In this document: piece by piece, positions 1 through 64,000 of the stretch
Numbering within the stretch: the first letter of the stretch is position 1
Layout: the number at the start of each line of letters is the position of its first letter
Assembly (NCBI RefSeq): GCF_014204535.1
Contig: NZ_JACHLR010000001.1
Location: 310,001-374,000, forward strand
DNA length: 64,000 nt
DNA from: Novosphingobium chloroacetimidivorans
GTDB lineage: Bacteria > Pseudomonadota > Alphaproteobacteria > Sphingomonadales > Sphingomonadaceae
Direction: 5' to 3'
Program-made: the position numbers and the translations under genes
Notes under the pieces: generated by a model
The model's input: the letters and a program-made list of their open reading frames with translations, nothing else
What the model was told of the DNA's origin: nothing
Databases searched by the model: none

Positions 1-1
1 C

Positions 2-649
2 CGCGACAAGCTCGAACTCGACCGCGACACACTCGCATCAAACATCCAGATCAAGATGGAGGAGCTGGACCGCAGTGGCACGCAGCTGGATGCAGGCGGG
101 CGCCAGGCGGTCAACGCAGCAGTAGGTGAGTCCGTATCCGCGTCTGCGCTGGCTGACCGCATGAATGATCTGGCTGATCGCATGAAGGCGACGAACATGT
201 CGTCGGGGTGGGTTGCCAGCTTCCGCGAAGGCGCGAAGGGTGCGTTCGGTAGCCAGGACCCTGTGTCTGGTCTGCGCGGTGAGTACGCGACGCTGGTCAA
301 TGCTCAGGCGGTCAAGAACCTGCCGCCGGGTCCAGCGTCCGACAAGGACATCCAGCTGGCCAAGCAGGGCTTCCCGCCCTCCAACGCCAGCCCTGAGTAC
401 CTGCAATCGTTCCTGCGCGGCATGGCCAAGATGCAGCAGGCCGTGGCCGCTGGTGCGGATCGCCGAGCGAACTGGCTCTCGGTGAACGGCAGTCTCGCAC
501 CCGCGCGTCGCGACATCGATGTGGGCGGCGTCATGGTACCGGCGGGCACAACCTATGCCGAGTTCAACGGCAATGCCGTGAAGCGCAGCAAGCAGGGCCA
601 AGTGCCTGCTGGCTTGCAAGGCATTTTGAAGAAGTACGGCGCTCGATGA
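2..649 (+). CDS. Phage virion/ejection-like protein, 5' end outside window
   Basis: The reading frame is open from the first bases of the window, so the gene begins upstream; the internal ATG at 56 need not be its start. The visible part (about 215 residues) is hydrophilic, Ala/Gln/Lys-rich and mostly helical in character, with no motif I recognise. Its stop overlaps the ATG of the next gene (ATGA at 646-649), so the two are probably translationally coupled. The position directly before a lysozyme-domain ejection protein and a P22-type tailspike suggests a structural or DNA-injection protein, by analogy with P22 gp7/gp20/gp16. That role is inferred from context. Confidence 0.7.
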   Translation, partial: RDKLELDRDTLASNIQIKMEELDRSGTQLDAGGRQAVNAAVGESVSASALADRMNDLADRMKATNMSSGWVASFREGAKGAFGSQDPVSGLRGEYATLVNAQAVKNLPPGPASDKDIQLAKQGFPPSNASPEYLQSFLRGMAKMQQAVAAGADRRANWLSVNGSLAPARRDIDVGGVMVPAGTTYAEFNGNAVKRSKQGQVPAGLQGILKKYGAR

Positions 650-3600
650 GCCTGGACCCGGCCATCGTCCGCTTCTTCGAGAAGAAGGGTTACACGCGCG
701 AACAGGCGAAGGGTATCGCTGCGGGCATCTATGCCGAGACGGCCAACAACCACACGGCGTTCAACAGCGCCGGCGGCGGCCAAGGTGCGTTCGGCCTCGG
801 CCAGTGGCGCGGGCCGCGGCTGCGGGCTTTGCGAGAGCAATACGGCAAGAACCCGAGCAAGACCCAGCAGCTAGAGTTCCTGCACACCGAGCTGCAAGGC
901 GGGGATCCCGGCGGCCCTCTGGTCACAGCGCAGAAGAACGCTCGATCGACCTTCGAGGCGTACATCCACAAGTTCATGCGTCCTGGCAGTGGGGCGGCAG
1001 GCGACCTCCAGCGCGGCTACAAGGCGCTTGGTGTGAAAGGAGGTGATCGAGCATCTGCCGGTGGCGGGTCAACCTTTGACCAGGTGCAGGCCCGCCGTCG
1101 CGCCCAACAGGGGCTGTCGATGCAGTCGGTCTTTCAGGCCTACCGCAACACTGGGAAGGCTGGCGGCATGACACCCCAGGACGCTGCTCAGTTCGAGCGT
1201 GCGGTGCTGGATGGCCATGTGATGCTGCCGCGTGGGACTGCGTTGCGAGTAAAGCCGGCGGCGCCGGTGCTGCCCAAGTCGGTGGTCGAAGCCTACAATT
1301 CCCACCGCATGGACGATGACCCGGAGGCGCGTGCCGAGATCGATCGTGCCGTCGCGGCGGGCGAAGTCTCGTTGCCGCGGGGATTGCAGCTGAAGGCGCC
1401 CGCGCCGCGTGGTGCTGGCGAACTGCTCGGCATGGGCACTCGCAGCCTCTTGGAAGGCGCTGGTGGCTTGCTGGATATTGTCGGCGCGCCGGTCAACACG
1501 ACGATCAACGCGGTCGCGGGCACCAAGCTTTCAACGACGCCCTTCAAGGATTTGGGCGCTGGTGCCGCAGATCGCCTCGGTTTTGCCAAGCCGGAAAGCG
1601 CGAGCGAGCTTACCGATGCAGCCATTCAGCAGGGCGGCACGCAAGGCCTTCTGACCGCCGGTGCAGGCTTCGCCGCTGCTGGCGCAAAGGGTGCTGCCGG
1701 GGCCGCAGGGCGCATGCTCTCGGGAAGTCCCGTTCTGGACACAGTTTCTGGTGCCGTCGCAGGCGGCGCGCAGGAGACAGCTCGGCAGGCCGGTGCGGGA
1801 CCTGTCGGGCAGATCGCGGCGGGGTTGCTCGGGGGCGCTGCTCCTGTCGGCCTCGCCGCGGCTGCTTCGCGTATTCGTCCCCGTGGATTGCCCGACGCGG
1901 TCGCCGAGACGCCCCGTGCCGCCGTGATCGACGAAGCGGGCGACCTGACGCCCGATGGTGTGGAGCTTGCCGCGCGGCATGATGTGTCGCCCGAGCAGCT
2001 TCGACAGGCCTACGACACGCCGCCAGAGGTTCAGCGCGGCACCGCCAACGACGATGCGATAGCGCCCACGGCTCGGGAAGCGACGACCGATCAGCCGGTG
2101 GCCGATGAGCCTCCGGCGCCTCAGCAGCCGCGCGATGCCGACATGCCGCCTCAGCCCAATCCGCCAGGCACACCCGACCAGCAGGACTTCAGCCCGCTGC
2201 CTACCACCGCGCTTGCCCGCGTGACGGACGCGGCCGAGTTCGGTGTGGACATGACGCGCGGGCAAGCCACCAAGTCGTTCGACATCCAGGACGCCGAGAC
2301 GCAGCTGCGCAATCGCAACGGCCCTGAAGGCGAGGCGATGCGCCAGTTCGTCGCCAAGCAGGCCGATCAGGTCAAGGTGGCGTCCACACAGTTCCGTGAG
2401 GCATTCGGCGACACCGACCTATCGCCTGAAAGCCGCGGCGCAATCGTCCAGGAAGCTGTGCGGGATCTCCGCGACGCGGGCCAAGCGGGCGTGTCCGCTC
2501 TATACCGCCAGGCTCGTGAGCTTGGCGAACCGCTTGATCTCGATACCTCTGGCGTGAAAGCGGCTTACGATCGCGTCATGGTCGAGGCGAACGTGCCCGA
2601 CGCTGCCAAGGCGGAGATCACGCAGGAGGCCGCGCGCTACGGGCTCATCGGCAAGGTCGAAGGAACGAACGAAGCGGGCATCACGACGGTGAAGCTCGAC
2701 GATGGCACAAACGTGCGGTTCTACGGTCAGCCCGAGCCGTTGCGCCTCGACAACGCCGAGCAGTTCCGCAAGGTCGTGTCGGACCTCTACCAGAGCGACG
2801 GCAAGCGCAAGCTGACGCAGACGCTCAAGCGCGCGATCGACGATGCGGTCGAGGAAGCGGCTGTGAAGGTGGCGGACGGCACCGGCGGCAACATGTCCGA
2901 GGCGATGGCCACGGCCCGCAAGGCTCACGTCCAGCAGAAGCAGACGTTCGAGGGCGGCGATATCGTTCAGAAGATCGCTGACTGGAAGAAGGGTCAGGAT
3001 GACGTGACGGGTGCGCTCAGCCCCGAACAGGTCATGGGACAAGCCCTTGCCAAGACCTCCGACCTGCGCCGCGTCAAGGCGGTGCTGCTGAGTAAGCCAA
3101 CCGAGAAGAGCCGAGCGGCGTGGCGAGCGATCCAGGCTCACGGGCTCGCAACCGTTTTCGAGAAGGCTACCCAGCGCAATGCGAACATCGGCGGCGAGAT
3201 CACCGACGCGATCTCAGGTGCCAAGCTGCGCACCAGCATCGAAGGCTTCGGCGTCGATAAGCTCAAGGTCTTGCTCGATGGCGACGAGTTCAACCAGCTC
3301 ATGAAGCTGCGCCGAGTGATCGAGGACGTGACGATCCCGATCAGTGGCACGGTGAACCACTCCAACAGCGGTAACCTCATCATGCGGCTGATGAGCGACG
3401 TGGACAACCGGGTGACCGCGGCGTTCGGCGCTGCGGGGGCAGTTGTGGGCGGCCCCGCCGGAGCCGCGGTTGGCGGCACGATCGGTCGCACGATCTCGCC
3501 CGCGATCAAGGCCGTGAAGGAAACCAAGGCAGCGGCCGAAACGCTCAAGGGCGCCACTCAGTACACGCCGGATGCCGCAGCAGTGGAGGCCGGGCCGAAG

Positions 3601-3735
3601 CCGTCCACGGCGTCGCGTGCTGCCAGCAAGGCGCATGAGGCCGGCGCCAGGACAATCCAGGGATTCATCGAGACCTACAGCAGCCCGCGCATCATTGCGC
3701 CGCTGCTGGTGAGCACCAACGGGGTGGAAGAATGA
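646..3735 (+). CDS. Large phage ejection protein with N-terminal tail-lysozyme domain (1029 aa)
   Basis: Residues about 5-90 resemble the phage tail lysozyme fold (Phage_lysozyme2): a helical start, an AETANN stretch with candidate catalytic Glu31, and a GQGAFGLGQW segment at about 45-54. A long middle part is rich in Ala, Pro and charged residues (about 440-540) and looks unstructured or coiled. Near the C terminus (about 925-955) is a Gly/Ala-rich, glycine-zipper-like hydrophobic stretch that could insert into or cross a membrane. Virion proteins of this layout are typically ejected with the DNA to cut peptidoglycan and form a channel. It is ATGA-coupled to the gene before and to the tailspike after it (3732-3735). 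The lysozyme assignment is by motif; the channel role is inference. Confidence 0.75.
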   Translation: MSLDPAIVRFFEKKGYTREQAKGIAAGIYAETANNHTAFNSAGGGQGAFGLGQWRGPRLRALREQYGKNPSKTQQLEFLHTELQGGDPGGPLVTAQKNARSTFEAYIHKFMRPGSGAAGDLQRGYKALGVKGGDRASAGGGSTFDQVQARRRAQQGLSMQSVFQAYRNTGKAGGMTPQDAAQFERAVLDGHVMLPRGTALRVKPAAPVLPKSVVEAYNSHRMDDDPEARAEIDRAVAAGEVSLPRGLQLKAPAPRGAGELLGMGTRSLLEGAGGLLDIVGAPVNTTINAVAGTKLSTTPFKDLGAGAADRLGFAKPESASELTDAAIQQGGTQGLLTAGAGFAAAGAKGAAGAAGRMLSGSPVLDTVSGAVAGGAQETARQAGAGPVGQIAAGLLGGAAPVGLAAAASRIRPRGLPDAVAETPRAAVIDEAGDLTPDGVELAARHDVSPEQLRQAYDTPPEVQRGTANDDAIAPTAREATTDQPVADEPPAPQQPRDADMPPQPNPPGTPDQQDFSPLPTTALARVTDAAEFGVDMTRGQATKSFDIQDAETQLRNRNGPEGEAMRQFVAKQADQVKVASTQFREAFGDTDLSPESRGAIVQEAVRDLRDAGQAGVSALYRQARELGEPLDLDTSGVKAAYDRVMVEANVPDAAKAEITQEAARYGLIGKVEGTNEAGITTVKLDDGTNVRFYGQPEPLRLDNAEQFRKVVSDLYQSDGKRKLTQTLKRAIDDAVEEAAVKVADGTGGNMSEAMATARKAHVQQKQTFEGGDIVQKIADWKKGQDDVTGALSPEQVMGQALAKTSDLRRVKAVLLSKPTEKSRAAWRAIQAHGLATVFEKATQRNANIGGEITDAISGAKLRTSIEGFGVDKLKVLLDGDEFNQLMKLRRVIEDVTIPISGTVNHSNSGNLIMRLMSDVDNRVTAAFGAAGAVVGGPAGAAVGGTIGRTISPAIKAVKETKAAAETLKGATQYTPDAAAVEAGPKPSTASRAASKAHEAGARTIQGFIETYSSPRIIAPLLVSTNGVEE

Positions 3736-5264
3736 TCGTCTATCAGCAGAGCTATTTCGGCGACCTTGGCGGCGACGCCCTGGACAATGGCAAGCTGTTC
3801 ATCGGCGTGGCGAACCAGGATCCCGAGACGCACCCGCTGCCGTGCTACTTCGACGCCGGACTGACCATCCCGGCGGCACAACCGCTTGCGATCAGCGGCG
3901 GCTACGTCATCAACAATGGGGCTCGCGCCACCGTCTACACCGCCGCACGCATCTACAGCCTCCGCGTGCGCGACAAGAACGACGTGCAGATCGACTATGT
4001 GGCGGCCAACGACAACGCGGACCCGCTCACGGATCTTGCAGGCCCGACCGGCGCAGCGCTGATCGGGTTCGGTACGCGCACCGTCAACGACCGCCTGCGG
4101 GACTGGCCGAGCGTGTTGGACTGGGGTGCCAAGGGCGACAACGCGACCGATAACACGTCCGCTTTCCAACAGGCGTTTGCGGAGGCCGAAGGGCGGCTGA
4201 TGGTGCCGATTGGCGACTATCTCGTGCAGCCAGGGTTGAACTTCCCGCCCGGCTTTCACCTCATGGGGCAGTCGCGGGGTGGGGCTACGGGCCCTGGTTC
4301 GGTCGGAAACTATCCGGCGTCGCGCATTATCTTTGGCGGCAATGGGGCCGCCGGTCTGAAGCAGGCCAATACCGGCCAAGGACTGTTCCACGGCTCCATG
4401 ACTGGGCTTATCTTCGATACAGAGCCGAATGCCGAAATCGACTGGATCATGGACTTCCATGGGTTGTTGAACTTCGACCTGGCGGACCTTGGTATGGAAA
4501 ACCGCTGGATGGGTGGTGGCTGCTTCCGCACCCGCAAGATTGGCGATGAGCCTACGTGGCTCAATTCGTTTCAGCGTGTGCAAACCCGAAGTCCCGATAA
4601 TGGCACAGCGTACAACTTTGACATCGACTGCACGGATAGCGGAAGCGTTCTAAGCTCCTACACCGGCGGGCGTGGGGCCATCTACCGCGGGCACGGCAAC
4701 TTCCACTCGTTCGGCGACATGTGGCAGCGCGGCGGTGATGCTTCGCTGATCCTGTCCAAGGAAACCCTGTTCCAGGGCCTTATCAATCTCACTGGCAGCT
4801 CGTTCGACGCAAGCTTCGGCCCAGGCATCCTGATCGACCTGAGCGTGTCGCCTGGTGGGCTGACCTATTTCCCGGTGATCGTTGGCAACAGCTTCCGCAA
4901 CCCTGGCGAGCAGTACGACATCGTGGTTCAGCCGCACGCTACCGATGTGATCCAGGGCGGGATCATCGTCGGCAACGCCTTCTCAGTGGGATCAAGCAAG
5001 CCGTGGCTGATCGACACAACGAAGTTCACAGTCGAGTTCGGCCTGAACTCCTTCATGGGCGCCGCCAATCAGCGGGACTATCGCGTGATGGGAACCGGCA
5101 CCATGAACATCGCGCCTCGCTTGGTTGCGGATCTGCCCACAGCCGAAGGAACGATTGCCTACGTCATCAATGCGACAAGTTCGACACCGAACGATCTGGT
5201 GGTGGCTGGCGGTAGCAACCACGTGTTCGTGAAGAACTGCGGCGGCGTCTGGAAGGTGATGTGA
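3732..5264 (+). CDS. Phage tailspike with P22-type head-binding domain and pectate-lyase-like beta-helix (510 aa)
   Basis: Residues about 10-95 match the pattern of the P22 tailspike head-binding domain: NGKLFIGVANQDP, then a PxPxYFDAG turn, AQPLAISGGY, and a closing VQIDYVAAND. From about residue 125 (WPSVLDWGAKGDNATDNTSA) the sequence follows the pectate-lyase superfamily beta-helix entry motif, followed by Gly/Asn/Asp-rich short repeats as in a right-handed beta-helix. Such proteins bind and often cleave surface polysaccharide. The catalytic residues cannot be assigned by eye. It begins inside the stop of the ejection gene and ends 2 bases from the convergent methyltransferase gene. Confidence 0.85.
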   Translation: MIVYQQSYFGDLGGDALDNGKLFIGVANQDPETHPLPCYFDAGLTIPAAQPLAISGGYVINNGARATVYTAARIYSLRVRDKNDVQIDYVAANDNADPLTDLAGPTGAALIGFGTRTVNDRLRDWPSVLDWGAKGDNATDNTSAFQQAFAEAEGRLMVPIGDYLVQPGLNFPPGFHLMGQSRGGATGPGSVGNYPASRIIFGGNGAAGLKQANTGQGLFHGSMTGLIFDTEPNAEIDWIMDFHGLLNFDLADLGMENRWMGGGCFRTRKIGDEPTWLNSFQRVQTRSPDNGTAYNFDIDCTDSGSVLSSYTGGRGAIYRGHGNFHSFGDMWQRGGDASLILSKETLFQGLINLTGSSFDASFGPGILIDLSVSPGGLTYFPVIVGNSFRNPGEQYDIVVQPHATDVIQGGIIVGNAFSVGSSKPWLIDTTKFTVEFGLNSFMGAANQRDYRVMGTGTMNIAPRLVADLPTAEGTIAYVINATSSTPNDLVVAGGSNHVFVKNCGGVWKVM

Positions 5265-5266
5265 CC

Positions 5267-6085
5267 TTATGCGCCCGGGGCATCTGTCCAGCACGGCTTG
5301 CCGAAGGCGAGCACGTCGTGGTTGTTGCTCCAGCCCTTCTCGGCGAAGTGGAAGACGCGAACGCCGGGGATTTTCTGGACCATCTGCATGAGGTGGTCCG
5401 GCCTGACTGCCGAGATACCGTAGCTGCCTGCCACGAAGTCGTGACCCCGCCCCGGCGCGTAATCGACGTAGCCATAGCCCCAGCGGTTGAATCCGCGCTC
5501 GACGGCACTCCATCGCTCTGCATCGGTGTACGGCATCAAGGTCTGCATGCGCTCAGCCCAGCGGCCATGGAAGGTGGCAACGATGATGCCGGTGGGGGTC
5601 AGTTGCTTGGCCAGATGCTCAAGGTAGCGCTGTGTGGTCGCCTCGGGCAGATGGGTGAACAAGCTGCCGATCCAGATCAGGTCGTATTGCGCAGGAAAGG
5701 AAGTCTCGGTCAGATCCAAGTGGGCAGTGATGATACCAGCGCCGAACTGATCAGCGCAGAACGCTACCCCTTCAGCGTCCAGATCGCACACGTCGAATTT
5801 AGCAGCAGGAAACAGCTTGACCAAGTGGCGCAGGACGCGCCCATGTCCGCACGGAATGTCGAGCACGCGCCCGATCCGCTCCAAACGGCTCGCCATAATT
5901 GCGGTGATGATCGCCTCGACGGCGCTTGCGCCAACATCCAAGTAATTATCCCCCAGCATCGTTTCGCCTGGAGATATGGTGCCGTCGATGCTGGCCATTC
6001 TATAATCGAAGATCATTTGGCCGATAAAGCTAAGGCGGTGCGCAGGCGCACTTATCAGTGTTGCGGCGGGCTGTAGGGCGAGCAT
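5267..6085 (-). CDS. Class I SAM-dependent methyltransferase, probable phage moron (272 aa)
   Basis: The motif I signature VLDIPCGHG (residues about 74-82), an acidic CDLD strand end (about 99-102) and an IWIGSLFTHLP segment place it in the class I methyltransferase superfamily; the substrate cannot be read from sequence. The ATG at 6085 is chosen because AGGAG lies about 10 bases upstream. It is transcribed against all surrounding virion genes, faces the tailspike tail to tail with a 2-base gap, and separates tailspike from coat. That layout is typical of a cargo gene expressed from the prophage. Modification of a cell-surface glycan is a plausible role given its neighbours, but this is speculation. 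Confidence 0.8.
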   Translation of the reverse strand: MLALQPAATLISAPAHRLSFIGQMIFDYRMASIDGTISPGETMLGDNYLDVGASAVEAIITAIMASRLERIGRVLDIPCGHGRVLRHLVKLFPAAKFDVCDLDAEGVAFCADQFGAGIITAHLDLTETSFPAQYDLIWIGSLFTHLPEATTQRYLEHLAKQLTPTGIIVATFHGRWAERMQTLMPYTDAERWSAVERGFNRWGYGYVDYAPGRGHDFVAGSYGISAVRPDHLMQMVQKIPGVRVFHFAEKGWSNNHDVLAFGKPCWTDAPGA

Positions 6086-6131
6086 GCCTGAACAATCTCC
6101 TAAGTTGGCCGGAACAGCAAGAGTAAGTAGC

Positions 6132-6269
6132 ATGAGCCGCTTTGAGGCTTTGTTGGCTTGTCGGCCGCAGATGAGTGAGAGGCAATGGCAAGGGCATCTC
6201 GCTGACGATCTGGTCTTCGCAGCGTATGTCCGCCAACGCTTGACGCATCAGCCCCGACAAGGTATCTGA
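6132..6269 (+). CDS. Possible small phage protein (45 aa)
   Basis: A short ATG frame lies in the space between the divergent methyltransferase and coat genes. The product is charged and Trp/Gln-containing (MSERQWQGHLADD in its middle) and looks like a coherent small helical protein. No strong ribosome-binding site precedes the ATG. The frame opens upstream to an ATG at 6084, which would overlap the methyltransferase start region. It may be genuine or a chance frame. Confidence 0.35.
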   Translation: MSRFEALLACRPQMSERQWQGHLADDLVFAAYVRQRLTHQPRQGI

Positions 6270-6380
6270 ATACCGCTCGCAATATCGGCTCCACCGGCCG
6301 CAACAGGTGAGAGCGAGCGTCTGACCCCGAGTGCGCCTCGGAGAAAATCGGTCCAACCCATTTTCTCATGAGGTGCCCCT

Positions 6381-7649
6381 GTGGCTTCGAGCTTCACCAA
6401 AGAAGAACTGACCGTCTTTGACGAGATGGTCCCTGAGTTCGACGATCTGCTTTCCTACGGCGCGCTGGCTCGCAAGTATGAGCCACTGAGCCCCGAGCAG
6501 ATGGTCCACACCCGCGATCGTTTCTGGGTCGAAGGCCCGATGATCGGTTCCAGCTACGACGGCTTCGACCAGACCAGCAATTTTGACGGCCTGACCGAGA
6601 TGTCGGTCCCGGTCTCGGTTGGCTTCCACAAGTCGAGCCCGAAGACCCTTTCGGCGAAGAACCTGCGCAACCTGTCGGCGATGCGCAACTACGCCGACGC
6701 CGCCAAGCTCAAGCTCGCCTCGGACGTGAACAGCGCCCTCCGCCAGCGCGTCGCTCTGGAAGGCTCGCAGTTCGTAAAGCGCACCGTTGCGGCCACCGGC
6801 TTCGACGACCTCGCGCTCGCCATGGCCGTGATGACCGAGCAGGGCATCCCCTCGGCCAACCGCGTCGCCATGGTCGGCGTGCGCTCGGGCATTGGCATGG
6901 TCTCGAACCTGGCCGGCCGCTCGGAAGCAACCTCGCGCTCGGCAGACGCCTACCGCACCGGCCTGGTCGCACCCGGTATCGCCAACTTCGACATGTACTC
7001 GGACGACGCCCCGATCCGTCTCACCGCGGCGACCGGCGGCGCCACCACCGTGAACGGCGCGAACCAGTACTTCGAGCCGAGCGCAGTCTACACCGAGGCC
7101 GATGGCGAACAGGTCAACCTCGACAACCGCCGTCAGAACCTGACCGTGACCGCTGGCACCTATGCCAACATCAAGGTCGGCGATGCCTTCACGATTGCAG
7201 GCGTCAATTCGGTGCACATGATCAACAAGCAGGACACCGGCCAGCTGCAGACGTTCCGCGTCGTCGGCAAGCCGTCTGCTGGCGTGATCCAGATCAGCCC
7301 GGCGATCATCTCCAACGGCGGCAACACCATTGCCGGCAAGGAGTACCAGAACGTCACCGCCACCCCGGCGAACGGCGCGGCCCTGACCTGGCTGAACACC
7401 ACCACGAACGAGATCAACCCGTTCTTCGTGCGCGACAGCCTGCTGCTGATCCCTGGCAGCTTCACGGTCGATCCGGACGATGGCTGGCAGGTCATGCGCG
7501 CCGTCACTCCCAAGTACGGCATCGCGATCACCTACACTCGCCAGGGCGACATCAACACCCTGAACGTCAAGGCTCGCTGGGACATCGATTTCGGCACCTC
7601 GCTGCTGAATCCGCAGTTCGCCGGCGGCATCATGTTCAGCCAGGCTTGA
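6381..7649 (+). CDS. Major coat protein, P22 gp5-like (422 aa)
   Basis: Length and several blocks match the P22 coat protein (about 430 aa): an N-terminal arm, a central block with VNLDNRRQNLTV followed by KVGDAFTIAGV, which corresponds to the extra I-domain of P22 gp5 (VNVDNR...GDKISFAGV), and a C-terminal GDINTLNVKARWDIDFG close to P22 GDISTLSGLCRIALWYG. This implies an HK97-fold shell subunit. The start is GTG with GAGG eight bases upstream. Codon use is strongly biased to C-ending codons, as expected of a highly expressed virion gene. It is unusual that the gene lies downstream of the tailspike; in P22 the coat gene precedes all tail genes. Confidence 0.88.
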   Translation: MASSFTKEELTVFDEMVPEFDDLLSYGALARKYEPLSPEQMVHTRDRFWVEGPMIGSSYDGFDQTSNFDGLTEMSVPVSVGFHKSSPKTLSAKNLRNLSAMRNYADAAKLKLASDVNSALRQRVALEGSQFVKRTVAATGFDDLALAMAVMTEQGIPSANRVAMVGVRSGIGMVSNLAGRSEATSRSADAYRTGLVAPGIANFDMYSDDAPIRLTAATGGATTVNGANQYFEPSAVYTEADGEQVNLDNRRQNLTVTAGTYANIKVGDAFTIAGVNSVHMINKQDTGQLQTFRVVGKPSAGVIQISPAIISNGGNTIAGKEYQNVTATPANGAALTWLNTTTNEINPFFVRDSLLLIPGSFTVDPDDGWQVMRAVTPKYGIAITYTRQGDINTLNVKARWDIDFGTSLLNPQFAGGIMFSQA

Positions 7650-7673
7650 TCAGCCCAACCGGAGTGAAGTGAC

Positions 7674-8090
7674 ATGACCACGAAGAACGACAAGCCCGCG
7701 GCCGAACTGGTTTCGGAGCAGAAGCCCAAGGTGAAGGTTGAGGCCGCCAAGGAAGTCGCGAAGGAGATCGTCAAGGACGAGATCGCGCTTTCGACCGGTA
7801 CCGAAAGCGACGCCGAGCCCAAGCGCCAGTTCCATGGCTGGGAGGAAACGAACCTCTACGCCGACCTGCTGGATCTGGGGCTGGAGCAGTTCAAGGAGGC
7901 GATCGATCCCAAGTCGGAGCGCGCCGTTCCGGAAGAGAAGGTCTACGGCCTGCTCGCCCTGGAGCGCAATGGCCGCAACCGGACTGAGTTCGTCCGGCTG
8001 ATGGCCAAGCAGCTCAAGCTCAAGCCCGAGGAGTTCCCCGGCGGCGGCCCGAGCTACACGAACGACATCACCAATCTGACCGAGCTCTGA
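7674..8090 (+). CDS. Phage head-associated protein of unknown function (138 aa)
   Basis: It starts 24 bases after the coat gene with GGAG upstream of its ATG, so it is cotranscribed with it. The first 60 residues are Lys/Glu/Ala-rich and low in complexity. The remainder is more globular, including FHGWEETNLYADLLDLGLEQFKEA-type helices. I do not recognise the family. Position next to the coat suggests a head-completion, decoration or assembly protein, but in P22 the scaffold lies before the coat, so the comparison is weak. Confidence 0.7.
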   Translation: MTTKNDKPAAELVSEQKPKVKVEAAKEVAKEIVKDEIALSTGTESDAEPKRQFHGWEETNLYADLLDLGLEQFKEAIDPKSERAVPEEKVYGLLALERNGRNRTEFVRLMAKQLKLKPEEFPGGGPSYTNDITNLTEL

Positions 8091-8097
8091 TCGGCAA

Positions 8098-8128
8098 GGG
8101 GCGGCTCTCGGGTCGCCCCACTCTTATT
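8098..8128 (+). terminator. Terminator-like hairpin after the coat unit
   Basis: GGGGCG (8098-8103) pairs with CGCCCC (8114-8119) around a short loop and is followed by ACTCTTATT. The T tract is imperfect, so this may be a partial terminator or an RNA-processing hairpin that keeps the coat mRNA abundant over downstream genes. Confidence 0.4.
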
Positions 8129-8140
8129 CAGGAGGTTAGG

Positions 8141-8536
8141 GTGCGCTCCAGCATCGGCGATTCCGCCAGCGATCCGCTATTCGTTAAAGCCGTGTCCGGC
8201 TCAGGCACGTCGGCCTCTACGCAAGGTACGTCTACCAATCCGATGATCGAGCGCGCGATTGGTTCGGACGCCTTGGTAACGGGCCAGAACCCGTCATCCG
8301 CGAACAGCGGCGCGGCACTGCAAGTAGTGCCTGCGCGCGCTGGGCGCCGGTCGGTAACCATCACGAACATCACGGGCACGCAGGTCCTGTATGTGGGCAA
8401 CGCGGGTGTGACGGCGGCAAATGGCTTTCCACTGGCTGCAGTGGCTGGTGCGTCAGTCTCCCTTCCCTTCACAGGCCCCGTCTTTGCGCTGTCCGCCGGC
8501 GCCGCGCAGACGATCGGCTTTGCGGAGACGTTCTGA
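8141..8536 (+). CDS. Small beta-rich phage structural protein (131 aa)
   Basis: GTG start with AGGAGG five bases upstream. The N-terminal third is Ser/Thr/Gly-rich. The C-terminal two thirds contain alternating hydrophobic strands (VTITNITGTQVLYVGNAGV, then a GxSVSLPFTGPVFAL pattern), the style of small all-beta head-decoration or fibre-attachment proteins. No family name can be given with certainty. It is followed after 2 bases by the next gene. Confidence 0.6.
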   Translation: MRSSIGDSASDPLFVKAVSGSGTSASTQGTSTNPMIERAIGSDALVTGQNPSSANSGAALQVVPARAGRRSVTITNITGTQVLYVGNAGVTAANGFPLAAVAGASVSLPFTGPVFALSAGAAQTIGFAETF

Positions 8537-8538
8537 CG

Positions 8539-9063
8539 ATGGATGTCTCGTACCCTCCGGTAACGGCCGCAAGCCTAAGCATCCCGCAGCCAGCGAATAT
8601 GGCGCCGATGGCTGAGAAGACTGGCGCCGCAGTCGGAACAGCAACCTCGCGCTACGCTCTGGAAGACCATCAGCACCCGCGTCTAACCAGCACCACCGTC
8701 ACCACGATCGCGAGCGGCAATACGGTTGCGGTCGAATTTACGCGCCCGTTCCTCAACGAGCCCGGTATTGTTTACGAGGAGCTGCCGCCCACGGCCAGCA
8801 CCACCACGCCTGCCGCTGGCGATACAGCGGCATCGGCTCAACCTACGCAGTCCAAGGTCATCGCGTGGACCAAAGGGCCTACCACGCTGCTGCCGAATGC
8901 TTTGGCTACTGACTTCACCGGCTGCACCCTCCGTGTGTGGAAGGCTCAAACCGTTCCCCAAAACTTAGTGACGCTCCTGCTCGGCAGCGTCTTCAACCTC
9001 TTCGCTGCGTCCGTAGTCGGCACGCGCTTCTCTATCATCGCAGTCGCCAGGAGTGACGTATGA
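8539..9063 (+). CDS. Phage fibre/adhesion-module protein (174 aa)
   Basis: The segment SRYALEDHQHPRL (about residues 37-49) matches the DHxHP motif common in phage tail fibres and collars. The rest is Thr/Ala/Pro-rich with predicted beta strands and a hydrophobic C-terminal stretch. Its stop overlaps the start of the large fibre gene (ATGA at 9060-9063), suggesting the two products act together in host adsorption. The exact role is inferred. Confidence 0.6.
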   Translation: MDVSYPPVTAASLSIPQPANMAPMAEKTGAAVGTATSRYALEDHQHPRLTSTTVTTIASGNTVAVEFTRPFLNEPGIVYEELPPTASTTTPAAGDTAASAQPTQSKVIAWTKGPTTLLPNALATDFTGCTLRVWKAQTVPQNLVTLLLGSVFNLFAASVVGTRFSIIAVARSDV

Positions 9064-11366
9064 CCGTTCGCCTACTCAAGCCGCACAACGGGCAGAACGC
9101 CGGTACGCTCTACTTCGGCGCGGATGAAAGCGCGCTGCGGGCGGTCGGGATCGCCGACGACTACATTGAATCGGCAGCCAACTACGTGCCGTCTGGTGCG
9201 CAGGCGTTCCGAGCGCTGGCGGCCACGTTCAGCACCAGCGCGCCCGCCGGCTCCTTCGTCACTGCGTTGAGCAACCCGTTCGCAGGACAAGGTCGCGGCT
9301 TCACGACTTACGCCACGCAGGGCGTCGTGCCCGCTCAGCTTGCATTGTCGGCTAGTGGGCGGTCGCTGGTCATTGGCGCCAATGCAGGCGTAAATGGCAC
9401 CATCTATCCGATTACCTTGGTCGCCACGTCTGGCGATGGCCTGCTGACTTCGCAGCCGGTCACGCTGAATCTCAAGGCTGTGGATCGGCTGACTGTGCCT
9501 CAGCCTGGCGTTCCCGGCGTAACCCCCACCCCAAGCCCAACGCCTACGCCTGGAGACACCACCGCCCCAACGCTCTCCAACGCCACCGGCACGCAGACGG
9601 GCCAGACCACGGCTACGGTCGGCGTTACCACGAACGAGGGCAACGGTAGCCTCTACTGGTACTTGTCCACGTCCAACACGCCGCCAACGGTCGCAAACCT
9701 CAAGAACGGGTCTGGCTCGGTGCTCAGCGGCATTCAGTCGGTCTCGGCCACTGGCGCGCAGACCGTCAACATCACCGGCCTAACCGCCGCCACTCAGTAT
9801 TACACGCACTGGCTGCATAGGGACGCGGCGCTGAACGATAGTGCGATTCTGACGGGGCCGGGGTTTGTGACGGCGGCGGCCTCAGGCTCTGCGATGCGCA
9901 CCATCACGGCCAACATGATCGGGCAAGCGGCTGACAGCGGCGATAGCGTGACTGGTGAGGCTCACGCGTTCCGCTGGGGGTATCCTATCGGGTCCGGCGA
10001 TGTCAGTGAGACCAACATCAACCTTCATGGCTGGTACTCGAACAACGGCGCTCAGACGAACGTACCTGAGCTGACCATCCCGATCCTGTACGCGATCTAT
10101 AACGGCGTTGCCGTGCGATGCACGCAGAACGGCAGCAACACCATCGTGGTGCCTTCCGGGGCCAACTTCCTCTATATCGACAAGCTGCTGCCTTCGCAGT
10201 TTGGCGCGACAAAGTTCACGCTCGAAACTCTCATCCTCCTGAAGGGCTGGGTCAAGTCGCCTGATGGGACCGCGAACGGTACGCGAGTGCCTACGTCGCA
10301 GACCGTTCAGGTGGCGAACGACACCACCAACAATGAGGCGTTCTGGTTCAACCCAACCAGTCCACTAGGCCTCCCGACAAACTTCGACAGCGCGGGCGTG
10401 TTCACATTCACGAAGTACACCCCTGTCAGTCTAACCTCATCGGGTACTGTGGCTACGGTCCAGGTGAACGGTACTGATCCGCTTCCGGTAGTCGGCCAGC
10501 TTGTCACAATCTCGGGCGCTTCGCCCAATGCCTACAACCTCACGAAGCGGGTTACGGCGGTAGACGGGACAGCTCGGACATTCACCTATGCGCTGAACGC
10601 GGCGACGACCTCTCCGGCCACGACCGCAGGGACCTACGAGAACGGCAAGTTTGCCCGCGCCTCTGGCTATCGTCCGAACATCTTCGGCAAGTTCGTCAGC
10701 GGCGATCCCGAGACGTGGATCATCGGCGGCGATAGCATCGACCAGGGCATCAACGGCAGCACTTCCACTGCTGGGCCTTGGGGTATCGGCCGCAACGCCA
10801 TGTCCCTGCGTGATGCCAGCGGGAATACCGGCTACAAGGCCTATATGTCACTTGCCGTTGGCGGCAGTAGCGTGGAGCAATTCACCGGCTCCAATACGCT
10901 GACGCACCCCTACATGGCGCTCGGCAGGTACGCGATGGGCGCGCATCTCACAAACAGCTTCGGCATCCCTGGTACGGGAAGGACTGGGGCAGCCATGCTT
11001 TCGGAGATGCAGCCGTGGTGGGCCAAGCTCAAGGAGATGGGCGTGGAGAAGATCCTGGCTCTTGGCGCTCAGACCCGGGGCACATCGCCTAACAACTGGA
11101 CTACGGAACCGGAGCAGACAATCAACCCAGGCTGGCAGGCGGGCGGCAATGTCGAGCAATACTATGCCCTGCTGCCAGCAGAGATCAGTGCTGGACGGAT
11201 TACCGCGTTCCTCAACTTCCAATCATGGCGCGGCACCGATCCGAACAAGTGGAAAGTCACAGGGGCGAACAACTACGCCACCTCTGATAGCACGCACCCG
11301 AGCAACGCCATCCACGTTCTTGAAGCCGCCGAGATCCGCACGGCTAAGGCGGCGATGGGTATATGA
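9060..11366 (+). CDS. Phage fibre/spike with Fn3-like and SGNH hydrolase domains (768 aa)
   Basis: Three parts are visible. The N-terminal part (1-150) is beta-rich and ends in a Pro/Thr linker (PTPSPTPTPGD). Residues about 165-275 form an Fn3-like domain with the LTAATQYYTHW signature. The C-terminal part (about 530-768) carries an SGNH/GDSL esterase signature: GGDS with Ser559 as candidate nucleophile, and DSTH with Asp743 and His746. SGNH domains on phage fibres usually remove acetyl groups from surface polysaccharides. The gene follows coat and decoration genes and is ATGA-coupled to the preceding fibre protein. Substrate and virion location are inferences. Confidence 0.75.
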   Translation: MTVRLLKPHNGQNAGTLYFGADESALRAVGIADDYIESAANYVPSGAQAFRALAATFSTSAPAGSFVTALSNPFAGQGRGFTTYATQGVVPAQLALSASGRSLVIGANAGVNGTIYPITLVATSGDGLLTSQPVTLNLKAVDRLTVPQPGVPGVTPTPSPTPTPGDTTAPTLSNATGTQTGQTTATVGVTTNEGNGSLYWYLSTSNTPPTVANLKNGSGSVLSGIQSVSATGAQTVNITGLTAATQYYTHWLHRDAALNDSAILTGPGFVTAAASGSAMRTITANMIGQAADSGDSVTGEAHAFRWGYPIGSGDVSETNINLHGWYSNNGAQTNVPELTIPILYAIYNGVAVRCTQNGSNTIVVPSGANFLYIDKLLPSQFGATKFTLETLILLKGWVKSPDGTANGTRVPTSQTVQVANDTTNNEAFWFNPTSPLGLPTNFDSAGVFTFTKYTPVSLTSSGTVATVQVNGTDPLPVVGQLVTISGASPNAYNLTKRVTAVDGTARTFTYALNAATTSPATTAGTYENGKFARASGYRPNIFGKFVSGDPETWIIGGDSIDQGINGSTSTAGPWGIGRNAMSLRDASGNTGYKAYMSLAVGGSSVEQFTGSNTLTHPYMALGRYAMGAHLTNSFGIPGTGRTGAAMLSEMQPWWAKLKEMGVEKILALGAQTRGTSPNNWTTEPEQTINPGWQAGGNVEQYYALLPAEISAGRITAFLNFQSWRGTDPNKWKVTGANNYATSDSTHPSNAIHVLEAAEIRTAKAAMGI

Positions 11367-11388
11367 TCGAGGTTATGGAGTACGTCTT

Positions 11389-11604
11389 ATGATTGCACTT
11401 ACTTTGATCATTAGCGCATTCAAGATTGTATTGCTGCTGTTGGCTGGTGGACTGGCGCTTGGCGTAGCGTCAATCTTCTTAGTGATCCTGCCTGCAATTA
11501 TTATTGAGCACGTTCTGCATCGGCTCGGCGGACTTGCTCGCAAACTGAAAAGCCGGGTCAGAACATCACTCGCCAAGGTCCGCGCAGGGAACCTCGCGGC
11601 GTGA
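11389..11604 (+). CDS. Small phage membrane protein (71 aa)
   Basis: The ATG at 11389 has GGAG eight bases upstream. Residues about 2-40 are almost entirely hydrophobic (two short transmembrane segments or one long one), followed by a basic Arg/Lys-rich tail. It could be a holin-like or membrane-anchored accessory protein. The stop overlaps the GTG of the next gene. Confidence 0.55.
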   Translation: MIALTLIISAFKIVLLLLAGGLALGVASIFLVILPAIIIEHVLHRLGGLARKLKSRVRTSLAKVRAGNLAA

Positions 11605-11792
11605 CTGCCGGGTTAGATCCTACTGACGCCCTCTGGGATGCCATGATCAAAGTCATGGAGGACTGGCCTCGAGGTTTCGATCCGGAGACGGATAAGAAGC
11701 CGCAGACCATGGAGGAGTGGGCGTCGTTCCGGGGCGACTGGGTCGCGCGAGCCGCTGTTCTCGCAATTCGTAGAGCCGGCCTTCTCACTTAA
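11601..11792 (+). CDS. Small phage protein of unknown function (63 aa)
   Basis: GTG start overlapping the preceding stop (GTGA at 11601-11604). The product is acidic and Trp-rich, with a WASFRGDW segment. No known domain is recognised. The tight coupling and coherent composition support a real gene. Confidence 0.55.
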   Translation: MTAGLDPTDALWDAMIKVMEDWPRGFDPETDKKPQTMEEWASFRGDWVARAAVLAIRRAGLLT

Positions 11793-11837
11793 GCGAAATT
11801 ACACCCGCCCACGTTGGGCAAACCACGGAGAAGTACC

Positions 11838-12149
11838 ATGAAGAAGCGAGGCCGCACGGAAACACGCGACTTCGCTATCACGTACTACGAAGGCGATGAG
11901 TTGCGCGGCCTCCTGCATTGGGAGGACAGGCCGCGCCTCTCCATCGACTTTCTCCTGGTCCAAGCCCCTGCCGGTCTCGCGCCTATGCTGACTGCGTTCC
12001 GGCGCAAGTACCCAGATACGCTCGTCCACTTCGAGGTAGCCGAAGATAACGAGCGGATGCGCCGCTTTGTCTCACTGACAGGCGCGCAGAAAACCCCTGA
12101 TGGCTACCAACTCAATACCGGGCCGCGTGCCCTAGGAGAACCAACATGA
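11838..12149 (+). CDS. Phage protein of unknown function (103 aa)
   Basis: The ATG at 11838 is preceded by a CGGAGAAG Shine-Dalgarno; an in-frame TTG at 11814 is less likely. The sequence has alternating beta/alpha character (RDFAITYYEGDELRGLLHW, then a RKYPDTLVHFEVAEDN strand) and resembles a small globular domain, possibly a degenerate acyltransferase-like fold, but no motif is decisive. ATGA overlap with the next frame. Confidence 0.55.
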   Translation: MKKRGRTETRDFAITYYEGDELRGLLHWEDRPRLSIDFLLVQAPAGLAPMLTAFRRKYPDTLVHFEVAEDNERMRRFVSLTGAQKTPDGYQLNTGPRALGEPT

Positions 12150-12298
12150 AGCCAGGTGTAGCAGCGAAGATCAAGACCCTCAGCACTGCAGGCCACGATG
12201 CCTACATCAAGGATTGCGAGGCAGAGAGCCCGACCGGTGCGGGCGGCTATCCCAAGACCCAGGCCAAGCTGATGGCCGGCCACTACGATCGTCTGTGA
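12146..12298 (+). CDS. Small phage protein (50 aa)
   Basis: A short frame begins in the stop of the previous gene (ATGA at 12146-12149). The product is Lys/Ala/Gly-rich with an AGHDAYIKDCEA segment and no recognised domain. A hairpin (GCGCCAC at 12309-12315 with GTGGCGC at 12324-12330) follows the stop. Confidence 0.45.
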   Translation: MKPGVAAKIKTLSTAGHDAYIKDCEAESPTGAGGYPKTQAKLMAGHYDRL

Positions 12299-12368
12299 CC
12301 ATCCCCGCGCGCCACCGGGCAATGTGGCGCACCTATTCACGAGACGGGTTGCGGCGAGAGATAACGGC

Positions 12369-12644
12369 ATGATCGAGGACGCACTGAGGGTATTCGCACT
12401 GGTGGTCTGGTCGGCGGTGTTCGTGGCCTTCTGCCCCGGTGCGGCTCGTGCGCTGAAAGGCGGCGCACATAGCAATATCGATCTGCTCTGCCTGCCGACA
12501 TGCTTTTCGGCGTTCAACCGGCTGCTGTTCGCCGCCACCGCGCTTCTCGCACCGTCTCTAGTGCCTCTGGCTCAAGTCACCGGCGTGGCCTCAGGAATCT
12601 GGCTCGCCATCGTAGGGTATAAGGTGGTGAGGCATGGCGACTGA
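12369..12644 (+). CDS. Small membrane protein, holin-like candidate (91 aa)
   Basis: The ATG at 12369 begins MIEDALRVFALVVWSAVFVAF, giving one clear transmembrane segment near the N terminus, with a second hydrophobic region at about 54-84. It stands at the head of a lysis-type cluster that contains the endolysin. It overlaps the next gene by 11 bases. Holin function is a contextual guess. Confidence 0.5.
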   Translation: MIEDALRVFALVVWSAVFVAFCPGAARALKGGAHSNIDLLCLPTCFSAFNRLLFAATALLAPSLVPLAQVTGVASGIWLAIVGYKVVRHGD

Positions 12645-13065
12645 ACCTGTGGTCCCGGTTGCAATTCAGGGGTGGACGACCTCGACTTACCTGCTGGTCG
12701 TGCTCAACGGCCTGTTCGCTGGCGGCTTACTGGCAGCGATCGTCAAGGTGTGGCCGCGTCTGAAAGAGATTGCCGCCAATGCTCGCCGGGACGATCTCGA
12801 CGACCTGCGAGAGCGGATTGTCGTGCTGGAGGGCAAGGTGACCACCGCTGACGCTGCGGCGCACCGGGCTGAACTGAAGCTCGTCTACGCGGTCAACGCG
12901 ATCCAGCTGCTGGCCGGCGACATCCGCGCCAAGGATCCGAACAACCCGATCCTCAAGCAGGCAAACGACATGCTGAAGCTCGCCACCACGGGCGACCTGG
13001 GCATCTGGGAATATGAGCTTGCCGCCGTCTCTAAGGCGAAGGCGACTATGAAGGACGAGGAATGA
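12634..13065 (+). CDS. Membrane-anchored coiled-coil phage protein, spanin/holin-like candidate (143 aa)
   Basis: One N-terminal transmembrane helix (about residues 15-40) is followed by a charged, heptad-like stretch (about 45-85) and a helical tail. An N-in anchor plus periplasmic coiled coil is the layout of inner-membrane spanins, though other membrane lysis proteins look alike. It is ATGA-coupled to the endolysin gene at 13062-13065, supporting a lysis role. Confidence 0.5.
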   Translation: MATEPVVPVAIQGWTTSTYLLVVLNGLFAGGLLAAIVKVWPRLKEIAANARRDDLDDLRERIVVLEGKVTTADAAAHRAELKLVYAVNAIQLLAGDIRAKDPNNPILKQANDMLKLATTGDLGIWEYELAAVSKAKATMKDEE

Positions 13066-13709
13066 CCCGAGCCGCCATCTTTGATGCCGTGCGTGATGCC
13101 GCCCGCCCTGGCTTGTTCAGCGATCCCGGCAACGTCCTCGCGCTTGATAATCTGCTTGACGCTTTTGGCGTGCCTGTGGATGGCAAAGCCGATACCTTCG
13201 ACCGCTGCTTGGCCGTGATCCTAAAGCACGAAGGCGGCTATGTTGATCACCCAAAGGACCCTGGCGGTGCAACCAACCTTGGTGTCACCAAGGCCACGTG
13301 GGAAGGGTACGTGAGACGCGCCGTCAGCAAGGCTGACATTCGCGCGCTGACGATAGAGAAGGTCAAGCCTCTCTATCGCAAGAACTACTGGGATGCGGTG
13401 TCCGGCGATAACCTGCCTGCGGGCCTTGCCCTGTGCGTGTTCGACTTCGCGGTGAACGCCGGACCAGCTCGGGCCAACCGCTATCTTCAGGCGCTTGTGG
13501 GCAGCGCGCAGGACGGCAAGACCGGCCCTGCGACCGTCAGCGCTGCGCAGGCCTTCGTGGCCGCTCAAGGCGAGCGGACCGCAGTGCAGGCCTATCAGGC
13601 AGCGCGGCGGGGTTATTATCGCTCACTGGGCACCTTCTCGACTTTCGGGCGGGGTTGGCTGCGCAGGGTCGATGAGACCGAGGCGGAAGCGCTGGAGATG
13701 GTGCAATGA
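13062..13709 (+). CDS. Phage endolysin, glycosyl hydrolase family 108 (215 aa)
   Basis: The segment KHEGGYVDHPKDPGGATNLGVT is the GH108 lysozyme signature, with Glu57 as the catalytic acid. It is followed by the NYWDAVSGDNLPAGLALCVFDFAVNAGP block of the family and a peptidoglycan-binding-like C-terminal part. An N-terminal extension of about 45 residues precedes the domain and shows no signal peptide, so a holin is needed for access to the wall. It is flanked by membrane protein genes on both sides with stop-start overlaps. Confidence 0.85.
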   Translation: MTRAAIFDAVRDAARPGLFSDPGNVLALDNLLDAFGVPVDGKADTFDRCLAVILKHEGGYVDHPKDPGGATNLGVTKATWEGYVRRAVSKADIRALTIEKVKPLYRKNYWDAVSGDNLPAGLALCVFDFAVNAGPARANRYLQALVGSAQDGKTGPATVSAAQAFVAAQGERTAVQAYQAARRGYYRSLGTFSTFGRGWLRRVDETEAEALEMVQ

Positions 13710-14074
13710 ATTTTTGGGAGTTCCTGGACCGTGCGGGGGAGCGCGCCGCAAACCGTCCGCCCAAGCCCTCGCGCGACATCCGCCAGTTCATCGGGTTCGC
13801 CTTCTTAGCTGGCTACTACGTCATGGTCTGGCGCTTCGCGAGCGGCGCAGTGCCTGATGGCAACCTTGACCTGATCCGCGATGCAATGCTCACGCTTGGT
13901 CCGCCTGTCGGCCTGATCGTCGGTGCCATGTTCCGGTCCGACGCTCGCGAGGAACAGGTGGCGGTCAATACGGGCGAGGCCTTCCGGGCGGTGCGTGCGG
14001 CAGCGCAGGCGGGCACTACGGGTGATGGCGCCTTGCGCGATGGCGAGACCGTCACCTTGGAGAAGCAGCCATGA
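13706..14074 (+). CDS. Two-transmembrane phage protein, probable holin (122 aa)
   Basis: ATG overlaps the endolysin stop. Two hydrophobic segments (about residues 30-47 and 63-80) are separated by a short acidic loop and followed by a soluble Ala-rich tail. Size, topology and position directly after the endolysin fit a class II-type holin, but several membrane proteins in this cluster compete for that role. Confidence 0.55.
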   Translation: MNFWEFLDRAGERAANRPPKPSRDIRQFIGFAFLAGYYVMVWRFASGAVPDGNLDLIRDAMLTLGPPVGLIVGAMFRSDAREEQVAVNTGEAFRAVRAAAQAGTTGDGALRDGETVTLEKQP

Positions 14075-14223
14075 TCCGCAAACTGTTGCGCGGCGTCCTG
14101 AAGCCCATCCTCGGCAAGCGCAAGGCTGCTGCCGCTGCTGCCGAGGTCGTGGATCATGTGGCGAAGAAGGTGATCGACCGGAAGACCGGTGGCGCTGCGA
14201 CGAAGCTGGATGATGTGATTTAG
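14071..14223 (+). CDS. Small basic phage protein (50 aa)
   Basis: ATGA overlap with the preceding gene. The product is Lys/Arg/Ala-rich with an N-terminal amphipathic helix (MIRKLLRGVLKPIL) and an Ala run. Unknown function; possibly a lysis accessory or the terminal peptide of the late operon. Confidence 0.5.
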   Translation: MIRKLLRGVLKPILGKRKAAAAAAEVVDHVAKKVIDRKTGGAATKLDDVI

Positions 14224-14511
14224 TGGCGGGGTAATCTATACCGGCTCCCGCTTCCAAGGCCTGGAGAGGCGTGCTCAGATCAAGTCCTCGCTGTTGCGCA
14301 TCGCGGCCTGCCTCCGCACCACTTTGCCGGTCGCGATCCAGCTAGGCAGGTGCCGCCTCAAGCCCGATGCCGAAGCAGAGCGGGAACCTAAACTGGCGGC
14401 CATCGCGGGTGCGGTCTTACACCGCTGGCATACCTTACGCCCCATGGCCAACTGATCCAGCGCTAGATCAGCACCGTCTTTCCGGCTGTCATCTGCGGTT
14501 TATCCGGAGTT
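14224..14511. other. Non-coding or unassigned stretch at the junction of the two phage operons
   Basis: The plus-strand late operon and the minus-strand small-gene operon converge here. No frame is convincing. A minus-strand frame at 14275-14445 would give 56 residues with an N-terminal CxxC (KVCQRCK) but has no ribosome-binding site. No clear terminator hairpin with a T tract was seen. Confidence 0.4.
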
Positions 14512-14580
14512 TCACCGGCCCGGAGTCTCAGTCGCCTCGTCCGTTCTTCTCGGGTCACCGCAGCATGCGCAGAATCTCAC
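14512..14580 (-). CDS. Possible micro-ORF (22 aa), last of the overlap chain
   Basis: The GTG overlaps the stop of the preceding frame (GTGA). The peptide starts with a Cys cluster (FCACCGDP) and is otherwise charged. It is supported only by its place in the chain of stop-start overlaps and could be chance. Confidence 0.25.
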   Translation of the reverse strand: MRFCACCGDPRRTDEATETPGR

Positions 14581-14666
14581 ATCACGATTCCGCGCGCAAG
14601 CTCGATCAGCATCACCGCCACCAGCAGCACACCAAGAAACCGCAGGTAGGCGCGGGGCAGTCTCAC
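14577..14666 (-). CDS. Micro-protein with one transmembrane segment (29 aa)
   Basis: The GTG overlaps the stop of the 44-residue frame upstream. The peptide has a basic N terminus followed by a single hydrophobic stretch (FLGVLLVAVMLIEL). It resembles small phage membrane peptides. Only composition and coupling support it. Confidence 0.4.
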   Translation of the reverse strand: MRLPRAYLRFLGVLLVAVMLIELARGIVM

Positions 14667-14797
14667 TCGGACAAGGCGGCGTCGATCATGGCAGGCCATA
14701 CGTCACCGGGGTGCTCGAGCGTGACCTCATCGGCGGTTTCTTCCAGCACCCGAGCCACAAGGTGACCTTGATTATGCTGCCAGGGGAACTCGCTCAT
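14663..14797 (-). CDS. Small acidic phage protein (44 aa)
   Basis: The ATG overlaps the stop of the preceding tiny frame (ATGA). The product is acidic and coherent (VLEETADEVTLEHPGDVWPAM in part), with no recognised domain. No good Shine-Dalgarno precedes the ATG, so expression would rely on coupling. Confidence 0.45.
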   Translation of the reverse strand: MSEFPWQHNQGHLVARVLEETADEVTLEHPGDVWPAMIDAALSE

Positions 14798-14847
14798 GTT
14801 GATGGTTCATTCTGTTCGCTGGCGAGGGTGGAGAGGCGGGCGGTCAT
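14794..14847 (-). CDS. Micro-ORF (17 aa) linking two small genes
   Basis: Starts in the stop of the 75-residue gene and ends in the start of the 44-residue gene (ATGA at both ends). The peptide is probably of no function itself, and the frame may serve only to carry ribosomes from one gene to the next. Confidence 0.3.
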   Translation of the reverse strand: MTARLSTLASEQNEPST

Positions 14848-15071
14848 GCGACGAACGCCGGTGCGTCAGGTTTCGCCTTCCATGAGAGGCCTACCCAACC
14901 TTTTGCAGGCCGGTGGGTCACGCCATCCGCGTCAATCACCCGGTGGCTCCCATCCTCAGTGCCGTCGCTTGGCATGACAAACAGCTTCACTGGGTTTCGG
15001 ATCGTATAGGTGCCGAAAGGCGCATAGGTGTATGTGCGGTATTCCTCGGTGCTGATGTCAATCTCGCTCAT
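14844..15071 (-). CDS. Small phage protein of unknown function (75 aa)
   Basis: The ATG at 15071 has AAAGGA upstream and overlaps the stop of the XF1762-family gene. The product has an N-terminal Tyr/Thr-rich stretch (EEYRTYTYAPFGTYTI) and a beta-like body. No domain is recognised. Confidence 0.55.
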   Translation of the reverse strand: MSEIDISTEEYRTYTYAPFGTYTIRNPVKLFVMPSDGTEDGSHRVIDADGVTHRPAKGWVGLSWKAKPDAPAFVA

Positions 15072-15616
15072 GCGGCGGTCCTTTCGAATAGAAGCTTGGG
15101 CTCGATGGGGTGCTTGTCGGCACGGGCGCGAGAGGGAACCGACCACGACTTACCCGGCGTCTCAGCGATCATCTTCCATCCAGCGGCCACCAGCGACGTG
15201 CCAGGCTCGCGCTTGAGGATGTATGTGCCGATGCGACGGTACCCGAGGGCGAAGGTTGCCCGTGCAGCTGCGCCGTAGAGAAACGAGCACGCGTTCGGGT
15301 GTCCGGTGGTGCACAGGCGGGTGACTTCTAAAGTCGCGCCATCGTCACGTCGGCGGGCGACAGGACGGCCCACGATCACAACGCCGACCATCTCTTCGCC
15401 TGCGTAAGCTGCAATGCTGAACTTGTGCCCTTGCGGCGGCGTGTGATGGCGATGATGCTCGCGGACGAACGCGGCTGCTTCGTCGAAGGGCAGGGGCTCT
15501 ATCGTGAGCTTCCGAGGTGTGCCGGATCTGGTGCCATCGCCATGTGTGGAACAGTGCGTGAACAGCGCGTCCTGCGCATGCTGTGAGCCGCAGAACTCTG
15601 CGGTTTCGGGCGTCAT
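15068..15616 (-). CDS. XF1762-family phage protein (182 aa)
   Basis: The blocks EHHRHHTPPQGHKF, VGVVIVGRPVARRRDDG, TLEVTRLCTTGHPNACSFLYGAA and GTYILKREPGTSLVAAGW match the pattern of the XF1762 family of phage and plasmid proteins, which look like divergent GNAT-fold acyltransferases. Function is unknown. Residues 1-30 are an extension before the conserved core. ATGA overlaps with both neighbours make it part of the minus-strand chain. Confidence 0.75.
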   Translation of the reverse strand: MTPETAEFCGSQHAQDALFTHCSTHGDGTRSGTPRKLTIEPLPFDEAAAFVREHHRHHTPPQGHKFSIAAYAGEEMVGVVIVGRPVARRRDDGATLEVTRLCTTGHPNACSFLYGAAARATFALGYRRIGTYILKREPGTSLVAAGWKMIAETPGKSWSVPSRARADKHPIEPKLLFERTAA

Positions 15617-16038
15617 GCCGCAGCCTCCTCAAGGCTATCGGCGCCTGGATCGTCCACGTCATCCAGCAGAGTGCGCGTGTACCAGTAGCTCAGATCGACT
15701 TCGGCGGGCGTGACCTGATCGTAGCGGTGCAGGAACAGCTTGGTCCCCCACAGAGCGTTGTCGAGATCGAACCAGATCCATCCCATGCAGCACAGGCACC
15801 TCTCTGTCGGCGCATGCGTGACCACAGCTTCGTGTATCTCGACAGTCTTGCTCTCCCGATCCACCTTGAAGGCGTCGGGGTTGAACGGGTACTTCTGAAA
15901 CTCAAGGTCGAGTTCTTCGTACAGCGTCCGCATGGCAGGCCAGAAGCCCGCCTTCTGCACTCCAGGGAAGGATGCGACGGTCTGGTCGATTAGGAGCTTG
16001 TGCCGATCCTCTCGGGCACGGTATTTCAGGTCATCCAT
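15613..16038 (-). CDS. Phage protein of unknown function (141 aa), first of the minus-strand chain
   Basis: Start ATG preceded by GAAAGGA. The product is acidic with Trp/Tyr-rich parts and two close Cys in ERCLCCMGWIWFD; no second Cys pair, so a zinc site is not assured. As first gene of the overlap chain its promoter should lie in 16039-16199. Confidence 0.55.
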   Translation of the reverse strand: MDDLKYRAREDRHKLLIDQTVASFPGVQKAGFWPAMRTLYEELDLEFQKYPFNPDAFKVDRESKTVEIHEAVVTHAPTERCLCCMGWIWFDLDNALWGTKLFLHRYDQVTPAEVDLSYWYTRTLLDDVDDPGADSLEEAAA

Positions 16039-16199
16039 GGCGCGGTCCTTTCGCGTTCGTGGCCAGGACCGGAGCGAGGTTGCACCCTCTCTTCGGTCCG
16101 TTTTTGCTAGCCAAAAAACGCTGGGACTGACGGATTCCCGTTGAGCTAAACAGGTCCGCTAGACAAACCAACGCATTGACTGCACTGGCATATTGCACC

Positions 16200-16215
16200 C
16201 CTGTCGGGCGCACCA
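16200..16215 (+). other. Putative attR: 3' end of a tRNA-Arg gene
   Basis: CCTGTCGGGCGCACCA reads exactly as a tRNA 3' end: 3' T-stem half (CCTGT), 3' acceptor strand (CGGGCGC), discriminator A and CCA. The implied 5' end GCGCCCG is that of bacterial tRNA-Arg. The 60 bases upstream cannot form the rest of the tRNA, so only a fragment is left. This is the expected product of phage integration into the 3' end of the tRNA, with the restored tRNA at the other prophage end outside the window. The tRNA identity is from memory of Arg tRNAs. Confidence 0.6.
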
Positions 16216-16236
16216 CGTCGATCGGCGATCGTTAGT

Positions 16237-16743
16237 TCAGTTCGCCTGCTCGGGCGGCACGACCGGAAACGGCAGCGGCGCCACCGCGATGCCCTCATCC
16301 AGCAGCTCCTTGGCTTCCGCGATCGTCGCCTGGCCATGGATCGTCTCGGCCTCGCGCTCGCCATAGTGCATGGCCCGGGCATCCTCGGCGAAGCTATTGC
16401 CAACGAAACGAGAGGACTTGAGCGCCTCGGCCTGCATGTTCGCCAGCTTGTGCATCAGTGCCATGGCTTCGGGTGGCAGCGGCGCGGACACAACCGGCGC
16501 CGGCGCGGGAACCTCATTCTCGGGCGACATCCGCCGCGGCTTGATCCCGCGTATCGGCTCGGGAAGCTGGTTGCCCTTGCGCGCGACCCTCGGCGCCATC
16601 AGCGCCTTGCCGACGTCGGCCGAGCCACAGTGCGGACAGGTGACCAGCCCGCGCTCCTGTTGGCGTGAGAAGTCGTCGGACGAGCCGAACCAGCCCTCGA
16701 ACTTGTGCGCCCCCACGCGGCATTCCAGATCGTAGACAATCAT
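16237..16743 (-). CDS. DUF1178 family protein (168 aa)
   Basis: Opens with MIVYDLECRVGAHKFEGWFGSSDDF and a zinc-ribbon-like CPHCGS, the hallmark of DUF1178, a family widespread in alpha- and betaproteobacteria with no known function. The middle is Pro/Ala-rich and the C-terminal third is acidic and helical. It is the last gene of a minus-strand operon after glutaredoxin and nitrilase (9-base gap), and the first chromosomal gene beside the prophage. Confidence 0.85.
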   Translation of the reverse strand: MIVYDLECRVGAHKFEGWFGSSDDFSRQQERGLVTCPHCGSADVGKALMAPRVARKGNQLPEPIRGIKPRRMSPENEVPAPAPVVSAPLPPEAMALMHKLANMQAEALKSSRFVGNSFAEDARAMHYGEREAETIHGQATIAEAKELLDEGIAVAPLPFPVVPPEQAN

Positions 16744-16752
16744 CGCGCGCGG

Positions 16753-17568
16753 CTAATTGGCGATCGCGCGGCGGTTGGCAAGGCTAGGCAGCTGTGACCG
16801 CACCTCGGCGATCCGCGCAGGCTCGATCTCGGCGAAACCGATGCCGGGCGCCTCACCGCCCATGTCTAGCAGCACTTCGCCCCAGGGATCGATCGCCAGG
16901 CTGTGGCCGTAGGTGGCGCGCCCGTCCTCGTGCCGGCCCACTTGCGCGGCGGCCAGCACATAGGCGCTCGCCTCCACGGCCCTTGCGCGCTGGAGCAAGT
17001 GCCAGTGCGCAGCGCCGGTTGGCACGGTAAAGGCGGCCGGGATCGCAATCAGGTCGCATAGAGCCTGGCCCAGCGCCTCGAACAGCGCTGGGAAACGGAT
17101 GTCGTAACAGATCGCCAGGCCCAGCCGGCCCAGCGGCGTCTCCACCGTCGCGACACTTTCGCCGGCGGCATAGGCGTTCGATTCGCGCCAGAACTCGCCC
17201 GTCGCAAGGTCGACATCGAACATGTGCATCTTGTCGTAACGTGCGGCGATCGCGCCGGTGTCATCGATGACGAAGGCGCGATTGGCCCATCGCCCATCCT
17301 CACGCGCCACGGCCAGCGAGCCCAGCGCAACCCACACGCCCTCGCGCGCCGCGCCCTCACGCACGGCGAGGAGGACGCGATCGTCCTCCTCGCGCACGAT
17401 CGATCCGGCAGCGCGCTTGCGGTCGCGATCGAGCAGACCGGACATCTCGGGCGTGAACAGCATGGCCGCGCCGCCTGCCTTCGCCTGCGCGATCGCGTCG
17501 ACGATCGCTGCCGCATTCGCCACCGGATCGATGCCGGTCGTCATCTGGAACAGCGCGGCGCGCGGCAT
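16753..17568 (-). CDS. Carbon-nitrogen hydrolase, Nit1/Nit2-type amidase (271 aa)
   Basis: The nitrilase superfamily triad is visible as Glu41 (FTPEMSG), Lys113 (RYDKMHMFDV) and Cys154 (ICYDIRFP). Proteins of this branch hydrolyse omega-amides; many bacterial Nit proteins remove deaminated glutathione or act on alpha-ketoglutaramate. The close linkage to a glutaredoxin (8-base gap) fits a thiol or glutathione housekeeping role, but the substrate is not settled by sequence. Confidence 0.88.
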   Translation of the reverse strand: MPRAALFQMTTGIDPVANAAAIVDAIAQAKAGGAAMLFTPEMSGLLDRDRKRAAGSIVREEDDRVLLAVREGAAREGVWVALGSLAVAREDGRWANRAFVIDDTGAIAARYDKMHMFDVDLATGEFWRESNAYAAGESVATVETPLGRLGLAICYDIRFPALFEALGQALCDLIAIPAAFTVPTGAAHWHLLQRARAVEASAYVLAAAQVGRHEDGRATYGHSLAIDPWGEVLLDMGGEAPGIGFAEIEPARIAEVRSQLPSLANRRAIAN

Positions 17569-17576
17569 TGTATCGG

Positions 17577-17837
17577 TTAAATCCCCAACAAGCTGTCGAG
17601 CTCGCCGCGACCATCGAGCGCGCTGATGTCATCGAAGCCGCCGAGCGCCTTGTCGCCGACCAGGATTTGCGGAACGGTGCGCGCGCCCGGCACGCGCTCC
17701 AGCATTTCCGCTTTCTTCGGGCCGCCCATGGTCACGTCATACTCCTCGTAGGACACGCCCTTCTTGTCCAGTAGCGACTTGGCGGCGACGCAATACGGGC
17801 AGCCCCACTTGGTGTAGATCTCGACCTTCTCAGCCAT
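17577..17837 (-). CDS. grxC: Glutaredoxin 3 (86 aa)
   Basis: Contains the dithiol site WGCPYC (CPYC), the cis-Pro segment RTVPQI and the GGFDD glutathione-binding end, all typical of GrxC; length matches. It reduces disulfides with glutathione in the cytoplasm. The ATG at 17837 gives the usual N terminus MAEKVEIYTK. A GTG three codons upstream sits closer to AAGGA and is possible. First gene of the grxC-nitrilase-DUF1178 operon and divergent from hsp20. Confidence 0.92.
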   Translation of the reverse strand: MAEKVEIYTKWGCPYCVAAKSLLDKKGVSYEEYDVTMGGPKKAEMLERVPGARTVPQILVGDKALGGFDDISALDGRGELDSLLGI

Positions 17838-17872
17838 CTGACTCACTGTCCTTTTTTGCTTGTGCAGACCCA

Positions 17873-17898
17873 CTTGAAACGCGTGACGCCTGCCATAT
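17873..17898 (+). promoter_or_regulatory. Sigma-32 (RpoH) heat-shock promoter of hsp20
   Basis: CTTGAA at 17873-17878 and CCATAT at 17893-17898, 14 bases apart, match the RpoH -35 and -10 elements. Transcription would begin near 17905, about 100 bases before the Hsp20 start. Confidence 0.75.
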
Positions 17899-17904
17899 CT
17901 TGGC

Positions 17905-18003
17905 GTTCGAGTGTTCGCCCGCAAGGGGATAGCTCGCCAGTGAGGCGCCGGGTTCCCGGGCCTCACATGAACAACGAAGATTGCTCATTGGAGGATTTTT
18001 GTC
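17905..18003 (+). promoter_or_regulatory. ROSE-type RNA thermometer in the hsp20 leader
   Basis: The leader has a stable upper hairpin (GTGAGG at 17940-17945 with CCTCAC at 17961-17966) and, at the 3' end, TTGCT (17981-17985) facing the Shine-Dalgarno GGAGGA (17990-17995). Pairing UUGCUC with GGAGGA leaves one bulged G, which is the diagnostic ROSE arrangement: the ribosome-binding site is masked at low temperature and opens on heating. Spacing to the ATG at 18004 is normal. Confidence 0.7.
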
Positions 18004-18477
18004 ATGAACCGTATCGACTTTTCGCCTTACCGCCGCACCATGGTCGGCTTCGACCGCCTGTTCGACATGATCGAGAACCAGGCCCGGGTGCAAGGCGGGG
18101 ATAAGTACCCCCCCTTCAACATCGAGCGCCGCGGCAGCGACGCCTATCGCATCACTCTCGCAGTCGCCGGGTTCAAGCCCGCCGACATCGATATCACCGC
18201 ACAGGCCAACCTGCTGGTGGTGAAGGGCCAGAAGCCCGACGAGAGCGCGGAAGGCGAGTTCCTGCACGTGGGGATCGCCCAGCGCGGGTTCGAGCGTCGC
18301 TTCGAGCTGGCGGATTATGTCCGCGTAGCGAACGCCGACCTTGCCGATGGCCTGCTCGTCATCGACCTCGTGCGTGAAGTGCCCGAGGCGATGAAGCCCA
18401 AGAAGATCGCGATCGGCGGCAACACGCTGACCGTCGTCGATGGGCAGAAGGACAGCGCCGAGGCTGCCGCCGCCTAA
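18004..18477 (+). CDS. Small heat-shock protein, Hsp20/IbpA class (157 aa)
   Basis: N terminus FDRLFDMIE and an alpha-crystallin domain (about 35-125) with AYRITLAVAGFKPADIDI and the closing GLLVIDLVREVPE strand identify a class A bacterial small heat-shock protein. It is an ATP-independent holdase that binds unfolding proteins in the cytoplasm. The sigma-32 promoter and ROSE-like leader indicate transcriptional and translational heat control. A terminator follows at 18504. Confidence 0.92.
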   Translation: MNRIDFSPYRRTMVGFDRLFDMIENQARVQGGDKYPPFNIERRGSDAYRITLAVAGFKPADIDITAQANLLVVKGQKPDESAEGEFLHVGIAQRGFERRFELADYVRVANADLADGLLVIDLVREVPEAMKPKKIAIGGNTLTVVDGQKDSAEAAAA

Positions 18478-18503
18478 GCGCAGCAGCATCGGCGAATTGA
18501 TCG

Positions 18504-18534
18504 GGGCGGTCCAGGCCATCCGGGCCGCCCTTTT
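18504..18534 (+). terminator. Rho-independent terminator of hsp20
   Basis: GGGCGG (18504-18509) pairs with CCGCCC (18525-18530), followed directly by TTTT. Confidence 0.7.
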
Positions 18535-18615
18535 GATTCGCGGCGCTTTGTTGCGCCTTGATCGTGCGGCATTACCGGCTACCTTGACGGCGACCTGAAG
18601 GGGCTCGGGGGGCAG

Positions 18616-20154
18616 ATGCGTTTCACGGTTCTAGGGGCTTTGGCCTCGCTCGTACTCTCGTGCGCGCCGGCGCAGGCTGCCTGGCATGAGGCGTCCAGCG
18701 ACCACTTCGTCATCTACGCCGACGATACCGAGCGCGACATCACGACCTTCGCGCGGCAGCTGGAGCAATACCACGCGGGGCTCGCGTTGGTTACGAACAC
18801 GACGCTGCCCGTCCCCAGCCCCTCCAACCGCGTCACCGTCTACGTCGTGCGTAACGAGCGAGAGGTGCGCACGCTTTACGGCAATGCCAAGAGCAGCGTC
18901 GCCGGCTTCTACGTGCCCCGCGCAGGCGCATCCATGGCGATCGTGCCCGCCGTTCAGGCGGTGAACGGACGGCTCACCTGGTCGATGCTGGTGCTCCTTC
19001 ACGAATACGCGCACCACTTCATGATCTCGTCCGAAGGCGGCGCCCTGCCTCGCTGGATGAACGAAGGCCGTGCCGAGTTCTTCGCCTCCGCGCAGTTCGA
19101 TCGCGACGGGTCCATGTGGCTCGGACGACCGGCCAACCACCGTGCCGCCGGGCTCTTCTACTTCAACGGCGTCAAGGTGTCGGAGGTCCTCGATCCCGCC
19201 GGCACCGGCAGGCGGACCGCGATGGTCGAGGATGCCTTCTACGGGAAGTCCTGGCTGCTCTATCATTACCTGACCTTCGAGCCGAGCCGCAAAGGCCAGT
19301 TCACGCACTATGCGGAGCTGCTGGCAGCCGGCAAGAGCCCGCGCGACGCCGCTACCGGCGCGTTCGGCGACCTCGACGTTCTGGAAAAGGAACTCGACCG
19401 CTACCAAAGCCGCGGCCGGATGTCGGCGCTGAAGCTTGCCCCCGCGCAGCTCAAGACCGGCGCCGTGCATGTTCGTGCGCTCTCGCCCGGCGAAGCGGCG
19501 ATCATGCCTGTGCACATCCGTTCGCAAAAGGGTGTCGCTCCGGAAGAGGCGAAGCAGCTGCTGGCGCAAGCGAGAGAGATCGCCGGCCGCTATCCGGCGG
19601 ATGCCGCGGTGCAGACGGCACTTGCCGAGTGCGAGCACGATGCCGGGAACGACAAGGAAGCGATCATCGCGGCCGATGCCGCGATCAAGCTCGATCCGCG
19701 GCAGACGAACGCCTACGTGCAGAAGGGCCTGTCCTTGTTCCGCCAGGCGGCCGATGCGAAGGACGCGGCCGCTGCCTACTCAGCGGCGCGTCGACCTTTT
19801 GTCGCGCTCAACAAGATCGAGAACGATCATCCGCTGCCGCTGATCTACTATCACCGCAGCTATGCCGAGCAGGGTGAGAAGCCCTCGACCCTCGCCGTCA
19901 ACGGGCTGATCCGGGCAGTGGAACTGGCTCCGTTCGACCTGGGGCTGCGGATGAACCTGGGCATGGTGCTGCTGCACGAAGGACGGGGCCAGGATGCCGC
20001 GATCATCCTGAAGCCCGTCGCCTACAATCCGCACGGCGGCCCCATGGCCGAAGCGGCGCGCAAGGTCATCGAACGTGTCGCGAAGGAGCCCAAGTGGAAG
20101 GGCGAAGGCATGGAAGCGCCGTCCGAAGATCCGCCGGGCAAGGGCGACAGCTGA
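18616..20154 (+). CDS. Secreted HEXXH metalloprotease-like protein with TPR repeats (512 aa)
   Basis: A signal peptide (residues 1-21, cleavage after AQA) is followed by a gluzincin-like domain with HEYAH at 129-133 and the third ligand in NEGRAEF (Glu150), the pattern of the peptidase MA superfamily (DUF1570-like). From about residue 310 the chain is helical with TPR-like repeats (AIKLDPRQTNAYVQKGL). It is probably periplasmic, with a peptidase or peptide-binding role; substrate unknown. It stands alone after hsp20 and converges with pyrG. Confidence 0.75.
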   Translation: MRFTVLGALASLVLSCAPAQAAWHEASSDHFVIYADDTERDITTFARQLEQYHAGLALVTNTTLPVPSPSNRVTVYVVRNEREVRTLYGNAKSSVAGFYVPRAGASMAIVPAVQAVNGRLTWSMLVLLHEYAHHFMISSEGGALPRWMNEGRAEFFASAQFDRDGSMWLGRPANHRAAGLFYFNGVKVSEVLDPAGTGRRTAMVEDAFYGKSWLLYHYLTFEPSRKGQFTHYAELLAAGKSPRDAATGAFGDLDVLEKELDRYQSRGRMSALKLAPAQLKTGAVHVRALSPGEAAIMPVHIRSQKGVAPEEAKQLLAQAREIAGRYPADAAVQTALAECEHDAGNDKEAIIAADAAIKLDPRQTNAYVQKGLSLFRQAADAKDAAAAYSAARRPFVALNKIENDHPLPLIYYHRSYAEQGEKPSTLAVNGLIRAVELAPFDLGLRMNLGMVLLHEGRGQDAAIILKPVAYNPHGGPMAEAARKVIERVAKEPKWKGEGMEAPSEDPPGKGDS

Positions 20155-20208
20155 CATCCCCCGGCTTGCCCGGGCCGCACTACGACCAAGGCTGTCCGCC
20201 CGACGCGA

Positions 20209-21852
<1,644 letters not shown>

Positions 21853-21959
21853 TTAAAACGCAAGGAGGCACCTGGGCAAGCGCCCGGAACCTGTGTCCAC
21901 AACAAATGAAGCTCAAACGAGGGCCCGGCGCGCCGAGCCCCACGATCGGTTTCGCCGGC

Positions 21960-22358
21960 TTATTTCGCCGCCGATCCTGCCAGCGGGTCGTTCGCGGGAG
22001 CCGGGGTGGCCGGCTGCGCAGGCGCCGCGGCGGGCGCCGCGCCCGGGTTGGTCGTGCCGGCCAGCGGATCGACGGGAGCCTGCACCGGCGCATTGCGCTG
22101 CAACGAGGTGTCGAGCTGGCGCCCGGTCGTCACGTCCACCGCCAGCGCTGCCAGGATGATGCTGAGCACGACGAACAAGGTCGCGAGCACGGCGGTCGCG
22201 CGGGTCAGGAAGTTCGCCGCGCCACGCGCCGACATCAGGCCCGAAGGATTGCCGCCACCAGTGCCCAGGCCGCCGCCTTCCGACTGCTGCATGAGGATGA
22301 CCCCCACCAAGGCAGCGGCGACCAGCGCCTGGACAACGGTCAGGAACGTAAACAGCAT
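21960..22358 (-). CDS. secG: Preprotein translocase subunit SecG (132 aa)
   Basis: Two transmembrane segments (about 1-25 and 50-74) flank the conserved LMQQSEGGGLG and LTRATAVLATLF. The C-terminal 50 residues are Pro/Ala-rich, longer than in E. coli SecG but common in sphingomonads. It stimulates SecYEG protein export. The ATG at 22358 is chosen for GGAAG upstream; a TTG four codons earlier is possible. Confidence 0.93.
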   Translation of the reverse strand: MLFTFLTVVQALVAAALVGVILMQQSEGGGLGTGGGNPSGLMSARGAANFLTRATAVLATLFVVLSIILAALAVDVTTGRQLDTSLQRNAPVQAPVDPLAGTTNPGAAPAAAPAQPATPAPANDPLAGSAAK

Positions 22359-22466
22359 GCAGTCTTCCAAACAAGTCGCGAGCCGTCTCGGCCGCTCGCC
22401 ATTACGCCGGCGCAGATAGGCTTTTGGCGGCCGTGGCGCAAGCCATGCGACGCTGCCCCGCCCGCT

Positions 22467-22580
22467 TCATCCCGGACTCGATCCGGGACCGGTTCCGGCA
22501 CGTCGCGAGCATGCGTCAGGATGCCTCTCGCGAAAGGTTCGTCACTGGCGAAAACGGTCCCGGGTCAAGCTCGGGACGAC
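22467..22580. repeat. REP-like palindrome pair between tpiA and secG
   Basis: Two imperfect palindromes in inverted orientation: CATCCCGGACTCGATCCGGG (22469-22488) and CCCGGGTCAAGCTCGGGACG (22559-22578). The outer arms are inverted copies of each other with a few mismatches, so the 114-base unit can fold into a long cruciform. Such pairs are common extragenic elements in sphingomonads. It lies just after the tpiA stop and may stabilise or terminate its mRNA. Confidence 0.6.
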
Positions 22581-22587
22581 GGTGCCC

Positions 22588-23346
22588 TTAAGCCTCGTCC
22601 AGCGCCGCGGCCGCGCCGACGATCGCCAGGAAGCTCTCGGCCGTAAGGCTCGCCCCGCCCACCAGCGCGCCGCCCACGTCCGGGATCGACAGCAGTTCGC
22701 CGGCGTTGTCCGCCTTGACCGAGCCTCCGTAAAGGATGCGCACGGCGGCGCCGGCATCGCCATAGATCGCGACCAGCTTGGCACGGATCGCCTTGTGCAT
22801 GGCGGCGACATCGTCGACCGACGGCACGCGCCCGGTCCCGATCGCCCAGACCGGCTCGTAGGCCACGGTCAGCTTGTCCGAGGCGCCATCGGCCTGCGGG
22901 CACGAGCCTTCGAGCTGCGAACCAACGACGGCTTCGGCATTGCCCGCGTCGCGCTCTGCCTCGGTCTCGCCGACGCAGAGGATCACCGCGAGCCCGGCGG
23001 CAAGCGCCGCCTCGGCCTTGGCGCGCACCACCTCGTCGCTCTCGCCGTGAAGCGTGCGGCGCTCCGAATGACCGACGATGGTGAAGTCCGCCCCCGCATC
23101 CTTCAGCATGGCCGCGGAGATGTCGCCGGTGAAGGCGCCGCTTTCCTTGACGTGGCAGTCCTGCCCGCCAACGCCGATCAGCTCCACCGCCTCGCGCGTG
23201 CGGTGCAGCAGCGTGGCCGGCGGTGCGATCGCGACCTGCACCTTGGGCAGGCGCGCCGCGCCGCGATCGATCGCCCGCGCCTCGCTGAGGATCGCGCGCG
23301 TGCCGTTCATTTTCCAATTGCCGACGATGTAAGGCAGACTTGCCAT
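22588..23346 (-). CDS. tpiA: Triosephosphate isomerase (252 aa)
   Basis: Interconverts dihydroxyacetone phosphate and glyceraldehyde-3-phosphate. Active-site residues Lys12 (GNWKMNG), His93 (VGHSERR) and Glu164 (AYEPVWAIGTG) and the phosphate loop LYGGSV are all present. Length is normal. Divergent from the ppiD-like gene with about 280 bases between. Confidence 0.97.
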   Translation of the reverse strand: MASLPYIVGNWKMNGTRAILSEARAIDRGAARLPKVQVAIAPPATLLHRTREAVELIGVGGQDCHVKESGAFTGDISAAMLKDAGADFTIVGHSERRTLHGESDEVVRAKAEAALAAGLAVILCVGETEAERDAGNAEAVVGSQLEGSCPQADGASDKLTVAYEPVWAIGTGRVPSVDDVAAMHKAIRAKLVAIYGDAGAAVRILYGGSVKADNAGELLSIPDVGGALVGGASLTAESFLAIVGAAAALDEA

Positions 23347-23427
23347 CTTGAACCCTTGTTTACGAGCCGACTCGTCACAGCGGCTCCCCCTGTTATCGGG
23401 CAGCTAGGACAGGGCCGCCCGGCTTGT

Positions 23428-23448
23428 CAAAGCGACTGGGCCGCTTTG
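23428..23448. promoter_or_regulatory. Inverted repeat in the tpiA/ppiD divergent region
   Basis: CAAAGCG (23428-23434) and CGCTTTG (23442-23448) are perfect 7-base inverted arms with a 7-base spacer. Located between two divergent genes, it could be an operator; the regulator is unknown. Nothing else firm was seen in 23347-23626. Confidence 0.3.
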
Positions 23449-23626
23449 CCACTACGGGCCGCTCCAGCCCGGCCCGGCGCGCTGGGACAGACGGGGCTAC
23501 ACGTGCACAAGTTTGCCGCGCGCCATTGCAGGACACGGGTTTGGCACCTAAAGCGTCGCCGCTTGGGCGCGGGCCTTGCGGCGGCGCTCACCCGATACGT
23601 ATCACTTGCTGAACGGCTTCTCGCGC

Positions 23627-25510
23627 ATGCTCCATTTCTTCCGCACCCTCATCAAGTCGAAGGTCGGCGCCATCGTCGCGATCGTCATTCTCGGCGTCAT
23701 CGCGCTGTCGTTCGTCGCCGGCGACATCGGCGGCAGCCGTAATCTGGGCGGCGCGGGCAGCGGCACGATCGCCGAAGTCGGCGGCGAGGACATCACCTCT
23801 GCCGACCTCAATCGCGAGGCGAACGAGGCGTTGCAGCGCGTGCGCCAGCAGGACCCGACCCTGTCAATGAGCGGCCTGATCGCGCGCGGCGGCCTCGAGA
23901 TCCTGCTGGGTGACCTGATCGACCTCAATGCGCTGTATGCCTTCGGCAAGGAGCACGGCGTGATCGCCGGCGACCGCCTGATCGATAGCGAGCTACAGCG
24001 CGCCGGAGCGCTCCAGCCCAATGCGATCCCGCGCGAGTCCGTGGCGAACCGCCTCGTTGCACGCCAGGTCCTCTCGCCCGCCGAATACGGCGCGGTGATG
24101 CCGCGCGAGCTCGCCTGGCGTTATGGGCAGCTGTTGGGCGAGCGCCGGACCGGCTCTATCGCCGTGTTGCCGGCGCTGGCTTTCGCGCCCGAGAAGGCCC
24201 CGGGTAACGCGGAGCTTCAGGCCTACTACAAGGCGCACACCAGCACCTTCATCCGCCCCGAGCGCCGGGTGATTCGCTTCGCGACCTTCGGGTCCGACGT
24301 GGTCAAGAACGTGCCCGCGCCCGCCGATGCCGAGATCGCGAAGCGCTACGAGGCCAACCGGGCCGTATACGCCGCCATCGAGCGTCGCTCCTTGACCCAG
24401 CTCGTCGTACCCACCGAAGCCGCGGCCAAGGCGATCGTCGCCGAAGTCGCCGGGGGCAAGACGCTGGATGCCTCCGCCGCCGAGAAGGGCCTGGCCGCTG
24501 CCAAGGTCGGGCCGCTGAGCAAGCAGGACCTGACCGCCCAGTCCAGCGCCGCCGTCGCCAATGCCGTGTTCGCCGCGCCCAAGGGTCAGCTGGTCACGGC
24601 GCGCAGCCCGCTTGGCTGGTACGTCGTGCGGATCGAGGCCATCGATCAGCAGGCCGGGCGCTCGCTCGACCAGGTCAAGGGCGAGATCGCGACGGCCCTC
24701 ACCGCCGACAAGCGCCGCGCCGCGATCAGCGACTTCGTCGCCAAGATCGAGGAGCAGTTCGAGAACGGCTCCAACTTGCCGGAAGTCGCCAAGAACCTGG
24801 GCCTGCAGGTCCAGTCGACGCCGTCGCTGACCGCCGATGGCGCCGTCTACGAGCGTCCCGGCGAAGCTGTCGAGCCTTCGCTCAAGCCGGTGCTCAAGAC
24901 GGCGTTCACGATGCAGGAGAACGAGCCCCAGGTCGCCGAGACGCAGCCCGGCGCCGCTTTCGTGATCTACGACGTCACGGCCGTCGCTCCGTCCGCGCCG
25001 GCGCCGTTCAACGAGATCGTCAACGACGTGAAGGTCGCCTACGCGCTCGACCGGGGTGCGGCGACTGCCAAGGCGCAGGCGCAGGCGATTCAGGCCGCGG
25101 TGCGGAAGGGCGAGAAGCTGGACGCAGCCGTCGCCAAGCTCGGCAAGCGCCTGCCGGCGATCGAGCGCGTCGGCATGACCCGCCCGGAACTCGCGCAGAT
25201 CCAGCGCTCGGGACGTCAGGTGCCGCCGCCAGTGCGCTTGCTGTTCGCGATGGCGCGCGGCACGGTGAAGGTGCAGGAAGCGCCCCAGAAGCGCGGCTGG
25301 TTCGTGGTCGTGCTGGACTCGGTCGAGCCCGGCAAGCTCGACCGCAACGATGCCTCGCTTGCCGGTGCTCAACGCGAGCTCGGGAAAGTCGCGGGCGGCG
25401 AATATGCCGAGACACTGCGCAAGGCGATCACCAAGAGCGTCGGCGTCAAGCGCAACCCGGCAGCGCTTTCGGCCCTGCGCGACGAACTCTCCGGCAAGAG
25501 CCCCGAGTGA
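23627..25510 (+). CDS. PpiD/SurA-like membrane-anchored peptidyl-prolyl isomerase (627 aa)
   Basis: An N-terminal membrane anchor (about residues 12-32, ending in FVAGDIGG as in PpiD) precedes a SurA-N-like helical region and a parvulin-type rotamase domain (about 225-340, including the PLGWYVVRIEAI strand), then a second degenerate half. It acts as a periplasmic foldase for exported proteins. The ATG at 23627 starts at the anchor; the ribosome-binding site is weak. Its stop overlaps the GTG of trpE (GTGA at 25507), so foldase and tryptophan genes are cotranscribed, an arrangement seen in sphingomonads. Confidence 0.85.
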   Translation: MLHFFRTLIKSKVGAIVAIVILGVIALSFVAGDIGGSRNLGGAGSGTIAEVGGEDITSADLNREANEALQRVRQQDPTLSMSGLIARGGLEILLGDLIDLNALYAFGKEHGVIAGDRLIDSELQRAGALQPNAIPRESVANRLVARQVLSPAEYGAVMPRELAWRYGQLLGERRTGSIAVLPALAFAPEKAPGNAELQAYYKAHTSTFIRPERRVIRFATFGSDVVKNVPAPADAEIAKRYEANRAVYAAIERRSLTQLVVPTEAAAKAIVAEVAGGKTLDASAAEKGLAAAKVGPLSKQDLTAQSSAAVANAVFAAPKGQLVTARSPLGWYVVRIEAIDQQAGRSLDQVKGEIATALTADKRRAAISDFVAKIEEQFENGSNLPEVAKNLGLQVQSTPSLTADGAVYERPGEAVEPSLKPVLKTAFTMQENEPQVAETQPGAAFVIYDVTAVAPSAPAPFNEIVNDVKVAYALDRGAATAKAQAQAIQAAVRKGEKLDAAVAKLGKRLPAIERVGMTRPELAQIQRSGRQVPPPVRLLFAMARGTVKVQEAPQKRGWFVVVLDSVEPGKLDRNDASLAGAQRELGKVAGGEYAETLRKAITKSVGVKRNPAALSALRDELSGKSPE

Positions 25511-27054
25511 GCGCCGGCCAGATGGCCGCGGCGATCGGCGGCAAGACGCTTCAGCGCGAGGCGGCCCTGGCCGCGTTGAACGCAGGCAAGCCGTCGCTGG
25601 TGTGGAAGCGCCTGGTCGCCGACACCGAGACGCCGGTCGGCGCCGCGCTCAAGCTGTTCGAGCCAGAGCGTGGCGACTTCCTGCTCGAATCCGTGGAAGG
25701 TGGGGAGACGCGCGGACGCTACAGCCTGGTTGGCCTCGATCCGGATCTGGTGTTCCGCGCCGACCGCGAAGGCTGCGCGATCAACCGTTCGTGGCAGACC
25801 GACCAGGAGGCCTTCTCGCCGCTCGCGCGCGACAGCCTGGTCGAACTGCGGGCGCTGGTGGAAGCCTGCCGGATCGACGTGCCCGCCGAGCTGCCCAAGA
25901 CGCTGGCGTGCCTGGTAGGCTACTTCGGATACGAGACGATCGGCCTCGTCGAGACGCTGCCGCGGGCCCCGCAAAGCGCGCTCGAACTGCCGGACATGCT
26001 GTTCGTGCGCCCCTCGCTGATCCTCGTGTTCGATCGGCTGGGCGACGAGCTGTTCTGCGTCGCGCCGATCTGGCCGCAGAACCCGGCGAGCGGCGCCGAC
26101 CACGCGATCGTCGCCGCCGAGGAGCGCATCGACGAAGCCCTGCGCCGCCTCGGCCAGCCGGTGCCCGCTCTCCCTTCGATCGCGAATGAAGCCGAGCCGG
26201 AGCGCAGCGCCGTCATCGCGCCCGAAGACTACAAGGCCATGGTCCTGCGCGCCAAGGAATACATCGCGGCGGGCGACATCTTCCAGGTCGTGCTTGCCCA
26301 GCGCTTCACCTGCCCCTTCCCGCTGCCACCGATCGCGCTCTATCGCGCGCTGCGCCGGGTGAACCCCTCGCCCTTCCTGTATTTCCTCGACTTGCCCGGC
26401 TTTGCGCTGATCGGGTCCAGTCCCGAGATCCTGGTGCGCGTGCGCGATGGCGAAGTCACCATTCGCCCGATCGCCGGCACCCGCCCACGCGGCGCGACGC
26501 CGGCCGAGGATCGCGCCAACGAGGCCAGCCTCCTCGCCGATCCCAAGGAGCGCGCCGAGCACCTGATGCTCCTCGACCTGGGCCGCAACGATGTGGGGCG
26601 CGTGGCTTCGGCAGGCAGCGTCGAGGTCACCGACAGCTACATGGTCGAGCACTACAGCCACGTCATGCACATCGTCTCGAACGTGACGGGACGGCTCGAC
26701 ACCGCGAAGCACGACGCCATCGACGCGGTCTTCGCCGGCTTCCCCGCCGGCACCGTCTCGGGAGCGCCGAAGGTGCGCGCCTGCGAGGTGATCGCCGAAC
26801 TCGAGCCCGAGACTCGCGGCGCCTACGCCGGCGGTGTCGGCTACTTCGCGCCCGACGGCTCGGTCGACTCGTGCATCGTCCTGCGTACCGGCGTGCTCAA
26901 GGATGGCGTGCTCCACGTCCAGGCCGGCGCGGGCATCGTCGCCGACAGCGATCCCGCCTCGGAACAGCGCGAGTGCGAGGCCAAGTCCGGCGCCCTGTTC
27001 GCCGCCGCCCGCGAAGCGCTCCGCGTCGCGGGGGAGCCCGGGTTCGGGCAGTAG
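25507..27054 (+). CDS. trpE: Anthranilate synthase component I (515 aa)
   Basis: Converts chorismate to anthranilate with TrpG. The tryptophan feedback site LLESVEGG is at 59-66. The C-terminal chorismate-binding domain shows IGSSPEILVRV, PIAGTRPRG, LDLGRNDVGRV and FPAGTVSGAPKVRA. The GTG start overlaps the ppiD-like stop. It is separated from trpG by about 970 bases that hold a palindromic repeat and a lipoprotein gene. Confidence 0.97.
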   Translation: MSAGQMAAAIGGKTLQREAALAALNAGKPSLVWKRLVADTETPVGAALKLFEPERGDFLLESVEGGETRGRYSLVGLDPDLVFRADREGCAINRSWQTDQEAFSPLARDSLVELRALVEACRIDVPAELPKTLACLVGYFGYETIGLVETLPRAPQSALELPDMLFVRPSLILVFDRLGDELFCVAPIWPQNPASGADHAIVAAEERIDEALRRLGQPVPALPSIANEAEPERSAVIAPEDYKAMVLRAKEYIAAGDIFQVVLAQRFTCPFPLPPIALYRALRRVNPSPFLYFLDLPGFALIGSSPEILVRVRDGEVTIRPIAGTRPRGATPAEDRANEASLLADPKERAEHLMLLDLGRNDVGRVASAGSVEVTDSYMVEHYSHVMHIVSNVTGRLDTAKHDAIDAVFAGFPAGTVSGAPKVRACEVIAELEPETRGAYAGGVGYFAPDGSVDSCIVLRTGVLKDGVLHVQAGAGIVADSDPASEQRECEAKSGALFAAAREALRVAGEPGFGQ

Positions 27055-27080
27055 TTCGCTGGTCGGCCCTACGCCCTCTT

Positions 27081-27241
27081 CTTCGTCATTCCCGCGCAGG
27101 CGGGAATCCATCTCCGATGCGATCCGGAAGCGTGGGGTTGCGGGTCAAGGTGGCGCAAGCGGCCATGTCCCTTCGCGTCCACGCCGCTGCTCCAAACGAA
27201 TGCTCGGGAGATGGATCCCCGCCTTCGCGGGGATGACGAAA
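27081..27241. repeat. MITE-like palindromic element in the trp operon
   Basis: The ends are inverted copies of about 35 bases: TTCGTCATTCCCGCGCAGGC (27082-27101) and continuing to ATCCATCTCC at the left, and GGAGATGGATCCCCGCCTTC (27207-27226) to ATGACGAAAG at the right. Each arm is itself palindromic (CCCGC...GCGGG). About 90 unrelated bases lie between. This is the layout of a non-autonomous miniature element or REP bimer. The right arm supplies the ATG (27233) used by the following gene. Confidence 0.65.
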
Positions 27242-28030
27242 GTCGTGGGGTGCAGTCTCCCCCTGGTCCTCACCGCCTGCAGCGACCCACAGCCCAAAGC
27301 CGCCGCCAAGGCCCCTCCACCCCCGCCCTGCTCCGGCGCGACGTTCGAGGGCACGCCGCTGACGCACTGCATCGCCGACCCGGCGCTCCATACCGTCCGC
27401 ACCGTGCTCGGTCCGGGCGGCAAGCCCTACCGCAGCCTGTCCGAACTCGCCGTCGCTCTCGGGCCCAAGGCGAGCCAGGTCGCCTTCGCGATGAACGGCG
27501 GCATGTTCGACGAGGCGGGCATGCCGATCGGCTACTACGTGGAGAACGGCAGGCGCATCCATGCGCTCAATCGCAACGAGGGCTGGGGCAACTTCCACCT
27601 CCAGCCCAACGGCGTGTTCTTCGGCACGGGGACGCGCTGGGAGGTGCGAACCGCTGCCGACTTCGCCAGCCACGTCGCTCGTCGCCCTGACTTCGGCACC
27701 CAGTCCGGGCCGATGCTGGTCATCGCCGGCAAGCTGCATCCGCGCATCGACCGGGACGGGCCTTCGCAGAAGCTGCGCAACGCCGTGGGCGTCGACCGGC
27801 AAGGCCGCGCCCACTTCGTCATCAGCGAGGCGCCGATCTCGTTCGGCAAGCTCGCGCGCTACTTTCGCGACGAACTGCATACGCCCAATGCCCTGTTCCT
27901 CGACGGCAGCGTCTCCAGCCTCTGGGACCCGCGCATGGGCCGCGTCGACGGCGGGCCGCCGCTCGGCCCCCTGATCCTCGTTGAGAAAAAGTTGATCGGG
28001 GCCGAGAAAAGGACGAAGGCGGAGCCATGA
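27233..28030 (+). CDS. Phosphodiester-glycosidase-family lipoprotein (DUF2233) (265 aa)
   Basis: A short lipoprotein signal ends in LTAC (Cys16), then a Pro-rich linker. The core shows [55 protein letters not shown] and [11 protein letters not shown], the pattern of the NAGPA/DUF2233 phosphodiester glycosidase family. It is likely an envelope-anchored glycan-processing enzyme. The start is either ATG 27233, inside the repeat arm, or GTG 27245. It ends in ATGA overlap with trpG, so it is cotranscribed with the tryptophan genes although functionally unrelated. Confidence 0.8.
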
Positions 28031-28623
28031 TCCTGGTCATCGACAACTACGACAGCTTCACCTGGAACCTGGTCCACTACCTGATGGAATTGGGCGCCGA
28101 GGTAGAGGTCGTGCGCAACGATGCGCTGTCGGCGGGTCAGGCGATCACCAGCGGGGCGCAGGGCTTCCTGATCTCGCCCGGGCCCTGCACCCCGAACGAA
28201 GCCGGCATCAGCCTGGACCTCGTCGGCGCGGCGGCGGACGCGAAGCTGCCGCTGCTCGGCGTGTGCCTTGGCCATCAGGCGATCGGCCAGCACTTCGGCG
28301 GCAGCGTCGTGCGTGGCGGGCTGATGCACGGCAAGACCTCGCCCGTCACCCATGACGACAGTGGCGTGTTCGCCGGCATCCCGACGCCGTTCACCGCCAC
28401 GCGCTATCACTCGCTGATCGTCGAGGACATTCCGGCGAGCCTGCTGGTCAACGCCCGCTCTGACGACGGCCACGTCATGGGCTTTCGCCATGCCGAGTTG
28501 CCGATCCATGGCGTCCAGTTCCACCCCGAAAGTATCGCCACCGAGCACGGCCACGCCATGCTCGCCAACTTCCTGAAGACCTGCGGAATCGACGCGCGCC
28601 TGCCCGAACGGCTCAGCGCTTGA
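28027..28623 (+). CDS. trpG: Anthranilate synthase component II, glutamine amidotransferase (198 aa)
   Basis: Class I amidotransferase with Cys80 ([11 protein letters not shown]), His166 and Glu168 (QFHPES), and the oxyanion region [12 protein letters not shown]. It supplies ammonia to TrpE and may also serve aminodeoxychorismate synthase if no separate pabA exists. Coupled to genes on both sides (ATGA at 28027, TTGA at 28620). Confidence 0.95.
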
Positions 28624-29600
28624 GCGTGCTCGTCACGCCCACGGTCGCCGAGACCGAAGCGCTGTTCGGGCGCATGCTCGATGGCGACATGCACGATGCC
28701 GAGATCACGGAAGTGCTGCTCGGCCTGTCGGACCGCAAGGAGACGGCGGAGGACATCGCCGGCGCCGTGCTCGCCATGCGTGCGCGCATGATCCCGGTCC
28801 AAGCACCGGCGAATGCCATCGACGTGTGCGGCACCGGCGGCGACGGACAGCACAGTCTCAACGTCTCCACCGCCGTGGCGATCGTCGTCGCGGCGTGCGG
28901 CGTGCCGGTCGCCAAGCATGGCAATCGCGCCGCCTCCTCGAAAGCAGGCGGCGCCGACACGCTCGAAGCGCTGGGTCTCGATCTCGATCGCGCCAGCGAG
29001 CGGGCGGAAGAGACGCTGGCGGACATGGGCCTGGCGTTCCTGTTCGCGCAAAAGCACCACCCCGCGCTCGCGCGCATCGCCCCGATCCGCAAGGCGATCG
29101 GCAAGCGCACAATCTTCAATCTCACGGGTCCCCTGGCAAACCCGGCAGGCGTGACCCGCCAGTTGGTGGGCGTCGCCAACCCGGTCTACGTACCAATCTA
29201 TTGCGATGCGATGGCGATGGTCGGCACGGGCGCCGCCATCGTCGTCGGCGGAGAGGAGGGCCTCGACGAACTCTCGATCGACGGCCCCAGCATCGTCTCG
29301 ACCCTGAACTGCGCCGACGTGGCAAGCCGCGTCACACCCGAGGATGCCGGCCTCTCCAGCCACCCGCTCGAGGAACTGCGAGGCGGTGATGCCGCCTACA
29401 ACGCAGCCGCCTTGCGCCGTCTGCTCGACGGCGAGTTGGGTGCCTATCGCGACGCCGTGCTGCTCAACGCTGCGGCCGCGCTGATCCTTGCGGGCGAAGC
29501 GAGCGATTGGCGCGACGGCGCCGAGGAAGCGGCCGAGGTCATCGACAAGGGTCTCGCCAAGGCGTTGCTCGACTGCTGGATCCAGACCACCGCCCGATAA
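28620..29600 (+). CDS. trpD: Anthranilate phosphoribosyltransferase (326 aa)
   Basis: Signature GTGGDG (71-76), NVSTAVAIV and [12 protein letters not shown] (99-110) bind PRPP and anthranilate; second metal motif DELS is present. The TTG start at 28620 overlaps the trpG stop; a GTG two codons later is the alternative. Second step of tryptophan synthesis. Confidence 0.96.
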
Positions 29601-29632
29601 TCCGCCCCAAAGCGTTTCAGCCGGAAAGCAAG

Positions 29633-30421
29633 ATGCCCGACAAGCTCACCGAGATCTGCGCGACCAAGCGCGAGGAAGTAACGACACGCCAGGGCTATGC
29701 CACCATCGGCGACCTCGATGCACGTGCCGCCGAGCAGACACCGCCGCGCGGTTTCCGAAAGGCACTTGAATCCAAGGCGGCAAGCGGCTTCGCGCTAATC
29801 GCAGAGATCAAGAAAGCTTCACCCTCCAAGGGTTTGATCCGGGCTGATTTCCGGCCGGCCGAGCACGCGCTGGCCTATCAACATGGCGGAGCAGCCTGCC
29901 TCTCGGTTCTCACCGACGAGCCGTACTTCCAAGGTCATGAGGACTTCCTCATGGATGCCCGCGCCGCGTGTGACCTGCCGGTCCTGCGGAAGGATTTCAT
30001 GATCGATCCCTGGCAAGTTGCCGAGGCGCGAGCGATCGGTGCGGATGCGATCCTGATCATCGTCGCCGCGCTCGATGACGTGCAGATGGCGGAGATCGAG
30101 GCCGCGGCGATCGAGCGCGGCATGGACGTCCTCGTCGAAGTTCATAACGAAGATGAGATGAGCCGTGCCAGCCTGTTGAAATCACGCCTGATCGGGGTGA
30201 ACAACCGCGACCTGAAGCGCTTCGCCACCGATATCGCCACGACCGAGCGGCTAGCTCCGCTCGCCCCCGAAGGCACGCTTCTGGTGAGCGAAAGCGGCAT
30301 CAACAGCCATGCAGATCTGCAGCGCCTGTCCTCCTGCGGTGCGCGCACCTTCCTCGTCGGCGAGAGCCTGATGCGTCAGCCCGATGTCGAGGCGGCCACA
30401 CGCACCCTCCTGTTCGGCTGA
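29633..30421 (+). CDS. trpC: Indole-3-glycerol phosphate synthase (262 aa)
   Basis: TIM-barrel enzyme with the family signature [13 protein letters not shown] (about 55-67), [19 protein letters not shown] and LIGVNNRDL. The ATG at 29633 has GGAAAG upstream. Fourth step of tryptophan synthesis. trpF, trpB and trpA are not in the window, a normal split in alphaproteobacteria. Confidence 0.96.
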
Positions 30422-30565
30422 ACGCCAGACGTTCCTGTCCTACAGGCATGACCTCTGGCATGACACCAACATGACTCGCCGCCCCTTCAACGCTCGTCCT
30501 GTCGACCCTGCCACCATCGTCGAAAAGCAATGTTGCTGGACACCGGCAATTGCGGCAACTCGCCC

Positions 30566-31045
30566 ATGAGCACGTCGCTGACGCATATCGATGCCGAGGG
30601 CACCGCGCGCATGGTCGACGTCGGCGCCAAGGCTGAAACCCAGCGGCTCGCCATCGCCTCGGGGCGCATCCGCATGAGCGCCGAAGCGCTTGCCGCCATA
30701 CGCGCCGGCGATGCTCCCAAGGGCGATGTCCTGGGCACCGCGCGCATCGCCGGCATCATGGCGGCCAAGCGCACGGGCGATCTCATCCCCATGTGCCACC
30801 CCCTTGCGATCGACGCGGTGAACCTGGACTTTGCCTTCGAGGAGAATGCGGTGCGCGCGGTTGCAACCGTCTCGCTCACCGGTCGCACCGGAGTGGAGAT
30901 GGAGGCCATCACCGCCGTGACGATCGCGCTCGTCACCATCTACGACATGGCCAAGGCGCTCGACAAAGCCATGGTGATCGAAGACGTGCGCCTCATCGAG
31001 AAACGCGGCGGCAAGTCCGGCCACTGGCGCGCCGCCACCGCATGA
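30566..31045 (+). CDS. moaC: Cyclic pyranopterin monophosphate synthase (159 aa)
   Basis: Molybdenum cofactor pathway enzyme. [17 protein letters not shown] and the C-terminal KRGGKSG match MoaC. ATG 30566 gives the usual length; a frame start at 30530 would add 12 unconserved residues. The 144 bases after trpC hold no clear terminator. ATGA overlap with moeA. Confidence 0.95.
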
Positions 31046-32262
31046 CCCGTGAACCGCCTATCTCGCTAGAGGACGCGCAAGCGCGGCTCCTGGCACTCGC
31101 CGCGCCACTCCCGCTCGAACGCGTCGACATCGACAGCGCGCTCGGGCGCTACCTCGCCGAACCCCTGAGAGCCCGCCGGACGCAGCCGTTCGCGGCGCTT
31201 TCGGCGATGGATGGCTATGCCGTGGGCGAAGGCGATCTCGCAGGCCCGTGGCAGATCGTCGGCGAAAGCGCCGCCGGTCATCCGTTCGCCGGACGCTTCG
31301 CGCGTGGACAAGCCATCCGCATCTCGACCGGCGCGGTGGTTCCCGAAGACGCCGCAGCCGTGATCCTGCAGGAGGATGTCGGGCGCGCGGGCGATCGGCT
31401 GACCCTGACCGGCGAGCCGCCCTTCCCGGCGCACAAGCACATCCGGCCGCGCGGGATGGACTTCTCCGAAGGCGCCGAGGTCCTGGCTGCCGGCGTGCGG
31501 ATCGGGCCCGCCCAGCTGGCCCTGGCGATCAGCGCCGGCCACGCCTACATCCCCGTGCGCCGCCGTCCTCGGGTCATGGTCATGGACAGCGGTGACGAGC
31601 TCGCAGCCGATCCCGAAGCCTGCGGCGCGCACCAGATCCCGGCGAGCAACGGCGCCATGCTTGCAGCGATGGCGCGCTCGGTCTCTTGCGATGTGCAGCG
31701 GATCGGCCCGGTGCCCGACACGATGGACGATCTCGCGGCAGCCTTCGCGCAGGCCGAGCAGGCGGACGTGATCGTTACCAGCGGCGGCGCTTCGGTGGGC
31801 GACCACGATCTCGTGCGGCCCGCGCTGGAAACCTGGGGCGCGCGCATCGGCTTCTGGCGCGTGGCGATCAAGCCTGGCAAGCCGATCCTGGTGGCAACGC
31901 GGGAGACTGCGGGTCGTCGGCAGATCATCCTGGGCCTGCCCGGCAATCCCGTCTCAAGCCATGTCACCGCCTACCTGTTCATGCTCCCGCTGCTCCGCGC
32001 GCTGCTCGGTTCCGGCAATCCGTTGCCAGCGTCGATGCCCATGCGTCTCGACGCTCCACTCCCTGCGAACGGGGGGCGGCGCGCCTTTGTCAGGGCGCTG
32101 TGGCAGGACGACGGCGTGACCGCGCAGCCGCAGCAGGACAGCAGCGCCCTTGCCTCGCTGGCGGCCAGCAACGTGCTTCTCGATCGCGCGGCCCATGCGC
32201 CAGCAGCAGCAGCGGGCGAGGTCATCCGCGGATATTGGCTGGAGAATGGCGGAACCGCTTGA
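31042..32262 (+). CDS. moeA: Molybdopterin molybdenumtransferase (406 aa)
   Basis: Inserts molybdate into adenylylated molybdopterin. [32 protein letters not shown], the molybdopterin-binding [14 protein letters not shown] and [12 protein letters not shown] are characteristic. Start overlaps the moaC stop. Full length. Confidence 0.95.
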
Positions 32263-32286
32263 CGGCATGATTTCTGTTGCTTAATT

Positions 32287-32301
32287 GTTCGCCAATTGTT
32301 C
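32287..32301 (+). promoter_or_regulatory. LexA box upstream of lexA
   Basis: GTTC-GCCAATT-GTTC is an exact match to the alphaproteobacterial SOS box GTTC-N7-GTTC, 30 bases before the lexA ATG. The second GTTC is also the first half of GTTC-ACGAGAA-GAAC (32298-32312). It implies autoregulation of lexA. Confidence 0.85.
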
Positions 32302-32331
32302 ACGAGAAGAACGCCTGAGGAGGCGGCGGAC

Positions 32332-33018
32332 ATGTTGACACGCAAGCAGCACGAATTGCTCCGGTTCATCCAGGTCCGCCTTGAGGAGACGGGCATCTCC
32401 CCCAGTTTCGAGGAGATGAAGGAGGCGTTGGATCTCAAGTCGAAGTCGGGCGTCCATCGCCTGATCTCCGCGCTGGAGGAACGCGGCTTCATCCGCCGCC
32501 TGCCGAACCGCGCGAGAGCCCTCGAGGTGCTGAAACAGCCCGAGAACCTTGGCGCACGCGCGCCTGTCCCCCGTGCCGCGGCGAACAGCAACGAGACGGT
32601 ACGTCCGCGGGCTGCCGTCGTGCCTCCGGCGAACGACGTGATCGAGATCCCCTTGCACGGCCGGATCGCCGCTGGCGTGCCGATCGAAGCGCTGGAAGGG
32701 CAAACCACTTTGCCGGTTCCTGCCGCACTGCTGGGTGCCGGAGAGCATTATGCGCTCGAAGTCTCGGGCGACTCCATGATCGAGGCCGGCATCCTCGACG
32801 GTGACTTCGCCCTGGTGAAGCGCACCGCCACTGCTCGCGATGGCGAGATCGTGGTGGCGCTCGTCCACGGTGAGGAGGCAACCCTCAAGTACTTGCGCCG
32901 CGAAAATGGAATGGTCTGCCTCGATCCGGCGAATGCCGCCTACGAGCCGCAGATCTACCACACGGGCGAGGTCGAGGTGCAGGGCAAGCTCGCTGGGCTT
33001 CTGCGCCGCTACAACTAA
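32332..33018 (+). CDS. lexA: LexA repressor (228 aa)
   Basis: An N-terminal winged helix ([19 protein letters not shown]) is followed by a linker and an S24 autoprotease domain with cleavage pair Ala114-Gly115, nucleophile Ser148 (VSGDSM) and Lys163. Starts at ATG 32332 with AGGAGG eight bases upstream. It represses the SOS regulon, including itself through the box at 32287 and probably the radical-SAM gene at 59129. Confidence 0.96.
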
Positions 33019-33030
33019 GCGGCGCTCCGT

Positions 33031-35295
33031 TTAGCGCGATGGCTGCAGAGCCGGCGACGAAGGTGGGTGTTCCGGCGGGTGGCGGCTCGGCTTTCTTGGC
33101 GGAACCTCGGCAACACGCCACCACCCATGCCGACCCTCGCCTTCTGCAACGGTCCGGATGTGCGGGTCGTATAGATCGATCGCCAGACCTCCGGTCTGCC
33201 TGAGCAGGTCGCGATCGGCCTTTAGCCACCTGGGCCGGCAGCTGCGCGGAAGCCAGCGGTCGGCAATTACCAGATCGACCCGCTCGCAAGCCGCGGCCAG
33301 CGAGCGTTCCGGCAGAGCGCCTCTGCTGCGCGTCAGCAGCAGACGCCAATCGCGCCCACCGCGCGTGACCACCAGAACACAAGTATCGGTGTTGCAGCGC
33401 GCGCCCGGCCACGACGAGATGAGCACGGGTTCACCGCTCATGCTGGCAATCTCAATAAGATTGTCACGCACGAACTCGCTCTTCGTCTCCCGCAGCACGT
33501 AGAGCACCGCGCCATCGTTCGAGGTTATGCCGACGTGCCGCCCATCTCCGGATACGAGCACATCCGCCGGCCGGGCGGTCAGCAGCAGGGCCACGCCGGC
33601 ACCTGCGGGCAGCAATCCGAACCAGCGCACCCGTCCGCTCCACAGCCCGATCCAGACCGCGCCGGCGATGAACAGAGCGAGCGCCTCGCCGCCGAAAGCC
33701 GGCATTACCGTGACCGAACCCGGCCTGCTCGCCACCCAATGCGCGATCGCGGTCAGCAGGCTCACGGCCTGGCCCGCGACCCACCACACCGGCGCTCCCA
33801 AACCGACCAGATCGAGCACGAGCGCGCCAAGGACTGCAGGCATGATCACGAGCGTCGTCAACGGGATAGCGATCATGTTCGCCAAGGCGCCGTAAATTCC
33901 CGCGCGATGGAAATGGTACAAGCCGATCGGCATCAGCGCCAGTTCGATGACCACGCCGGTGACCAGCACCATGGCGAGATGGCGAAGCAACCGCACGAGC
34001 AAACCCTCTTCCCGTGGGGCGAGAAAAGCACGGGTTGGCGCTGCGCCGGACACGGCGACGATCGCCAGGACGGCTGCAAAGCTCATCTGGAAGCTTGGCC
34101 CCATGACCGCTTCGGGCCAGAGCAGCAGAACCAGGAACGCAGCCACCGCCAACATGCGGAGCGACAGTGCCTCCCGGCCCAGCGCGAGCGCGGCAAGCAC
34201 AAGCAAGGCACCGATACAGGATCGCACCGTCGGCACCTGCGAGCCGCTGACGAGGGTGTAGCTTAAGCCGGCGAGAGCTCCGAATCCGGCGGCGACCACA
34301 GGCAGGCGCACGCGCAGCGCGAGCCACGGCCATAGCGCCAAGAGCCGCAGCGCCATGACGTATACCGCGCCGACGACGGAGCTGACGTGCAACCCACTTA
34401 TGGAAAGCAGATGCGCCAGGCCGGAGTCGCGCATGGCTTCGGTGTCGGCGTCAGAAATCCCGCCCATGTCGCCGGTCACCAGGGCTGCCGCGATGCCCGA
34501 GTCTGCCGGGTCAAGCTGCGAGCGGACATGATCGTTCAAAGCTCGCTGCAAGCCGTTCAGCCAGACTCCGCCTCGTCCCGGTTCGAGCTCCTCCGGTACC
34601 GACAGAGCCGATCCGGTCGCAGCCAAGCCGCTGAACCACGCCGTACGGGCAAAGTTGTAGCCACCAGGAAGCATCGGGGCAGCCGGCGGAACAAGCCTCG
34701 CGCGCATCTTGACCAGTGCACCGGCGCGCCAGGTCCCCGTAGATCCGATGCCATCCGGCAGGTTCAATCGCACGCGAATAGCGCGCCCGCTTCCCGGCTC
34801 TCGGGTCGCGAGAACGATGCGCGTGCGCTCTTGCGCCGGTTGCGGCTCCACGGCCAGGATGCGTCCCGTAAGCGTCGCAACCATAGGGCGGGCAATCGGC
34901 TCGGCGCCCACCAGATGTGACCGCATCCACACCGATCCACATCCGGCGGCAAGGACCAGCGGCACGACGATGCCACTCAACCTGATGTATGGGTACCTGC
35001 CATCGGGTTGTAGGCATGCCGCGCAGGCCACTGCGATCCCGAGAGAAAGCGCGATTAGCGTCAGCCACTCGGCCGGACTGGAAAGCGCGAACCAGAACAC
35101 GATGCCAGTGCCGAATGCGACCGCGAGCCAAGGCGCACGATCGAAGCCCGCACCGCCAAGAAATTGCTCGGCGGAGTGCAAGGGCCTCGACAAGCGCCGC
35201 GCGCTGTTCCATGGCCGATGTTGCAGTGCAGCGCTCTCCGGAGCGGCTTCGGGCGGGATATCTGGGCGCGCGGCTCCTGTGGCCATGACGCGCAT
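33031..35295 (-). CDS. comEC: ComEC/Rec2-family competence membrane protein (about 754 aa)
   Basis: An N-terminal soluble DUF4131-like part follows several membrane segments. The central competence domain has DSGLAHLLSISGLHVS and TVRSCIGALLVL with many membrane helices. The C-terminal region (from about 575) has no HxHxDH motif, so the metallo-beta-lactamase domain of Gram-positive ComEC is missing or degenerate, as in many alphaproteobacteria. It probably forms the inner-membrane DNA uptake channel. The start is uncertain: ATG 35295 or 35286. It converges with lexA (12-base gap) and diverges from gltX. Confidence 0.85.
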   Translation of the reverse strand: MRVMATGAARPDIPPEAAPESAALQHRPWNSARRLSRPLHSAEQFLGGAGFDRAPWLAVAFGTGIVFWFALSSPAEWLTLIALSLGIAVACAACLQPDGRYPYIRLSGIVVPLVLAAGCGSVWMRSHLVGAEPIARPMVATLTGRILAVEPQPAQERTRIVLATREPGSGRAIRVRLNLPDGIGSTGTWRAGALVKMRARLVPPAAPMLPGGYNFARTAWFSGLAATGSALSVPEELEPGRGGVWLNGLQRALNDHVRSQLDPADSGIAAALVTGDMGGISDADTEAMRDSGLAHLLSISGLHVSSVVGAVYVMALRLLALWPWLALRVRLPVVAAGFGALAGLSYTLVSGSQVPTVRSCIGALLVLAALALGREALSLRMLAVAAFLVLLLWPEAVMGPSFQMSFAAVLAIVAVSGAAPTRAFLAPREEGLLVRLLRHLAMVLVTGVVIELALMPIGLYHFHRAGIYGALANMIAIPLTTLVIMPAVLGALVLDLVGLGAPVWWVAGQAVSLLTAIAHWVASRPGSVTVMPAFGGEALALFIAGAVWIGLWSGRVRWFGLLPAGAGVALLLTARPADVLVSGDGRHVGITSNDGAVLYVLRETKSEFVRDNLIEIASMSGEPVLISSWPGARCNTDTCVLVVTRGGRDWRLLLTRSRGALPERSLAAACERVDLVIADRWLPRSCRPRWLKADRDLLRQTGGLAIDLYDPHIRTVAEGEGRHGWWRVAEVPPRKPSRHPPEHPPSSPALQPSR

Positions 35296-35315
35296 AGGAC
35301 AGGAAGGATGGAGTG

Positions 35316-36779
35316 ATGGCAAGCGGCAGCGTAACGCAGGCCACGCCAGGCGGCAACGCCGGCTCCAGGCCAGTCGTCACGCGCTTCGCCCCCTCGCCTA
35401 CCGGCTACCTCCACATCGGCGGCGCGCGCACGGCATTGTTCAACTGGCTTTATGCGCGACGCCATGGTGGCAAGTACCTGCTGCGCATCGAGGACACCGA
35501 TCGCGCACGGTCGACTGAGCCGGCCATCGACGCCATCTTCGACGGACTGAGCTGGCTTGGCCTTGATGGCGACGAGCCTGCGACGTTTCAGTTCGCCCGC
35601 TCGGACCGCCATGCGGAGGTGGCCCACAAGCTCATCACGGCCGGTCATGCCTATCGCTGCTACATGACGCAGGACGAGCTCGCCGCCCATCGGGCCAAGG
35701 CGCAGGAGGAGCGGCGCCCATTCCGATTGCTCAGCCCCTGGCGCGATGCCGATCCCGCGAACTATCCCGATGCTCCTTACGTCGTGCGCATCAAGGCGCC
35801 GCGCGACGGTGAGACGGTGATCGACGATCTGGTCCAAGGCCAGGTAACGGTGCGCAACGAAGAGATCGACGACTTCGTCCTGCTGCGTTCCGACGGAACG
35901 CCCACGTACATGCTGGCGGTGGTGGTCGACGATCACGACATGGGCGTCACGCATGTGATTCGCGGGGACGACCATCTCAACAATGCGTTCCGGCAACTTG
36001 CCATCATCCATGCAATGGGCGCGATCGAGGGTTGGGAGCGCCCGATTTACGGTCACGTACCGCTGATCCATGGTTCGGACGGCGCGAAGCTGTCCAAGCG
36101 TCACGGTGCCATTGGTGTCGACAGCTACCGCGACGATCTCGGCATCCTGCCCGAGGCGCTGTTCAATTACCTGCTTCGGCTGGGCTGGGGCCATGGCGAC
36201 GACGAGATCATCGCGCGCGAACAGGCGGTCGAATGGTTCGACATGACCGACGTCGGCAAGTCACCGTCGCGGTTCGATCTGGCCAAGCTCCAGAACCTCA
36301 ACGGGCACTACATGCGCGTGGCTGACGATGACCGCCTCGCCGCTCTGGTCGGCGAGCGCTTGGGCGCTAGCGCCGATCGGGCACTGCTGGCGCGCGCGAT
36401 GCCAGTCCTGAAGGTTCGCGCCAAGGACCTCAACGAACTCGTTGACGGCGCCGCGTTTTTGTTTGCCAAGCGCCCGCTGGTCTTCAGCGAGAAGGCGGCC
36501 TCCTTGCTCACCGATGAAGCACGTGAGCGTCTTGCCACCATCCATGACCGCCTCGCTGCCGAGGCGGACTGGTCGGCCGAGCCGCTGGAAGCGGTTCTCA
36601 AGGCTTTGGCCGAGGAGCAGGGGCTCGGCCTCGGCAAGCTGGCGCAGCCCCTGCGGGCAGCGCTGACGGGCCAGACGACCTCGCCAGGAATTTTCGACGT
36701 TTTGGTTCTGCTCGGTCGGGACGAGAGCCTTGCGCGGATCGCCGCGCAGGCTACCGCTTCGGCAGGGTCGCAAGTCTAA
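35316..36779 (+). CDS. gltX: Glutamyl-tRNA synthetase (487 aa)
   Basis: Class I synthetase with [17 protein letters not shown] (HIGH-type) and KLSKRHGA (KMSKS-type) motifs and the family's [10 protein letters not shown] block. ATG at 35316 follows AGGAAGGA; an in-frame GTG directly precedes it. Followed by gltA after 14 bases, so probably cotranscribed. Confidence 0.95.
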
Positions 36780-36793
36780 GGGAGTATAGACAC

Positions 36794-38077
36794 TTGGCTA
36801 ACCAGGCAAAACTCACCACTGCCGGCAAGGATTTCGAGTACCCGATCCTGCAGGGCAGCGTCGGTCCCGACGTGATCGACATCCGCAAGCTCTACGCGCA
36901 GACGGGCCAGTTCACCTTCGATCCGGGCTTCACCTCGACGGCCGCCTGCGAATCCGCGCTGACCTACATTGATGGCGACGAGGGCGTCCTGCTCCACCGC
37001 GGCTATCCGATCGGCCAGTTGGCCGAGCAATCCAGCTTCATGGAAGTGTGCTACCTCCTGCTGAACGGCGAGCTACCCAGCGGCGGCGAGCTGGACGAAT
37101 TCTCAAGCACCATCACGCGCCACACCATGCTGCACGAGCAGCTCGCGACCTTCTATCGTGGCTTCCGCCGTGATGCGCACCCGATGGCGATCATGTGCGG
37201 CGTCGTCGGCGCGCTCTCGGCGTTCTACCATGACAGTACCGACATCGCCGATCCCGAGCACCGCAAGATCAGCTCGCATCGCCTGATCGCCAAGATGCCG
37301 ACGATCGCGGCAATGGCGTACAAGTACTCGGTGGGTCAGCCGTTCCTCTACCCCGACAACAACCTCAGCTACACCGGCAACTTCCTGCGCATGACCTTCG
37401 GCGTGCCGGCGGAAGAGTACGAGGTGATCCCCGCGGTCGAGAAGGCGATGGACCGCATCTTCATCCTTCACGCCGATCACGAGCAGAACGCCTCGACCTC
37501 GACCGTGCGCCTTGCCGGATCGTCGGGTGCGAACCCGTTCGCTTGCATCGCCGCAGGCATTGCGTGCCTCTGGGGCCCGGCCCATGGTGGCGCCAATGAA
37601 GCGGCGCTCAACATGCTCAAGGAGATCGGCACGCCCGACAAGATCCCGCACTATATCGAGCGGGCGAAGGACAAGAACGACCCGTTCCGCCTGATGGGCT
37701 TCGGCCACCGCGTCTACAAGAACTACGACCCGCGCGCGACCGTGATGCAGTCGACCGTGCGCGAGGTGTTCGAGGCGCTCAAGGTCGACGACCCGCTGTT
37801 CGAGACCGCGCTGCGGCTTGAGGAGCTGGCGCTGAACGATCCGTACTTCATCGAGAAGAAGCTATTCCCGAACGTGGACTTCTACTCAGGCATCATCCTC
37901 TCGGCGATCGGTTTCCCGACGACGATGTTCACCGTGCTCTTCGCACTCGCCCGCACCGTGGGCTGGGTCGCGCAGTGGAACGAGATGATCAGCGATCCCG
38001 GCCAGAAGATCGGTCGTCCTCGGCAGCTCTACACCGGTCCAACGCAGCGCGACTACGTGCCGCTCGACAAGCGCTGA
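36794..38077 (+). CDS. gltA: Citrate synthase, type II (427 aa)
   Basis: First enzyme of the TCA cycle. Contains [24 protein letters not shown] and [13 protein letters not shown] with the catalytic His residues. The start appears to be TTG at 36794 (N terminus [11 protein letters not shown]), with AAGGGAG about 10 bases upstream; no in-frame ATG gives the conserved N terminus. A strong terminator follows. Confidence 0.96.
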
Positions 38078-38099
38078 GCCTCGCTGCGACGAACATGAA

Positions 38100-38130
38100 G
38101 GGGCTTCGGTGCGAACCGGAGCCCCTTTTT
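38100..38130 (+). terminator. Rho-independent terminator of gltA
   Basis: GGGGCTTCGG (38100-38109) pairs with CCGGAGCCCC (38116-38125) followed by TTTTT. It also lies just past the end of the convergent TPR-like gene. Confidence 0.85.
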
Positions 38131-38814
38131 CTATGCGCTGATGCGCCCGAACGGCATGAGCAGCTTGGCAAGGCTTGCTGCCGCCATGCCGTCGCCCTTG
38201 CGCAGCTGGACCAGCAAAGTCGCCGCCTGCCGCTGCATCAGGCGGTCGAACGGATTGTTCGCAGAGGCAACAACCGCGGTTTCGGCAAGGCGGCGCGCAC
38301 CGGCGACGTCACTCGGATCGATCTGAATTCGCTGCAGACTGGCCAGCGCCGGCACGGCAGCATGAGTGCCGCCAAGCGCTATGGCGCGGTTGAGCGCCGC
38401 ATTGCCGGCAGCCAACCGCGCGCCAAGCACCGTACGCGCCATGAAGGGGCCAAGTTCGATCACGGCAGCAAGGTGCCATCCCGCGAGCGCCAGGTGGGTT
38501 TCAGGATTGCGCGGATCGGCGACGACCAGGGCCTCGAACTCGCGCCGCGCAGCGATGACGTCCGCACGGCTGCGCGTAAGCTTGCCGCGGTAGCTGATCG
38601 CCAGCGCGCGCTGCAGGCGGGCGTTCTCGTCGCGCGGATCACGCTTGAGCGCCGCATCGGCCGAGGCGAGCGCCTGGCCGATCCGGGCAAGGGCGGCACC
38701 CTTGTCGCGCGCGCCGAAGGCGGCATTCACCAGGATATCTCGCGCATTCTCCGCGTGGACCGGGGTGCAGACAACTGCGGAACAAAGGCCCATGATCGCG
38801 GCGACATGCTTCAT
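38131..38814 (-). CDS. Periplasmic TPR-like protein of unknown function (227 aa)
   Basis: Signal peptide (MKHVAAIMGLCSAVVCTPVHAEN, cleavage after HAE or VHA) then helical repeats (DAALKRDPRDENARLQRALA; ADPRNPETHLALAGWH) of TPR character. ATG 38814 has GGAGAAGG upstream. Role unknown; possibly a periplasmic scaffold. Conserved-looking but not assigned to a named family. Confidence 0.65.
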   Translation of the reverse strand: MKHVAAIMGLCSAVVCTPVHAENARDILVNAAFGARDKGAALARIGQALASADAALKRDPRDENARLQRALAISYRGKLTRSRADVIAARREFEALVVADPRNPETHLALAGWHLAAVIELGPFMARTVLGARLAAGNAALNRAIALGGTHAAVPALASLQRIQIDPSDVAGARRLAETAVVASANNPFDRLMQRQAATLLVQLRKGDGMAAASLAKLLMPFGRISA

Positions 38815-39051
38815 CTTGGCCTTCTCCCCGCATCTGCAGCTGCGGTATGCTAAGCCACTGCAGAACCGAAGCAATACCGAAACGCGCGTCGTCGCATGAC
38901 GATCTTGCACCATCGAGCGGCCGCATGCCGCCGTGATCGGCTCTCTTAGGAGGATCTTAAGTATCCCTTATCAAGATTGAGGCACATACATTGCGTAAGT
39001 GAACATCTTGGGCGCATCAACGGAGCGCCAGGCTTTGCTTGGCGATGAGGC

Positions 39052-40413
39052 ATGCTGATCGGCGCACTTCCGCACGCTGTTCCGGTCCAGGAACAGATGC
39101 AACGACAATTGCGTACGGCATGCGTGCGCATGCTGCCCCTCGCCGCTGCGTTCTGCACGGCGTGGGTGGCCGTATTCCTGCTCCTTTCCCAACCTGGCCT
39201 GGCTGTGCTGCTTGCCTTCGCGGCTCTGGTACTGAGTGGCTGTTGGATTGTCGCCACGCGCATCTGCCTCTCGACCGGCCTCGTGCTTGCGCAAGCGCTA
39301 TGCTCGGCGATCACCACGGTGTTCTGCCTCTCGGTCGACCTGCCGAGCCAAGCCGTGCCGCGCACGACCCATGGTTACTTTCTCGTCGTCGCGTTGGTGG
39401 GCTACATGGATTATCGGCGCGAGCCCCGCTTTACGGCCGTTGCAATGATCCTGGCCGCGATCTGCGGCTTCGTCGCGTTCTCGAGCTTGCCGCTGCAATT
39501 CGGCTTCGCACGGCCCCCTTCCGAGCCGATCCAGATGGTGATCGCGTACATCAACCCGCTTGCGACCGTGTTGCTTTTGGCCGCGTGCCTGTTCTTCGTG
39601 CAGCGCCACGCGGCAACGAACAGGAGGGTGGCGCGCGACCTCGCCCACGCTGTCGCAAGAGGCGAGCTGGAGTTGCGGCTTAGCCCTCAGGTCGATCGTT
39701 CACGCAGGATAATCGGAGCCGAGGCGGTGCTCGTCTGGAACCGGTCGGAGGGACCGCTCGACGCGGACGTTGTCTCGCTCGTGGCAAGAGAAGCCGGTCT
39801 TGTCGGAAAGATCGAAGCCTGGATGCTGTCCGAAGCCGTGCTCACGCTCTCGCGCTGGCAGCTGCGTTCGCACACGTACGATCTGGTCCTCACGGTCGGT
39901 CTCAGCGTCGAGAACTTGTGCGCACCTGGTGTCGTGGCCGAGCTGTCCGACACCCTGCGCAAGCATGGCGTGCATGGGCGGTACCTGAGAGTCGATCTGG
40001 ACGGGCGCGATGTGAGCGCCGGCCTGGCTCCCATCCAGCCGCCGCTGGAACAGCTGCGTGCGCTGGGCGTGTCCGCAAGCTTGAAATTCAGTGCGCGGGA
40101 TAGCTCCCTGGCAGATCTGGAGCGCCTGCCCCTGCAGCACATCGATCTGGATGCCGAGCTCAGCCGCGACGCGTGCGAGCGCACGAGATCGGCCACTCTG
40201 GCGCGCAATATCGTGCAGTTAGCTCAGGCGCTGGATCTGCAAGTCTTGGCCCGAGGCATCGATTGCGAGGCGCAGTTCGACTTCATGCGCGGATGCGGCT
40301 GCGATACCTTCCAGGGGCAGCTATTCGGCGAACCGATGTCGCCGCAGTCCTTCGACACACACGTTCACGCACGGGTGGACGAGTTGACCTGGATCGAAGA
40401 ATCGGCCCACTGA
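39052..40413 (+). CDS. Membrane protein with degenerate EAL-like domain (453 aa)
   Basis: Five or six transmembrane segments occupy residues about 27-185. A C-terminal EAL-type domain (about 200-445) keeps the overall pattern (SLADLERLPLQHIDLDAEL; GCDTFQGQLFGEPM), but the signature EAL-x-R is EAVLV (224-228), the DDFG metal motif is KFSA, and the later E is lost in ARGID. It should therefore be unable to hydrolyse cyclic di-GMP and may be a c-di-GMP receptor or have another role. No GGDEF domain is visible. It converges with the decarboxylase gene across a shared hairpin. Confidence 0.75.
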   Translation: MLIGALPHAVPVQEQMQRQLRTACVRMLPLAAAFCTAWVAVFLLLSQPGLAVLLAFAALVLSGCWIVATRICLSTGLVLAQALCSAITTVFCLSVDLPSQAVPRTTHGYFLVVALVGYMDYRREPRFTAVAMILAAICGFVAFSSLPLQFGFARPPSEPIQMVIAYINPLATVLLLAACLFFVQRHAATNRRVARDLAHAVARGELELRLSPQVDRSRRIIGAEAVLVWNRSEGPLDADVVSLVAREAGLVGKIEAWMLSEAVLTLSRWQLRSHTYDLVLTVGLSVENLCAPGVVAELSDTLRKHGVHGRYLRVDLDGRDVSAGLAPIQPPLEQLRALGVSASLKFSARDSSLADLERLPLQHIDLDAELSRDACERTRSATLARNIVQLAQALDLQVLARGIDCEAQFDFMRGCGCDTFQGQLFGEPMSPQSFDTHVHARVDELTWIEESAH

Positions 40414-40428
40414 ACGGCTGCGTCCGCA

Positions 40429-40469
40429 TGGTGGAACCTTCCGAGACGCCCGCCTCGGAAGGTTCACCA
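40429..40469. terminator. Bidirectional terminator hairpin
   Basis: TGGTGGAACCTTCCGAG (40429-40445) and CTCGGAAGGTTCACCA (40454-40469) form a 15-16 bp stem with one mismatch and an 8-base loop between two convergent genes. T tracts are absent, so termination strength is uncertain. Confidence 0.55.
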
Positions 40470-40471
40470 CA

Positions 40472-41677
40472 TCAACGCAGCGACACGACGTTGTCCGACA
40501 CCCGTGGGTCCTTGCGCTCGCCCGTGTAGAGACTGGCCATCGGCTCGTCGGTCACGATCACGCTCTCGCCTTGACCAAAGCCGTTGAACGCCGTGCGCAT
40601 CGCCGCACCGTAGGCGCCAAGCATGCCGATCTCGATGAAATCGCCCGCCTTGATGTCTGCCGGCAGCTGGAAGGGGCCCTCCATGTAGTCGGCATCATCG
40701 CAGGTGGGGCCGTAGAACGCGAAGTCCTCCAGCACCTCGGAACGCGCATCGTTGAGGATCCTGACCGGGAACCGCCAAGCGACGTGGGCGGCATCGTAGA
40801 GGGCACCATAGGCGCCATCGTTGATGTAGAGCTCCTTGCCGCGACGCTTCTCGACCTTCACGATCAGCGAGTTGTACTCGGCGCACAGCGCACGGCCGGG
40901 CTCGCACCACAGCTCGGCGTTGTAGGCGATCGGCAGCGCCTCGAAATGGCGATGGATGATCGCGAAGTAATCCTCCAGCGGCGGCGGCTCCATGCCCGGG
41001 TAGACCGAGGGGAAGCCTCCGCCCACATCGATCATGTCGATGACGACGCCCGCGTCGGCGATCGCTGCACGCACGCGCTCGAGCGCCTGGACATAGGCAA
41101 ACGGGGTCATCGCCTGGCTGCCGACGTGGAAGCACACGCCCAGCCAGTCTGCCACTTGCCGGGTCTCCTGCAGCAGCGGACCGGCATCGGCGAGGTCGAT
41201 GCCGAACTTCGAGGCGAGGCTCAGCTCCGAGTATTCGGACGAGACGCGCAGACGCACGCAGAGGCGCAAGTCCGCAGCCGGGTTGCCGGCCTCATCGGCC
41301 GTGGCGGCTACGATCTTTTCGAGCTCTTCGCGCGTGTCGAGGCTGAAGGTGCGCACGCCGTGGACGAAGTAGGCTTCGCGGATCGCGCTGGCCGTCTTCA
41401 CCGGATGCATGAAGCACAGCGTCGCGTTCGGCAGGACACCGCGTACCAGGCGAACCTCGGCAATCGACGCGACATCGTAGTGCGTGATCCCGCCGGCCCA
41501 CAGGATCGGCAGCAGGTCGGGCGACGGGTTCGCCTTCACCGCATAAAGCGACTTGCCCGGGAACTTCGTAGCGAAGAAACGGGCAGCCCGCTCCGCGGCA
41601 TGCGGACGGTTGAGGATAACGGGTTCGTCGGGCGAAAGGGCGCGCGCTACAGCCGATGCGTCAAGATGATGGTGCAA
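40472..41677 (-). CDS. PLP-dependent ornithine/lysine decarboxylase, fold III (401 aa)
   Basis: PLP lysine Lys48 in YAVKANPSP, the Gly-rich IDVGGGFPS, EPGRALCAE and the catalytic GPTCDDADYMEG block identify a eukaryotic-type ornithine/diaminopimelate-like decarboxylase. It should make putrescine or cadaverine, feeding the carboxyspermidine genes just upstream. The only in-frame start near the conserved N terminus is TTG at 41677, without a good ribosome-binding site. Ornithine versus lysine preference cannot be decided here. Confidence 0.88.
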   Translation of the reverse strand: MHHHLDASAVARALSPDEPVILNRPHAAERAARFFATKFPGKSLYAVKANPSPDLLPILWAGGITHYDVASIAEVRLVRGVLPNATLCFMHPVKTASAIREAYFVHGVRTFSLDTREELEKIVAATADEAGNPAADLRLCVRLRVSSEYSELSLASKFGIDLADAGPLLQETRQVADWLGVCFHVGSQAMTPFAYVQALERVRAAIADAGVVIDMIDVGGGFPSVYPGMEPPPLEDYFAIIHRHFEALPIAYNAELWCEPGRALCAEYNSLIVKVEKRRGKELYINDGAYGALYDAAHVAWRFPVRILNDARSEVLEDFAFYGPTCDDADYMEGPFQLPADIKAGDFIEIGMLGAYGAAMRTAFNGFGQGESVIVTDEPMASLYTGERKDPRVSDNVVSLR

Positions 41678-42079
41678 CTCAAGGGACCCCCAAACGGATG
41701 TGTTAGCGAAAAGCTGCCTTGCGGTTTGGAAGTCCCCATGGGGCAGCGGAGGGCGGATATAGGGGGGTAGACCTGAATCGCAAGTGAAAAACTTGGCGCG
41801 TCATAAAAGCTTCACAATGCGCGGTCTGAGGCCGCCGAGGTGGCAGATAAATGACGGGAAAACGATCGTCTGCCATGCTTCTCTCCGCGCGCACGTTTTC
41901 TCAAATGCGGCGAGTGGACAAACGGATGCATGGCCGTTCTGGTTGCTTGGTGGGACCTCGATCAAAGCCGGATCGAGTTGGGCTTGAGCCGGATAGAGCC
42001 CGTAATCCGAAGCGTGGGCCAGGACCTGTTTTACCAGATCGCAAGCTCCTGACATGGCAACGCCAAGCCGGCGACGCCG
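41678..42079. other. 402-base intergenic stretch upstream of the decarboxylase
   Basis: No convincing gene. It holds a candidate minus-strand promoter (41756-41783) and a 10-base palindrome CCCCATGGGG (41734-41743) in the predicted leader. A minus-strand frame (41801-42055, 84 codons) has atypical codon use and no ribosome-binding site. No known polyamine-responsive RNA element was recognised. Confidence 0.5.
41756..41783 (-). promoter_or_regulatory. Candidate sigma-70 promoter of the decarboxylase gene
   Basis: On the minus strand TTGCGA (41783-41778) and TATATC (41761-41756) are 16 bases apart, giving a start near 41749 and a leader of about 70 bases before the TTG start. Confidence 0.45.
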
Positions 42080-43282
42080 TCAGCTCAAGCGGTCGCGGAA
42101 ATCCTCGTAGTCGAAGCGTCGCTTGCACTCGAGCGCGTCGCTTTCCGAATCCCATAGCCAGATCGAAGGCAGCGGCACGCCATTGAAGGTCGTGGTCTTC
42201 ACCATCGAGTAATGGGCCTGGTCTAGAAAGGCGAACCGTGCCCCCGGCTCGGCGGTGACCGGCAAGGCATAGTCGCCGATGACGTCGCCTGCCAGGCACG
42301 ACGGGCCACCGAGGCGCACGCGCTCGCCACCGTCGGCGCCGCCGAGTTCATCGTCTGGCGAGGCGCCCTCGCCCAGCATGGCAGGACGGTACGGTGCCTC
42401 GATCACGTCGGGCATATGGCACGTTGCCGAGATGTCGGTGATCGCGACGGGCATGCCGTTCCAGCCGGTGTCGAGCACCGTGCCGACCAGGATACCGGCA
42501 TCGAGCGCGATCGCCTCGCCCGGCTCGATGTAGACCTGCGCGCCGGTGTCCTCGGCAATGTCGGCGAGAAACTCGATCAGTTCCTCGCGCTGGTAGTCAG
42601 CCCGAGTGATGTGGTGGCCACCCCCCAAGTTGATCCACTTGAACTGGCCGAAATAAGGCTCGAGAAAGTCGAAGACCTTGTCCCAGGTACGCGCCAGCGG
42701 CTCGAAATCCTGCTCGCACAGCGTATGCATGTGGATGCCATCGACCAGATCCATGTGCTCTTCGGTCAACTGGTCGATGGGAAATCCCAGGCGCGAATGC
42801 GGTGCGCACGGATCATAGCGCGGCACCTCACCTTCGGCATGCAGGGGATTGATTCGCAAGCCGATGTCGAAGTCCTCACCCGCCGCACGCGCATGCTCGA
42901 TGATGGGCCACAGCCGTTCGATCTGGCCCGGCGAGTTGAAGATCACGTGATCGGACAAACGCAGGATCTCGGGCAGGTCCTCGGGCTTGTAGGCCGCGCA
43001 GTAAGTCGTGATCTCACCGTCGTAGAACTCGGACGCGAGCCGCGCTTCCCACAAGCCCGAGGTGCAGACGCCATCCAGGTACTCGCCCACGATCGGTGCG
43101 GTCGACCACATCGAGAAGGCCTTTAGCGCGGCGAGCACCTTGGCACCCGAGCGCTCACCTACGTCCTGCAACACGCGCAAGTTGGCGCGCAACCTGGCAG
43201 CGTCCACGACGAAGGCCGGGCTGTCGACCCGGGAGAGGTCGAACTGCGCAAAGGCGCCAGGATCGCCGGCTCTGGTTTCCAT
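42080..43282 (-). CDS. nspC: Carboxynorspermidine/carboxyspermidine decarboxylase (400 aa)
   Basis: Fold III PLP enzyme with Lys54 in LAALKAFSMW, CTSGLWEARLASE, NPLHAEGEVPRYDPCAPHSRLG, LGGGHHITR and a C-terminal FNGVPLPSIWLWD, the NspC pattern. It removes CO2 from carboxy(nor)spermidine to give (nor)spermidine. ATG 43282 has CAGGGAT upstream; a TTG 11 codons earlier is less likely. Third gene of an operon after the synthase and a lipoprotein. Confidence 0.9.
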   Translation of the reverse strand: METRAGDPGAFAQFDLSRVDSPAFVVDAARLRANLRVLQDVGERSGAKVLAALKAFSMWSTAPIVGEYLDGVCTSGLWEARLASEFYDGEITTYCAAYKPEDLPEILRLSDHVIFNSPGQIERLWPIIEHARAAGEDFDIGLRINPLHAEGEVPRYDPCAPHSRLGFPIDQLTEEHMDLVDGIHMHTLCEQDFEPLARTWDKVFDFLEPYFGQFKWINLGGGHHITRADYQREELIEFLADIAEDTGAQVYIEPGEAIALDAGILVGTVLDTGWNGMPVAITDISATCHMPDVIEAPYRPAMLGEGASPDDELGGADGGERVRLGGPSCLAGDVIGDYALPVTAEPGARFAFLDQAHYSMVKTTTFNGVPLPSIWLWDSESDALECKRRFDYEDFRDRLS

Positions 43283-43333
43283 CTCAGTATCCCTGACCGA
43301 AGGCTGCGGGCTCAATAGCGGTTCACGAGAGCG

Positions 43334-43702
43334 TCAATCGACGCAGATCGTGTTCACGGCCTTTCCGGACTTGATCTCGGAATAGCAGCCGAACAGGCGA
43401 TCGTCCGCCTGGCATTGTCCGGCCGTCGCGTCCGTCGCGTTGCCGGTGCTCACGCACTTGCCCTGGCACTGCGAGGTGTCTGTGCACGCCTTGCCCGCAT
43501 CGGCGAAGGGGCGGACGCAAGCTTCCGCCTGCAGCCGCCCGCGTCGCTCCACGCGACCGCCGGCAGAGGTGCAAGCCGCGCGATCGGTCGCACTCAGCTC
43601 ACGGGGAAAGAACTGCCCGCCTGCGTCGGGAGCCGGAGCTTGCGTCGGCGTGCAACCCGTCAGGATGAGGCCGCCGAGCGCGGCCATGATCAACCTGTGC
43701 AT
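43334..43702 (-). CDS. Cysteine-rich lipoprotein in the polyamine operon (122 aa)
   Basis: Lipoprotein signal with lipobox LTGC (Cys17). The mature part is short, with a Pro/Ala linker and at least seven further Cys (CTSAG, ACV, CTDTSQCQGKC, QCQADD, GCYS, ICVD), likely forming disulfides in the periplasm. Its ATG overlaps the stop of the synthase gene (ATGA), and nspC starts about 50 bases after its end, so the three are cotranscribed. Function unknown. Confidence 0.7.
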   Translation of the reverse strand: MHRLIMAALGGLILTGCTPTQAPAPDAGGQFFPRELSATDRAACTSAGGRVERRGRLQAEACVRPFADAGKACTDTSQCQGKCVSTGNATDATAGQCQADDRLFGCYSEIKSGKAVNTICVD

Positions 43703-44913
43703 CAGAACGACAGCGGGCCGTCGAGTTCCTCGACCGTCCACGGCAATCCTTGCGTGTTCAGCATGTCCATGAAGGGATCGGGGTCAAGCTGCTCCATGTT
43801 GAACACGCCCTCTCCCGACCACTTTCCGGTCAGCAGCATGGCCGCGCCGATCATGGCCGGCACGCCGGTGGTGTAGCTGACCGCCTGGTTGCCCGTCTCG
43901 GCGTAAGCCTCCTCGTGATCGCAGATATTCTTGATGTAGAACGTCTTCTCGCCCGAACCGTCCAGCGCTTCTCCGGTGGCGATATCGCCAATGTTCGTCT
44001 TGCCCTTGGTGGTCGGGCCAAGCGAGGCGGGTTCGGGCAGCACGGCCTTGAGGAACTGCAGCGGGATGATCTCGACACCGTTGTAGGTGACCGGATCGAT
44101 CCGCGTCATGCCGACGTTCTGCAGCACGGTGAGGTGCTGGATATAGGCATCGCCGAAGGTCATCCAGAAGCGTGCGCGCTCCAGTTCCGGCAGGAACTTG
44201 GCGAGGCTCTCCAGCTCCTCGTGATACATCATGTACATGTTTTTGGGGCCGACGCCCTCGAAGTCGAACTGCTGCTTCACGCCCATCGCCGGCGTTTCGA
44301 CGAACTGGCCGTTCTCCCAGTGCCGCGCGGGTGCGGTCACCTCGCGGATGTTGATTTCCGGGTTGAAATTGGTCGCGAAGGCCTGGCCGTGATCGCCGCC
44401 GTTGCAGTCGAGGATGTCGAGCAGACGGATGGTCTTGAGCTTGTGCTTTTTCAACCACATAGCAAAGACACTTGTTACGCCGGGATCGAAGCCGGAGCCG
44501 AGCAGCGCCATCAGGCCCGCGGCTTTGAACTTGTCCTGATAGGCCCATTGCCAATGGTATTCGAACTTGGCCTGGTCGCGCGGCTCGTAGTTCGCGGTGT
44601 CGAGGTAATTGGCGCCCGCGGCCAGGCACGCGTCCATGATCGCAAGGTCCTGGTAGGGCAGCGCCAGGTTGACGACGAGCTTGGGGCCGATGCTCTCGAT
44701 CAGCTTGGTGGTCGCGGCGACATCGTCGGCATCGATCGCGTAAGTCGCGATGGTGACACCCGTGCGCTCCTTGACCGACCGGGCGATGGCTACGCACTTA
44801 GACACCGTGCGGCTCGCCAGGTGGATGTCGCTGAAGATATCCGGGTTCATCGCCATCTTGTGGACCGCGACCGAGCCGACGCCACCTGCGCCGATCACCA
44901 GAACCTTGCTCAC
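43702..44913 (-). CDS. Carboxynorspermidine/carboxyspermidine synthase, saccharopine dehydrogenase family (403 aa)
   Basis: NAD(P)-binding VLVIGAGGVGSVAVHK at the N terminus, ASRTVSKC, ALPYQDLAIMDACLAAG, GFDPGVTSVFA and CNGGDHGQ match the CASDH/CANSDH branch of the saccharopine dehydrogenase family. It reductively condenses aspartate semialdehyde with putrescine or diaminopropane. GTG at 44913 is the start, with GGAGGAG eight bases upstream. First gene of the polyamine operon. Confidence 0.9.
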   Translation of the reverse strand: MSKVLVIGAGGVGSVAVHKMAMNPDIFSDIHLASRTVSKCVAIARSVKERTGVTIATYAIDADDVAATTKLIESIGPKLVVNLALPYQDLAIMDACLAAGANYLDTANYEPRDQAKFEYHWQWAYQDKFKAAGLMALLGSGFDPGVTSVFAMWLKKHKLKTIRLLDILDCNGGDHGQAFATNFNPEINIREVTAPARHWENGQFVETPAMGVKQQFDFEGVGPKNMYMMYHEELESLAKFLPELERARFWMTFGDAYIQHLTVLQNVGMTRIDPVTYNGVEIIPLQFLKAVLPEPASLGPTTKGKTNIGDIATGEALDGSGEKTFYIKNICDHEEAYAETGNQAVSYTTGVPAMIGAAMLLTGKWSGEGVFNMEQLDPDPFMDMLNTQGLPWTVEELDGPLSF

Positions 44914-45043
44914 TAGCCAGTCTCCTCCAGCGGTCCAAACCCCGCGAAAGGTGCGCATATAGACCTGCCATGTGACAAGACAACAGCACTGGGCGTAGCT
45001 TGCGCGATGGACCTATGACGGCGCCGGCCTTATCGCCGCTCCC

Positions 45044-46021
45044 ATGATGACGAATTCCTCGCGCCAACCCGATCGAGCCGGCGTGCTGCGCGCGGCGGAG
45101 AAGATCGCTGCGTTGCTGCCGCCGACCCCGCTCCTGCCGCTGCAGATCGGCGATCGCACCATCTGGTGCAAGGCGGAGAACCTGCAACCGGTCGGCGCCT
45201 TCAAGATTCGCGGCGCCTGGCATCGCCTGACCGACCTCGACCAAGCCGAGCGCACTTGCGGCGTGGTCGGCGTGTCCAGCGGCAACCACGCGCAAGGCGT
45301 TGCCTGGGCGGCACGTCGGCTCGGCATCGCAGCCACCATCGTCATGCCCGTCGATGCGCCGCGCGTGAAATTGGATGCAACCCGCGCATTGGGAGCTCAG
45401 GTCGTGCTGTACGACCGGCCGGGCGGAGAAGATCGCGAGGCTGTCGCGGCGCGCCTGGTGGCCGAGAGCGGCGCCACGCTGGTCCACGCCTTCGCCGATC
45501 CGTGGGTGATCGAAGGCCAGGGATCCACCGGCATAGAGATCGCGGCGCAGATGGAGAAGCTCGACGGCGGTGGCCCTGACCTGCTCGTCTGCCCTTGCGG
45601 CGGTGGCGGGCTCAGCGCCGGTCTGGCCCTCGCCTGCCCCGACGCGAGCGTCGTGCCCGTGGAGCCCGAAGGATGGGACACCATGAGACGTAGCCTTGCC
45701 GCGGGCGAGGTCACGCCGATCGGAGCCGATCCTCCCGCGACTCCGTGCGATTCGCTCCAACCTATGTCGACCAGCGCGATCAATCTGGGCGTGCTGAAGA
45801 ACCGCGTCAACCTCGTGGCCACGGTCACGCCGGCCGAAGTGCGTGCGGCGCAGCGGCTGGCGTTCTCTCGGCTGCGGCTGGTGGTCGAGCCGGGAGGAGC
45901 CGCCGCGCTCGCTGCTGTACTGACTGGAAAGGTCGCGGTGACCGAGCGCACCGCGGTGGTGCTCTCCGGCGGCAACACCGATCCTGCGGCCTTCGCGCAA
46001 GTTCTGCTGGGGAGCGACTGA
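45044..46021 (+). CDS. Serine/threonine dehydratase or racemase-type PLP enzyme (325 aa)
   Basis: Fold II PLP enzyme with Lys54 (PVGAFKIRGA), SSGNHAQG (79-86) and the phosphate loop CGGGGLSAGL. There is no C-terminal ACT domain, so it is not the regulated biosynthetic IlvA but resembles catabolic threonine dehydratase, serine racemase or hydroxyaspartate dehydratase. Starts at ATG 45044 (or 45047). One-base overlap with the next small gene. Confidence 0.85.
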   Translation: MMTNSSRQPDRAGVLRAAEKIAALLPPTPLLPLQIGDRTIWCKAENLQPVGAFKIRGAWHRLTDLDQAERTCGVVGVSSGNHAQGVAWAARRLGIAATIVMPVDAPRVKLDATRALGAQVVLYDRPGGEDREAVAARLVAESGATLVHAFADPWVIEGQGSTGIEIAAQMEKLDGGGPDLLVCPCGGGGLSAGLALACPDASVVPVEPEGWDTMRRSLAAGEVTPIGADPPATPCDSLQPMSTSAINLGVLKNRVNLVATVTPAEVRAAQRLAFSRLRLVVEPGGAAALAAVLTGKVAVTERTAVVLSGGNTDPAAFAQVLLGSD

Positions 46022-46281
46022 TGGACTTCGACGATCAGCTGCGCCGCTACTTCGGCACCGACGACATGAATGCGATCGCACCGGCGGCGCTCGACGCGGG
46101 CATCGAGCGCATGGGGGTCGACCTCGGCATGGAGCAGGATCGCGGCCGGCGCTTCGCGCTGTGGACGTTGATGTACCTGCTCGGCGCCGCGCCCGATCTC
46201 GACGTGGCGTTCAAGAACGCCGAGGACCGGGACGCCGCCCGCGACTTCATGGACTTGATGGACAAGGCGACGCGCGAGTAG
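46021..46281 (+). CDS. Small acidic conserved-type protein (86 aa)
   Basis: ATG at 46021 shares its A with the preceding stop (TGATG), so it is coupled to the dehydratase gene. The product is acidic and helical (MDFDDQLRRYFGTDD; ALWTLMYLLGAAPDLDVAF). No named family. Possibly a partner of the upstream enzyme or simply a cotranscribed housekeeping protein. Confidence 0.6.
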   Translation: MDFDDQLRRYFGTDDMNAIAPAALDAGIERMGVDLGMEQDRGRRFALWTLMYLLGAAPDLDVAFKNAEDRDAARDFMDLMDKATRE

Positions 46282-46292
46282 GTCGCGACGCC

Positions 46293-47495
46293 TCAATCCC
46301 GCACGAAAAGGCTCGCCAGCTCCACATGGGTCGACCAGCGAAACTGGCCTACCGGCCGTAGCTCTGCGAGGCGATAGCCGCCGGCGATGAGAAGTCCGGC
46401 ATCGCGCGCCCAGCTCGACGGATTGCACGAGATGTAGACGACGCGCGCAACGGTGCTCTCGGCGATGCGGCCGACCTGCTCGCGAGCGCCCGCACGGGGC
46501 GGATCCAGCAGCACCGCGGCGAAGCGATTCAGCTCGTCGGGCTGGAGCGGATTGCGGAACAAGTCACGATGCAGCGCATGGACCGGCACTTGCGCGCGGC
46601 CTGCAGCGAGCTTGCAAGCCAGGTGCGTCTCACGCGCGGCCTCCGCAGCCAGCACCTTGGTGCCTGGACCCGCGAGTGCGAAGGCGAAAGTGCCGAGGCC
46701 GGAAAACAAGTCGGCGACCGTCACCGAGCCCGCCAGCCATTCGCGAGCGGCGGCAACCAGCGCTTCCTCGCCGTCGCGAGTTGCTTGCAGGAAGGCGCCC
46801 GGCGGCAGTGGCACCGGAACGCCGCCCAAGCGAATGGTGATTGGCTCGGGCTCCCAAACGCCTTCAGGGCCATAGCCTTGGTCGAGCGTGACGCGTGCCA
46901 GCGACTGGCGGGCCGCGAAGTCCAGCAGCGCCTCGGTGGGCGCCAGGCCTTCGACCTTCAGCCCCTTGAGGACAAGATCGACGCCCTGCTCGCTCAAGGC
47001 CAGATCGACTTCGACCGCCAGCTTGCCCGGCTGTGCGGCCAGCATCCGGCGCAGCGGTGCCACCTGGGCGAAGAGTTCGGGCGCGAGCACATGGCACTCA
47101 TGCATGTCGACGATGCGGTGCGATCCTGCCTCGCGAAAGCCGAGCGCAATGCGACCGCCGACCCGCTGGGCATGCAGCGAGGCCCGGCGGCGCGTGCGCG
47201 GTGGCGAGAGATGCGGCGGGCCGATCAGGTCCGGCTCCAGGCCCTGGCCGGTAGCCGCGTTCGCAACGCGGCTGGCGACGAAATCGGCAAGCGACGGCTC
47301 ATCGAGTTGCTGGAGCTGGCATCCGCCACAGTTGCCGAAGTGCCGGCATGGCGGGACCGCATGATGGGGGCCCGCCTCCACCGTTCCGTCGACCTGCACA
47401 CGGTCCCCCGGCGCGGTGAACGCCACGTGGCGGCCCGAGGCGGTGATGCCATCGCCCTTGGCGGCGATGCGGATGATCTCCTCGCCGTCGCTCAC
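46293..47495 (-). CDS. TrmA/RlmD-family RNA m5U methyltransferase (400 aa)
   Basis: Iron-sulfur cysteines Cys50, Cys56, Cys59 (CRHFGNCGGC) plus a later HECH, SAM motif DLFSGLGTFAFALA, LLDPPRAG and the catalytic ISCNPSSWARD near the C terminus match RlmD-like 23S rRNA uracil-5-methyltransferases. A short TRAM-like N terminus is present. The GTG start overlaps the stop of nnrD (GTGA). Confidence 0.9.
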   Translation of the reverse strand: MSDGEEIIRIAAKGDGITASGRHVAFTAPGDRVQVDGTVEAGPHHAVPPCRHFGNCGGCQLQQLDEPSLADFVASRVANAATGQGLEPDLIGPPHLSPPRTRRRASLHAQRVGGRIALGFREAGSHRIVDMHECHVLAPELFAQVAPLRRMLAAQPGKLAVEVDLALSEQGVDLVLKGLKVEGLAPTEALLDFAARQSLARVTLDQGYGPEGVWEPEPITIRLGGVPVPLPPGAFLQATRDGEEALVAAAREWLAGSVTVADLFSGLGTFAFALAGPGTKVLAAEAARETHLACKLAAGRAQVPVHALHRDLFRNPLQPDELNRFAAVLLDPPRAGAREQVGRIAESTVARVVYISCNPSSWARDAGLLIAGGYRLAELRPVGQFRWSTHVELASLFVRD

Positions 47496-48862
47496 AGGCA
47501 GGCAGCCATCGCTTGCGGAAGATGGGTCACGAGGTCATCGGCCACGAACGCGGGTCCGGCACGCCGCGCCGCTTCGGCATGAAGCCATACCGCCTGACAG
47601 GCCGCTTCGAAGGGATCGCGGGTAACGGCCAGACGCGAGGCGCACAGACCGGCGAGGACATCGCCGGTGCCGGCAGTGGACAGCCAGGTCGATGCGCGCG
47701 GCGCGATCCTGGTGGACCCGTCCGGACTTGCGACGATGGTGTCCGGGCCCTTGTAGACAACCACGCTTCCGCTCGTGGCGGCGGCGTGGCGGGCGCGCTC
47801 GACCTTGTTGCCCTCGCTCTGCGGAAACATGCGTGCGAACTCACCTTCATGGGGGGTGACGATGGCAGGCGCGGGCTGCCCCGCTCGCCCCTTCTCGCCG
47901 ATCAGCCAGAGCGCATCGGCATCGGCGACCACCGGAACGCCGCTGCCGAGTGCTGCGCCCAGACTTGACCAGGCCACTTCGTCGCGCCCGAGCCCGGGCC
48001 CGATCAACACGGCCCTGGCTTTGGCAAAGTCCGGTTCGCGCGATTGCACGATCGCGTGACTGGCTCGCACCGCCGTGGGCGCAGTGAGCCGCACGTAGCC
48101 GCAGCCGCCCCGTGCGCAAGCCTCTGCTGCAAGGCCCGCCGCGCCCGGCATCGCGCCGCCGACAACGACGACGAGCCCGCGCCGGTATTTGTGCGCATCT
48201 GCGTCAGGCGCTTGCAATGCCGGTTGGGCGAGGACTCGCGCTGCACCCGGCTGGCAAGTCACGCCGATCTCCACGAGGTGCAACGCGCCCATGCGAACCG
48301 TCGAGGGCATGAGAAAGTGCGCATGTTTCCATGCGCCGAGCGCCAATGTCAGGTCGCACGCAGCCAGTCCTTCGTTCAGAAAGGAACCGCTGTCCGCGTC
48401 GATGCCACTAGGCACGTCGACAGCGATCGTGCGCCGGTGCGACGCGGCGAGTCGACCGAGCAGCGCGACATGCTCGGGTGCAAGTGGACGCGAGAGGCCG
48501 CTGCCGAACAGGCAGTCCACGAAAACATCGCCATGAACATCTGAGTCGCTATCGAGGATCGAACCTGCGAAGAGTTCGCGAGCCTTGCGGGCGGCCTGCG
48601 TCCGCGGTTCGCCGGCCGCGACAACCACCGCCTCGCCCCCGCGCTCAAGCAGGCTTTGCGCGATGACATAGCCATCGCCGCCGTTGTTGCCCGGTCCGCA
48701 CAGCACCGTCACGTGGTGCCGCCCGGCCATGCGCCAGACCCAGTCCGCGGCGCCTCGCCCGGCGAGGTCCATCAGCGCCTCGACGCTGCTGCCCGCGGCG
48801 ATCAGTTGGTCCTCCGCGGCGCGCATCTGCGCTACCGTGAGGATCTGGTCAGGGCTTGGCAT
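47492..48862 (-). CDS. nnrD: Bifunctional NAD(P)HX epimerase/dehydratase (456 aa)
   Basis: The N-terminal YjeF_N epimerase has CGPGNNGGDGYV and VDVPSGIDADSG. The C-terminal carbohydrate-kinase-like dehydratase has GGAMPGAAGLA, TPHEGEFARMFP and STAGTGDVLAG. It repairs hydrated NADH and NADPH. ATG 48862 lies inside the end of the upstream lipoprotein gene (14-base overlap). Confidence 0.93.
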   Translation of the reverse strand: MPSPDQILTVAQMRAAEDQLIAAGSSVEALMDLAGRGAADWVWRMAGRHHVTVLCGPGNNGGDGYVIAQSLLERGGEAVVVAAGEPRTQAARKARELFAGSILDSDSDVHGDVFVDCLFGSGLSRPLAPEHVALLGRLAASHRRTIAVDVPSGIDADSGSFLNEGLAACDLTLALGAWKHAHFLMPSTVRMGALHLVEIGVTCQPGAARVLAQPALQAPDADAHKYRRGLVVVVGGAMPGAAGLAAEACARGGCGYVRLTAPTAVRASHAIVQSREPDFAKARAVLIGPGLGRDEVAWSSLGAALGSGVPVVADADALWLIGEKGRAGQPAPAIVTPHEGEFARMFPQSEGNKVERARHAAATSGSVVVYKGPDTIVASPDGSTRIAPRASTWLSTAGTGDVLAGLCASRLAVTRDPFEAACQAVWLHAEAARRAGPAFVADDLVTHLPQAMAACL

Positions 48863-49220
48863 CGGCCGGCTTGGACTTGATCCGGGCGGGGAAGAGGTAG
48901 CGATCGTCGGCCACGCTGACGGCCAGCTTGTCGCCCTGGATCGCGGTACGCGCCTGCTCGGAACCATCCGCGACGATAAGGCCGCGGCCGTCGCGCACCA
49001 CGGCGAAGCGGCGGAATGCGCCATCGGGATGACGCAGGATCAGCGTCAGAGTGCCATCCACATCGGCACGATCGACGGCGCAGCTCTCGCTGAACTCGCT
49101 TGCACCAGCAAGCGCGCAGGCGATGCGCTCGCCACCCTCGGCGACCTTCGGCGTCTCTGCCGCCGGGTCCGCCGAGCAGCCGGTCAGCAGCGCGAGTGCG
49201 AGGACAGCGACCGCACGCAT
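48849..49220 (-). CDS. Small lipoprotein of unknown function (123 aa)
   Basis: Lipobox LTGC with Cys15, then a small beta-rich domain (TLTLILRHPDGAFRRFAVVRDGRGLIVADG). Two further Cys (ACAL, SCAV) could pair. Its ATG overlaps the ilvD stop (ATGA at 49220) and its end overlaps the nnrD start, so the three are one transcript. Confidence 0.75.
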   Translation of the reverse strand: MRAVAVLALALLTGCSADPAAETPKVAEGGERIACALAGASEFSESCAVDRADVDGTLTLILRHPDGAFRRFAVVRDGRGLIVADGSEQARTAIQGDKLAVSVADDRYLFPARIKSKPADAKP

Positions 49221-51076
49221 CAGCCGCGCTTCAGCTGCGACACGTCTCGAACCGCGCCGCGCGCGGCACTGGTCGTCATCGCCGCATAGGCCTGCAGCGC
49301 GACCGAGACCTTGCGCGGTCGCGGGTGCAGCGGAGTCCAGGCATGCACGCCCTTGGCTTCCATGGCATCGCGGCGTTGGCGCAGCACCTCGTCCGACACC
49401 ACGAGGTTGATGGTGCGATTGGGAATGTCGATCTCGATCACGTCGCCGTTCTCGACCAGCCCGATCGCACCGCCTTCCGCCGCCTCGGGCGAAGCGTGAC
49501 CGATCGATAGTCCCGATGTGCCGCCCGAGAACCGTCCGTCGGTGATCAGCGCGCACGCGGCGCCTAGCCCCTTCGATTTCAGGTAGCTGGTCGGATAGAG
49601 CATCTCCTGCATTCCAGGTCCGCCGCGCGGCCCTTCGTAGCGGATCACCACCACGTCGCCGGCCACCACCTGACCGCCGAGAATGCCCGCGACCGCCGCA
49701 TCCTGGCTTTCGTAGACGCGCGCCGGGCCGGTGAACTTCAGGATCTTCTCGTCGACGCCGGCTGTCTTCACGATACAGCCATCGAGCGCGATGTTGCCCG
49801 AAAGCACGGCCAGCCCACCATCCTGGCTGAATGCGTGCTCTGCCGAGCGGATGACCCCACCCTCACGGTCGACGTCCAGGCTCTCCCAGCGGCGCGCCTG
49901 GCTGAAGGCGGTCTGGGTCGGCACGCCGCCCGGTGCGGCAGCGTAGAACTCGCGCACGTCGCTCGATGGCTGCAATGCGATATCCCAGCGGGCGATGGCA
50001 TCGCCGATGGACTTGGAATGCACGGTCGGCAAGTCGCGGTTGATCAGCCCGGCGCGATCGAGCTCGCCCAGGATCGCCATGATTCCGCCGGCGCGGTGAA
50101 CGTCTTCCATGTGGACGTCGCTCTTGGCGGGTGCGACCTTGGACAGGCACGGCACCTTGCGGCTCAGCCGGTCGATATCGGCCATGGTGAAGTCTATTCC
50201 TGCCTCGTGCGCGGCAGCGAGCAGGTGAAGCACGGTGTTGGTCGACCCGCCCATGGCGATGTCGAGGCTCATGGCGTTCTCGAAGGCGCCGAAGCTGGCG
50301 ACGTTGCGCGGCAGGACGCTTGCATCCTCGCCCTCGTAGTACCGATGGCACAAATCGACGACCACGCGTCCGGCTTCCAGGAACAGCCGCTCGCGATCCG
50401 CATGGGTCGCCAGCATCGAGCCGTTGCCCGGCAGCGAGAGGCCCAGCGCCTCGGTCAGGCAGTTCATCGAGTTGGCGGTGAACATGCCCGAGCACGAACC
50501 GCACGTCGGGCAGGCCGAGCGCTCGATGGTGGCGACGTCCTCGTCCGAATAGGACTCGTCGGCGGCTGCCACCATGGCGTCCACCAGGTCGAGCGCATGC
50601 TCCTTGCCCTTCAGGATGACCTTGCCCGCTTCCATCGGGCCGCCCGAGACGAACACCGCGGGGATGTTCAGCCGCAAGGCCGCCATCAGCATGCCGGGTG
50701 TGATCTTGTCGCAGTTGGAGATGCAGACCATGGCGTCGGCACAGTGCGCGTTCACCATGTACTCGACGCTGTCGGCGATCAGGTCGCGGCTGGGCAGCGA
50801 ATAAAGCATGCCGTCGTGCCCCATGGCGATGCCGTCGTCGACCGCGATGGTGTTGAATTCCTTGGCGACCCCGCCCGCCGCCTCGATCTGGCGCGCGACC
50901 AATTGGCCCAGGTCCTTGAGGTGGACGTGGCCCGGCACGAACTGCGTGAAGGAGTTCACCACCGCGATGATGGGCTTGCCGAAATCGGAGTCCTTCATGC
51001 CGGTGGCGCGCCAGAGACCCCGAGCGCCCGCCATGTTGCGGCCGTGGGTCGTGGTGCGGGAACGATAGGCAGGCAT
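49220..51076 (-). CDS. ilvD: Dihydroxy-acid dehydratase (618 aa)
   Basis: Iron-sulfur lyase of branched-chain amino acid and pantothenate synthesis. FeS cysteines in [11 protein letters not shown] and [19 protein letters not shown] and the [12 protein letters not shown] block near the C terminus are present; full length (E. coli 616 aa). Confidence 0.96.
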
Positions 51077-51298
51077 GGCACGGGCTCCGGGCGTCAGCGC
51101 TTATGGGACGAACCCGGCCCTCTACTCCAGCCAGGAGCCCAGTCGAAGCGGAAAATGCCGGGTGCAGCGCAAGCAGGGCGGGGGCGATAGGACGGAATTG
51201 CGCAGGACCTCACGCGTTGAGCCCTCAGGTCAGTGCAGTGCAATTGAAAAGCTGGCTCGGCCGTGGCGGCATCGAGGTGAAGCGAGACACGAACCAAT

Positions 51299-51315
51299 GG
51301 TATAGATACTATACC
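51299..51315. promoter_or_regulatory. Palindromic operator-like site
   Basis: GGTATAG-ATA-CTATACC has perfect 7-base inverted arms around 3 bases, typical of a dimeric repressor or activator site (TetR- or GntR-like spacing). The cognate regulator is unknown. Confidence 0.5.
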
Positions 51316-51362
51316 GATGGCATTATTGCAGCGAGTAGAAGCGCCACTCGAGAACATTGCTT

Positions 51363-51392
51363 AACAAGCATTATCCAAACAAGCATTATCCA
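51363..51392. repeat. Exact 15-base tandem repeat
   Basis: AACAAGCATTATCCA occurs twice without interruption (51363-51377 and 51378-51392). It could be a recent slippage duplication or a pair of factor-binding half sites upstream of the secreted-peptide gene. Confidence 0.65.
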
Positions 51393-51514
51393 ATTGTGCG
51401 GCCGTTGCAATGACACGGCAGGCGGGAGCTAGGACCTAAAGGCAACACGTGAACACCTGTGCTTGGCACATGGTTGTTCTTGTGCGCATGAGGTCCTGCA
51501 AAGGAGTTGCTAAA

Positions 51515-51802
51515 ATGGGTTGCTCAAGAAAGACTTACGGCCTGGGCATTGTTGCTCTGGCGCTAGCATTGCCGGTGTCGGCCCAAGCGGGCGGGAACCC
51601 CACGCCTTCCGAAAACGCTGCATCCTTCCATTATGACGGACGCGGATCGAACAACGGCCGAGGCAATGCCTATGGATATGGCCATGACAAAGGTCCGAAG
51701 CCAGGTAACGGCAACGGTAACGGGCATGATAACGGTCACGGAAATGGCAATGGCAACGGCCACTGCAAGTATGACGAGCGCTGCCACATTAGCCCGGGCT
51801 GA
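51515..51802 (+). CDS. Secreted Gly/Asn/His-rich small protein (95 aa)
   Basis: A signal peptide (cleavage after AQA, residue 25) precedes a mature peptide of about 70 residues dominated by Gly, Asn and His with short NG/GH repeats (about 61-82, e.g. NGNGHDNGHGNGNG) and two C-terminal Cys (HCKYDERCH). ATG 51515 has AAGGAG eight bases upstream; an earlier in-frame ATG lacks this. Low complexity with regularly spaced His suggests metal binding or an unstructured exported matrix peptide. No family is recognised. Confidence 0.65.
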   Translation: MGCSRKTYGLGIVALALALPVSAQAGGNPTPSENAASFHYDGRGSNNGRGNAYGYGHDKGPKPGNGNGNGHDNGHGNGNGNGHCKYDERCHISPG

Positions 51803-51810
51803 GGGTACCG

Positions 51811-51848
51811 CCCTGTAACTCGTCTCTGAGATCAGACGAGTTGCAGGG
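51811..51848. terminator. Bidirectional terminator hairpin
   Basis: CCCTGTAACTCGTCT (51811-51825) pairs with AGACGAGTTGCAGGG (51834-51848), a 15-base stem with one mismatch, loop of 8. It lies between convergent genes and overlaps the 3' end of the minus-strand one. Confidence 0.6.
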
Positions 51849-52578
51849 TGACGGTTGCGGCGATGGCGGACAGCCGCTCGGCCCAGAGGGCTTCACCTTC
51901 GTCCGTGCCGATCTGGTCCTGGCGGATTTCGATGCCGAGATAGGGCCGCCCTAACGCCTCGGCGTGGCGGTTCATCGTCGCGTTGAGGACCTTGCCCGAA
52001 TAGGGGTGCTGGTCGCCCACGACCAGTCCTTCGGCTTCGAGCAGCGGAATGGCGATGCGCGCCGCCCGGTCGTCCTCGTTGTAGAGCACGCCGACCTGCC
52101 ACGGCCTTGTCTGCGCGGGATCGCTGGCAAGACGGGGCGTGAAGCTGTGCAAGGACAGGATCAACGCGGGCGGGTTCGCTTCCAGCATTGCGGCCAACGC
52201 GGTGTGATAAGGATCGAAGAACCGTTCCAGCCGCGCGGCTCGGGCAGCGGCGGACAATACATTCCCGGGAATGGGGTACCCGTCACTCGTCTCTGGAAAG
52301 ATGCCTGGTGCATCCGGGTCGCGGTTGAAGTCGCAGACGAGCCGACTGACGTTCGCGAGGAATGCAGCCGTACCCGGCCGCACCATGCGCTCGGCCACGC
52401 CGGCAACGCCGATGTCGACGGCGATGTGCTCGCGCAGCAAGTCAGGAGCGATCCCCAACGCGATATCGTCAGGCACGCGGCTGGACGCATGGTCGGCGAC
52501 CACCAGCACGCCGCCCGCCTGAGGTTCGCCCAACAGCCGGTAAACCTCGGAGAGCCCAGAGTGCTCGGTCAAGGTCAA
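51832..52578 (-). CDS. N-formylglutamate amidohydrolase family protein (248 aa)
   Basis: VVADHASSRVPDDI, the ERFFDPYHTALAAML helix, ILSLHSFTPRL and GVLYNEDDRAARIAIPLLEAEG match the FGase family (HutG-like). No hut genes are nearby, so the substrate may differ; many alphaproteobacterial members have unknown roles. The TTG start at 52578 overlaps the ispE stop (TTGA). Confidence 0.82.
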   Translation of the reverse strand: MTLTEHSGLSEVYRLLGEPQAGGVLVVADHASSRVPDDIALGIAPDLLREHIAVDIGVAGVAERMVRPGTAAFLANVSRLVCDFNRDPDAPGIFPETSDGYPIPGNVLSAAARAARLERFFDPYHTALAAMLEANPPALILSLHSFTPRLASDPAQTRPWQVGVLYNEDDRAARIAIPLLEAEGLVVGDQHPYSGKVLNATMNRHAEALGRPYLGIEIRQDQIGTDEGEALWAERLSAIAATVTLQLV

Positions 52579-53384
52579 CGCAGTGCGCCTGCCATGAGCC
52601 ACCAGCCGCCATGATCGCGCGCCAGCTTTGCGGCAGCCTCGTTGCGATCCGAAGCACTCTCGTACAAGGCGAAGCAGGTCGCACCCGAGCCCGACATTCG
52701 GGCAAGGATGGGATCCCCTTCTCGCAGCACGTGGAGGATATCCGCGATCTGCGGGCAGAGCGAGATCGCCGGCGCCTCCAGGTCGTTGCGACCATCCAGC
52801 GCAACGGTGCGCAATGGCCCGACCGGCATGGCTCCACGGTCGATGCCGTCCCAAGCCTTGAACACCGGCCCGGTCGGCAGGGGCAACCGCGGGTTGACGA
52901 GCAGGACGGGCGTGCCTGCCAGATCGTTGTCGACGTCCGTCAGATCGGTGCCGGTGCCGGTGCCGATACACGCTTGCGAGCGGACGCAAGCGGGCACGTC
53001 CGCGCCGAGCCTGGAGGCGCGGGCCATCCAGTCTTCCGGGAGGCCATGGGCCTGCTCGACAAGACGGAACACGGCACCCGCGTCCGCCGAGCCGCCGCCA
53101 AGGCCCGCGGCCACCGGAAGCTGTTTCTCCAGATCCACGGCCCAGCCTTGCCCATGGGGCAGCGCGGCAAGCGCCTTCGCGACGATGTTGCCGAATGGAT
53201 CCTCGATGCCGGACGCGAACTCGCCAGTGGTGCTCAGGGTGTCCTGCGAGGCGGAGCGCACGCTCAGCCGATCGCCCTGATCCACGAAAGCGAACAGGGT
53301 TTCCAGTTCATGGTACCCATCCTCGCGCCGCCTGCGGACATGCAGCGCGAGGTTGATCTTGGCGTAGGCAGTTTCCGTCAGCAC
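52575..53384 (-). CDS. ispE: 4-diphosphocytidyl-2-C-methyl-D-erythritol kinase (269 aa)
   Basis: GHMP kinase of the MEP isoprenoid pathway: AYAKINLALHVRRRREDGYHEL, the ATP loop PVAAGLGGGSADAGAV and MSGSGATCFALY are diagnostic. GTG start at 53384, 19 bases after the ETF dehydrogenase gene, so likely cotranscribed. Confidence 0.95.
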   Translation of the reverse strand: MLTETAYAKINLALHVRRRREDGYHELETLFAFVDQGDRLSVRSASQDTLSTTGEFASGIEDPFGNIVAKALAALPHGQGWAVDLEKQLPVAAGLGGGSADAGAVFRLVEQAHGLPEDWMARASRLGADVPACVRSQACIGTGTGTDLTDVDNDLAGTPVLLVNPRLPLPTGPVFKAWDGIDRGAMPVGPLRTVALDGRNDLEAPAISLCPQIADILHVLREGDPILARMSGSGATCFALYESASDRNEAAAKLARDHGGWWLMAGALR

Positions 53385-53403
53385 AGGGATTCGACGAGCC
53401 GGA

Positions 53404-55056
53404 TCACATGTTCGGGTAGTTGGGCCCGCCGCCGCCCTCGGGAGCGGTCCAGACGATGTTCTGGCCAGGATCCTTGATGTCGCAGGTCTTGCAGTGCACG
53501 CAGTTCTGCGAGTTGATCTGGAACTTCACACCTCCGGTCGCCTCGTTGGGCACGTACTCGTAGACGCCTGCCGGACAGTAGCGCGTCGAGGGCCCGCCAT
53601 ACACCGGCAGCTCGGTTTCGAGAGGGTAATCCGGGTCCTTCAGCACGAGGTGGACCGGCTGATCCTCTTCGTGATTGGTGAACGAGTACGACACGCTCGT
53701 CAGGCGATCGAAGGTCAGCACGCCATCGGGCTTGGGATAGGCGATCGGGCGGAACAAGTCGGCGCGCTTGGTCGCCGAGGCATCGGTGTGGTGCTTCATC
53801 ACCGGGAACGCCGGCAGCTTGAGGTAGCGCAGCCACATGTCGATGTCGGCCAAGGCCGAGCCGAACAAATCGCCATGGAACTTGGCGGTGAGCGGCTCGG
53901 CATTCTGGACCTGTTTCAGCTCCTTGGCGATCCAGCTGTCGCGCAGCGCCGCGTCGTATTCGTCGAGGCTGTCCTGCTCACGCCCGGCCGCGACCGCGGC
54001 GGCGATCGCCTCCGCCGCCAGCATGCCGCTCTTCATCGCGGTGTGCGTGCCCTTGATGCGCGGCACGTTGACGAAGCCCGCCGAACAGCCTGCGAGCACG
54101 CCGCCCGGGAACGCCAACTTGGGCACCGACTGCCAGCCGCCCTCATTGATAGCACGCGCACCATAGGCCACGCGCTTGCCGCCTTCGAGCAGTTCACGGA
54201 TCGCCGGATGCGTCTTCCAGCGCTGGAACTCCTCAAACGGATAGACGTAGGGGTTCTCGTAATCGAGCGCGGTCACCAGCCCCAGCGCGACCTGGTTGTT
54301 CGCCTGGTGATAGAGGAACGCGCCGCCCCAGGTATTGCTCTCGGACAGGGGCCAGCCCTGCGTATGGAGCACGCGGCCCGGCACGTGCTTGGCAGGATCG
54401 ATGTCCCACAGTTCCTTGATGCCCAGGCCGTAGATCTGTGGCTCGCAATCGGCTTCGAGGTTGAACTGCGCCTTCAGCCGCTTGGTCAGGTGACCGCGCG
54501 CGCCTTCGCAGAACACGGTGTACTTGCCCAACAGCTCCATGCCCGGCTCGAAGTCCGACTTCTCGCTGCCGTCGCGCGCGATGCCCATCACGCCGGCGAC
54601 CACGCCCGTGACCGCGCCATGCTCGTCGAACAGCACTTCCGAAGCGGAGAAGCCCGGGAAGATCTCGACCTCGAGCGCCTCGGCCTGCTCGGCCAGCCAG
54701 CGGCACAGGTTGCCGAGCGACCCGGTGTAGCAACCCTTGTTGGACATGAACGGCGGCATGAACGCGTGCGGGATCGGCAGCTTGCCGGTCTTTGTCAGGT
54801 ACCAGTGCCAGTTATCCGTCACGGGCGTGTCGGCCAGGAAGCAGCCGTCCTCGCGCCAGGTCGGCAGCAGCTCGTCCAGCGCACGCGGATCGATCACCGC
54901 GCCCGAGAGGATGTGCGCGCCGATCTCCGAGCCTTTTTCCAGAACGCAGACGCTGAGCTCCGGATTGACCTGCTTCAAGTGGATCGCGGTCGACAGGCCG
55001 GCAGGGCCGCCGCCCACGATCACCACGTCGAAGGGCATCGATTCACGTGTCGTCAT
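53404..55056 (-). CDS. Electron transfer flavoprotein-ubiquinone oxidoreductase (550 aa)
   Basis: FAD-binding VVIVGGGPAGLSTAIHL (from about residue 11), GSEIGAHILSGAVIDPRALDEL and the C-terminal 4Fe-4S ferredoxin-like part with CPAGVYEY and NCVHCKTCDIKDP. It passes electrons from acyl-CoA dehydrogenases via ETF to ubiquinone at the inner membrane. Start ATG 55056; a second ATG six codons in is possible. Divergent from the UDG-like gene. Confidence 0.95.
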   Translation of the reverse strand: MTTRESMPFDVVIVGGGPAGLSTAIHLKQVNPELSVCVLEKGSEIGAHILSGAVIDPRALDELLPTWREDGCFLADTPVTDNWHWYLTKTGKLPIPHAFMPPFMSNKGCYTGSLGNLCRWLAEQAEALEVEIFPGFSASEVLFDEHGAVTGVVAGVMGIARDGSEKSDFEPGMELLGKYTVFCEGARGHLTKRLKAQFNLEADCEPQIYGLGIKELWDIDPAKHVPGRVLHTQGWPLSESNTWGGAFLYHQANNQVALGLVTALDYENPYVYPFEEFQRWKTHPAIRELLEGGKRVAYGARAINEGGWQSVPKLAFPGGVLAGCSAGFVNVPRIKGTHTAMKSGMLAAEAIAAAVAAGREQDSLDEYDAALRDSWIAKELKQVQNAEPLTAKFHGDLFGSALADIDMWLRYLKLPAFPVMKHHTDASATKRADLFRPIAYPKPDGVLTFDRLTSVSYSFTNHEEDQPVHLVLKDPDYPLETELPVYGGPSTRYCPAGVYEYVPNEATGGVKFQINSQNCVHCKTCDIKDPGQNIVWTAPEGGGGPNYPNM

Positions 55057-55148
55057 GGACTTTCCGGTTCCCAGAGCGCTTGTTCAATCGCGCGATTAAC
55101 TGCTCAAACGCCTTGATTGGTGGAGTGCGGCAGGTCAAGACCCGAGGC

Positions 55149-55880
55149 ATGGGGATCGGAACAAATCCGGATTACGCAGGCGCGATCGCCGCAACGCTCG
55201 ATTGGTGGCGCGATGCGGGCGTGGACATGGCGTTCGAAGACGAGCCACGGTCATGGCTACCGCCTGCCGACGCGGATGCGCGCCACCCGCCCCAGATCGA
55301 ATCACGCCGCAGGGAACCGCAGCCGCAGGCACCCGCTGCGCCCCCGCCGCTGCCTGACACGCTCGAGACGTTCCAGGCCTGGTGGATGACCGCGCCCGAG
55401 CTCGACGGTGGACGCTGCACCGGCCGGGTACCGCCACGGGGCGCGGCTTCACCCGAGCTGATGGTGATCGCCTGCGCGCCCGAGAGCGAGGACCGGGAAC
55501 TCTTGCTGTCCGGACCCGAGGGTCGGCTGGTCGACGCGTTCATCGGTGCATGCGGCCTGGCAGAAGGTCAGGTCTATCGCGCCAGCACCCTGCCCTGCCA
55601 TGCACCCGGCACCGACTGGTCCCCGCAGGCCAACCAGATCGTATCACACGCGCTGATCCAGCACGTTTCGCTTGTCAGGCCCAAGCGGCTGCTTGTGCTC
55701 GGCTTCGTCATCCTGCCGCTGCTGGGCCACGACTCACCTCAAGCCGCTGCCGTTTCACTCACTTTTAACCATGAGGGAGCGACGGTGCCTCTGCTGGCGG
55801 TGCGTAGAGTTCCAGCCGCGTCCTCTCAGGCGCGATGGAAGTCAGCGCTGTGGCAGGCATGGCTCGACTGGACGGCGTGA
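55149..55880 (+). CDS. Uracil-DNA glycosylase superfamily-like protein, divergent (243 aa)
   Basis: The central block VIACAPESEDRELLLSGPEGRLVDAFI aligns in style with the GEAPGxxEDxxGxPFVGxAGxLL motif of family 4 glycosylases, and LVLGFVILPLLG with the later GxxA strand. The catalytic GEAPG is changed to IACAP and the four Fe-S cysteines of family 4 are not evident. The N-terminal 90 residues are Pro-rich. Activity on uracil is therefore doubtful. ATG 55149 is chosen; an in-frame start upstream adds about 34 residues. Confidence 0.65.
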   Translation: MGIGTNPDYAGAIAATLDWWRDAGVDMAFEDEPRSWLPPADADARHPPQIESRRREPQPQAPAAPPPLPDTLETFQAWWMTAPELDGGRCTGRVPPRGAASPELMVIACAPESEDRELLLSGPEGRLVDAFIGACGLAEGQVYRASTLPCHAPGTDWSPQANQIVSHALIQHVSLVRPKRLLVLGFVILPLLGHDSPQAAAVSLTFNHEGATVPLLAVRRVPAASSQARWKSALWQAWLDWTA

Positions 55881-55934
55881 CGATCGACGCCTGGCTGCTC
55901 GGGCACTGGATTGATTAGGGATCGGGGTGGAACC

Positions 55935-57713
55935 TTGAAGATTGCTGCCAGGACCGGGCTGCTCGCCCTCTTGAGCGCCGCTTCGCTCGCCGCAAGCCCG
56001 GCTTTCGCGAACAGCGCCGCGGTCGACTACTTTCGCACGCGGGCGGACCGCACGGCCGTCCCTTCGCTGCTCACCATCGACGAGCGCGACTATTATCGTA
56101 AGTTGTTCAACGCGATCGAGAGCAAGGATTGGACCACGGTCCAGAACCTGTTCGCGGAGAAGAGCGACGGGCCGTTGCATCAGCAGGCGCGCGCCGAATA
56201 CTTCCTGGCTTCCGGCTCACCCAAGATCGAGCTGGCCGACCTCCAGGCCTGGCTGTCGCAAGGCACCAAACTCCCCGATGCCGACCAGATCAGCCGTCTG
56301 GCGATGAAGCGGGGCGCGGTCAGCCTTCCGCCGATGCCGACCGCACAGCGCTTCGCCGCCCTGCCCTCGCTGCCCAAGCGCGTCAGGCCAAGCGGCATCA
56401 ACGACGGCACCATGCCGGGCACCATCTCTGCGGGGATCCTGGAGCGCATCAAGGCCGACGACCCGCTGGGTGCGCGCCTGCTGCTTGACGGCATCGACGC
56501 CGCGCTCAGCCCCTCGGCACGGGCCGAGTGGCGCCAGCGGGTGGCCTGGAGCTTCTACATCGAGAACCAAGACGCGCAGGCCTATCAGGTGGCGCAATTG
56601 GGCGCCCAGGGCCAAGGTCCTTGGGTCGGCGAAGCGTGGTGGACGGCCGGGCTCGCCGCGTGGCGCCTGGGTGACTGCGACGGTGCGGCCGACGCGTTCA
56701 GGAACACCGCCGCACGCTCGGAGAACCCGGAGCTGACGTCCGCCGCGTACTATTGGCAAAGCCGCTCGCTGGTACGCTGTCGCAAGCCGGAGCAAGCCGC
56801 CGCGATCCTGCGCAAGGCCGCGGCGCGGGACGAGACGCTCTATGGCATGCTCGCCGCAGAACAGCTCGGCCTGCGCCTGCCTCAACAGCATTCCGCGCCG
56901 GACTTCACCCAGAACGACTGGCAGAACCTGCGCAACGAAGGCAACATCCGCGTGGCGGTGGCCCTGACCGAGATCGGCAAGGACAGCCTGGCCGATGAGG
57001 TCCTGCGTCACCAGGCCCGCATCGGCTCGCCGTCCGAGTTCGAGCCGCTGACCCGCCTCGCCCGCGATCTCGGCCTGCCCAAGACGCAGCTGTGGATGGC
57101 CTACAATGCGCCTTATGGCGGCAAGCCGGCGCCTGCGACGCGCTTTCCCACGCCCAAGTGGGATCCAGTGGGCGGATGGCAGGTCGACCCGGCGCTGGTC
57201 TACGCGCATGTGCTGCAGGAATCGGTGTTCCAGGCCAGCGCGGTCAGCCCGGCCGGCGCGCGCGGGCTGATGCAGATCGTGCCTGCCGCGGCGCAGGATC
57301 ATAGCGGCGCGCTGGGCTACAGCGGATCGCCAAGCGACCTGAACAAGCCCGAGGTGAACCTCGCCTTCGGACAGCGCCACTTGCAGATGCTGAAGAATTC
57401 CGCCGCGACGCAGGGCCTGCTGCCCAAGGTCATGGCCGCCTACAACGCCGGCCTCGTACCCACCGGCCGGTGGAACAGCGAAGTGCGCGACCAGGGCGAC
57501 CCGCTGCTGTGGATGGAGTCACTGCCCTATTGGGAGACGCGTGGCTACGTGAACATCGTCATGCGCAACTACTGGATGTACGAGCGGCAGGCCGGCGGTG
57601 CATCCGAAAGCCGCGAGGCGCTGGCACAAGGCATGTGGCCTACCTTCCCCGGGCTCGGCAGCGCCAGGGGCGTGCGCATGGCCAGCAATGGAAGCGTGCT
57701 GCGTGGCCGTTGA
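55935..57713 (+). CDS. Soluble lytic murein transglycosylase (592 aa)
   Basis: Signal peptide (TTG start at 55935; LLALLSAASLAASPAFA), a long superhelical TPR-like region and a C-terminal Slt70-type catalytic domain with LQESVFQASAVSPAGARGLMQI (catalytic Glu in QES) and VMAAYNAG. It cleaves peptidoglycan with 1,6-anhydro product formation in the periplasm. GGTGGA precedes the TTG. It overlaps moaB by 11 bases. Confidence 0.92.
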   Translation: MKIAARTGLLALLSAASLAASPAFANSAAVDYFRTRADRTAVPSLLTIDERDYYRKLFNAIESKDWTTVQNLFAEKSDGPLHQQARAEYFLASGSPKIELADLQAWLSQGTKLPDADQISRLAMKRGAVSLPPMPTAQRFAALPSLPKRVRPSGINDGTMPGTISAGILERIKADDPLGARLLLDGIDAALSPSARAEWRQRVAWSFYIENQDAQAYQVAQLGAQGQGPWVGEAWWTAGLAAWRLGDCDGAADAFRNTAARSENPELTSAAYYWQSRSLVRCRKPEQAAAILRKAAARDETLYGMLAAEQLGLRLPQQHSAPDFTQNDWQNLRNEGNIRVAVALTEIGKDSLADEVLRHQARIGSPSEFEPLTRLARDLGLPKTQLWMAYNAPYGGKPAPATRFPTPKWDPVGGWQVDPALVYAHVLQESVFQASAVSPAGARGLMQIVPAAAQDHSGALGYSGSPSDLNKPEVNLAFGQRHLQMLKNSAATQGLLPKVMAAYNAGLVPTGRWNSEVRDQGDPLLWMESLPYWETRGYVNIVMRNYWMYERQAGGASESREALAQGMWPTFPGLGSARGVRMASNGSVLRGR

Positions 57714-58230
57714 TCCGGAACGCACGTTCAAGCCGATCCAGATCGCGCTCCTGACCGTCTCCGACACCCGCGGTCCGGAAAACGACACCTCGGGCGACAT
57801 CCTTGCCGCGCGGATCACCGGCGCCGGCCACACGCTTTCGGCGCGCACCATCGTGCGCGATGACGTGCCCACCCTGGTGACCCAGCTCGAGGCATGGATC
57901 GACGACCGGAACGTCGACGCGGTGATCATTACCGGCGGCACCGGCCTTACCGGCCGGGACGTGACGCCCGAAGCGCTCGACCAGGTCAAGGAAAAGGACA
58001 TCCCTGGCTTCGGCGAGCTGTTCCGCTGGCTCAGCTACAAGACCATCGGCACGTCGACCGTGCAGTCCCGCGCATGCGCCGTCCTTTCGCGCGGCACCTA
58101 CATCTTCGCCCTGCCGGGATCGAACGGCGCGGTGAAGGATGGCTGGGACGGCATCCTGGCCGAGCAACTCGACAGCCGCAATCGCCCCTGCAACTTCGTC
58201 GAACTGATGCCGCGCCTGCGTGAAGTCTAG
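57703..58230 (+). CDS. moaB: Molybdopterin adenylyltransferase-like MoaB/MogA (175 aa)
   Basis: IALLTVSDTRGPENDTSGD, IITGGTGLTGRDVTPEAL and FALPGSNGAVKDGWDGIL are MoaB/MogA signatures. It activates molybdopterin by adenylylation. GTG 57703 inside the end of the transglycosylase gene gives the usual length. Its 3' end overlaps the convergent NAT gene by 4 bases. It is distant from moaC-moeA at 30.5-32.3 kb. Confidence 0.92.
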   Translation: MAVDPERTFKPIQIALLTVSDTRGPENDTSGDILAARITGAGHTLSARTIVRDDVPTLVTQLEAWIDDRNVDAVIITGGTGLTGRDVTPEALDQVKEKDIPGFGELFRWLSYKTIGTSTVQSRACAVLSRGTYIFALPGSNGAVKDGWDGILAEQLDSRNRPCNFVELMPRLREV

Positions 58231-59054
58231 GCGAACAGCGGCAGCCGCATTGCGTCGCCGTCGCTAAGCTCGATCCGGAACACCCGGCGCAAGGTTGCCG
58301 CATAGTCCGCTGCATCTTCGATGGTCCGCCGCTCGACAGTACCGCCCCGATGCAGCGTCAGTTCGCGGTCGGTCATCGAAGCGAAGCCGTCCGGCAGCGG
58401 GATGCTGGCGACATGCAGACTGGTGAAGCGGGTGCCGGCGCGCGTCGAGGTCCAGTGATTGGCTTGCTCGAGATCGTCGGGCGCCACCTCGGACAAGTCG
58501 AACGTGTACTGTGCCTGCCATGGCGCGTCCAAGCCCGGGCAAGCAGCCGCGCATCGCTCCAGCCGCCACTCGCCGGTTAGCGAACCGCATGGCCCCAGAT
58601 GGACCAGCCGGTGCCGCGATCCGTCGGGCAACGCCTGCTCCGCACTGTCCGCGAGTGGCAGGGGCGGCAGGTTGCTCCCACCGAAGCCGGCATCGGCAAG
58701 CCACGGCTCGCCTTCGATCGTAGCGAGCAGGCAGACGTGCGTGCGGGGCGGCACGACGTCAGGCGGAACCATCAACCGCACCCGCGCGAGCAAGGGCCGA
58801 TTGGCGACGCCCAGCACGGCCAGCACGTCGGCGAAGAGGCGGTTATGCTCGAAGCAGTACCCGCCTCGGCATCGCCCGACCAGCTTGTCGAACACGCTGC
58901 CGCTGTCGATCGCAATGCGGCGACCAAGCATGACATCGAGGTTTTCGAATCCGATCGCCAGCCGGTGCGCACCTTGCAACTGCGCTACACCCTGGGCCGT
59001 CGCCGGAGGCGTGTGGTCGAGGCCGATGCGGGTGAGATAGCGGCACAGGTCCAT
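58227..59054 (-). CDS. Arylamine N-acetyltransferase (275 aa)
   Basis: Catalytic triad Cys67 (RGGYCFEHN), His106 (PPRTHVCLL) and Asp121 (WLADAGFGG) sits at almost the canonical 69/107/122 spacing; the N-terminal RLAIGFENLDV is typical. It transfers acetyl-CoA acetyl groups to arylamines or hydrazines. Divergent from the radical-SAM gene with 74 bases between, so the LexA box there might affect both. Confidence 0.92.
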   Translation of the reverse strand: MDLCRYLTRIGLDHTPPATAQGVAQLQGAHRLAIGFENLDVMLGRRIAIDSGSVFDKLVGRCRGGYCFEHNRLFADVLAVLGVANRPLLARVRLMVPPDVVPPRTHVCLLATIEGEPWLADAGFGGSNLPPLPLADSAEQALPDGSRHRLVHLGPCGSLTGEWRLERCAAACPGLDAPWQAQYTFDLSEVAPDDLEQANHWTSTRAGTRFTSLHVASIPLPDGFASMTDRELTLHRGGTVERRTIEDAADYAATLRRVFRIELSDGDAMRLPLFA

Positions 59055-59103
59055 GAGCTGTGATGTATCGCGCGCCGACCCGTCAGAACAGCCTTGATTA
59101 TAT

Positions 59104-59118
59104 GTTCATGGTATGTTC
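59104..59118 (+). promoter_or_regulatory. LexA box upstream of the radical-SAM gene
   Basis: GTTC-ATGGTAT-GTTC is an exact GTTC-N7-GTTC SOS box ending 10 bases before the ATG at 59129, within a TA-rich promoter-like stretch. No Shine-Dalgarno lies between box and ATG, so the mRNA may have a very short leader. Confidence 0.75.
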
Positions 59119-59128
59119 TAGTTGAGCC

Positions 59129-60208
59129 ATGCCGCCGCCAGCGCCGATTACAGGCCGAGGAGCCCAGTCTTCCGACACGTCCAGTCGGTTCAACCTGGCG
59201 TCCAGACTTGCCGACGACGACTGGCGCGATGTGCATGAACTTGTCGATGGGCCTGTGGACAAGCTGCGGACAACCGTCACGCACGAATTTCCGAAGGCAA
59301 TCCTGAACTTCAACACCTCGCCGGACGTGCCGTTCGATCGATCGATCAACGCCTATCGCGGCTGCGAACACGGGTGCATCTACTGTTTCGCGCGTCCGAC
59401 CCATGCGTTTCACGACCTGTCGCCAGGGCTCGACTTCGAGACGAAGCTGTTCGCCAAGCCGGATGCGGCACGCCTGTTGCGCCAGACGCTCGCCAAGCCG
59501 AGCTACCGGGCCGCGCCGATTGCCATGGGCACCAATACCGATCCCTACCAGCCGATCGAGGCACGGTACCGGATCACCCGGGCGGTGCTGGAGGTCTGCC
59601 TGGAAACACGTCACCCCGTGACGATCACCACCAAGTCCGACCGCGTGCTTCATGATCTCGACGTGATTGCAGAGCTTGCGCGGCTCCGCCTGGTCGAGGT
59701 CGGCATCTCGGTGACGAGCCTCGATGCGCGTCTCTCAGGTCTGCTGGAGCCGCGCGCGGCCTCTCCTGCCAAGCGCATCGCGGCGCTGGCACGCCTGGCC
59801 GACGCCGGAGTGCCCTGCCACGTGTCCGTCGCTCCGGTCATCCCTTCGATCACGGACCATCATATCGAGGGCATCCTGAAAGAAGCGGCGGCCGCAGGGG
59901 TGCAAGCCGCGACCTGGATCATCGTCAGGCTTCCGCATGAGGTCGCGCCGCTGTTTCGCGAATGGCTGGAGACGCACTTTCCAGATCGTGCCGGCAAAGT
60001 CATGGCGACGATCCGTTCGATCCGCGGCGGACGGGACAACGATCCGCGCTTTGGCAAGCGCATGAAGCCCGAGGGCGTCTGGGCCGACTTGTTCCGCAGC
60101 CGCTTTGCCATCGCCATGCGTCGCCATGGCCTCTCGCGCCCTACCCTCCAGCTGGACTGCTCGCTCTTCCGCAAGCCTTCCGCCGATGGCCAGCTCTCGC
60201 TGCTGTGA
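59129..60208 (+). CDS. PA0069-family radical SAM protein, SplB/DNA-photolyase-like (359 aa)
   Basis: The radical-SAM cluster is CX3CX2C at Cys79, Cys83 and Cys86 (RGCEHGCIYC), followed by AMGTNTDPYQPIE and TTKSDRVLHDLD typical of the COG1533 (SplB-related) PA0069 family. The biochemical reaction is unknown for this family, though related SplB repairs spore photoproduct. The LexA box directly upstream places it in the predicted SOS regulon, supporting a DNA-damage role. Confidence 0.85.
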   Translation: MPPPAPITGRGAQSSDTSSRFNLASRLADDDWRDVHELVDGPVDKLRTTVTHEFPKAILNFNTSPDVPFDRSINAYRGCEHGCIYCFARPTHAFHDLSPGLDFETKLFAKPDAARLLRQTLAKPSYRAAPIAMGTNTDPYQPIEARYRITRAVLEVCLETRHPVTITTKSDRVLHDLDVIAELARLRLVEVGISVTSLDARLSGLLEPRAASPAKRIAALARLADAGVPCHVSVAPVIPSITDHHIEGILKEAAAAGVQAATWIIVRLPHEVAPLFREWLETHFPDRAGKVMATIRSIRGGRDNDPRFGKRMKPEGVWADLFRSRFAIAMRRHGLSRPTLQLDCSLFRKPSADGQLSLL

Positions 60209-60272
60209 CCTTTCGCAACCGATCGGATGTCGGCGCGTTTCTGCGCTCGATATGCATCAAGAGGAGGACTGA

Positions 60273-60557
60273 ATGGTCGAGGAACGCATTACCACGGTCG
60301 AAGGCGGCGCCGGACCGACGACGCACACGACGGTCATCCACGATGGCGAGCCGCGTCGGGGCGGCGGCAGCACCGCATTGCTGGCGATCGTCCTGCTCAT
60401 CGCCGTGATCGCCGGCATCTACTTCTTCAGCCAGTCGAGCTCCAGCGAAGCGGCAAAGGACAATGCCGTCGCCGAAGCCGCCAGCAGCGTTGGCGATGCC
60501 GCAAGCAAGGTCGGCGCTGCAGCCGAGGAAGCTGCGGACAGCGTAACCCAGAAGTAA
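60273..60557 (+). CDS. Small membrane protein with Ala-rich tail (94 aa)
   Basis: Cytoplasmic Thr/Glu-rich N terminus, one transmembrane helix (about 36-52, LLAIVLLIAVIAGIYFF) and an Ala/Ser-rich, heptad-like tail (EAASSVGDAASKVGAAAEEAAD). GAGGAGGA precedes the ATG. A weak EcfG-like promoter (GCAAC, 16 bases, CGTTT at about 60217-60242) would suggest general-stress control, but the match is imperfect. A terminator follows. Confidence 0.7.
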   Translation: MVEERITTVEGGAGPTTHTTVIHDGEPRRGGGSTALLAIVLLIAVIAGIYFFSQSSSSEAAKDNAVAEAASSVGDAASKVGAAAEEAADSVTQK

Positions 60558-60561
60558 GGTG

Positions 60562-60583
60562 ACGGGGGCCTCGTGCCCCCGTT
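60562..60583 (+). terminator. Rho-independent terminator
   Basis: ACGGGGGC and GCCCCCGT form a perfect 8-base stem with a CTCGT-type loop, followed by TT. Confidence 0.65.
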
Positions 60584-60738
60584 TACCCCTTCGACGATTG
60601 TCGGACGTGCATTGGGCAGCCCGACCAGGAAGCAACGACAGCCCAGCAAGAGCGCTGATGGCGCTCGCCGGCTGCGCGGTCCTCAGGCGAGCATCTGCTC
60701 GTCCTGTCGCAAGGCACGCACAATGCGCGCCTGCTCCA

Positions 60739-60918
60739 TCAGCGCAGCTTTCCGATAGTCATGCCGTGCTGCTTGGCCGCATCCTTGGTCGATTCCTCGG
60801 TGCGGTTGAGCGCCTTGGCGATCTCCTTCAACCCCTTGCCCTTGTCCGCCAGGGTGCGAAGCTTCTGCAGCTCCTCCGGCTTCCAGGGCTGCTTGTGCTT
60901 GGCGGTCTTGTCGCTCAT
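60739..60918 (-). CDS. Small basic helix-turn-helix/SANT-like protein (59 aa)
   Basis: The product begins MSDKTAKHKQPWKPEELQKL, then LADKGKGLKEIAKALNRTEES, which has the Trp-spaced two-helix and turn layout of a SANT/Myb- or sigma-like HTH. ATG 60918 overlaps the topA stop (ATGA), so it is translationally coupled to topoisomerase I. The function is unknown; a DNA-binding accessory to topoisomerase is plausible. Confidence 0.65.
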   Translation of the reverse strand: MSDKTAKHKQPWKPEELQKLRTLADKGKGLKEIAKALNRTEESTKDAAKQHGMTIGKLR

Positions 60919-63506
60919 TCGGCCGCCTCCGCAGCCTTTGCCTTCTTGGCAGGTGCCTTCTTGCCGGGTACCTTTTCGACAGCCGGCTTTTTAGCTGGAG
61001 TTTTCTTAGCGGCCGCCTTCTTGGGCGCTGCCTTCTTCTTGCCCTTGGGCGGACCCTTGGCGGCCTTCTCGTCGATGAGGACAACGGCAGCCTCGGCCGT
61101 CAGCTCCTCCGGCTTGGCGTCGCGCGGCAGCGTGGCATTGGTGGTGCCGTCGGTAACGTAGGGACCGTAGCGCCCCGCCAACACCTTCATCTCGCCGCCC
61201 GATGTCGGATGGGGGCCGAGCACCTTGATCGGCTCGGCCGCGGTCCGGGCACCACGCCCACCCTTGTTGGCAGCAGCTTCCGCCAGCAGGGACACCGCGG
61301 CGTTCATCCCGGTTTCGAACACCTCAGCGGTTGAACGCAGCCGCGCGTACTTGCCCGCATGGACCAGATAAGGACCATAGCGCCCGATGCTGGCCTTGAT
61401 CTCCTCGCCGGTTTCAGGATGCGTGCCGACCGTACGCGGCAGGCTGAGAAGCTTGATGCCCCAGTCGAGCGTCAACTCGTCGATGTCCTTGGGGATCGAC
61501 GCGCGCTTTGCCTCCTTGCCCTCGCCCAGCTGGATATACGGCCCGAACCGCCCGGCACGGCGGACGATGTCGAGCCCGCTCTCCGGATCCCGGCCCAGGC
61601 TTTCGTCCTCGGCTTCCTCACCGTTGCTGCCCGGCTGCGCGAACTTGCGGGTGTATTTACATTCCGGATAGTTCGAGCAGGCGACAAAGGCACCGAACTT
61701 GCCGCCGCGCAGCGCCAGTCGGCCCTGCTGGCACTTGGGGCACAGGCGCGGATCGGATCCGTCGTCCTTGGGCGGGAACAGATAGTCGCCCAGGAACTCG
61801 TCGAGGCCTTCCATGACCTCCGACGGCTTACGCTCCATCACTTCGTCGGACTTGGGCTTGAAGTCACGCCAGAACGCGGCGAGCACATCCTTCCACTCGG
61901 CCCGGCCGCCCGAGACGTCGTCGAGCTCGTCCTCCATGCCGGCGGTGAACTGATAGGCGACATAGCGCTCGAAGAACCGCTCGAGAAACGACGTGAGAAG
62001 CCGCCCGCTTTCTTCTGCGAAGAAACGGTTTTTTTCCGTCCGCACATAGTTGCGGTCCTTCAGCACCTGCAGCGTCGCGGCGTAGGTCGAAGGCCGCCCG
62101 ATGCCCAGCTCCTCCAGCCGCTTCACCAGGCTCGCCTCCGAATAACGGGGCGGCGGCTGGGTGAAGTGCTGCTCGGCGGTGACGTCCTTCTTGGCCGGCA
62201 TGTCGCCCGACTTCATCGCCGGGAGCAGGCCGCTGTCCTCGTCCTCCTCGCTCTTCTGGTCGCGTCCTTCCTCGTAGACGGCGAGGAAGCCGGCGAACTT
62301 CACGACCTGACCGGTCGCGCGAAGCTCGTTGCGTCCGGTGCCATCGCGCAAGGTGACGGTGGTGCGTTCCAGCTGCGCCGAGGCCATCTGGCTCGCCATC
62401 GCGCGCTTGAACACGAGATCGTAGAGCCGCGCCTCGTCGCCGGCACCGAAGCGGTCGCGCGTGAACTCGGTCGGACGGATCGCCTCGTGCGCTTCCTGTG
62501 CGTTCTTGGCCTTGGTTTCGTAATGGCGCGGCTTTTCGGGCAGGTAGTGCCCGGAGAACTTGTCGGTGATCGCCGCGCGCGCCTCGGAGATGGCCGAGGG
62601 ATCCATCTGCACGCCGTCGGTCCGCATGTAGGTGATCGCGCCCGCCTCGTAGAGCGTCTGCGCCACGCGCATGGTGTGGCTGGCCGAGAAGCCCAGCTTG
62701 CGCGCGGCCTCTTGCTGCAAGGTCGAGGTGGTGAAAGGCGGCTGCGGGTTGCGGCGGTGGGGCTTGGTCTCGACACCCTCGACCTTGAACGCGCCGCTCT
62801 CCACGGCGGCCTTGGCGCGCATGGCGGTGCCTTCGTCGCCCAGACTCAGGCGGTCGAGCTTCTGGCCGTCGAAGGTGACCAGCTTGGCCGTGAAATCGGT
62901 GCCGTCATGCGCCATCAGCGCCGCAACGGACCAGTATTCCTGTGGCCGGAACGCCTCGATCTCACGCTCGCGATCGACGATCAGGCGCAGCGCCACGGAT
63001 TGCACGCGGCCAGCCGACTTCGCGCCAGGCAGCTTGCGCCACAGCACCGGCGACAGGGTGAAGCCGAACAGGTAGTCGAGCGCGCGGCGGGCCAGGTAGG
63101 CGTCGATCAGATCCTGGTCGAGCTCACGCGGCTGCGTCATCGCCTTGGTCACCGTGTCCTTGGTGATGGCGTTGAAGGTGACCCGCTGCACATCCTTCGG
63201 CAGCGCCTTACGCTTGGCGAGCAACTCCTTGACATGCCATGATATCGCCTCGCCCTCGCGATCGGGGTCGGTGGCCAGGATCAGGCGGTCGGCCTGCTTG
63301 GCGAGGTCGGTGATGGCCTTCACCTGCTTGGCCTTGTCGCCATAGAGCTCCCAATCCATGGCGAAGCTCTCGTCCGGTCGCACCGAGCCGTCCTTGGGCG
63401 GCAGGTCGCGGACGTGCCCATAAGAGGCGAGGACGCGATAGTCCTTGCCCAGGTACTTCTCGATGGTCTTGGCCTTGGCCGGCGATTCTACGATGACGAG
63501 TTGCAT
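60915..63506 (-). CDS. topA: DNA topoisomerase I (863 aa)
   Basis: Toprim domain (LVIVESPAKAKTIEKYLG; DPDREGEAI), catalytic Tyr in AITYMRTDG, SAGRVQSVALRL, one CPKC-X-CSNYPEC zinc finger, then topoisomerase C-terminal repeats (ASIGRYGPYLV; VLAGRYGPYVTDG) and a Lys/Ala/Pro-rich tail (last 50 residues) typical of alphaproteobacteria. Relaxes negative supercoils. About 75 bases after dprA on the same strand. Confidence 0.97.
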   Translation of the reverse strand: MQLVIVESPAKAKTIEKYLGKDYRVLASYGHVRDLPPKDGSVRPDESFAMDWELYGDKAKQVKAITDLAKQADRLILATDPDREGEAISWHVKELLAKRKALPKDVQRVTFNAITKDTVTKAMTQPRELDQDLIDAYLARRALDYLFGFTLSPVLWRKLPGAKSAGRVQSVALRLIVDREREIEAFRPQEYWSVAALMAHDGTDFTAKLVTFDGQKLDRLSLGDEGTAMRAKAAVESGAFKVEGVETKPHRRNPQPPFTTSTLQQEAARKLGFSASHTMRVAQTLYEAGAITYMRTDGVQMDPSAISEARAAITDKFSGHYLPEKPRHYETKAKNAQEAHEAIRPTEFTRDRFGAGDEARLYDLVFKRAMASQMASAQLERTTVTLRDGTGRNELRATGQVVKFAGFLAVYEEGRDQKSEEDEDSGLLPAMKSGDMPAKKDVTAEQHFTQPPPRYSEASLVKRLEELGIGRPSTYAATLQVLKDRNYVRTEKNRFFAEESGRLLTSFLERFFERYVAYQFTAGMEDELDDVSGGRAEWKDVLAAFWRDFKPKSDEVMERKPSEVMEGLDEFLGDYLFPPKDDGSDPRLCPKCQQGRLALRGGKFGAFVACSNYPECKYTRKFAQPGSNGEEAEDESLGRDPESGLDIVRRAGRFGPYIQLGEGKEAKRASIPKDIDELTLDWGIKLLSLPRTVGTHPETGEEIKASIGRYGPYLVHAGKYARLRSTAEVFETGMNAAVSLLAEAAANKGGRGARTAAEPIKVLGPHPTSGGEMKVLAGRYGPYVTDGTTNATLPRDAKPEELTAEAAVVLIDEKAAKGPPKGKKKAAPKKAAAKKTPAKKPAVEKVPGKKAPAKKAKAAEAAE

Positions 63507-63581
63507 TGCAGTTCCAATTAAGCGCGCCTACGCGTGCGCGCATACATACACATACAAGTTGGGAGCGATCCGAGCGCGCCG

Positions 63582-64000
63582 TCAAGTGGCCAGCGAGACA
63601 CGCGCGCCGGCATGGCGGACCAGGCGACCGGCCAGCTCCAGTTCCAGCAGGGCGAGCTGGACCGCTGCCGTGCTCTCGCCCGTCTGGCGGACGAGCTCGT
63701 CGACGCCGATAGGGGCGAGCGTGAGCAGCCCGGCGACATTCGCGGGCTCGGCCGCGGCCTCGACCCAGGACGAGGACGCAGCGCAGTCGCGCAAGTGCGA
63801 GCGAGCCGCGCCATCGAAGCCGGAGACCAGCTCCACCACGTCCTCCGGCCGCTGTACCAGGACAGCGCCGTCGCGAATGAGCTGGTTGCAACCGTGCGAG
63901 CGCGAATCGAGCGGAGAACCCGGGATCGCCATGACCTCGCGCCCGAACTCACCGGCGAGACGCGCGGTGATGAGCGAGCCGGACTTGGGTGCCGCTTCGA
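63582..64000 (-). CDS. dprA: DNA processing protein DprA, C-terminal part (5' end outside window)
   Basis: The frame enters from the right edge with APKSGSLITARLAGEFGREV, MAIPGSPLDSRSHGCNQLI and RDGAVLV, the end of the DprA Rossmann domain, followed by a winged-helix-like C terminus (LTLAPIGVDELVRQTGES). DprA loads RecA onto incoming single-stranded DNA in transformation; with comEC at 33-35 kb this suggests a transformation capacity. Order dprA-topA is common in alphaproteobacteria. Confidence 0.93.
   Translation of the reverse strand, partial: EAAPKSGSLITARLAGEFGREVMAIPGSPLDSRSHGCNQLIRDGAVLVQRPEDVVELVSGFDGAARSHLRDCAASSSWVEAAAEPANVAGLLTLAPIGVDELVRQTGESTAAVQLALLELELAGRLVRHAGARVSLAT

Follow-up and report, generated by a model that had tools for sequence, protein, structure and literature searches.

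A conserved SOS box and a predicted clamp-docking tail in PA0069-family radical SAM proteins of Proteobacteria

Introduction

That LexA governs SplB-like radical SAM genes has already been predicted or reported (PMC3323433, PMC8565304, PMC7739468, PMC9380542). In 2012, Sanchez-Alberola and colleagues predicted a LexA site at a splB homologue in alpha- and beta-Proteobacteria, a trait that they termed photoreactivation and described as not observed in the gammas (PMC3323433). A second source counts SplB (COG1533) among the SOS-regulated genes of several species, with Cirz 2006 on P. aeruginosa as one of its references, and also describes a LexA-linked COG1573-COG4277 repair operon (PMC8565304). 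Further sources link SplB-like proteins to SOS operons (PMC3765255) and place a radical SAM protein in the LexA regulons of Gram-positive bacteria, Balneolaeota and Streptomyces (PMC7739468, PMC9380542). PA0069 was not found by name in the available text of the P. aeruginosa papers searched for it. The list of Cirz for P. aeruginosa is said to include PA0069 itself.

A different body of work concerns the beta sliding clamp, whose partners bind through a short motif of the form Q-aliphatic-x-[LM]-[FL] or through its six-residue version, Q-aliphatic-x-[LM]-x-[FL]; some of these motifs sit in C-terminal tails (PMC11139829). Clamp binders such as Pol II, Pol IV and Pol III alpha are polymerases or other proteins of replication or repair; unlike the PA0069 family considered here, they are not radical SAM enzymes. 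MutS and ImuB also bind the clamp.

Here we describe a PA0069-family gene in a window of 64,000 nucleotides, the whole stretch of Novosphingobium chloroacetimidivorans DNA that was analysed. Its SOS box is conserved among orthologues, and its product ends in a motif of the clamp-binding type.

Materials and Methods

For the box counts, 300 bases upstream of each orthologue were scanned. The host-family set comprises 50 loci, the window's own included, from 51 genomes over the cut-off (one, G016, was left out). The set from other alphaproteobacteria comprises 119 loci, made up of the 30 and 29 best-scoring of two listings and 60 that were hand-picked, one per family where possible; since one locus (L167) duplicates another (L109), box counts use 118 of these and tail counts 119. 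From other classes of the phylum, 40 of the 49 loci listed over the cut-off were used. A further set of 80 loci was split into 70 alphaproteobacterial and 10 beta/gammaproteobacterial loci from the record titles, and may overlap the other 209. None of these sets is a random sample, and related sequences within them are not independent.

Tails were scanned over the last 20 residues. Besides the published clamp motif, a wider definition was applied that also allows F or I at positions 2 and 4, W, I or M at the end, or Q..[LM]F. The background ORFs used as a control were taken mechanically and include non-genes.

Results

The operator site and the SOS regulon of the genome

The first-pass annotation described an exact GTTC-N7-GTTC 10 bases before the start of the radical SAM gene, in a 74-base gap (59055-59128) shared with a divergent arylamine N-acetyltransferase gene. 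Both descriptions agree with the sequence in letters and positions (Table 1): ten bases (59119-59128) separate the box, GTTCATGGTATGTTC, from the ATG at 59129. The box overlaps the spacer and the second hexamer of a possible sigma-70 promoter that was picked out by eye, and LexA bound there would sit over this promoter. A consensus promoter scan reported none at the same position, which leaves the by-eye assignment weak.

Table 1. Coordinates of the features in the window
Feature	Position	Strand	Remarks
SOS box (LexA operator) GTTCATGGTATGTTC	59104-59118	+	exact GTTC-N7-GTTC
Possible sigma-70 promoter: TTGATT (59094-59099), 17-base spacer, TCTAGT (59117-59122)	59094-59122	+	by eye
PA0069-family radical SAM protein, 359 aa	59129-60208	+	NF033668, PF04055
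CEHGCIYC cluster-binding motif (C79, C83, C86)	59363-59386	+	CxxxCxxC radical SAM motif
C-terminal QLSLL, predicted beta-sliding-clamp binding motif	60191-60205	+	fits published definition
Divergent arylamine N-acetyltransferase	58227-59054	-	PF00797; neighbour, probably outside the system
SOS box GTTCGCCAATTGTTC before lexA	32287-32301	+	exact match
lexA, regulator expected to bind the box	32332-33018	+	TIGR00498 168.5 bits, cut-off 110.95; likely start codon
Third exact GTTC-N7-GTTC of the window	15549-15563	-	

A single exact box has no significance by itself, since three exact motifs occur in the window against 1.31 expected (three or more in 12 of 100 shuffles) and the whole genome has 137, compared with 122 copies of the reversed pattern. 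The site at the radical SAM gene has the narrower form GTTCN6TGTTC, which is enriched genome-wide (43 vs 23); sites of this form also precede dnaE2, recA, lexA, uvrA, a UmuD-like and an mmcB-like gene, and another radical SAM gene. The lexA box lies 30 bases before the likely lexA start, and the core SOS genes lexA, recA, uvrA and dnaE2 stand behind exact boxes. Elsewhere in the genome, exact boxes (L236, L238, L232) adjoin an Mfd-like gene (UvrB_inter and MFD_D3), the gene of a DUF6127 protein and a glutathione S-transferase gene, which are possible further SOS genes.

Conservation of the box among orthologues

A scan of orthologous upstream regions, which the first-pass annotation had proposed as a check on SOS control, supports such control. 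The radical SAM gene is preceded by an exact forward box in 48/50 host-family loci, the window's own included (47/49 without it), and in 103/118 other alphaproteobacterial loci, against 0/50 and 5/118 for the reversed motif. As a second control, 215-base stretches from the gene bodies hold an exact box in 0/50 and 1/119 cases. The exceptions are themselves often close to the motif: one of the two host-family loci that lack an exact box differs by a single mismatch, as do seven of the 15 other alphaproteobacterial ones, and an eighth of these 15 carries an exact box in reverse orientation. The further alphaproteobacterial set gives a similar picture, with an exact forward box in 65/70 loci, none in the remaining five, and the reversed motif in 1/70. 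The last base of the spacer is T in 139 of 152 boxes, one locus being counted twice. Such recurrence ahead of orthologues exceeds chance by far, so the box represents more than a chance match, and on this sequence evidence the DNA-damage response very probably induces the radical SAM gene. This SOS reading is well supported, yet it is already in print.

LexA of beta- and gammaproteobacteria reads the motif CTGTN8ACAG. Among the 40 loci from other classes, which we take to be beta- and gammaproteobacterial, exact CTGTN8ACAG was found upstream in 26, while the reversed control and the alphaproteobacterial box were found in none. The same motif is present in 4/10 of the further beta/gamma loci, namely those of two Pseudomonas species, a Pseudomonas MAG and a Microbulbifer. 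Neither motif is present in 14/40 and 6/10 loci of the two sets, respectively; hence, SOS control is not universal in these classes. A search of the 80 further loci with an Xanthomonas-type LexA motif returned only matches with at least four mismatches (five in Luteimonas, L299).

The splB gene of the earlier prediction probably belongs to the PA0069 family. Two differences from that account should be noted. The SOS trait was not observed in the gammas there, whereas here it extends to the Pseudomonas and Microbulbifer loci named above; and splB was called a photoreactivation enzyme, whereas the PA0069 family has no conserved counterpart of the key cysteine of spore photoproduct lyase (PMC3323433).

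Gene neighbourhood

The first-pass annotation also noted that the gap serves the divergent acetyltransferase. The acetyltransferase lies upstream of the radical SAM gene in only one of the 50 host-family loci, that of the window itself, so the box is better assigned to the radical SAM gene. The usual same-strand upstream neighbours are a moaB homologue (29 of the 50 loci) and an slt homologue (27), both counts being lower bounds because the flanks span 1.3-2.1 kb. Four genes upstream of the radical SAM gene, a protein encoded at 55047-55880 weakly matches uracil-DNA glycosylase (TIGR00758 at 1e-6, and PF03167, both below cut-off).

Family, fold and cysteines

The assignment of the protein to the PA0069 family, made in the first-pass annotation, is upheld by a score of 453.6 bits against NF033668 over residues 9-359, the curated cut-off being 360. 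NCBI lists this model as 'hypoth_equivalog', with no function given. It exceeds its cut-off in 161/289 genomes of the class and 144/299 of the phylum (the two sets overlap), and the family is widespread in Proteobacteria.

A predicted model of the protein (pLDDT 88.5, pTM 0.87) has spore photoproduct lyase as its nearest match by Foldseek (E 4.3e-9). Fold comparison likewise ranks this lyase first, with Z 20.0 to 4fhf (rmsd 3.2 over 261 residues), the next family reaching Z 15.2. Spore photoproduct lyase (PDB 4fhc; TIGR04070) is thus the closest solved fold, at Z 19.4 to 20.0, and CxxxCxxC is present in both; the PA0069 family differs from it in having a clamp-type tail and no conserved hydrogen-donor cysteine. 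At the level of sequence, TIGR04070 and TIGR03886 give no match to the PA0069-family protein at E 0.001, and TIGR03886 gives none over its cut-off in 193 genomes. A phmmer search of the PDB with the single protein returned nothing up to E 1, and a profile search of the PDB returned just weak radical SAM matches and unrelated chains. Radical SAM enzymes of other functions occupy the lower rows of the fold search, and since the barrel is common to radical SAM enzymes of many functions, the fold makes DNA no more than a candidate substrate.

The three cluster cysteines (C79, C83, C86) are present in 53/53 aligned sequences, the window's own included. Beyond them, no column of the alignment has cysteine in half of the 53 sequences (C128 is found in 16 and C330 in 24), and the hydrogen-donor cysteine of the lyase (C140/C141) is accordingly not conserved. 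Position 135, the likely counterpart of C140 as placed by a common T/S-D motif, is cysteine in 0/53; this residue-level match is tentative, because the profile comparison with the lyase-like pair aligned 165-239 alone. Position 87, which follows the cluster motif and was compared with the tyrosine Y98/Y99 of the lyase, is F in 32 sequences, the window protein among them, and Y in 21. The term 'SplB-related' used by the first-pass annotation therefore holds for the fold and fails for the catalytic hydrogen-donor cysteine.

Elsewhere in the same genome, a separate gene (L334; C21:36189-37217) is nearer to the lyase, with an E-value of 3.9e-57 to 4fhc, a retained donor cysteine and a TIGR04070 score of 267.7 bits, which is below the cut-off of 400. 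It has no clamp tail, and 660 bases searched in both orientations hold no exact box. As judged from these sequence comparisons, it is a far better lyase candidate than the PA0069-family protein. Judged by its predicted model, the PA0069 family resembles a radical SAM enzyme of DNA repair, but is not thereby a spore photoproduct lyase.

The C-terminal tail

The protein ends in QLSLL, a predicted clamp-binding motif. As shown in Table 2, tails of this type are frequent in the family and rare in the controls.

Table 2. Clamp-type motifs in the last 20 residues of PA0069-family proteins and in controls
Set	Published definition	Position 2 left free	Wider definition
Host family	38/50	44/50	49/50
Other alphaproteobacteria	102/119	108/119	114/119
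Other classes	19/40	38/40	40/40
Total of these three	159/209		203/209
Further loci	53/80	73/80	80/80
Background ORF ends (some are non-genes)	5/1175	14/1175	7/1175
Internal windows of the same proteins	0/627	1/627	
Shuffled tails	5.4/209	21.2/209	11.8/209

A QG type (e.g. QGELF) accounts for many of the tails outside the published form. The five- and six-residue forms interchange among PA0069-family tails, as they do in known clamp binders, and Q355 and L358 are each kept in 51/53 aligned sequences. In the 143 proteins in which both could be found, 5 to 26 residues lie between the preceding conserved F and the motif. Model confidence falls sharply at this end of the protein: residues 351-359 have a mean pLDDT of 56, and 357-359 are under 50, against 90 or more in each of the four preceding ten-residue blocks. 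This suggests that the tail is flexible, although the first 40 residues are modelled with low confidence too. The only one of the 50 host-family loci without a clamp-type tail (L009) has an in-frame TGA inside its PA0069-family gene.

Four distant relatives (35-42% identity) were examined out of 77 plasmid records with a match. An actinobacterial one ends in QLRLL, of the published form; another with QEPLF and a Gemmatimonadota protein with QLSLGI fit the wider forms only; and the tail of a relative from Clostridia has no clamp-type motif.

By these features of sequence, the PA0069-family tail bears the marks of a short docking motif, and it probably docks the enzyme onto the sliding clamp. 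If so docked, the enzyme may work on damaged DNA as replication proceeds.

A second SOS-boxed radical SAM family

The second radical SAM gene of the genome behind an SOS box belongs to TIGR03916 (radical SAM linked to uracil-DNA glycosylase), a family separate from PA0069. Its protein (L237 / L320, C15:117291-118522) ends in QLELFAA, has an exact box just upstream and gives a weak helix-hairpin-helix match (PF12836, 20.8 bits, below cut-off). We take the COG1573-COG4277 operon mentioned in the Introduction to represent this family, and the gene on the other side of L237 / L320 is presumably a topoisomerase IB. Among 115 alphaproteobacterial genomes searched, TIGR03916 exceeds its cut-off in only seven, the window's own included. 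All seven loci carry an exact box, in reverse orientation and 25-50 bases before the approximate start, and all seven proteins have a clamp-type tail. Thus, TIGR03916 combines an SOS box with a clamp-type tail, as the PA0069 family does.

No description of a radical SAM enzyme that binds the clamp, or of a clamp-type tail in PA0069, was found among the best-ranked open-licence papers listed. To the extent of this search, three findings are new: the tail of clamp type, the fact that it is conserved, and its reappearance in another SOS radical SAM family.

Discussion

The explanation that best fits these observations, and one that we consider likely to be right, is that the gene encodes a LexA-controlled, clamp-tethered radical SAM enzyme that processes a DNA lesion. 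LexA would bind the conserved box at 59104-59118 and block the promoter of the gene; upon DNA damage, as in the known SOS mechanism, active RecA would promote LexA self-cleavage and thereby induction. The product is predicted to be a radical SAM enzyme with a fold like that of spore photoproduct lyase. Its flexible C-terminal QLSLL, a motif observed and conserved across the family, would dock on the beta sliding clamp, which in turn would bring the enzyme to forks and gaps. There, it may reverse or process a DNA lesion by S-adenosylmethionine radical chemistry. The mechanism of spore photoproduct repair is probably not used, since the hydrogen-donor cysteine is not conserved.

Two alternatives concern the box. 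If it were a chance match and the gene lay outside LexA control, the similar genome-wide counts of the exact motif and its reversed pattern (137 vs 122) would be accounted for; its presence at 48/50 host-family loci, the window's own included, and 103/118 other alphaproteobacterial loci would not, and we reject this idea as scarcely credible given such conservation among orthologues. That the box chiefly controls the divergent acetyltransferase draws on the 74-base gap common to both genes. However, the acetyltransferase is upstream in 1/50 loci whereas 48/50 have the box at the radical SAM gene, and across the alphaproteobacteria an exact box faces forward to the radical SAM gene in 152/169 loci and is reversed in one. 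Since the acetyltransferase is found there in just one host-family locus, this reading too is rejected as extremely improbable.

The other two alternatives accept SOS control and differ in what the enzyme does. It could be a spore photoproduct lyase type that repairs 5-thyminyl-5,6-dihydrothymine, its tail being incidental. The nearest fold speaks for this, as does the 2012 'photoreactivation' proposal for alpha and beta splB (PMC3323433); the argument from the donor cysteine is also tempered by a Clostridium lyase, in which the conserved cysteine is found at another place (PMC5368176). Nevertheless, the cluster cysteines alone are conserved, position 135 is cysteine in 0/53 sequences, neither TIGR04070 nor TIGR03886 matches at E 0.001, and L334 is closer to the lyase, keeps the cysteine and has neither a clamp tail nor an exact box. 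We consider this possibility quite unlikely, and a plain spore photoproduct lyase is rejected in view of the missing conserved donor cysteine and the separate lyase-like gene. Alternatively, the box may be real and the enzyme may act on RNA, protein or a stress metabolite, with the tail binding another partner or forming part of the fold. The radical SAM enzymes of other functions in the lower rows of the fold search would be compatible with this, as would the lack of an assigned function for the PA0069 family. Against it, the tail fits both the five- and six-residue clamp motifs, comes after a segment whose length varies and is modelled with low confidence, and a tail of this type recurs in TIGR03916, a distinct SOS radical SAM family. 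This alternative is unlikely, if deserving of some weight.

Returning to a clamp-tethered enzyme under LexA control, the combination of an SOS box with a clamp-docking tail opens its function to testing, as regards the time of its synthesis, its site of action and its partner. More broadly, Proteobacteria might possess a replisome-coupled arm of SOS repair, in which at least two families of radical SAM enzymes under LexA (PA0069/NF033668 and TIGR03916) reach the sliding clamp through their C-terminal clamp-binding tails and process a lesion other than the spore photoproduct; on this general proposition our judgement is evenly balanced. If it is true, a radical enzyme joins the partners of the sliding clamp, and bacteria may have, besides bypass, a direct way to reverse or process some lesions at the fork.
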